Shown one piece after another: positions 1 to 24,583 of a stretch of 24,583 nucleotides of DNA. How positions within the stretch are numbered: position 1 is the first letter of the stretch; the number at the start of each line of letters is the position of its first letter. Under the pieces are notes generated by a model. It was not told the DNA's origin. It did not search any database and saw only the letters and a list, made by a program, of their open reading frames with translations. The translations under genes were made by a program, and so were the position numbers. The DNA comes from a virus: positions 1-24,583 of IMG/VR virus record IMGVR_UViG_3300021961_000607; one strand, 5' to 3'.

Positions 1-101
1 AAATTATTGTAGATGACATTATAGATGTACTGGAACAAAGTGCTTCTTCATATCGCAGTAAATCTGACAAGTTTGAAGAAGTATTGAGTAAGTTAAAGTA
101 A
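1..101 (+). CDS. C-terminal end of an unidentified protein (truncated by window start)
   Basis: An open frame enters from the left edge and stops at TAA 99-101, giving 32 residues that end in SKLK. The visible part is helical and charged (a VDDIIDVLEQ-like stretch, then a lysine/glutamate-rich end), with no motif I recognise. A sigma70-type promoter begins about 30 bases after the stop, so this gene belongs to an upstream transcription unit. The function cannot be judged from the fragment. Confidence 0.5.
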   Translation, partial: IIVDDIIDVLEQSASSYRSKSDKFEEVLSKLK

Positions 102-132
102 TATATTTTTGTATCACATTTTACAAAAGAAA

Positions 133-161
133 TTGACTATATAGATCAATAGGTCTATAAT
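133..161 (+). promoter_or_regulatory. Strong sigma70-type (early) promoter
   Basis: TTGACT at 133-138 and TATAAT at 156-161 are separated by exactly 17 bases, a near-consensus host sigma70 promoter. Transcription should start near 167-169, immediately at the first base of the riboswitch-like structure, so the leader RNA would begin with the aptamer's outer strand. It is expected to drive the mini-gene cassette at 232-919. Confidence 0.8.
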
Positions 162-168
162 GACCTTA

Positions 169-219
169 CGTTCATTCGCTATTCTCAAATAGCGAACGGA
201 AGTAAGCCGACTCGGAACG
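169..219 (+). promoter_or_regulatory. Glutamine-riboswitch-like leader (glnA / downstream-peptide type), 5' part
   Basis: CGTTCA (169-174) is followed by a perfect 9-bp hairpin (175-183 with 188-196, loop CTCA), then CGGAAGTAAG (197-206) and CGGAACG (213-219), whose GAACG can close the outer stem with CGTTC 169-173. From memory, this order (GUUCA, hairpin, GGAAGUAGG-like strand, GAACG) is that of the glutamine-binding glnA and downstream-peptide RNAs of cyanobacteria and cyanophages. The usual 3' strand GAAGGAACGC is absent here but present at 386-395, after a mini-gene. GAACG 215-219 can also pair with CGTTC 223-227 just before the ATG at 232, offering a mutually exclusive fold. Identification rests on motif recall, without a covariance search. 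Confidence 0.65.
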
Positions 220-231
220 GATCGTTCATCT

Positions 232-387
232 ATGGAACAACTATTCTTAACCTGCTTACAAGCACAATTGATGATTGGTAGAGTTAACGCTAATCACATA
301 ATTGACGATAAGCAAAAGAATGATCTTGTTTATGAAATTAAACAGTTCACTAAGAAAGGTTGTTTTCTAGACGCAAAAGCCGACTGA
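232..387 (+). CDS. 51-residue peptide gene downstream of the riboswitch-like leader
   Basis: ATG 232 to TGA 385-387 encodes 51 residues beginning MEQLFLTCLQ and ending CFLDAKAD. The N-terminal 20 residues are mostly hydrophobic or amphipathic, the centre is charged, and there are two cysteines (8 and 44). I recognise no domain. There is no clear Shine-Dalgarno sequence; the bases before the ATG are CGTTCATCT, which can pair with GAACG 215-219, so initiation may be controlled by the leader fold. Position and size suit a 'downstream peptide' of that riboswitch class, whose function is not known to me. The stop codon overlaps the conserved GAAGGAACGC element, suggesting the gene is embedded in the regulatory RNA. 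Confidence 0.6.
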   Translation: MEQLFLTCLQAQLMIGRVNANHIIDDKQKNDLVYEIKQFTKKGCFLDAKAD

Positions 388-395
388 AGGAACGC
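379..395 (+). promoter_or_regulatory. Glutamine-riboswitch-like 3' strand (GCCGACT + GAAGGAACGC)
   Basis: GCCGACT (379-385) repeats exactly the heptamer at 206-212 and is followed by GAAGGAACGC (386-395), which from memory is the canonical 3' strand of the cyanobacterial glutamine riboswitch. Its GAACG can pair with CGTTC at 169-173 or 223-227. A good ribosome site (AAGGAG 414-419) and the ATG at 428 follow. Joining base 212 to base 386 would recreate an uninterrupted canonical aptamer. Confidence 0.55.
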
Positions 396-427
396 TCTTT
401 AACCTAAAAAACTAAGGAGAAAACCTA

Positions 428-565
428 ATGTCTAAAGTCGTTTACAGAGGTGCTGAGTACGATACCCAGAAGCGTCTGGAGTATCAACAGCAAATGATGC
501 AACAACCTCAACAACAAAATGAAGTCTATCGTGGCGTCAAGTTTGTAAAGGAGGGTCACAAGTGA
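428..565 (+). CDS. DUF4278-like mini-protein (45 aa)
   Basis: The gene is preceded by AAGGAG eight bases before the ATG. The protein has two YRG motifs, VVYRGAEY at residues 4-11 and EVYRGVKF at 32-39, separated by a glutamine/methionine-rich linker. The (L/V)xYRGxxY pattern is typical of DUF4278, a family of very short proteins of cyanobacteria and their phages with no known function. The stop TGA (563-565) overlaps the GTG start of the next gene, implying translational coupling. It lies directly downstream of the riboswitch-like leader, so it is probably an early gene responsive to that element. Confidence 0.7.
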   Translation: MSKVVYRGAEYDTQKRLEYQQQMMQQPQQQNEVYRGVKFVKEGHK

Positions 566-666
566 TACAGAAACTCAATTTCCTTCAACTCATCAAAGAG
601 AAGAAGCAAAAAGAGAATCGTCGTCATGCAGCATCACTAGCACAATTAGTTGGTGCAGGAAAATGA
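562..666 (+). CDS. Small basic protein (34 aa), GTG start
   Basis: GTG 562 is preceded by a strong AAAGGAGGG ribosome site (547-555) six bases upstream, which decides this start; GTGA overlaps the previous stop. The product is short and strongly basic in its middle (KEKKQKENRRH), ending in LVGAGK. No family is recognised. The stop TGA (664-666) overlaps the next ATG (663). The very strong ribosome site and tight overlaps on both sides are the main evidence that it is expressed. Confidence 0.6.
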   Translation: MIQKLNFLQLIKEKKQKENRRHAASLAQLVGAGK

Positions 667-749
667 TTCAACTCATCGCAGGTGTATGTGTTGGATCAAC
701 TGCATTTATTCTCTTGATTTATGCAGAAGTCCTATTGCTGAATAAGTAA
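663..749 (+). CDS. Single-span membrane peptide (28 aa)
   Basis: ATG 663 overlaps the preceding TGA (ATGA), and the stop TAA 747-749 overlaps the next ATG (TAATG). Nearly the whole 28-residue product, from IQLIAGVCVG through to ILLIYAEVLLL, is hydrophobic and fits one transmembrane helix ending in NK. There is no separate ribosome site, so expression probably depends on coupling to the upstream gene. Phage peptides of this type often act on host membrane functions, but nothing in the sequence says which. Confidence 0.55.
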   Translation: MIQLIAGVCVGSTAFILLIYAEVLLLNK

Positions 750-919
750 TGGAAAACTACACATATCACTACGATGATATGGATAAGGATAGCAGACCAC
801 CTGCTTGCTACCAACTAACATATAGGGGGTGTAAGTATTGGTCTTGCTACCAAATACATTTGAGAGAATGGTTTGAAGATATGTTATCGGTAGAACCAAT
901 ATTTAACAGGAGGGGTTAA
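749..919 (+). CDS. DUF4278-like small protein (56 aa)
   Basis: The ATG overlaps the previous stop as TAATG. The 56-residue product has an acidic, tyrosine-rich N-terminus, then YQLTYRGCKYW (residues 21-31), matching the DUF4278 core LTYRGxxY, and an aromatic/acidic C-terminal half. This is the second DUF4278-type protein in the same five-gene cassette, so the two may be diverged copies. The stop codon TAA (917-919) lies inside the loop of the terminator hairpin at 910-933, marking the end of the operon. Confidence 0.65.
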   Translation: MENYTYHYDDMDKDSRPPACYQLTYRGCKYWSCYQIHLREWFEDMLSVEPIFNRRG

Positions 920-933
920 TCCCCTCTTTTTTT
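910..933 (+). terminator. Rho-independent terminator of the mini-gene operon
   Basis: GAGGGG (910-915) pairs with CCCCTC (921-926) around a TTAAT loop and is followed by seven Ts (927-933). The loop contains the stop codon of the last gene, so the ribosome finishes inside the hairpin; this may link translation of that gene to termination efficiency. Confidence 0.9.
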
Positions 934-950
934 GTGAGTATATTTGCTGA

Positions 951-979
951 TTGACCAAATGATCTGAGTTTACTACAAT
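951..979 (+). promoter_or_regulatory. Sigma70-type promoter
   Basis: TTGACC (951-956), a 17-base spacer and TACAAT (974-979) form a close sigma70 match. It lies 18 bases after the preceding terminator and about 70 bases before the ATG at 1053. The leader between contains nothing I can assign. Confidence 0.65.
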
Positions 980-1052
980 ATCAATATCTTCGGGATTATG
1001 CCCATGTAACAAAAACATTCTTTGTTATTAATTACTATTGCCTGGAGGCATT

Positions 1053-1223
1053 ATGCATAACCTTATTTCTTTCAATCAACTTGCAGAATGGAAACATTTT
1101 GAAAAGACTTTGGATAAATGTAATGATGAGTTGGACTTGATAAATGATTATTATAATTGTTTGATTGAATGCGATGATGATCAGGTAACATGTAAGAGAA
1201 TTTGTAGGAGAATATTGCAATAG
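1053..1223 (+). CDS. Small acidic protein of unknown function (56 aa)
   Basis: The start is set by GGAGG at 1044-1048, four bases before ATG 1053; an in-frame TTG at 1038 has no such support. The 56-residue product is rich in Asp, Asn, Tyr and Cys (four cysteines at 23, 36, 47 and 51) and ends in a basic RICRRILQ tail. No family is recognised. It has its own promoter (951-979) and terminator (1231-1255), so it is a single-gene early unit. Confidence 0.6.
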   Translation: MHNLISFNQLAEWKHFEKTLDKCNDELDLINDYYNCLIECDDDQVTCKRICRRILQ

Positions 1224-1230
1224 TCCAATT

Positions 1231-1255
1231 GGGGGTTGACTACCCCCCTTTTTTT
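1231..1255 (+). terminator. Rho-independent terminator overlapping the next promoter
   Basis: GGGGGT (1231-1236) pairs with ACCCCC (1242-1247) around a 5-base loop, followed by a run of Ts (1249-1255). The bases TTGACT across the stem end and loop serve as the -35 of the following promoter. Confidence 0.85.
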
Positions 1256-1264
1256 GTCTATAAT
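1236..1264 (+). promoter_or_regulatory. Sigma70-type promoter embedded in a terminator
   Basis: TTGACT (1236-1241) and TATAAT (1259-1264) are separated by exactly 17 bases. The spacer is made of the 3' arm and T-run of the preceding terminator. Transcription would start near 1271, about 20 bases before the ATG at 1292. Confidence 0.75.
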
Positions 1265-1291
1265 TAAGTTGTTAGGGTTTATAAAAAAAAA

Positions 1292-1471
1292 ATGGACAGA
1301 GAAAAACTCAAACTAATTGTGAGGAATCTTGAGTCTCTGGTAGAATGCCTTAAATCAGAAGTTTATTCTGATGTAGATTCATATAAAACATCTTACGAAG
1401 AAGTTGCCCCTTACATTACCGATTACGACGAAGTATTTTATGATGGAGATGATGATGGATACCCCGATTGA
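1292..1471 (+). CDS. Small acidic protein of unknown function (59 aa)
   Basis: ATG 1292 follows a run of ten As and lies about 20 bases after the expected start of transcription; the only purine-rich ribosome-site candidate is AGGG at 1274-1277. The product begins with an amphipathic helix (MDREKLKLIVRNLESLVECL) and ends in a very acidic tail (YDGDDDGYPD), with several tyrosines between. No domain is recognised. Its end comes within 11 bases of the chosen thyX start, and overlaps it if thyX starts at 1455, so the two genes are probably co-transcribed. Confidence 0.6.
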   Translation: MDREKLKLIVRNLESLVECLKSEVYSDVDSYKTSYEEVAPYITDYDEVFYDGDDDGYPD

Positions 1472-1481
1472 TTTTGAGTAT

Positions 1482-2171
1482 ATGAAACCTGAAGTCAAAC
1501 TGATTAGTGTTACACCTGATGCAGAAAAGCATATGGCTTACTGTGCTCGTGTGAGTAATCCTGCTAATCAAGAGAATGAAAAATTTTCTGGTCTTCTTAA
1601 GTATTGTATTCAGCATCAACACTGGAGCATCTTTGAGCAAGCAATGATGACTGTTGAGATCAATACTACTCGTGGTATTGCAGCACAAATTCTTCGCCAT
1701 AGGTCCTTTACATATCAAGAATTCTCACAGCGTTATGCTGACAGCACTCTTCTTGGTGATATTATTCCTCTTCCAGAACTGCGTCGTCAGGATGATAAGA
1801 ACCGTCAGAATAGTATTGATGACATTCCTGCATATCTTAACTTAGTTTTGAGTGAAGACATCCGTGTTCATTTTGAGCACTCTCTACGCATCTACAAGCG
1901 TCTCCTAGACGCTGGAGTAGCAAAGGAGTGTGCAAGGTTCGTGCTCCCCTTAGCGACCCCCACAAGACTGTATATGACAGGCTCTGTGCGTTCTTGGATC
2001 CACTATATTGATCTCCGTTCAGCACACGGTACGCAGAAAGAACATATGGATATTGCTGAACTGATTCGTTGCATTTTTACTTGTCAGTTCCCTGCAGTAT
2101 CTGAAGCACTTGGTTGGACTCGTGATGGTTGTTCTGAATGTGTAGATGCTCCATCCATCACTATTGAATAA
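1482..2171 (+). CDS. thyX: Flavin-dependent thymidylate synthase ThyX
   Basis: ThyX makes dTMP from dUMP using methylene-tetrahydrofolate and FADH2. The signature is at residues 72-85, RHRSFTYQEFSQRY, matching the family RHRxxSxxExSxRY pattern apart from Thr for the first Ser. HQHWSIFEQAMMTVEI (45-60) and a C-terminal LATPTRLYMTGSVRSWIHY block are typical of phage and bacterial ThyX. At 229 residues it is of normal length. The start chosen is the ATG at 1482, where family similarity begins (MKPEVKLI). An in-frame ATG at 1455 has a better ribosome site (GGAG 1445-1448) and would add nine residues, so the start is uncertain. It opens the replication gene block and would supply thymidine for phage DNA synthesis. 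Confidence 0.95.
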   Translation: MKPEVKLISVTPDAEKHMAYCARVSNPANQENEKFSGLLKYCIQHQHWSIFEQAMMTVEINTTRGIAAQILRHRSFTYQEFSQRYADSTLLGDIIPLPELRRQDDKNRQNSIDDIPAYLNLVLSEDIRVHFEHSLRIYKRLLDAGVAKECARFVLPLATPTRLYMTGSVRSWIHYIDLRSAHGTQKEHMDIAELIRCIFTCQFPAVSEALGWTRDGCSECVDAPSITIE

Positions 2172-2196
2172 ATATTCTTACAGTTTATTGAGATCT

Positions 2197-2445
2197 ATGG
2201 CAGTATACCCCGTTATTAATAAAGAAACTGGTGAACAAAAAGAAGTTAAGATGAGTGTTCACGACTGGGATCAGTGGAAAGTAGACAATCCAGGTTGGGA
2301 AAGAGATTACTCTGACCCATCTACCTTTCCAAATTTTGGTGAAGTTGGAGAAGTTTATGACAAGCTCAGGGTTAAACATCCTGGATGGAATGAAGTTCTC
2401 CGTAAAGCATCAAAAGCCCCTGGTTCCAACGTAAGACCTGTTTAA
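2197..2445 (+). CDS. Conserved small cyanophage protein (82 aa), FmdB-like region in relatives
   Basis: The ATG at 2197 is chosen because the protein then begins MAVYPVINKETGEQKEV, resembling small cyanophage proteins I recall starting (M)xxYPVxNxxTGEQKE; the longer frame back to 2146 would overlap thyX. It has two similar tryptophan/glycine segments, WKVDNPGWERDYSDP and VKHPGWNEVLRKASKAPGS. Relatives are sometimes labelled FmdB-like zinc-ribbon regulators, but there is no cysteine here, so zinc binding is unlikely. The stop lies one base before phoH. The role is unknown. AATAAATA at 2167-2174, over the thyX stop, could be a late promoter for it. Confidence 0.7.
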   Translation: MAVYPVINKETGEQKEVKMSVHDWDQWKVDNPGWERDYSDPSTFPNFGEVGEVYDKLRVKHPGWNEVLRKASKAPGSNVRPV

Positions 2446-2446
2446 A

Positions 2447-3202
2447 ATGCCAGCAAGAAAAAACACTCCCAAGTCTCCTGTCCCATTCGGAATGAGCAAC
2501 AAACAAATGAAAAGAAAGAAACCAATCAATTCCGACTTAATGCGGACTATTGAACCTCTGACAGACAACCAAGAGGAACTTTTCCGTTGCTACAAGAATG
2601 ACCAGAACCTAGTTGCATATGGTTGTGCTGGTACTGGTAAAACATTTATTACTCTCTATAATGCACTCAGAGATGTCTTAAATGAAAAGACTCCTTACGA
2701 AAAAATTTATATCGTTAGGTCTCTTGTTGCTACTCGTGAAATTGGTTTCCTTCCTGGTGATCATGAAGACAAGTCCTCACTTTATCAGATTCCTTATAAG
2801 AATATGGTAAAGTATATGTTTGAATTACCAACAGAAGCAGACTTTGAAATGCTCTATGGTAATCTTAAAACTCAAGGAACGATCAGTTTTTGGAGCACAT
2901 CTTTTATTCGGGGAACAACTTTAGACAACGCTATTATTATTGTGGACGAATTTCAAAACTTGAATTTCCATGAACTTGATAGTATAATTACCCGTGTAGG
3001 TGAAAACAGTAAGATCATGTTCTGTGGTGATGCTACTCAATCTGATCTTCAAAAGTCTAATGAGAAGAATGGGATTGTTGATTTCATGAAAGTTCTTCGT
3101 GTTATGCCTTCAATTGATATTATTGAATTTGGAGTAGAAGATATTGTTCGCTCTGGATTTGTGAAAGAATACATTCTTGCAAAAATGGAAATCGGTGTAT
3201 GA
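2447..3202 (+). CDS. phoH: PhoH-like P-loop ATPase
   Basis: The 251-residue product carries a Walker A motif GCAGTGKT at residues 59-66 and a Walker B IIIVDEFQN at 163-171, followed by FCGDATQSD (192-200), the sensor-like motif of the PhoH/helicase superfamily 1 fold. PhoH-like genes are among the most widespread in marine phages. In bacteria the family belongs to the phosphate-starvation regulon, but its biochemical role in phages is unresolved; RNA/DNA-associated ATPase activity is assumed from the fold. The N-terminal 35 residues are basic and probably flexible. The stop TGA overlaps the next ATG (ATGA at 3199), coupling it to the exonuclease gene. Confidence 0.95.
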   Translation: MPARKNTPKSPVPFGMSNKQMKRKKPINSDLMRTIEPLTDNQEELFRCYKNDQNLVAYGCAGTGKTFITLYNALRDVLNEKTPYEKIYIVRSLVATREIGFLPGDHEDKSSLYQIPYKNMVKYMFELPTEADFEMLYGNLKTQGTISFWSTSFIRGTTLDNAIIIVDEFQNLNFHELDSIITRVGENSKIMFCGDATQSDLQKSNEKNGIVDFMKVLRVMPSIDIIEFGVEDIVRSGFVKEYILAKMEIGV

Positions 3203-3879
3203 GTTTTATTCATCATAATTACTTAGGTGATCTTGAATTAGAAAAGAAAGAAACGAATGGCATCCGTCTCTACAATCTTCCAAGTGGAGCATGGGTGCCA
3301 TCTATTACTTCTGTAACTTCTTTTTATAACCGACAAATTTTTGTTGATTGGAGAAAGCGAGTTGGTCTTGAAGAAGCAAATCGCATTACAAGACAAGCAA
3401 CAGCAAGAGGAACTGATTTCCACGAAGTGTGCCAAGACTATCTGGAAAACAAAGAATTAAACTGGGATAATTATCAACCCCTGACAAAGTTTATGTTTTA
3501 TCATCTTAAAAATGAACTTGATAAGATAAATAACATACACGCTATTGAACGTACACTCTACTCAGAGTATCTTGGTTTGGCTGGTAGAGTTGATTGTATT
3601 GCTGAATATGAAGGCGAACTTGCCGTCATAGACTTTAAAACATCCACAAAGATTAAACCCGAAAAGTGGATTGAAAATTACTTTGTCCAGGAAATGTTTT
3701 ATGCTGCTGCGTATTATGAATTGACTGGAATCCCCATCAAAAAACTCATCACACTTATGGTTACTCCTGGTGGTGAAGTAAAAGTATTTGACAAAAGAAA
3801 CAAAGGGGATTATATTAAACTATTAGTACGTTACATTAAAGAATTTGTACATCACAATACTGGGTCAGATGGAGAATGA
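3199..3879 (+). CDS. PD-(D/E)XK exonuclease (MGME1/RecB-like)
   Basis: The 226-residue protein has the ordered motifs of a RecB-type nuclease: GTDFHEVCQDYL (residues 71-82) as the N-terminal helix motif, GLAGRVDCIAEY (126-137) carrying the first metal-binding Asp (D132), IDFKTSTK (144-151) with D145 and K147 of the (D/E)xK pair, and QEMFYAAAYYE (164-174), the motif IV Q/Y helix. The closest family I can name is the mitochondrial genome maintenance exonuclease 1 (MGME1) type found in cyanophages. It likely trims or degrades DNA ends in recombination or host DNA breakdown. The start overlaps the phoH stop, and its end overlaps the gp33 start by 11 bases. Confidence 0.85.
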   Translation: MSFIHHNYLGDLELEKKETNGIRLYNLPSGAWVPSITSVTSFYNRQIFVDWRKRVGLEEANRITRQATARGTDFHEVCQDYLENKELNWDNYQPLTKFMFYHLKNELDKINNIHAIERTLYSEYLGLAGRVDCIAEYEGELAVIDFKTSTKIKPEKWIENYFVQEMFYAAAYYELTGIPIKKLITLMVTPGGEVKVFDKRNKGDYIKLLVRYIKEFVHHNTGSDGE

Positions 3880-4126
3880 ATTAGAGAAAGCACTAGAAAG
3901 CAAATTCTTCTGCCCATCAAGATTTGCACAAGAAATTGAATCTTTGGTTCATGTAAACGATGACATGAACTATATTGATGCAATCATTTTCTTTTGTGAA
4001 AAGAATAATATTGATGTTGAATCAGTTCCTAAGTTAATTTCAAAACCACTTAAGGAAAAGATCAAATATGAAGCGATGGAACTAAACTTTCTGAAGAGGA
4101 GCTCCAGAGCGAAACTACCACTTTGA
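3869..4126 (+). CDS. 33: gp33 late-transcription co-activator
   Basis: T4 gp33 bridges RNA polymerase and the sliding clamp (gp45) so that the gp55 sigma-like factor can use late promoters. This 85-residue product fits: FAQEIESLVHVNDDMNYIDAI (residues 19-39) and NIDVESVPKLISKPLKEKIKYEAM (47-70) match the conserved core of gp33 (xxYxEAxxxFxExNxIxxxxxxKxI), and it ends in a hydrophobic tail (KLPL), where the clamp-binding end lies in T4. The ATG at 3869 overlaps the exonuclease end; a longer frame from 3845 would overlap more and lacks family similarity. T4 gp33 is 112 residues, so this is a compact version. Its targets, TATAAATA-type promoters, occur in this window at 9594-9601 and 10974-10981. 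Confidence 0.8.
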   Translation: MENELEKALESKFFCPSRFAQEIESLVHVNDDMNYIDAIIFFCEKNNIDVESVPKLISKPLKEKIKYEAMELNFLKRSSRAKLPL

Positions 4127-4127
4127 T

Positions 4128-4679
4128 ATGAACTCATTTAAGTTTCAATACACAACATTCAGTTTAGATAGTTCTTCTATTGAATTGATTGAAAAGATTT
4201 TGTCGGAAAATAATGAATCATATGATCAAGGTACAACTGGATTTTTAAATCAAGAGAGTGATATTCGTCAATCAAAAATAAGATTCATTAAGCATTCAGA
4301 ACTCTTTCAACTTGTTGGAAACTATATTCAGTTTGCTAACTCGGATTGTTACTGGAATTTAGATGTTGATTTTATTGAACCACTTCAAGATACTTTATAT
4401 GAAGTTGGTGATTTTTATGATTGGCATATTGACGAATCTGATTGGGTTCCAAACAAAAGACCTGGTAATAGAATAAGAAAAATTAGTTTTATCATTCTCC
4501 TAAATGATGACTTTGAAGGTGGTGAACTTGAATTTCAGTTTGATGAAAAACGCTTGATTGATTTCAAAAAGGGAGATATAATAGTATTTCAATCAGACAT
4601 TCCCCACCGAGTAAGACCAGTTACATCTGGTAAGAGAAGATCTTTAGTTGGGTGGGTTCAAGGTCCTGCGTACAAATGA
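4128..4679 (+). CDS. 2-oxoglutarate/Fe(II)-dependent oxygenase (prolyl-4-hydroxylase-like)
   Basis: The 183-residue protein has the full iron-binding triad: H100 and D102 in DFYDWHID (95-102) and H160 in SDIPHRV (156-162), with a 2-oxoglutarate-anchoring arginine in the GKRRSLVGW segment (168-176). GGELEFQF (131-138) forms the expected beta-strand of the double-stranded beta-helix. The nearest relatives are the P4H-type/PKHD hydroxylases common in cyanophages. The substrate is unknown. It starts one base after the gp33 stop and is followed by gp59, so an oxygenase sits in a replication/late-transcription operon, suggesting a protein target in that machinery, though this is inference. Confidence 0.9.
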   Translation: MNSFKFQYTTFSLDSSSIELIEKILSENNESYDQGTTGFLNQESDIRQSKIRFIKHSELFQLVGNYIQFANSDCYWNLDVDFIEPLQDTLYEVGDFYDWHIDESDWVPNKRPGNRIRKISFIILLNDDFEGGELEFQFDEKRLIDFKKGDIIVFQSDIPHRVRPVTSGKRRSLVGWVQGPAYK

Positions 4680-4688
4680 TTTTTATTA

Positions 4689-5285
4689 ATGATGCCATTT
4701 GATGCCTACAAATGTTATCTGTCTTTGAAGAATCACTTCACCAAAGACAGTTATGATTATCACAAGTATTGTGGTAAAAGTCGTGCTACTGTTCAATCTT
4801 TTTACAAACGCAAAGATCGGTTCTGGTTTGAAAAAGTTGCACGAAACAAAAGCGATAAAGAAGTTGTTGATTTCTTTGTATCTAACTTCATCACCTGTAC
4901 TGATCCAAGTAAACTTTGGATAGGAGAGATGATACGTGAAGGTGAAAGTAGATACTCTGAATGGAAGAAAAGAAATCAATCCCTATCTTATATCTTTAAA
5001 GAAGAAACTCAAAGTTTGTTTGAGAATAAAAAAGTAGATGATATTTTTGATTGCTCTAAGGGTCATCCACCTGTTCTAAAAAATTTCCTGAACGGGAATA
5101 TTAGTATAGAAACACTAGTAATATATGATAAAATTTTCCTGTTCGGGAACAATTTTGATAAGCAATTAAAAGACCCTGTGTGGGAAACCGTCAGTATGAG
5201 AATGAAAAAATATTCTTCGTTTCTAAATATTGATGTACCACGTTATAAAACCATTTTGAAAGAAGTTGTATTGGGAGAAAAATGA
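4689..5285 (+). CDS. 59: gp59 helicase-loading protein
   Basis: T4 gp59 loads the gp41 replicative helicase onto gp32-coated forked DNA. This 198-residue product begins MMPFDAYKCYLSLKNHF and continues with KDSYDYHKYCGK, the conserved gp59 N-terminal signature (YxxYLxxKxHFxxxxYDYxKYxGK). A later GEMIREGESRYSEWKK segment and an Arg/Lys-rich C-terminal half agree with the all-helical fold. Length is near T4 gp59 (217). Two adjacent ATGs (4689, 4692) could serve as the start, and no strong ribosome site is visible. The stop TGA overlaps the next ATG (ATGA at 5282), and gp32, its partner, lies one gene downstream. Confidence 0.88.
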   Translation: MMPFDAYKCYLSLKNHFTKDSYDYHKYCGKSRATVQSFYKRKDRFWFEKVARNKSDKEVVDFFVSNFITCTDPSKLWIGEMIREGESRYSEWKKRNQSLSYIFKEETQSLFENKKVDDIFDCSKGHPPVLKNFLNGNISIETLVIYDKIFLFGNNFDKQLKDPVWETVSMRMKKYSSFLNIDVPRYKTILKEVVLGEK

Positions 5286-5626
5286 GTTTCTTTAAATCTG
5301 AAGTTGTCCGTGCTGAGATGGCTGAAATTAGTGAGATGCAAGAAGAAGTTTATTCAAACGTCTTCAAGTTTCCCACGATGACAAAAGAGGATAAACTGAA
5401 ACATGTTAAACTCCTAGAAAAACTTCTTGAGAAACAAAAAGTTCTTTATACTCGCTTGAGTTTATCAGATGATCCTGAAGCGATTGAAATGAAGGAAAGA
5501 GTCACACAATCTGCGTCTATGATGGGTCTCCCACCTAACGTTGATATGAATATTATTTTAAACAACATGTCCAAAATGCTTGAGGTGATGAAGGAACAGA
5601 TTGACAAGACTGGTTCCGACCTGTAG
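5282..5626 (+). CDS. DUF1825-family protein
   Basis: The 114-residue product begins MSFFKSEVVRAEMAEISEMQ, followed by a helical KHVKLLEKLLEKQKVLYTRL segment, LSDDPEA, and a C-terminal GLPPNVDMN plus MLEVMKEQ helix. This pattern matches DUF1825, a short helical family found across cyanobacteria and cyanophages; its function is not established. The start overlaps the gp59 stop, and gp32 follows 49 bases later, so it is translated with the replication-fork genes and may assist them. It has no cysteine and no predicted membrane segment. Confidence 0.82.
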   Translation: MSFFKSEVVRAEMAEISEMQEEVYSNVFKFPTMTKEDKLKHVKLLEKLLEKQKVLYTRLSLSDDPEAIEMKERVTQSASMMGLPPNVDMNIILNNMSKMLEVMKEQIDKTGSDL

Positions 5627-5675
5627 AATAACAAGGTACACACAAGCCAAATCCAAACAATCCGAGGTAATCCTA

Positions 5676-6593
5676 ATGTCTTTTGCTGACCTTAAAAAAC
5701 AATCTTCTCTTGGTTCGCTGACTTCCAAACTGGTAAAGGAAGTAGAGAAGATGAGCACAACTTCTAGTGGCGCTGATGAGCGTCTCTGGAAACCCGAAAT
5801 GGATAAAACTGGAAACGGTTTTGCAGTTATCCGTTTCCTCCCTGCGCCTGAAGGTGAAGAACTCCCCTGGGCAAAGATGTATACCCATGCTTTCCAAAGT
5901 AATGGTGGTTGGTATATTGAAAACTCTCTGACTACTCTTGGTCAGAAAGATCCCGTCTCTGAATACAACCGCGAACTGTGGAACAGCGGTGTTGATGCTG
6001 ATAAAGAAACTGTTCGTAAGCAGAAGCGTAAACTGTCTTACTACAGCAACATCTATGTGGTGAAAGATCCTACCAATCCTCATAACGAAGGTAAAGTCTT
6101 CCTGTTCAAGTATGGTAAGAAGATCTTTGACAAGATCATGGAAGCGATGCAACCTGAGTTTGAAGATGAAACCCCCATCAATCCTTTTGATTTCTGGCAG
6201 GGTGCTAACTTCAAACTGAAGATCGTCAAGAAAGACGGTTATTGGAACTATGATAAGTCAGAGTTTGATCGTGTTGCTCCTCTTCTGGACGACGATGATG
6301 CTCTGGAAGCAGTTTGGAAAAAGCAGTATTCTCTTGCTGCTGTAACTGCTCCTGACCAGTTCAAGACTTATGAGCAACTGGAAGCACGTCTGAAGATGGT
6401 TCTTGGACAGAAAACTTCCCGTCCTCGTCTGGATGAAGAAGTTGAAGATGAAGATAATGATCGTGGTTCTTATACTCCCGACTTTACTTCACGTCGTTCT
6501 GAACCCGAACTTCCTGCAGTAAGTTCCTCCTCTTCTAATGATGAAGATGAAGACGATGCTCTGTCCTACTTCCAGCGTCTTGCTGAGGAATGA
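5676..6593 (+). CDS. 32: gp32 single-stranded DNA-binding protein
   Basis: gp32 coats single-stranded DNA in replication, recombination and repair. The start at 5676 is set by GAGGTAAT six bases upstream. The 305-residue protein shows the LAST-like basic motif KKQSSLGSLT (7-16) for cooperativity, then WKPEMDKTGNGFAVIRFLP (38-56), WYIE (79-82), NIYVVKDPTNPHNEGKVFLFKYGKKIFDK and WQGANFKLK, all close to T4 gp32 core blocks. The C-terminal 50 residues are very acidic and serine-rich, as in the protein-interaction tail of T4. Unusually there is no cysteine: H71 is kept, but the positions of T4 zinc ligands C77, C87 and C90 hold S84, V94 and Y97. Codons are biased to CTG, CGT, AAC and TTC compared with neighbours, in keeping with high expression. 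Confidence 0.95.
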   Translation: MSFADLKKQSSLGSLTSKLVKEVEKMSTTSSGADERLWKPEMDKTGNGFAVIRFLPAPEGEELPWAKMYTHAFQSNGGWYIENSLTTLGQKDPVSEYNRELWNSGVDADKETVRKQKRKLSYYSNIYVVKDPTNPHNEGKVFLFKYGKKIFDKIMEAMQPEFEDETPINPFDFWQGANFKLKIVKKDGYWNYDKSEFDRVAPLLDDDDALEAVWKKQYSLAAVTAPDQFKTYEQLEARLKMVLGQKTSRPRLDEEVEDEDNDRGSYTPDFTSRRSEPELPAVSSSSSNDEDEDDALSYFQRLAEE

Positions 6594-6646
6594 AGTATAA
6601 CCAAATCTGCTTGACTCTTTTGGTCATAGCAGCATATGTAAATTTA

Positions 6647-7312
6647 CTACTGAAATAGTCTAATATTTTCAGCAGTCTTCAAGGTTCCGCTCACATACTG
6701 AGTGGAACCTTCTCTATATGTCATCATATCTTCCATATCATCAAGAACTACATTTAGATATCTTGGTTTAAGGGTAAAGATATTTCTCTTCTCATTTTCT
6801 AGTTTTTCTTCATATTCATAGTTTGTGACAGTAATCGTTGGATTTCTTGTTACCAGAGTGTCGGTTAAGTAATCAAAATAAGTTATTGAATAATCTGATT
6901 CAACTTGAAGACCTGCTGGAACGATCACAACGTTTTCACTATTTTTTACTTCTTCAGTCTCATAATGATGAACACCATTATAGAGAGTATCATAATTACC
7001 ATACTTTTCTAAGAGAAAAGCATCAAAGTCTGATTGGGACATTGGCCATTCAGACTGAACATTGATAATGTTGTTTGTGATCAGAATTACCCAGTCTAAG
7101 GTTGAATCACCATAAACTTCAAATGCAACGTTATCTGGTCTATCATTACCTTTGATTTCATACTTGGTAAAGAATGATAAGTTTTGGAAGATGTCTTCTC
7201 TTAAGACACCTCTCTTGAATAAATTCTTGACCTTAACATAATCAGATATTTTAGCATTTGGAAGTCTGCTAACGTATTCAAAATCTGGAAGTCTTTGAAA
7301 GTAGTTTGACAT
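6647..7312 (-). CDS. 53: gp53 baseplate wedge protein
   Basis: gp53 locks wedges together as the baseplate assembles. The 221-residue product begins MSNYFQRLPDFEYVSRLPNA, followed by a DYVKVKNLFKRG block, the phage gp53 N-terminal pattern, and contains DNVAFEVYGDSTLDWVILITNNI and NEKRNIFTLKPRYLNVVLDDM, both characteristic of the family; T4 gp53 is 196 residues. It is the last gene of the minus-strand virion block, starting two bases after the gp48-like stop. Its 3' end faces gp32 across a 53-base convergent gap, where no convincing terminator is visible for either strand. Confidence 0.9.
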   Translation of the reverse strand: MSNYFQRLPDFEYVSRLPNAKISDYVKVKNLFKRGVLREDIFQNLSFFTKYEIKGNDRPDNVAFEVYGDSTLDWVILITNNIINVQSEWPMSQSDFDAFLLEKYGNYDTLYNGVHHYETEEVKNSENVVIVPAGLQVESDYSITYFDYLTDTLVTRNPTITVTNYEYEEKLENEKRNIFTLKPRYLNVVLDDMEDMMTYREGSTQYVSGTLKTAENIRLFQ

Positions 7313-7314
7313 TT

Positions 7315-8712
7315 TTAGTAACCTATTCCTTCTAAACCTTCATAATCACTATTGAATACAGGTTCCAGTTCTTGGAATTGCATTTGAATCTCGTAAGAAA
7401 CTAATACACCGTCATGGAATGTTGCATACTGACCTTCTGGTGTGTAGTTTACTGCAACACTTTGCAAAGCACATTCTTTGATCCTACCTATGTAGGGGTG
7501 ATCATAGTTTTCACCTTTTGGTCTATGTATATATTGAATTCTAAAAGTATTTGGTGTTTTTAAAAATAAGTTTGACTCTGATTTAATCGGAGACATTCCT
7601 CTTTTAAAGAAATTTAAAATTCCGATAATTTGTTTTGCTTCAGTTGAACTTCTCGCAGACATTTTAAAAGAAAAAGTAAATGGTCTGAGAGATGGACCAT
7701 TAAACAATAACTCCATATTTGGGTTAATTACAATACCTTCAGCTCTTGCTAATATTTTTGCACCCTCTCCACCCATCGCAGCTCCAGCAAACATTCCCCC
7801 AACTGCTTTTTTAGTGTCTCCTTCCGAAACGAATGCTGAAAGCGATTTTCCGAAATTTTCTGCTCCTGCACCAAGACCCTCTGTAATTGCAGTATATGCG
7901 CCAGCTGCCGCAGCTGCATCAAGAGCATTCATACTATTTTCTCCCCAAGATGCAGCATTTGTATCTGAGATGCCTGATGGAATTGGTAGAACAACACTAC
8001 CAAGAATTTTTCTATCTTTGAAATCTGTGGAACTTCTTGAACTTCCTGCTCCTGCTGGAAGAAGTGCTCCAACTCCAGATGGTTTATATTCTAACATAGT
8101 AAATTTCACTACATCTTGTTTTGTTGAACCCAAATCCTCAGGATACGTGAAGTTACCAAAAGTTCTTGCTCTACCCTGTGCATCAACGGCTCCTCCTCCA
8201 ATTGATCCCTGTAAAGCCGTTGATGCTCCTGTTCCTTCAGAAGCATTTCCTTTTGAAGAGTCAACCAACTTTGCTTTGTCCGCTGGTTTTGTTATTCCTG
8301 CCTTATCTAATGCTCTGGAAGCTTGAGCATCTGTGTTTTTATGAATTGCTCCGTTAGGATCTTGTAGTTCCTTTTGTAATCCAGCACCAGCAACTCCAGC
8401 CATGGTTGGATATTTTGGATCAGAAAAACTGTATGTTTTTCCACCATCTTTTGAAATTGCTGCTGGTTGCCAACTACCGTTTTTTTCAATATAAACTACA
8501 GTTTCTCCACCACTAATATTTCCTGCACCATCTTGCTTCACTGTTGTAACAGTTCTATGATATATTGGAGTTCCTCCAGTAGTTTCTGTTACTGGTTTAG
8601 TAGAACCTTGAGTTCCTGGAACAACCTTATCAACAGTTCTAGTAGTTCCACCGACTGGTGTTCTTGCCTGATCGCTACAAATTGCTCCTGCAGGACAAGT
8701 AAATGAAGCCAT
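7315..8712 (-). CDS. 48: gp48-like baseplate tail-tube cap protein
   Basis: The 465-residue protein has a low-complexity Gly/Thr/Ala/Lys-rich N-terminal 180 residues, then FTYPEDLGSTKQDVVKFTMLEY, a segment like the strand preceding the conserved domain of gp48/gp54. Its C-terminal 130 residues (MELLFNGPSLRPFTFSFKMS, then AKQIIGILNFFKRGMSP) match the gp48/gp54 pattern in which a tube-type beta domain follows 'xxFTFxxxxxxRSxxExxxIxxIxxxFK'. In T4 these proteins cap the baseplate hub and nucleate the tail tube. Position between gp53 and gp4 is usual in cyanomyoviruses. I prefer gp48, but gp54 cannot be excluded. The N-terminal extension is cyanophage-specific. A late promoter motif lies just upstream at 8739-8746. 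Confidence 0.7.
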   Translation of the reverse strand: MASFTCPAGAICSDQARTPVGGTTRTVDKVVPGTQGSTKPVTETTGGTPIYHRTVTTVKQDGAGNISGGETVVYIEKNGSWQPAAISKDGGKTYSFSDPKYPTMAGVAGAGLQKELQDPNGAIHKNTDAQASRALDKAGITKPADKAKLVDSSKGNASEGTGASTALQGSIGGGAVDAQGRARTFGNFTYPEDLGSTKQDVVKFTMLEYKPSGVGALLPAGAGSSRSSTDFKDRKILGSVVLPIPSGISDTNAASWGENSMNALDAAAAAGAYTAITEGLGAGAENFGKSLSAFVSEGDTKKAVGGMFAGAAMGGEGAKILARAEGIVINPNMELLFNGPSLRPFTFSFKMSARSSTEAKQIIGILNFFKRGMSPIKSESNLFLKTPNTFRIQYIHRPKGENYDHPYIGRIKECALQSVAVNYTPEGQYATFHDGVLVSYEIQMQFQELEPVFNSDYEGLEGIGY

Positions 8713-8737
8713 CTGATATACTACTAAACAAAATCCT

Positions 8738-9127
8738 TTATTTATTTAGACGGAACTTCCCATACTGTAAAGAAAGTAATTCGTCAAGTTCATTATATTT
8801 TACGACATGAAGTTTTCCTGCAACTTCTTCCCAAGTATATTGTCTTCCCTGTCTCCAATGGAAATTAATTGCTTTGAATCCCCATCGTTCTAATGAAGTG
8901 CAAGCAATCAAAGGATGTTGATCGTATTCAATATTAGGTGTTTTTGGATTGTATATAAAGGTATAAAACTTTCCTGGTTCTGGATATAAAACTTCTTCTG
9001 TAAATATGTCCATAATCAGCATCATAATTTCTTCTGGATCTTTGGTTCCAGATTCTTCAACCCTTCTAAGAAGTTCCTTCGTTCTTGCAGTTCCTGTTCC
9101 TACGTATTGTCCGAAACCTTCTGCCAT
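8738..9127 (-). CDS. Conserved phage protein of unknown function (129 aa)
   Basis: The start overlaps the gp4 stop as TAATG. After a flexible N-terminus (MAEGFGQYVGTGTARTKELL) and a helical segment, the core reads PGKFYTFIYNPK, YDQHPLIA and WGFKAINFHW. I have seen the same pattern (PGxxYxFxYxxK, YDxxPLI, GFxGxNxHW) in uncharacterised proteins of other large myoviruses. The C-terminus is KFRLNK. Location between gp4 and the gp48-like gene in a late operon suggests a virion or assembly role, but no function is known to me. The tyrosine/aspartate/histidine pattern could bind a metal or nucleic acid; this is only a guess. Confidence 0.75.
   Translation of the reverse strand: MAEGFGQYVGTGTARTKELLRRVEESGTKDPEEIMMLIMDIFTEEVLYPEPGKFYTFIYNPKTPNIEYDQHPLIACTSLERWGFKAINFHWRQGRQYTWEEVAGKLHVVKYNELDELLSLQYGKFRLNK
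8739..8746 (-). promoter_or_regulatory. Late promoter -10 motif (AATAAATA)
   Basis: On the minus strand the bases read AATAAATA, matching the T4-type late -10 form NATAAATA. It overlaps the stop codon of the 129-residue gene and lies about 27 bases upstream of the gp48-like ATG, so it could start a transcript of the gp48-like gene and gp53. T4-type late promoters have no -35 element; none is visible here. Confidence 0.5.
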
Positions 9128-9570
9128 TACTTGATACCCAGTTCTTCTTCGGTGATGATTTTAAACTCTATCAATCTATCATCGCAAAATTCTTTTGCTG
9201 CTCTCCACTTTGCTTTATTAACTTCATATGTGACACACTCATGAATATATGATTTTGTCACTCTTGATTTTTTCACAGGTGGTTTAGTTTGCTTCTTTGG
9301 CTTAACTTCAACAATATATGTTTTAACTTGTCCTGTGCTTTCCTTCACTTTGATAATAAAGTCTGGAAAATATCTATGAACACGATTGTCAACTGGTGAG
9401 ATATATGGAATGGAAAACTCTTCACTTCCCCACTCAAGAATACTTTCATTCAGATCACACCAACGACAAAATTTTCTTTCCCAACTACTGCGACAAATGA
9501 TATTATTTGGATTACCTTTATACTTTTTGGGAAAGGATGGGTAGTATTTGCTTTTAATACTTTCTGCCAT
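9127..9570 (-). CDS. 4: gp4 head completion protein (PD-(D/E)XK fold)
   Basis: T4 gp4 (also called gp50/gp65) completes filled heads before tail joining. This 147-residue product matches it closely: KKYKGNPNNIICRSSWERKF (residues 15-34), WGSEEFSIPYISPVDN (47-62), HRYFPDFI (65-72), IVEVKPKKQTKPP (86-98) and KAKWRAAKEFC. YFPDF with IVEVK is a PD-(D/E)XK nuclease signature (D70, E88, K90), and WERKF contributes a conserved Glu (E31); the head-completion family is predicted to share this fold. It is the first gene of the minus-strand block, about 24 bases after a TATAAATA late promoter. It overlaps the next gene by one base. Confidence 0.93.
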   Translation of the reverse strand: MAESIKSKYYPSFPKKYKGNPNNIICRSSWERKFCRWCDLNESILEWGSEEFSIPYISPVDNRVHRYFPDFIIKVKESTGQVKTYIVEVKPKKQTKPPVKKSRVTKSYIHECVTYEVNKAKWRAAKEFCDDRLIEFKIITEEELGIK

Positions 9571-9593
9571 ACATAATATATAAGGTCAAAAAG

Positions 9594-9601
9594 TATTTAT
9601 A
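9594..9601 (-). promoter_or_regulatory. T4-type late promoter (TATAAATA)
   Basis: Read on the minus strand, 9601 to 9594 is TATAAATA, the exact T4 late -10 consensus. It lies in the 32-base gap between two divergent genes, 24 bases before the gp4 ATG. It should drive gp4, the 129-residue gene, the gp48-like gene and gp53 late in infection. Its use would require gp55 and the gp33 encoded at 3869-4126. Confidence 0.8.
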
Positions 9602-9602
9602 A

Positions 9603-10502
9603 ATGCCTTCTACAAAGAGCATAGCGCAAATTAAATCAGCTCTCTTACATCCAGCAACTACTTCTCATTTTGAAGTTACTATAGGTCTTCCTGGAAAATT
9701 GACCTCTGGTGGATATTTAAATGATAATGGTATAAACCTTGGGACTAATAATTTAGATAAATTAAATTTGCTGTGTTGTGAAGCAACGTTACCTGGATCT
9801 AATCTTGCTACTTTAGAACTTACAAACGATCATACTGGTGTTACTGAAAGACATGCGTATCGTAGAGTTTATGATGATAGAATTGATTTAACTTTTTACG
9901 TTGATGCTGAAAATTATTTGCCTATCAGAGTATTTGAAACATGGATGAAATTTATTGCACAAGAAGCAAGTGATACTGCACAAGCAGATAGGGGAAATAT
10001 TACCTCAAGAGATGAGCAATATTTTTATAGATTTCAATATGTTGATGAGTATAAAGCAAATGGGTTATCCGTTATAAAATTTGAAAAAAGTAGTTATGGT
10101 GGTGCAAAGGGAAAACCTGGTGGAATATTAAAGTATGATTTTATAAAGTCATATCCAATTAGTATTTCATCTATGCCAGTTGCTTATGATTCTTCTTCAT
10201 TACTTAAGTGTACTGTTTCTATGACTTACGTTAGATATCTTTTGAATAGAACTAATGATCCCCCAGCACCAGCTCAAAATCAATCAACTCTATCTACTCC
10301 ACTAGAACAAGCAGCTTGGAACAATCCACCAAGTTACTTCTTGAATCCTCAGTTTGGAGTTGAGGGTCCTCAGGGAACCCCTCCAGTAGGAGTCGCTAAT
10401 GACTTTTTGAATATTGGAAATTCCTCATTAGATCAATTTGGAGTTAGGGATCAATTGGGTAGAGGTGCTGAAGGAACTTTTGGAGCAAATATTTTGGCAT
10501 AA
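9603..10502 (+). CDS. Tail-tube-type protein, probable gp54-like tube initiator
   Basis: The 299-residue protein shows the tube-domain layout: HFEVTIGLPG near residue 22, CEATLPGSNLATLEL (about 59-73), a HAYRRVYDDRIDLTFYVD block (about 84-101) and SYPISISSMPVAYDSSSLLKCTVSMTYVRY (about 175-204). The same layout is found in gp19/gp54-type proteins that stack on the baseplate hub. The C-terminal 90 residues are Pro/Asn/Gly-rich and probably extended. The match to gp54 rests on pattern and context (next to other tube and baseplate genes), not clear sequence identity; the tube subunit gp19 is normally elsewhere with the sheath gene and is shorter. No plus-strand late motif is visible in the short upstream gap. 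Confidence 0.6.
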   Translation: MPSTKSIAQIKSALLHPATTSHFEVTIGLPGKLTSGGYLNDNGINLGTNNLDKLNLLCCEATLPGSNLATLELTNDHTGVTERHAYRRVYDDRIDLTFYVDAENYLPIRVFETWMKFIAQEASDTAQADRGNITSRDEQYFYRFQYVDEYKANGLSVIKFEKSSYGGAKGKPGGILKYDFIKSYPISISSMPVAYDSSSLLKCTVSMTYVRYLLNRTNDPPAPAQNQSTLSTPLEQAAWNNPPSYFLNPQFGVEGPQGTPPVGVANDFLNIGNSSLDQFGVRDQLGRGAEGTFGANILA

Positions 10503-10525
10503 AAAAAGAGGGTCCGAAGACCCTC
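10501..10525 (-). terminator. UUCG-loop rho-independent terminator (minus strand)
   Basis: On the minus strand the RNA reads GAGGGTC, TTCG, GACCCTC, then seven Ts: a perfect 7-bp stem capped by a C(UUCG)G tetraloop, the most stable kind, followed by a T-run. It ends the two-gene membrane-protein unit. On the plus strand the same hairpin sits right after the stop of the 9603 gene but lacks a good T-run, so it may act weakly there. Confidence 0.92.
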
Positions 10526-10646
10526 AGTTTGGTGTAGGAAGTTCTACATTTGAATTTTGTAATACTGCAAAGAATATAATACTTGCAACATTAGCACCAA
10601 TTATCAAAGATGGGATTAAGATGAGAGTGACTAAGAACGGTTTCAC
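10524..10646 (-). CDS. Small membrane protein (40 aa), GTG start
   Basis: The GTG start (10646-10644) overlaps the TGA of the upstream gene as GTGA, the same coupling used in the early cassette. The 40-residue product has a basic start (MKPF), a hydrophobic stretch (LVTLILIPSLIIGANVASII) and a short polar tail. This predicts one membrane helix, or two short ones broken at Pro. The stop TGA lies inside the terminator stem, as in the 749-919 gene, which supports its being real. No family is recognised. Confidence 0.5.
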   Translation of the reverse strand: MKPFLVTLILIPSLIIGANVASIIFFAVLQNSNVELPTPN

Positions 10647-10888
10647 TTGTCTTTCTTGATTCCTTGTGACAAACCAATTGCACTTACAACACCAGTAAGA
10701 CCATAGATTCCTCCCCACAGACCCAACCACAGGGAATTGTTACGATGGATCTGAGAAACTTCTGGAGCAACTTTGTGGTATTTGTATGCTGCATCATACT
10801 CTTGAACATACCAGACAAAGCAAGCACCAGTCGCTACCGTTGTTACTGACAGAGCGGAAGCAAGGTAGAAATTGAGAATTCCTTTCAT
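10643..10888 (-). CDS. Two-helix membrane protein of unknown function (81 aa)
   Basis: The 81-residue product has a hydrophobic N-terminal segment (GILNFYLASALSVTTVATGACFV, about 3-25), a polar tyrosine/lysine-rich loop (about 30-50), and a second hydrophobic segment (LWLGLWGGIYGLTGVVSAIGL, about 53-73) before a basic tail (KKDK). A hairpin with both ends in the cytoplasm is likely. It is transcribed against its neighbours, has a TATAAT -10 upstream and a terminator downstream, so it forms an early-type island within late genes. No homolog family is recognised; a role at the host membrane is possible. Confidence 0.65.
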   Translation of the reverse strand: MKGILNFYLASALSVTTVATGACFVWYVQEYDAAYKYHKVAPEVSQIHRNNSLWLGLWGGIYGLTGVVSAIGLSQGIKKDK

Positions 10889-10910
10889 GGGTTTGTTTGT
10901 TTACCTTCAT

Positions 10911-10916
10911 ATTATA
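10911..10916 (-). promoter_or_regulatory. Probable -10 box (TATAAT), minus strand
   Basis: TATAAT on the minus strand lies about 22 bases before the ATG of the 81-residue gene. No acceptable -35 is found at 16-18 bases spacing, so it may need a phage or host activator (middle-type use). A GAAGG follows at about 10901-10905 but is far from the ATG. Confidence 0.45.
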
Positions 10917-10943
10917 CAACGGATTATGGTCTGATGGATAGGT

Positions 10944-10971
10944 GGGTGGACACTTTGGATTCTGTCCATCC
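10944..10971. other. Inverted repeat between divergent transcription units
   Basis: GGGTGGACA (10944-10952) and TGTCCATCC (10963-10971) can pair over nine positions (one G-T) around a 10-base loop. There is no T-run. It ends two bases before the TATAAATA late promoter at 10974 and lies upstream of the minus-strand -10 at 10911-10916, so it might be a protein-binding site controlling one or both units. This is a structural observation only. Confidence 0.35.
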
Positions 10972-10973
10972 CC

Positions 10974-10981
10974 TATAAATA
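10974..10981 (+). promoter_or_regulatory. T4-type late promoter (TATAAATA) of the hub operon
   Basis: TATAAATA, the exact T4 late -10 consensus, lies 28 bases before the gp26 ATG. Transcription would start near 10987, leaving a short leader with an AGGA ribosome site just before the gene. It is the only clear promoter until 20996, so it probably drives the whole gp26-to-gp5 operon. Confidence 0.85.
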
Positions 10982-11009
10982 ATCCTACTGAAACATTCTA
11001 TAGGACATT

Positions 11010-11729
11010 ATGCCTTTACCTAAGATTGCTACACCAACTTATGAACTTGAATTGCCATCAACAGGAGAGACAATTCAATATAGACCATTCCTGGTTAAGG
11101 AAGAAAAACTGCTTGTAATTGCTTTAGAGAGTGAAGACAATAAGCAAATTACAACCGCAATCAAAACTGTAATTAAGAATTGTATTCTTACAAAGAACAT
11201 TAAAGTAGAATTACTTCCTACTTTTGATATTGAATTTTTGTTTCTCAACATTCGTGGTAAGTCTGTTGGAGAAGAATTAGATATTAATATCATTTGTCCT
11301 GATGATGGTGAAACAGAAGTTCCTGTGAAGATTAATCTTGATGATATCCAAGTTCAAAAGAGTGAAGAGCATTCAAATAGAATCAAAATTGATGACAAAA
11401 TTATGATGGAAATGAAGTATCCATCGCTGGATCAATTTATTAAGAACAATTTTGACTTTGATAATAAGAATGCGATGGATCAATCGTTTGATTTGATTGG
11501 TTCTTGTATTGATAAGATCTATACAGAAGATGAAGTCTGGGCAACAGCAGATGTTTCTAAGAAAGAATTAAATGAATTCTTGGAGTCTATGAATTCTTCT
11601 CAGTTTAAAGATATTGAAAAATTCTTTGAAACGATGCCTAAACTTTCTCATACTATTAAGGTTACCAACCCAAACACACAAGTTGAAAGTGAAGTTGTTC
11701 TTGAGGGCTTAGCATCTTTTTTCGCGTAG
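11010..11729 (+). CDS. 26: gp26 baseplate hub / tail assembly protein
   Basis: The 239-residue product matches the T4 gp26 family (T4_baseplate): MPLPKIATPTYELELPSTGE at the start, then YRPFLVKEEKLLVIALESED (25-44), which is the family signature, followed by an all-helical C-terminal half with repeated MxxxxFKDIEKFF-type segments and a KLSHTI strand. T4 gp26 is 208 residues and acts in hub assembly. It is the first gene of the hub operon. At its 3' end, TCT TTT TTC GCG TAG contains the -1 slippery heptamer T TTT TTC (11717-11723). A backward slip would avoid the stop and continue in the frame of the next ORF, giving a 303-residue fusion. This is the arrangement of tail assembly chaperones in long-tailed phages such as lambda. 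Confidence 0.88.
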   Translation: MPLPKIATPTYELELPSTGETIQYRPFLVKEEKLLVIALESEDNKQITTAIKTVIKNCILTKNIKVELLPTFDIEFLFLNIRGKSVGEELDINIICPDDGETEVPVKINLDDIQVQKSEEHSNRIKIDDKIMMEMKYPSLDQFIKNNFDFDNKNAMDQSFDLIGSCIDKIYTEDEVWATADVSKKELNEFLESMNSSQFKDIEKFFETMPKLSHTIKVTNPNTQVESEVVLEGLASFFA

Positions 11730-11747
11730 CGATGGTCCATATGGACC
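11703..11747 (+). promoter_or_regulatory. Candidate -1 programmed ribosomal frameshift signal
   Basis: Three parts are aligned as in known bacterial -1 sites: GAGGG (11703-11707, Shine-Dalgarno-like) nine bases before the heptamer; T TTT TTC (11717-11723), correctly phased as X XXY YYZ in the gp26 frame; and GGTCC-ATAT-GGACC (11734-11747), a perfect 14-base palindrome able to form a 5-bp hairpin ten bases after the heptamer. The gp26 stop (TAG 11727-11729) lies between heptamer and hairpin. After slippage the reading is CGC GTA GCG ATG, entering the 62-residue ORF in frame. The hairpin is short, so efficiency is uncertain. Confidence 0.7.
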
Positions 11748-11920
11748 TTGAGAATTATTTCCGTCTCAATTTTTCCTTGATGCAGTACCATAAATATTCT
11801 TTATGGGAGATTGAAAACTTGATACCGTGGGAAAGAGATATCTATGTTGCATTATTACAACAGCATCTTGAAGAAGAACAGTTAAAACAACAGCAGCAGA
11901 TGAGTAATGCCCACTTCTAA
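11732..11920 (+). CDS. Short ORF after gp26: probable tail-chaperone extension, at the T4 gp51 position
   Basis: The 62-residue frame (59 if started at ATG 11741) contains FSLMQYHKYSLWEIENLIPWERDIYVALL followed by a Glu/Gln-rich helix (QQHLEEEQLKQQQQ). 'LMxYxxYSxxEIExxxPxERxIYVxLL' resembles the second (frameshift) part of tail assembly chaperones in other tailed phages, a short helix-turn-helix with a charged tail. T4 places gene 51 here, but T4 gp51 is much longer, so I do not call it gp51. No Shine-Dalgarno precedes either ATG; GAGG at 11703 is too far. The main product is therefore probably the gp26 fusion made by the frameshift at 11717-11723. Its end overlaps the next gene by 14 bases. 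Confidence 0.75.
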   Translation: MVHMDLENYFRLNFSLMQYHKYSLWEIENLIPWERDIYVALLQQHLEEEQLKQQQQMSNAHF

Positions 11921-14498
11921 GGAACTAAAAGATTTAGATTCACAACTTAAGAAGACAGTCATCTCTGCTGAAAGTTTTAAGAGAGGGAGTTCTTTTGATC
12001 TGTCAAAAAATTTCTCAAGTATTCATAAAAATATAGGAAGTCTTGCTGGACATACAAGGAAACTTGTTATTCGTGTTGGTGAAATAGAAAAAAAAGTTGA
12101 TAATAATTCAAGAAAGATTACGAGTCTTAAAAATATATCAAAGACTCAAAGCGGAAGAATAAGTGGTACAAATATTGGTGCAAAGTTACCTGGCGGTACT
12201 ACTTCTAATGTAGAAGAAAATATTGCTGCAATTGCAAAGTCAGTAAATTCTATTGCAGAAATATTTGCTGGAAGAAAAAAACTTGCTGATGATACTGCTG
12301 CTTATGAAAAAAGAAAAGCAGAGCAAGAGAAAAGGGGACTTGCTGAAAGTAAGTTAGAAAAAGTATTTAAAGGTATTGCTAAGACTGCAGAAAAAGTCAT
12401 AGCACCTGTAAAAAGTCTTCTTGATAGAATACTGGATTTTATTGGAACTGTCATTCTTGGAAGGATAGTATATAAAATTATTGAATGGATGGGTGATCCT
12501 AAAAATCAGAGTAAAGTAAAATCAATAATACGTTTCTTTAGTGATTGGGGACCAACTCTATTATCACTTTATATTGTATTCGGAACTTCATTTGGTAAGT
12601 TTGCCAGGGGATTAATATCTCTCGTTATAAAAAGTACTGTTAGACTTGGCGCAGCAGTTGCTGGACTTGCGGTAAAGGCTGGTATTGGGAAAGCGGGTGG
12701 TAAGTTATCTAAGGTTGCTGGTTTTCTTGGTGGTAGAAAAGGAAAACTTCTTGCTGCTGGATTAGAGACTGCTATTACTGTTGGTGGCACGATGGCTTTA
12801 AGCAATACGCTTAAAGGTGATGGTGGAAGTCAACAAAAAGCACAAGGTCTTTCTGGTGGTGGATATGTAAGACCAAGATTCCGTGCGTTTAGTGGTGGTG
12901 GATTTAACTTCAAAGGTATGATGGGTGGCGCTGGAATGGGCGCTATGTTTGGACCACTTGGTATGCTTCTTGGTGGAGCTATGGGTGGTTCAAGTGGATT
13001 TGTAAGTGGTCCAGGTGGACCAAAAGATGATAAAATTCCCGCTATGCTTTCTGATGGTGAATTTGTCATGTCTGCTGGTGCTGTTCAAAAGTATGGTGTT
13101 GATACTTTTGAGCAGATGAATGCTGCTGGAGGTGGAACAAACCAACCAAAGATTGTTTCTGGAATTCCCCACGCTTATGGTGGTGGTTTATTTGGAAAAG
13201 ATCCTGGTGAAGGTGGAGTTACAACTAATACACCATTTGTAAAGGATCCATTTGGTGCAATTAGTCGTTTTATAAAATTTAAATTTGGTGCTGATGTAGG
13301 TAAACAATCAACCTGGGGTGTACCTACTATTCCACAAAGAGGGCCTCAACCAAAGGTTTCAAGTGGATCTTTGATCACAGATCCTGTTGGTGCTGTTGCA
13401 AGAATTGCAAACAATATGGGAATAAGAACTCCTGATGTCCCTACATCTACCTCATCAAAACAACCATCATCGGGGTCTGGTAGTAATGTCTTTACCAGAG
13501 TTATGGATGCAGTTCGTAGTAAAACATCTGGTTCTGGAAAACCTGAAGCTAAGACTGGTGAAAAAGGATTCTTCCAAGAACTTCAAGAGAAACTTACTGG
13601 ATCTGGCGCAGCAACTTATAGAGATGCTGGATCAATCTATGCAAAGCAAATGCTTGGTGGATTTGGTGGTCCTGTAAGTGAAAGAGATCTATCAAAAGAA
13701 TCTCAAGCAGAACTTCAAAAAGCAATACAAAGAGCAAAGAAAAGAACTGGTTCTGAAATTTCAAAAGCAGAAGCAAAGATTAAAGAACTTCGCGCTCAAG
13801 GAGCAAAGGATGGAAATCCAGCACTTGAGACTCAGAAGAGTTTCTTAAAGAAATTAAAAGCAGGTGGCATCAGAGTTCAGTATGCTGATTATGCTGACGA
13901 AAAGGGTCAGATGAGCGAGTCTGCAAAGAACGCAAAAAATATTCTTGGTCAGTTTTGGGCTAACCAAAGAAGCAAAGAAGAAGGTGGTGGATATCGTATT
14001 GAAGATAAGTATGACTTTGATATGTTTAAGAAGAAGGATGAGAAGAGTGGTAAGATGCGTGATATGAATATGGGTGAACTACTTAAAGAAGGTGTTTTTG
14101 GAAAAGGAAAAACAGTTCAGCAAAGACTTCAAGCAGCATATTTGTTAAATCCTTTTAGAGGAAAAGGTGATGTTGATATGGTTCTTGGTGGTAAGAGAAC
14201 TGCGTCAGAGTCTTTAGGTTTGTCTGCGAGTAAAACTTTATTGGGTGGAATGCTTGGGATATCTGGTAATCCCCAAGCAAAACAAGCTCAATTAGCAAAA
14301 AGACAACCAAGTAGAGGAAGAGGTGCAAGACCAGTTAAACCTCCAGCAAAACCAGCAGCAAAAGTTGTTTATGGTCCTCCAGTTCCAAAACCAAAAAATA
14401 AAAGAGGTGGTGGCACAACCAAAACAAAAACACCGAACTTTGGTGCAACTTGTCCTAAGAATGGCAACCAAAAGAAAAAAGTTCTTGGTATATTCTAG
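11907..14498 (+). CDS. Large tape-measure/hub-like virion protein (863 aa)
   Basis: Layout: an N-terminal helical, coiled-coil-like part (about 1-165, with KLVIRVGEIEKKVDNNSRKI); a hydrophobic region at about 170-300, including LLDRILDFIGTVILGRIVYK (171-190) and further Ala/Gly-rich segments; a Gly-rich linker; then GPKDDKIPAMLSDGEFVMSA (371-390) followed by GAVQKYG, a motif typical of tape-measure C-terminal parts. The remainder is low-complexity, and the last 70 residues are strongly basic and Pro-rich (PSRGRGARPVKPP). It directly follows the chaperone-like genes, the place of the tape measure in long-tailed phages. T4 gp29 (590 aa) is the functional counterpart by position, but sequence identity is not evident. 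The start overlaps the previous ORF. It shares a hydrophobic block with the next gene. Confidence 0.65.
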   Translation: MPTSKELKDLDSQLKKTVISAESFKRGSSFDLSKNFSSIHKNIGSLAGHTRKLVIRVGEIEKKVDNNSRKITSLKNISKTQSGRISGTNIGAKLPGGTTSNVEENIAAIAKSVNSIAEIFAGRKKLADDTAAYEKRKAEQEKRGLAESKLEKVFKGIAKTAEKVIAPVKSLLDRILDFIGTVILGRIVYKIIEWMGDPKNQSKVKSIIRFFSDWGPTLLSLYIVFGTSFGKFARGLISLVIKSTVRLGAAVAGLAVKAGIGKAGGKLSKVAGFLGGRKGKLLAAGLETAITVGGTMALSNTLKGDGGSQQKAQGLSGGGYVRPRFRAFSGGGFNFKGMMGGAGMGAMFGPLGMLLGGAMGGSSGFVSGPGGPKDDKIPAMLSDGEFVMSAGAVQKYGVDTFEQMNAAGGGTNQPKIVSGIPHAYGGGLFGKDPGEGGVTTNTPFVKDPFGAISRFIKFKFGADVGKQSTWGVPTIPQRGPQPKVSSGSLITDPVGAVARIANNMGIRTPDVPTSTSSKQPSSGSGSNVFTRVMDAVRSKTSGSGKPEAKTGEKGFFQELQEKLTGSGAATYRDAGSIYAKQMLGGFGGPVSERDLSKESQAELQKAIQRAKKRTGSEISKAEAKIKELRAQGAKDGNPALETQKSFLKKLKAGGIRVQYADYADEKGQMSESAKNAKNILGQFWANQRSKEEGGGYRIEDKYDFDMFKKKDEKSGKMRDMNMGELLKEGVFGKGKTVQQRLQAAYLLNPFRGKGDVDMVLGGKRTASESLGLSASKTLLGGMLGISGNPQAKQAQLAKRQPSRGRGARPVKPPAKPAAKVVYGPPVPKPKNKRGGGTTKTKTPNFGATCPKNGNQKKKVLGIF

Positions 14499-14510
14499 GA
14501 GATAAAGTAA

Positions 14511-17500
14511 ATGGCAATTACTTCAGATAAACTTCTAAACAGAACAACAAAAAATATTGACCAGAAAATAATATCTTCTGGTGGTTCTTCTAATGTAGTT
14601 CTCACAAAGAAGTCTGTTAAGGATATTGCTTCTATTAAAGTAAATGTAATCAAGATTGAAAGTATCTTAAAAGGAACTCTTGCTGCAGAAAAGAAATCTC
14701 TTGATACAAAGAAAAGACAAGAGAGTGGAAAGAGAAGAGAAAAACAAGAAGAAAAGTTAGAGACAAAACCACAGGCAGAAAAAGGACCAATCAAGATGCC
14801 AAAAGTCCCACGAATGGGATTTCTTGATTGGATTAAAAACTTTATTGGTAATGTAATTCTTGGATATTTTGCTGTGAGACTGGTAGATTTTTTACCAAAG
14901 ATAAAACCAATATTAAAGTTTCTTGGGTCTGCTGCGGACTTCGTTATTGATGTTGGCGGTAAACTTTTAGATGGTCTTGTAACCTTTATTGACTGGGGAT
15001 ACAAAGCGATTGACTTCACCCGTGGTATGATGAAGACTATTGGTGGTGAAAACTTCGCCAAAGTCTTTGATGGGTTTACTGGTGCTGTTGGAACACTTGT
15101 AGAGACTGCCATTATTGCTGCTACGGTTCTTGCAACTCAAGGTGATGATGGTGTTCTTGATATTGGTATGGATATGCTGAAGGACCGATTGCTTGGTCAA
15201 GGTGTGAAACAGGCAGGTAAGCAAGTTGCCACTCAAGCAGCAGGACAAGTTGGAAGAACTGCTGGACTGGGTGTTGGCACAGCAGCCGCTATTATTTCTG
15301 GTGCTGGATTACTGGCATCCGCTTTGGGTGAGGGTGCTTTCCAACTCCGTGGTGTTATAGAGAAACCTATTAAAGGAACTCAAAAGGAGTTTGAAAAGTA
15401 TAGTTGGTTAGATCCTAGAAAGTACTTGGCAGGTGCTGCTAACTTGGGATTTAGGTTGTTGCTGGAACCGTTCATGGCTTTGGGCACTATGCTTGACATT
15501 CTTGGAGCTCCGTTTAGATATGCAATAGAACTTATCCGTTATCCTTTCCTAAGTGAAGAGGATAAGATAAAGCAAGCAAAAAATCTTGCTAAATTTGATG
15601 CAAGAATCCGTGAAGATTTTAGGAAAGGATTAAATAGACTCACCTTAGGTTTTGCATTCAAAGAAAAGGGATCTTTCGGAAACATTTATGGAAACAAAGG
15701 TGCTCAAAAAGAAATGATGGGCAAGATGGCTGGTGGCGGAATAACAAGAGGTGGAAAGAGAGTAACTGGAGCAAGGAGAACTGTAAGTAAAGGTTCAAAA
15801 GGAAAGTATAAGAGAGTAGTTTCTAGAAAACCTGGAGAGGTTGAAATCAAACCAGGTGCTGATGTTGGTGGAGAGGAAAAATTATTTGGATTATTTCCTA
15901 AACCAAAACTACCAGACTTCTTAAACCCATTTAAAACTATTGAAAATACTGGTAAAGAACTTGGTAAGAGTGATTATTTTGGACCTATTCTTGCAATTAC
16001 CTCTAAGATATTATTAGGACAAAAACCAAACCAAAAAGATTATGAAAATGTTGGTCTTGGTATAAACCTTTTGGTTTCTAAAGGTATACAAGATGGTCAA
16101 TTGAAAGGTGGTGTCGCTGCAGCATTCGCTGAGGGTGGTTTCGTTGATCCGGAAACATTAAATGCTGTCAATAGTGGTGGTGATATTAGTGACTGGGTTG
16201 CAACATCATTTAAAGATGCTACTGAATCTAATGCACAAAAAACTCTTAGGCAAATACAGGAAAATTTGAGATTGAAAAAAGAAGGTGATGGTGAAACTGG
16301 AAAATCTACAACTGATGAAAGTATGCCAGAGGGAACTGGAGCACTTGTAGGTAATACAAATGCTGAAAAAGTTTTTAACTTCTTAAAGGGTGCTGGTTTT
16401 ACTGAGCAAGCAGCTGCTGGTGTTATTGGTAATTTGATGCAGGAGTCTGGAGTAAATCCAAAATCAAAACAACTTGGTGGTGGTCCTGGTAGAGGTATTA
16501 TGCAATGGGGAACTGGACCAGGAAGTGGTGGTAGATGGGATGCATTAGTTGCTTGGGCATCTTCTTCTGGAAAAGATCCTTGGTCTCTTGATACTCAAGT
16601 TGAATGGATGATGAAAGAGATGAGATCTTATGGAACTTATAATAGATTGAAAGGAGTTACTGATGTAAAGAAAGCTGTTGTGATCTTTGAAAGTGAAATG
16701 GAAAAGGCTGGAGTTCCAAATTATCCAAGAAGATATCAGTATGCTGCAGATGCTTTAGCAAGTTTTGGTGGCGGTAAAGCTGGTGGTATGAAGGATGCTG
16801 GTGAAGGTGGTGTAGTTGGTGGAGGAGGAAACTTTGTTCAAGGTAACTCTGGATCTTCATATGGTGTACACTTCCATATAGGACCAGGTAATCAAACAAA
16901 AGGAAATATATTACAACCACAATATAATGCTGATGCAAGAGCAAGTGCTTTGAAAGCATTTATGCAATTTGTTGGACAAAGAAGTATCTACCTTGGTAGA
17001 AGTGGTGTTTCAGTTCCTAAAGGTAAAAAAATAAGTTCAGCAGAAGCATCAAAACTTATTGCTGCTGAACAAAGAGCGCACTCTGCATCTGGTTCTCAAG
17101 GTGGAATTGATATGCAGGTTGATTTTGAATCAAAGGTTGGTTTTCCCTTAAAGACATTTGGATTAAAATATAGACCAAATGGATTTGGTGTAAGTGCAGA
17201 TATTTCTGGATCAAATTCGTTTGTTGCTCATGGTAGATATGATGAGAAAGGAAAAGTTGCTCCTCAAGAAGGATTGAGAATTTATGGTGATGGTGGTATT
17301 ACTCCAAATTATCCTCACTTAGCGATACTTGGTGATAAAAATCAAAGTGAAATTGTTATTGACGGTGATAGTGCAGGCCCTGCAAAGAACATGCTTCTTG
17401 CTATTAATCAAGCAAAGGGATATAAAGGAGTGATGCAAGCAATTCAACAGTATGCTCCATATGATGCATTAGCACCTCAGACAATTGTTATGGAATCTCC

Positions 17501-17612
17501 AGATACTTCCATGGATGATGATTATGAAGATTCTGGATCTTCTGGACTTTCTATGGCATTTGCTGGTGGTGGAAATGATGATCCGTTTGATACCTTGTAT
17601 CAAGGTGGGTAA
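14511..17612 (+). CDS. Tape-measure-like tail protein with tail lysozyme domain (1033 aa)
   Basis: The ribosome site AGGAGATAAAG precedes ATG 14511. Domains: charged coiled coil (about 30-95); hydrophobic block FLDWIKNFIGNVILGYFAVRL (104-124), paralogous to one in the previous protein; Ala/Gly-rich hydrophobic region (about 190-280); linker; phage tail lysozyme domain (Phage_lysozyme2-type, about 617-753) with NAEKVFNFLKGAGF, a VIGNLMQESGVNP block (E645 the likely catalytic Glu), GIMQWG and FESEMEKAGVPNYPRRYQYA; then a histidine-rich domain (about 780-930) with HFH (787-789), H857/D867 and AHG (906-908), possibly an M23-like peptidase; and a tape-measure-like end with PHLAILGDKNQSEIVI (935-950). 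It would digest peptidoglycan during DNA entry, replacing the lysozyme that T4 carries in gp5. Confidence 0.8.
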   Translation: MAITSDKLLNRTTKNIDQKIISSGGSSNVVLTKKSVKDIASIKVNVIKIESILKGTLAAEKKSLDTKKRQESGKRREKQEEKLETKPQAEKGPIKMPKVPRMGFLDWIKNFIGNVILGYFAVRLVDFLPKIKPILKFLGSAADFVIDVGGKLLDGLVTFIDWGYKAIDFTRGMMKTIGGENFAKVFDGFTGAVGTLVETAIIAATVLATQGDDGVLDIGMDMLKDRLLGQGVKQAGKQVATQAAGQVGRTAGLGVGTAAAIISGAGLLASALGEGAFQLRGVIEKPIKGTQKEFEKYSWLDPRKYLAGAANLGFRLLLEPFMALGTMLDILGAPFRYAIELIRYPFLSEEDKIKQAKNLAKFDARIREDFRKGLNRLTLGFAFKEKGSFGNIYGNKGAQKEMMGKMAGGGITRGGKRVTGARRTVSKGSKGKYKRVVSRKPGEVEIKPGADVGGEEKLFGLFPKPKLPDFLNPFKTIENTGKELGKSDYFGPILAITSKILLGQKPNQKDYENVGLGINLLVSKGIQDGQLKGGVAAAFAEGGFVDPETLNAVNSGGDISDWVATSFKDATESNAQKTLRQIQENLRLKKEGDGETGKSTTDESMPEGTGALVGNTNAEKVFNFLKGAGFTEQAAAGVIGNLMQESGVNPKSKQLGGGPGRGIMQWGTGPGSGGRWDALVAWASSSGKDPWSLDTQVEWMMKEMRSYGTYNRLKGVTDVKKAVVIFESEMEKAGVPNYPRRYQYAADALASFGGGKAGGMKDAGEGGVVGGGGNFVQGNSGSSYGVHFHIGPGNQTKGNILQPQYNADARASALKAFMQFVGQRSIYLGRSGVSVPKGKKISSAEASKLIAAEQRAHSASGSQGGIDMQVDFESKVGFPLKTFGLKYRPNGFGVSADISGSNSFVAHGRYDEKGKVAPQEGLRIYGDGGITPNYPHLAILGDKNQSEIVIDGDSAGPAKNMLLAINQAKGYKGVMQAIQQYAPYDALAPQTIVMESPDTSMDDDYEDSGSSGLSMAFAGGGNDDPFDTLYQGG

Positions 17613-17635
17613 ATAGAAATACGAGGTAATATCAA

Positions 17636-18991
17636 ATGTCAAATCCAATCATATCCAAATCTGCTGAAGCTTCTAATATTAAGCAACTTGATATTATATC
17701 AAATAAAGATGGTAAGAAAGTAAGCGTTGTTAATGGTACAGTAGGTCTTTTGTATTATGAAAGTATTTTACAGGATTCTGTAAGAGCAACTCTTACTTTT
17801 GCAGACGCTGGAAATGCAATTAATAATAAAACTGCTTTGGATGGTCTTCCTATCGTTGGTCAAGAAAAAGTAGAGGTTAAATTTACAGATAATAATGATG
17901 TTGAAATAAAGATACCTTTGTATGTGAATAAAGTTACACCGATGACTGACGACACTACAAAGTCTATCGTTCAACTTGATCTAACTTCTAAAGAGTTTAT
18001 AATGAATGAAAAGGTAAGATTGAATAAAAGATTTGATGGAAAGATATCTGATCACATACAAAAAATATTGACAGATCCAAATTATCTTGGAACAAAAAAG
18101 AAAGTGGACGTTGAAGAGACATCAAACAACTATAATTTTATTGGTAACAATCGCAAACCATATTATGCGATGAATTGGTTATCCAAGAAAGCAGTATCAG
18201 CAAAGAATCAAAAGCAAGGTGATAGTGCTGGATACTTTTTTTATGAAACATCAGAAGGATTTTTCTTCAAGTCTATTGATGGATTACTCGCGCAAGAGAA
18301 AAAGAAATCTATCATTTACAACCAATCACCAGACTCAAGAGGAGAAAGCCTTCCATCTGGTTATGATGTAAAAGCACTTGATTATGTAAAGGATAATGCT
18401 GTAGACGTTCAAGATAAACTTCAGATGGGAGCATTCTCTACTAGAACAGTTCTCTTTGATCCATTTAACTGTTACTATGAAGTCATTACTCCAAATGCAA
18501 AGGAGAAAGAAAAGTCATTAAAACTTGGTGGAAAAGAATTACCCGTTTTGAACAAAGAGTTCAATCGTGAAGGAAATAACAAAGAGTTTTCTAGAACACA
18601 ATACATGCTTCTTGATAAAGGAACTCTACCTACTGGTGGAGGAACTGGTAAGGGTCAGGAGCAAATTACCAAATCAAAGGATGAAAACTTTCTTCCTAAA
18701 GATATTTTGAATCAAGCAATTATGAGATATGGTCAGTTGTTTTCTCAGAAATCAACGATTACAATTGCTGGAGACTTTTCATTACATGCGGGTGATGTTA
18801 TATTCTTAGACGCACCTGAATTGAAAACCGAAACTAAAAATGATGAAGTAAACAAGGAAAGTGGAGGTCTATATATTATAGCAGATTTATGTCACTACAT
18901 TTCTCCTAAAGAAACATATACAAAGTTGAATCTTGTAAGAGATTCTTTTGGAAGAAAAGGAAATCACACATCAGGTAGTATTCCATTATGA
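17636..18991 (+). CDS. 27: gp27 baseplate hub protein
   Basis: gp27 forms the trimeric torus that joins the baseplate to the gp5 spike. The 451-residue product (T4: 391) has the hub pattern: an N-terminal strand-rich tube-like domain (VNGTVGLLYYESILQDSVRA, then TLTFADAG, and VKFTDNNDVEIKIPLYVNKV), NEKVRLNKRFDGKISDHIQKIL, a middle YYAMNWLSKKA segment with FFYETSEGFFFKSID, and a C-terminal domain with LNQAIMRYGQLFSQKSTITI, then AGDFSLHAGDVIFLDAP. The start follows ACGAGGT, eight bases upstream. The stop TGA overlaps the CP12-like gene's ATG (ATGA 18988), and gp5, its structural partner, follows. Confidence 0.85.
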   Translation: MSNPIISKSAEASNIKQLDIISNKDGKKVSVVNGTVGLLYYESILQDSVRATLTFADAGNAINNKTALDGLPIVGQEKVEVKFTDNNDVEIKIPLYVNKVTPMTDDTTKSIVQLDLTSKEFIMNEKVRLNKRFDGKISDHIQKILTDPNYLGTKKKVDVEETSNNYNFIGNNRKPYYAMNWLSKKAVSAKNQKQGDSAGYFFYETSEGFFFKSIDGLLAQEKKKSIIYNQSPDSRGESLPSGYDVKALDYVKDNAVDVQDKLQMGAFSTRTVLFDPFNCYYEVITPNAKEKEKSLKLGGKELPVLNKEFNREGNNKEFSRTQYMLLDKGTLPTGGGTGKGQEQITKSKDENFLPKDILNQAIMRYGQLFSQKSTITIAGDFSLHAGDVIFLDAPELKTETKNDEVNKESGGLYIIADLCHYISPKETYTKLNLVRDSFGRKGNHTSGSIPL

Positions 18992-19206
18992 AAGACAGAA
19001 GCATACAACAACACATTAACGACGACAAAGATCTTCTGGACAACTCAACACTTTCTCCGCAGATGAGAAGACATGTTGAAGACGAACTAGATCATCTTGA
19101 GAAGTATCAAGCAAATCACCCTGACGAAGAGCATGATCCAACTGCATTTGAAATGTATTGTGATGAACATCCTGACGCATCAGAATGCAAAATTTATGAA
19201 GATTGA
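18988..19206 (+). CDS. CP12-like small acidic protein (72 aa)
   Basis: The C-terminal 23 residues, DPTAFEMYCDEHPDASECKIYED, carry the CP12 ending: a cysteine pair spaced C-x8-C (C59, C68), the NP/HP-D turn between, and the final (R/K)xYxD. In cyanobacteria and plants this end binds GAPDH, and CP12 then recruits phosphoribulokinase, switching off the Calvin cycle; cyanophages carry CP12 genes and are thought to push host carbon flow to the pentose phosphate pathway. The N-terminal 48 residues are helical and acidic, with no N-terminal cysteine pair and no clear AWDxVEEL motif, so PRK binding is uncertain. It is translationally coupled to gp27 and lies six bases before gp5, an unexpected place for a metabolic gene. 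Confidence 0.7.
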   Translation: MKDRSIQQHINDDKDLLDNSTLSPQMRRHVEDELDHLEKYQANHPDEEHDPTAFEMYCDEHPDASECKIYED

Positions 19207-19212
19207 TAACTG

Positions 19213-20997
19213 ATGGAAGGAGGATCTTTATTTAATCCAGGTTTCTTAGGTGGTAGTTTTCTCTGGTGGATTGGTCAGATTGCTGATGATTCCACCTGGA
19301 GAGATAACATTCTGCCTGGAAAATTTGAAAGTAAAGATTCTATTCCTGGTTGGGGTAGAAGATATAAGGTAAGAATTATTGGTCTCCATGATAAAGAAGA
19401 GGAGACTATTTCATCAGATCAACTTCCATGGGCTCAGGTAATGTATCCTGTGACTGGTGGTGGAGGTCAAACAAATGCAGGAGCAACACCAAATCTAAGA
19501 CAAGGTAATTTTGTTTTTGGATTCTTCCTTGATGGTCAGGATCAACAAGTTCCTGTTATCATGGGAGTGCTTGGTAATAATGCACAAACAGCACTCAAGA
19601 CAAAGATTGGAGTTAATGATTCCAATTTTGCTGCGACAAGTGGATATGCTCAAGGTAAGGAATCAAAAGGAAGTGCTCAAGAAAAGGTTCCTGATGAGGG
19701 TCTTGTAACCACCAAACCAAAAGGTCAGCAAGCATCTCAACAAACTGCTACTCCTCCTCCGGGAGTTAAACTAAATCAGTTTGGACTGAGACCTGATATT
19801 CCTCTTACTAAAGAGCAGTTAACAGTTGCACAGCAAGCAAGACAGACTGCAAGAGATAAAGGTTTACCTCCAGAACAGGTTGAAGCAGCAGCACAGCAAG
19901 CAGTTGCAGATCTGATTAAGAGTGATAAGCAGCAGTCAAACTCTAAAGATGCTCCAGCTAAACCAGGAGCAACGAAAGAAAACGTTGATGCTGTTCATGA
20001 GCAGAGTATAAGTGATGTAAAACGTGAAGATAAAATGCAAGAGAAAATCTCTATGCTTAAACCATGTGATATTGTTGAATCTGCCATGAAAGGGATTCAA
20101 ACCGAGATTGAGAATGTGACAAGAAAAATTGAAAAGTATATAAAAGCAATCAATAGTTATATTGATGCAGCATCAAACACTATCTCTAGTTTGCAAAAAG
20201 TTATTGCTGATGCTGCATGTATAATTGCAAAATATATGAAAATACTTTTTGATAAGATTATGGAATATGTTTTGAAATTATTAAACAAACAACTTACCAA
20301 AATTGTATCTGCGATGCCATCAAGCATGAGACAAATGTTTGCTGATATCAAAGAGATTTTAATGGAATTAATCTTGTGTCTTTATAACAAAATTACGAAT
20401 GGTCTTTGCGGATTAATTCAAGGTCTCTTAGATAAAGCTCTCAAACCAAAAGAACTTGAAGCGGCTGCAAGAGCAAAGCAGTTTGATGATAAAGTTACTG
20501 TTCCCAAAGTACCGGTATGCGCTGCTGAAGATTTAGTTGGTCAAGCAATCGCAGCAAGTAAAGGACAAATTGATGATGCAAATAATGCTATCCTAGATAA
20601 CCTAAATGCATTCCTTGATGATATCCAAGGAGAACTTGCAGGAGTAAGTGGCGCATTATCTGATATTACTTCTCTGATTGGTGGTATTAGTGGAGCACTT
20701 ACTGCTGCTTTTGCTTTTGAAAATCTTAAGTTAAATGTTTTTGGTTGCGAACTAGCACCTAACTGTGCAGTTTCAGATTACTATACATTCTCTCGTGGTG
20801 GATCATCTGCGGCAACTAAAGATCAACCAAGTACTAAAGGTGTTGCTGATGTTGCTGCTAAACCAACAGATGCAACTGCTCCAGCAGAAACTCCATACGT
20901 AGGTCCAACAAAAGATACGAAGGACTTAAAAGTTGGAGAATCTAATGCAGAAACTAGAGCAGCAGCTTCTGAAGAAAGTGCTCTGACACTTTTCTAA
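19213..20997 (+). CDS. 5: gp5-like baseplate hub spike protein without lysozyme
   Basis: Residues about 15-127 form the gp5 OB-fold: FLWWIGQIADD, then GRRYKVRIIGLHDKEEE (48-64), DQLPWAQVMYPVTGGGG (69-85) and VFGFFLDGQDQQVPVIMGVLG (101-121), closely following T4 gp5 (WFVGVVED, GRVRVRVVGLH, LPWMSVIQPIT, GHFLD, VLGTYG). The T4 lysozyme domain is missing, and so is the VxGxxxxx beta-helix that makes the needle. Instead there is a Gln/Ala-rich linker (about 160-270), a long helical, partly hydrophobic region (about 280-430) with several cysteines, and a Thr/Ala/Lys-rich tail. At 594 residues it is similar in length to T4 gp5 (575) but differently composed. The ATG at 19213 lacks a clear ribosome site; coupling to the upstream gene is likely. 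Confidence 0.82.
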   Translation: MEGGSLFNPGFLGGSFLWWIGQIADDSTWRDNILPGKFESKDSIPGWGRRYKVRIIGLHDKEEETISSDQLPWAQVMYPVTGGGGQTNAGATPNLRQGNFVFGFFLDGQDQQVPVIMGVLGNNAQTALKTKIGVNDSNFAATSGYAQGKESKGSAQEKVPDEGLVTTKPKGQQASQQTATPPPGVKLNQFGLRPDIPLTKEQLTVAQQARQTARDKGLPPEQVEAAAQQAVADLIKSDKQQSNSKDAPAKPGATKENVDAVHEQSISDVKREDKMQEKISMLKPCDIVESAMKGIQTEIENVTRKIEKYIKAINSYIDAASNTISSLQKVIADAACIIAKYMKILFDKIMEYVLKLLNKQLTKIVSAMPSSMRQMFADIKEILMELILCLYNKITNGLCGLIQGLLDKALKPKELEAAARAKQFDDKVTVPKVPVCAAEDLVGQAIAASKGQIDDANNAILDNLNAFLDDIQGELAGVSGALSDITSLIGGISGALTAAFAFENLKLNVFGCELAPNCAVSDYYTFSRGGSSAATKDQPSTKGVADVAAKPTDATAPAETPYVGPTKDTKDLKVGESNAETRAAASEESALTLF

Positions 20998-21003
20998 TAA
21001 ATA
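20996..21003 (+). promoter_or_regulatory. Late promoter -10 motif (AATAAATA)
   Basis: AATAAATA fits the T4-type late form NATAAATA, starts within the gp5 stop codon and lies 35 bases before the ATG of the large gene at 21039. It probably gives that gene its own late transcript in addition to read-through from the hub operon. Confidence 0.5.
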
Positions 21004-21038
21004 TGATTATGGCAAGCAAGACGGAAAAAATATAAAGC

Positions 21039-24000
21039 ATGTCATTTAATATTTTTGACTTTCCTAGAAACTCTGATATAACTGTAGGTTACGTTGATCC
21101 ATCTTTGGGATATGTAACTGGTGTGTCAATTTGTGATGCAAACGAATATGCTAGAAAAAATCCAGGAACAACATTTGTTTTTGAGACAAGAGATGGAATT
21201 AGATATCTAAACATTAATGGAGTTAATCAACTAACACCTAAAGATCTTGCTTCATCTGCTGATACTTGCACAGGAATTCAAGTAGAAGGTGAAGCAGATC
21301 CACCTTCTTCAATATTTTTGGGCGGCGGTGGTGTTGGTGCTGCAGGAAATCCAGTATTTGGTAAAGATGGATCTTTACTTGCTGTTGACTTAATTTCTGG
21401 TGGATTTGGGTATCAATATCCACCACTAGTTGAAGTTAGAGATGAAACTGGATTGGGAGTTGGTGCTGTTACTCGCGCAATTCTTGTAGGAGATCCAGAT
21501 TATTCTGATTGTAAATTTGTTGATACCTTTGAAGTTTTTGATCAGGAAGATGACTTTGAAGAATATCTGATTTGTGATCCTACAGACGCTGGATTTGGTA
21601 TACGATACGATGCTGAAGGAAAACCGATAGGATCTTGGAATCCAAGTTTATATGCAAATCTTTCTAAAGATCCAATCGCAAGAGAGATTCAAAAGTATCA
21701 AGACTTCTTACAACAACTGAGCACTCCTTGGTGGACTACTAGAAAAGAAAATCCATTAAGAGTTACGTCTGGAAGTAGAACTACAAGAATTAAACATGAT
21801 GTTCAACACCCTAATGCTAGGGGTATAAAGAGCATGATCGGTTTTGATTATTCGGCTGGAACTGCTGATGCTCAAGGTCGTGGTGGTGACAAGTATTTTG
21901 GATATGGTGTTGATTATCCAAATGCAAAAGCAATAGGTTTCCTTGACTCTGATATTAGATATTATTTGGAAAATGATTTTAAAGGTCTTATTGGACCTAA
22001 GATGCAAGAACTACTTAATGATCCAAATTGGGGCAAACTTCCTGAAAGAGGAGGTGGTTGGAGTGATTTTATGAATAGTTATGCTATTTCACCAGTTCCT
22101 CCATCAAATGCTCCCGGTAGTGATTTTGCTGGACAAGAATTTACTATGGAATGGGAAGAAAATTTCCCATATGATGGTGAATATGTTTTTCGTGCTCAAG
22201 CAGACAATATTGGAAGATATTATCTGGATAATGAAAAGTTAATAGAAACAGTTCAATTTAGACAAGATCAGACTCCAAAGGTTGTCAAGAAAAATGTAAA
22301 GGCAGGAGTTCATCGTATTAGGATTGACATTTATAATAAACCTCAATATGAAAAGGTTGTAAAAAATACAACACCTCCACCCCCATCTCCACAGTCAACA
22401 TCTACGACCAGAGAAGAGTGGGTTAAAGTTGATGATGTTTATGTTCCTCCAGTTTCTGGGAGAGGTGGAACATCAATACCTAAAAATGCATCATTCCACA
22501 AATATAACGAAGGAACTTATTATAAAGGTAAGAGAATAAGATCTGGTGGAGATTGGAATGATACTAATCCAAACAATAATTACATTGAGTGGGACAGTAA
22601 TACTAGACTTACCTTAGGTAAGTATCATGGATCTAGATTTGGTATTGCTGTTTGGAATAAAAAAACAATTACGGAAACCCAAGCTGCTCCACCACCACCT
22701 CCAGCACAAACAACCAGAAATAATTCAAAGTCAAGCACTACGTCAACAGAATCACAAGTAAGAAAAATATTCAACACGGTTGATTATATTGGAAAAGCAG
22801 ACAGAAAACTTTGGAGACTTGATCCTAGGGCAGGTAGAGACGCTGGGTTCATAAACCAGTATGGTGTTCTTCCTTTTAATCCCAATTCTGACAGAGCACA
22901 GTCGGATGATTTTTCTGGAACTCATGTTATTCGTTGGGAGTATGTTGATTTTCCTGTGGATGGAAACTATAATATTGAAATCATGGTGGATGATAATGTC
23001 ACTCTTTATATTGGAAATAGAGATGGTGGTGGAGCAAAGGCAATTGGAAATGGTTTGAGATCTGTAGATCAAGGTGGTGATGAAGTTATTATTAGGAAGG
23101 TTGGATATAGTTCTCCTGGTAGAAGCACTGGTAAGAGTTTAGAAACCAGATTCTTCAAAGCAGGAAAGTATAGAATTCGTGCTGAACTTGAACAAATTAA
23201 GGGAAGACCTCTTTCAGGTGGTAATCCCATGGCTCTTGCTATTAATATTGAATCTAGTATTATTGAAGAGAGTGTTGTATCTGCAAGATCTTGGAATCAA
23301 AATCCAATGGGTGCTTCATTAACAATTGATGCACCTCTGCCACCCATTCCACAGGAACCAATTCCTCAGCAAGAAGGTCGTTGTCCCAACAATCCAATTT
23401 GGACCACTAGATTCCCTGGTGGAAAAGAAAAATGGTGGCCAGTTAAGTTTCAAAATGCTCCTGGATTGCCATCATGGAGTAGATTCATGAATCGTTATGC
23501 TATTTCTCCCATTCCCCCTCTTTCAAAACCAGGATCAGATGGTGGTGGGATTGTTTATAGAAATGAGTGGAATGTTGATATTCCTTATGATGGATTCTAT
23601 GCATTCAAATCAACTGTAGATAATGCAGGTAGAATCTTGATTGATGGTAAACCCATTATGCAAGCGAACTATATACCAACAACCCTAGAAAACACTAGGG
23701 GTGGTAGTGGTAGTGAAAGAAGAAGTGGAATTTCTGCTATCGGTAGTGACGGAATCATATACAACTGGAGAGAAAATAATCCAAGAGCTAAGAAGATTTT
23801 CTTAAGCAAGGGATTGCATAAAATTGAGATTGAAGTTGAGAACGGAAAAACAAATACTTATGAAAAGATTAATAAGAAAATTTTTAGCACAAAAGATTGG
23901 TTGAGTCCATCCAATAACAACAATGGAATTAAAAGTATGGTAGGATTTGATTATTCACCAGGCAGTGCTGACGCACAAGGTCGTGGTGGTAATCAGTATT

Positions 24001-24583
24001 TTGGTTATGGAGTTGATTATCCAAATGCAAAAGCGCAAGGATTTTCTGACGCAGATATAAGATATTATCTTGAAAATGATTTTCCTGGTCTTATTGGAGA
24101 AGACATGAAAGCAAGACTTCAAGATCCTAATTGGGGGAAAATTCCTACAAAAAATGTTTCTGGAATTGTCTATGAAGGTCCAACTCCAATTGCAAATTAT
24201 AGAGGAGATTTTATTTCTCCAGTTTTTCAAAATGTAAATGCAAAACCAAATGAGGAAATTCAGGGAAAAACTTGGATATTCCGTTGGAGTAACGTTGATT
24301 TCCCAGTTGATGGACAATACACTCTTGAGTCTGAAGCAGACGATCAACTAATTGTCAGAATTGATGGTAATGAAGTTGGTGTATCAAAGGTATTTGAAGG
24401 TAGAAGAAAGACAACTTTTAATGCAACTAAAGGAAAAAGAACAGTTGAGTTGGAATTATCAAACATTCGTATACCTGATACTGGATTTGAACAGAACCCT
24501 ACTGTTGGATTTGCTCAGATTACTGTACCTGTTGATGTTGCCACTGGAGTTGGACAACCATGGTCAACAAACCCTGTTGGTAT
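21039..24583 (+). CDS. Very large modular virion structural protein (N-terminal 1181 residues; runs off the window)
   Basis: The frame is open from ATG 21039 to the end of the window. The N-terminal 90 residues include ITVGYVDPSLGYVTGVSICDANEYA, a start I associate with large cyanophage structural proteins, then a Gly-rich stretch (SIFLGGGGVGAAGNP) and LISGGFGYQYPP. From residue 264 the protein is modular: a 72-residue block (264-335, copied at 965-1036), and at least four beta-sandwich units resembling PA14/carbohydrate-binding folds (starting near 341, 604, 813 and 1054), each with a PxDGxYxxxxxxDxxxxxxID-like core. Pro/Thr/Ser linkers separate units. This suggests a tail or baseplate adhesin-type fibre that touches the cell surface. 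Function is inferred from architecture and position after gp5. Confidence 0.75.
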   Translation, partial: MSFNIFDFPRNSDITVGYVDPSLGYVTGVSICDANEYARKNPGTTFVFETRDGIRYLNINGVNQLTPKDLASSADTCTGIQVEGEADPPSSIFLGGGGVGAAGNPVFGKDGSLLAVDLISGGFGYQYPPLVEVRDETGLGVGAVTRAILVGDPDYSDCKFVDTFEVFDQEDDFEEYLICDPTDAGFGIRYDAEGKPIGSWNPSLYANLSKDPIAREIQKYQDFLQQLSTPWWTTRKENPLRVTSGSRTTRIKHDVQHPNARGIKSMIGFDYSAGTADAQGRGGDKYFGYGVDYPNAKAIGFLDSDIRYYLENDFKGLIGPKMQELLNDPNWGKLPERGGGWSDFMNSYAISPVPPSNAPGSDFAGQEFTMEWEENFPYDGEYVFRAQADNIGRYYLDNEKLIETVQFRQDQTPKVVKKNVKAGVHRIRIDIYNKPQYEKVVKNTTPPPPSPQSTSTTREEWVKVDDVYVPPVSGRGGTSIPKNASFHKYNEGTYYKGKRIRSGGDWNDTNPNNNYIEWDSNTRLTLGKYHGSRFGIAVWNKKTITETQAAPPPPPAQTTRNNSKSSTTSTESQVRKIFNTVDYIGKADRKLWRLDPRAGRDAGFINQYGVLPFNPNSDRAQSDDFSGTHVIRWEYVDFPVDGNYNIEIMVDDNVTLYIGNRDGGGAKAIGNGLRSVDQGGDEVIIRKVGYSSPGRSTGKSLETRFFKAGKYRIRAELEQIKGRPLSGGNPMALAINIESSIIEESVVSARSWNQNPMGASLTIDAPLPPIPQEPIPQQEGRCPNNPIWTTRFPGGKEKWWPVKFQNAPGLPSWSRFMNRYAISPIPPLSKPGSDGGGIVYRNEWNVDIPYDGFYAFKSTVDNAGRILIDGKPIMQANYIPTTLENTRGGSGSERRSGISAIGSDGIIYNWRENNPRAKKIFLSKGLHKIEIEVENGKTNTYEKINKKIFSTKDWLSPSNNNNGIKSMVGFDYSPGSADAQGRGGNQYFGYGVDYPNAKAQGFSDADIRYYLENDFPGLIGEDMKARLQDPNWGKIPTKNVSGIVYEGPTPIANYRGDFISPVFQNVNAKPNEEIQGKTWIFRWSNVDFPVDGQYTLESEADDQLIVRIDGNEVGVSKVFEGRRKTTFNATKGKRTVELELSNIRIPDTGFEQNPTVGFAQITVPVDVATGVGQPWSTNPVG
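21828..22043 (+). repeat. 72-residue module, copy 1
   Basis: This encodes residues 264-335 of the large protein, from KSMIGFDYSAGTADAQGRGG to DPNWGKLP. Aligned by eye with copy 2 (23931-24146) without gaps, 56 of 72 residues are identical, including the invariant YFGYGVDYPNAKA and DIRYYLENDF. Third codon positions differ often, so the copies are old or kept alike by selection. Confidence 0.85.
23931..24146 (+). repeat. 72-residue module, copy 2
   Basis: This encodes residues 965-1036 of the large protein, from KSMVGFDYSPGSADAQGRGG to DPNWGKIP. It is the same length as copy 1 and is again followed by a beta-sandwich unit (FRWSNVDFPVDGQYTLE), so the duplicated unit may be module plus sandwich. 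Confidence 0.85.

Follow-up and report, generated by a model that had tools for sequence, protein, structure and literature searches.

A probable −1 programmed ribosomal frameshift joining gp26 to a gp51 domain in an uncultivated T4-like virus

On strong evidence from sequence comparison, we think it very probable that an uncultivated marine T4-like virus, one that infects photosynthetic bacteria, expresses a single tail chaperone gene in two versions through a −1 slip of some ribosomes. We hold with high confidence that −1 programmed ribosomal frameshifting near the end of gp26 would yield both tail-assembly chaperones, gp26 as the short form and gp26-gp51 as the long one. Most ribosomes translating gp26 would stop at the TAG at 11727 and release the short chaperone, and a minority would slip back by one base on T TTT TTC, where tRNA-Phe would re-pair TTT TTC as TTT TTT, assisted by an upstream Shine-Dalgarno-like (SD-like) GAGGG and a small downstream hairpin. 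The slipped ribosomes would read on in the −1 frame to produce gp26-gp51, the 303-residue long form. Short and long forms would then act as the tail-assembly chaperone pair for the putative tape-measure protein encoded next to them, as gpG and gpGT do in lambda.

Gene layout and the slippery heptamer

The DNA analysed here, which we call the window, comes from an uncultivated virus recorded in IMG/VR, is 24,583 bases long and bears a cyanophage-type T4-like tail gene cluster. Its gp26 gene (11010–11729, + strand, zero frame, 239 aa, TAG stop at 11727–11729), the putative short form of the tail-assembly chaperone (TAC-N), matches PF12322 T4_baseplate (E 1.8e-77) and phrog_150 (E 5.6e-81). The −1 frame extension (11723–11920, + strand, 65 codons plus stop, comprising RVA and a 62-aa gp51 homologue), which would supply the long-form (TAC-C) domain, matches phrog_634 (E 8.9e-27), a family named 'baseplate hub assembly catalyst', as well as the C-terminus of phrog_150 (241–281). 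Membership of the T4 gp26/gp51 family is thus marked in the window by both the PF12322 match and the gp51 domain match. Directly downstream, and overlapping the end of the −1 frame, is an 863-aa ORF (11907–14498, + strand) around which relatives keep the same gene order. The original prediction called the genes that follow tape-measure-like; this ORF matches PHROGs of tape measures weakly, at best with E 8e-11, which makes it a putative tape-measure gene. The second long ORF after gp26-gp51 (14511–17612) carries a Phage_lysozyme2 domain (PF18013, E 5.7e-30), and is distinct from the gp5-like OB-domain ORF at 19213–20997.

The codons at the 3′ end of gp26 are ...CTT GAG GGC TTA GCA TCT TTT TTC GCG TAG. 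Within them the slippery heptamer T TTT TTC (11717–11723, + strand) stands in the X XXY YYZ phase two codons before the stop, at the coordinates and in the phase that had been predicted. The reading proposed for a −1 slip is likewise confirmed on the sequence: CGC GTA GCG ATG leads into the 62-residue ORF and on to a stop at 11918–11920, giving a fusion of 303 residues (238+3+62) with the predicted junction peptide ...GLASFFRVAMVHMDLE...

The bare TTTTTTC is not rare in the window (14 copies on both strands, against 20 expected), and it is only conservation that makes the heptamer meaningful. Conservation in relatives had been set beforehand as a test of the prediction. Among the nearest relatives in IMG/VR, the 78 whose gp26 end could be read all have T TTT TTC and an identical −1 relation, and TTTTTTC or TTTTTTT is found in phase in 247/250 gp26 homologues, a set made up of database search matches and named phages. 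The carriers belong to the Kyanoviridae, several non-T4 Straboviridae and Emdodecavirus, and include Vibrio nt-1, Aeromonas 65 and Sinorhizobium phiM7. The heptamer was seen separately in Aeromonas PX29 and Xanthomonas X1, and in the cultured relative S-SM2, where the −1 frame was confirmed along with it. Most loci end the heptamer in C, and a minority have seven T. Both slip codons are invariant in 76 close relatives, which is true of only 1 of 25 other conserved degenerate codon columns. The pre-slip codon varies (AAT, TCT, AGT, GAT, GCT, ACT, GGT, CAT) and ends in T in 205/205 loci, while T-ending codons for those same residues make up 34–79% elsewhere in gp26. At five loci (L210, L244, L230, L229 and L184) the zero frame stops eight codons beyond the heptamer and the −1 frame is still kept, so proximity of the stop to the slip site is not a conserved property.

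Coding in the −1 frame

No stop interrupts the −1 frame for at least 57 codons in any of the 203 complete distinct loci, as the test of conservation had anticipated, and the two remaining frames close early in 205/205 loci. Of the 205 distinct loci, 58 have no ATG, GTG or TTG among their first 11 codons in −1; in this start-less stretch a common sequence, for example RIALFHNTLEGYYKTNF, is conserved. When single-base codon differences among these 58 loci are scored in the −1 frame, 5173 are synonymous and 1810 nonsynonymous, against 1439 synonymous and 5538 nonsynonymous in the zero frame; the counts are pairwise and not independent, and their direction is unambiguous. By this comparison the early stretch is constrained as protein when read in −1. 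The constraint, together with the existence of start-less loci, is a strong argument against free initiation as the general route to gp51.

On these data, what is annotated as cyanophage gp51 is wrongly labelled and represents a C-terminal domain, a correction that would apply to hundreds of genome annotations. Public gp51 annotations in S-RSM4, Aeromonas 65, Vibrio D479 and S-SM2 begin at internal codons, so that the conserved −1 domain is truncated in those entries (L082:2765–2899, L085:2792–2872, L090:2933–3025 and L265:1510–1683).

Stimulatory signals and alternative explanations

A perfect palindrome had been noted ten bases downstream of the heptamer. This is GGTCCATATGGACC (11734–11747, + strand, 10 nt after the heptamer), a candidate stem-loop GGUCC-AUAU-GGACC, and compensatory changes conserve the hairpin: within the window's clade, changes on both sides of the GGUCC/GGACC stem occur at 5/5 pairs (33 cells, against 8.9 when shuffled), and the covariation signal vanishes when the stem partners are slid. 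The hairpin is short, at 5 bp, and its 10-nt spacer slightly long. Its fold in the window has a z of −2.0, or −2.86 against a synonymous null. Over 97 thinned loci the 48 nt past the site fold more stably than a synonymous-codon null (mean z −1.9; Wilcoxon p 1.6e-15, a value that is optimistic as the loci are phylogenetically related), and a control region farther downstream gives +0.06 under the same null. A second predicted hairpin (11748–11769) is not claimed because no covariation was found when it was looked for there. In the S-RSM4 clade the hairpin pairs in 98% of cells, with variation too low for a covariation test. Judged by eye from the alignment, the hairpin in S-RSM4-like phages (L152, L157, L158, L164) seems to slide in register, to CCCUCU/AGAGGG, and the slid stems keep near the same position. 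Rfam gave no family at gathering strength at the site, and one sub-threshold match, to sR55, we take as chance.

Upstream, the SD-like GAGG of the original prediction is present as GAGGG (11703–11707, + strand), 9 nt before the heptamer. Within the window's clade, Glu encoded by GAA is followed by Gly as GGG in 19 of 24 cases, while Glu encoded by GAG is followed by any Gly codon (GGG in 8/75). This coupling (Fisher p 5e-10, and 2e-5 after thinning, both optimistic given the phylogenetic relatedness of the loci) is absent in the thinnest set of 40 loci. We read it as a sign of selection for a run of purines resembling an SD, a sign that is clear in no clade but that of the window; among S-RSM4-like phages the residue preceding the Gly is variable. 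Both types of stimulatory element, a downstream RNA structure and an upstream SD-like run, are therefore present as far as sequence alone can tell.

We also considered that gp51 might be a separate gene, ribosomes terminating at the TAG at 11727 and restarting at the ATG of the 62-aa ORF (11732–11734, + strand) to make a free 62-aa protein. Since this ATG is only 2 nt past the stop, free gp51 could also arise here by reinitiation, and databases do annotate gp51 as a gene in its own right. No SD-like sequence was found before the ATG at 11732, which agrees with the earlier observation that the short ORF has no ribosome site of its own. The prediction had also named a good independent start for the short ORF in relatives as something that would refute it, and this test too came out in its favour. 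Against reinitiation, many relatives have no usable start, as the 58 start-less loci attest, the stretch preceding the start is conserved as protein in the −1 frame, and the invariant heptamer would be left unexplained. We consider this account very improbable.

Transcriptional slippage on the run of six T would produce mRNAs one base shorter or longer that encode the fusion, and the homopolymer of six T, or of seven in a minority, is the kind of site on which this might occur. Six T is, however, short for efficient slippage by RNA polymerase, most loci keep C as the seventh base and preserve the X XXY YYZ phase, and the covarying downstream hairpin and SD-like element suit slippage by the ribosome, making us sceptical in the extreme of a transcriptional origin. 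It could further be argued that the heptamer is a chance outcome of a conserved Phe-Phe, TTTTTTC being common in an AT-rich window, and that the palindrome is a site acting at the DNA level. This is contradicted by codon invariance that goes beyond the Phe-Phe residues, by the coding constraint on the −1 frame and by the covariation of the stem, and we give it practically no weight. Returning to −1 ribosomal frameshifting, the conserved site, the frame relation, the coding constraint and the covariation of the hairpin are established by comparison of sequences; what we infer is that ribosomes slip there, how efficiently they do so, and that the products serve as chaperones.

Chaperone role and relation to known systems

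The proteins of the window are homologous to those of T4. T4 gp51 (249 aa) has a match over the full length of the gp26-type domain PF12322 (E 3.9e-52) and another to the gp51 domain phrog_634 (E 1.2e-23), and T4 gp26 matches PF12322 without the gp51 domain. T4 therefore carries the short and long forms as two genes, gp26 being the short form and gp51 a homologue of the short form with a C-terminal domain added. In both viruses the two forms share an N-terminal domain, as gp26 and the predicted gp26-gp51 in the window and with a pre-fused long-form homologue in T4. The difference is that the T4 genes are separate and lie on opposite strands, with no frameshift, whereas the window has one gene and a −1 frame. 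One paper lists the two T4 proteins as chaperones of hub assembly and reports gp51 as needed for assembly yet missing from the final particle (PMC3004832).

An AlphaFold2 model of gp26 (mean pLDDT 87) matched other T4-type baseplate hub proteins in a viral structure library. Its matches in the PDB were weak throughout; among those listed, the highest probability (0.69) was that of 2ob9, the tail assembly chaperone of HK97, with an E of 1.3 that is not significant. A gp26 profile search for solved structures found no relative by sequence, and neither an NCBIfam search nor a viral contig search with the Vibrio D528 protein gave a match.

The resemblance to lambda gpG/gpGT, the type of a tail-assembly chaperone frameshift family reportedly described by Xu et al. 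in 2004, extends to short and long forms from one gene, the proposed −1 slippage near the 3′ end, a tape-measure-like gene next in order and a long-form domain encoded in the −1 frame. No sequence relation of the window proteins to lambda gpG/gpGT was detectable in this analysis. The lambda slippery site is GGGAAAG, while the window has TTTTTTC together with an SD-like element and a covarying hairpin. The analogy originally drawn to lambda G/GT nevertheless stands, on the gene order, on the short and long forms and on the T4 long form as a pre-fused gene. By this analogy, and because of homology to T4, a lambda-type chaperone role is well supported, though not proven. In the flanking of a slippery heptamer by an upstream SD-like element and a downstream hairpin, the site also resembles that of E. 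coli dnaX, which differs in having the heptamer A AAA AAG in a cellular gene and in giving a shortened product. The tail chaperone −1 frameshifts of Vandenendeviridae and Andersonviridae likewise have a poly-T slippery motif and a −1 frame uninterrupted across divergent genomes; there the motif is GTTTTT and the phage families are different (PMC12846349).

A 2016 review described the lambda-type frameshift as conserved in long-tailed phages except T4 (PMC5009743). The original prediction was not aware of such a description for T4-like gp26, but novelty does not hold, since the tail-assembly chaperone genes of T4-like phages were identified by Vladimirov, Gautam and Davidson (Virology 2022, 566:9-15), as cited in two later papers (PMC10885494, PMC12846349). 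In the PRFect paper's summary of that study, some T4-like phages have a short gene and, fused, a long one (PMC10885494), and the Adele paper refers to it on slippery poly-T sequences in the chaperone genes of T4-like phages (PMC12846349). Going by these citing accounts, other tailed phages were already known to have frameshifted chaperones of this kind, T4's helper pair was described in 2022, and the novelty of our result is limited.

The sequences point to lambda-type frameshifting, with conserved signals, in many relatives of T4 beyond its own group, and marine phages gain a directly testable candidate frameshift site. More tentatively, as a reading that we think less likely than not, a −1 frameshift of single and ancient origin may be the ancestral T4-like chaperone route. 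Its heptamer would be TTTTTTC or a variant, often accompanied by a hairpin that covaries and, in certain clades, by an SD-like element, and it would reach the Ackermannviridae with other heptamers; the two-gene layout of T4 would then be derived, and the stimulatory signals previously undescribed. Were this so, most cyanophage gp51 (baseplate hub assembly catalyst) entries would be fragments of a frameshift protein.

Ackermannviridae-type gp26 homologues (L258:1570–1800, L259, L260, L261, L086, L088, L089) are without TTTTTTC and keep the −1 frame after G ATT TTC AT(T/C) TAA, some having C GTT TTT or A CTT TTC instead, which suggests frameshifting with other heptamers. In Salmonella phage GG32 the −1 region has no annotated gene, and its frame is without an early start.
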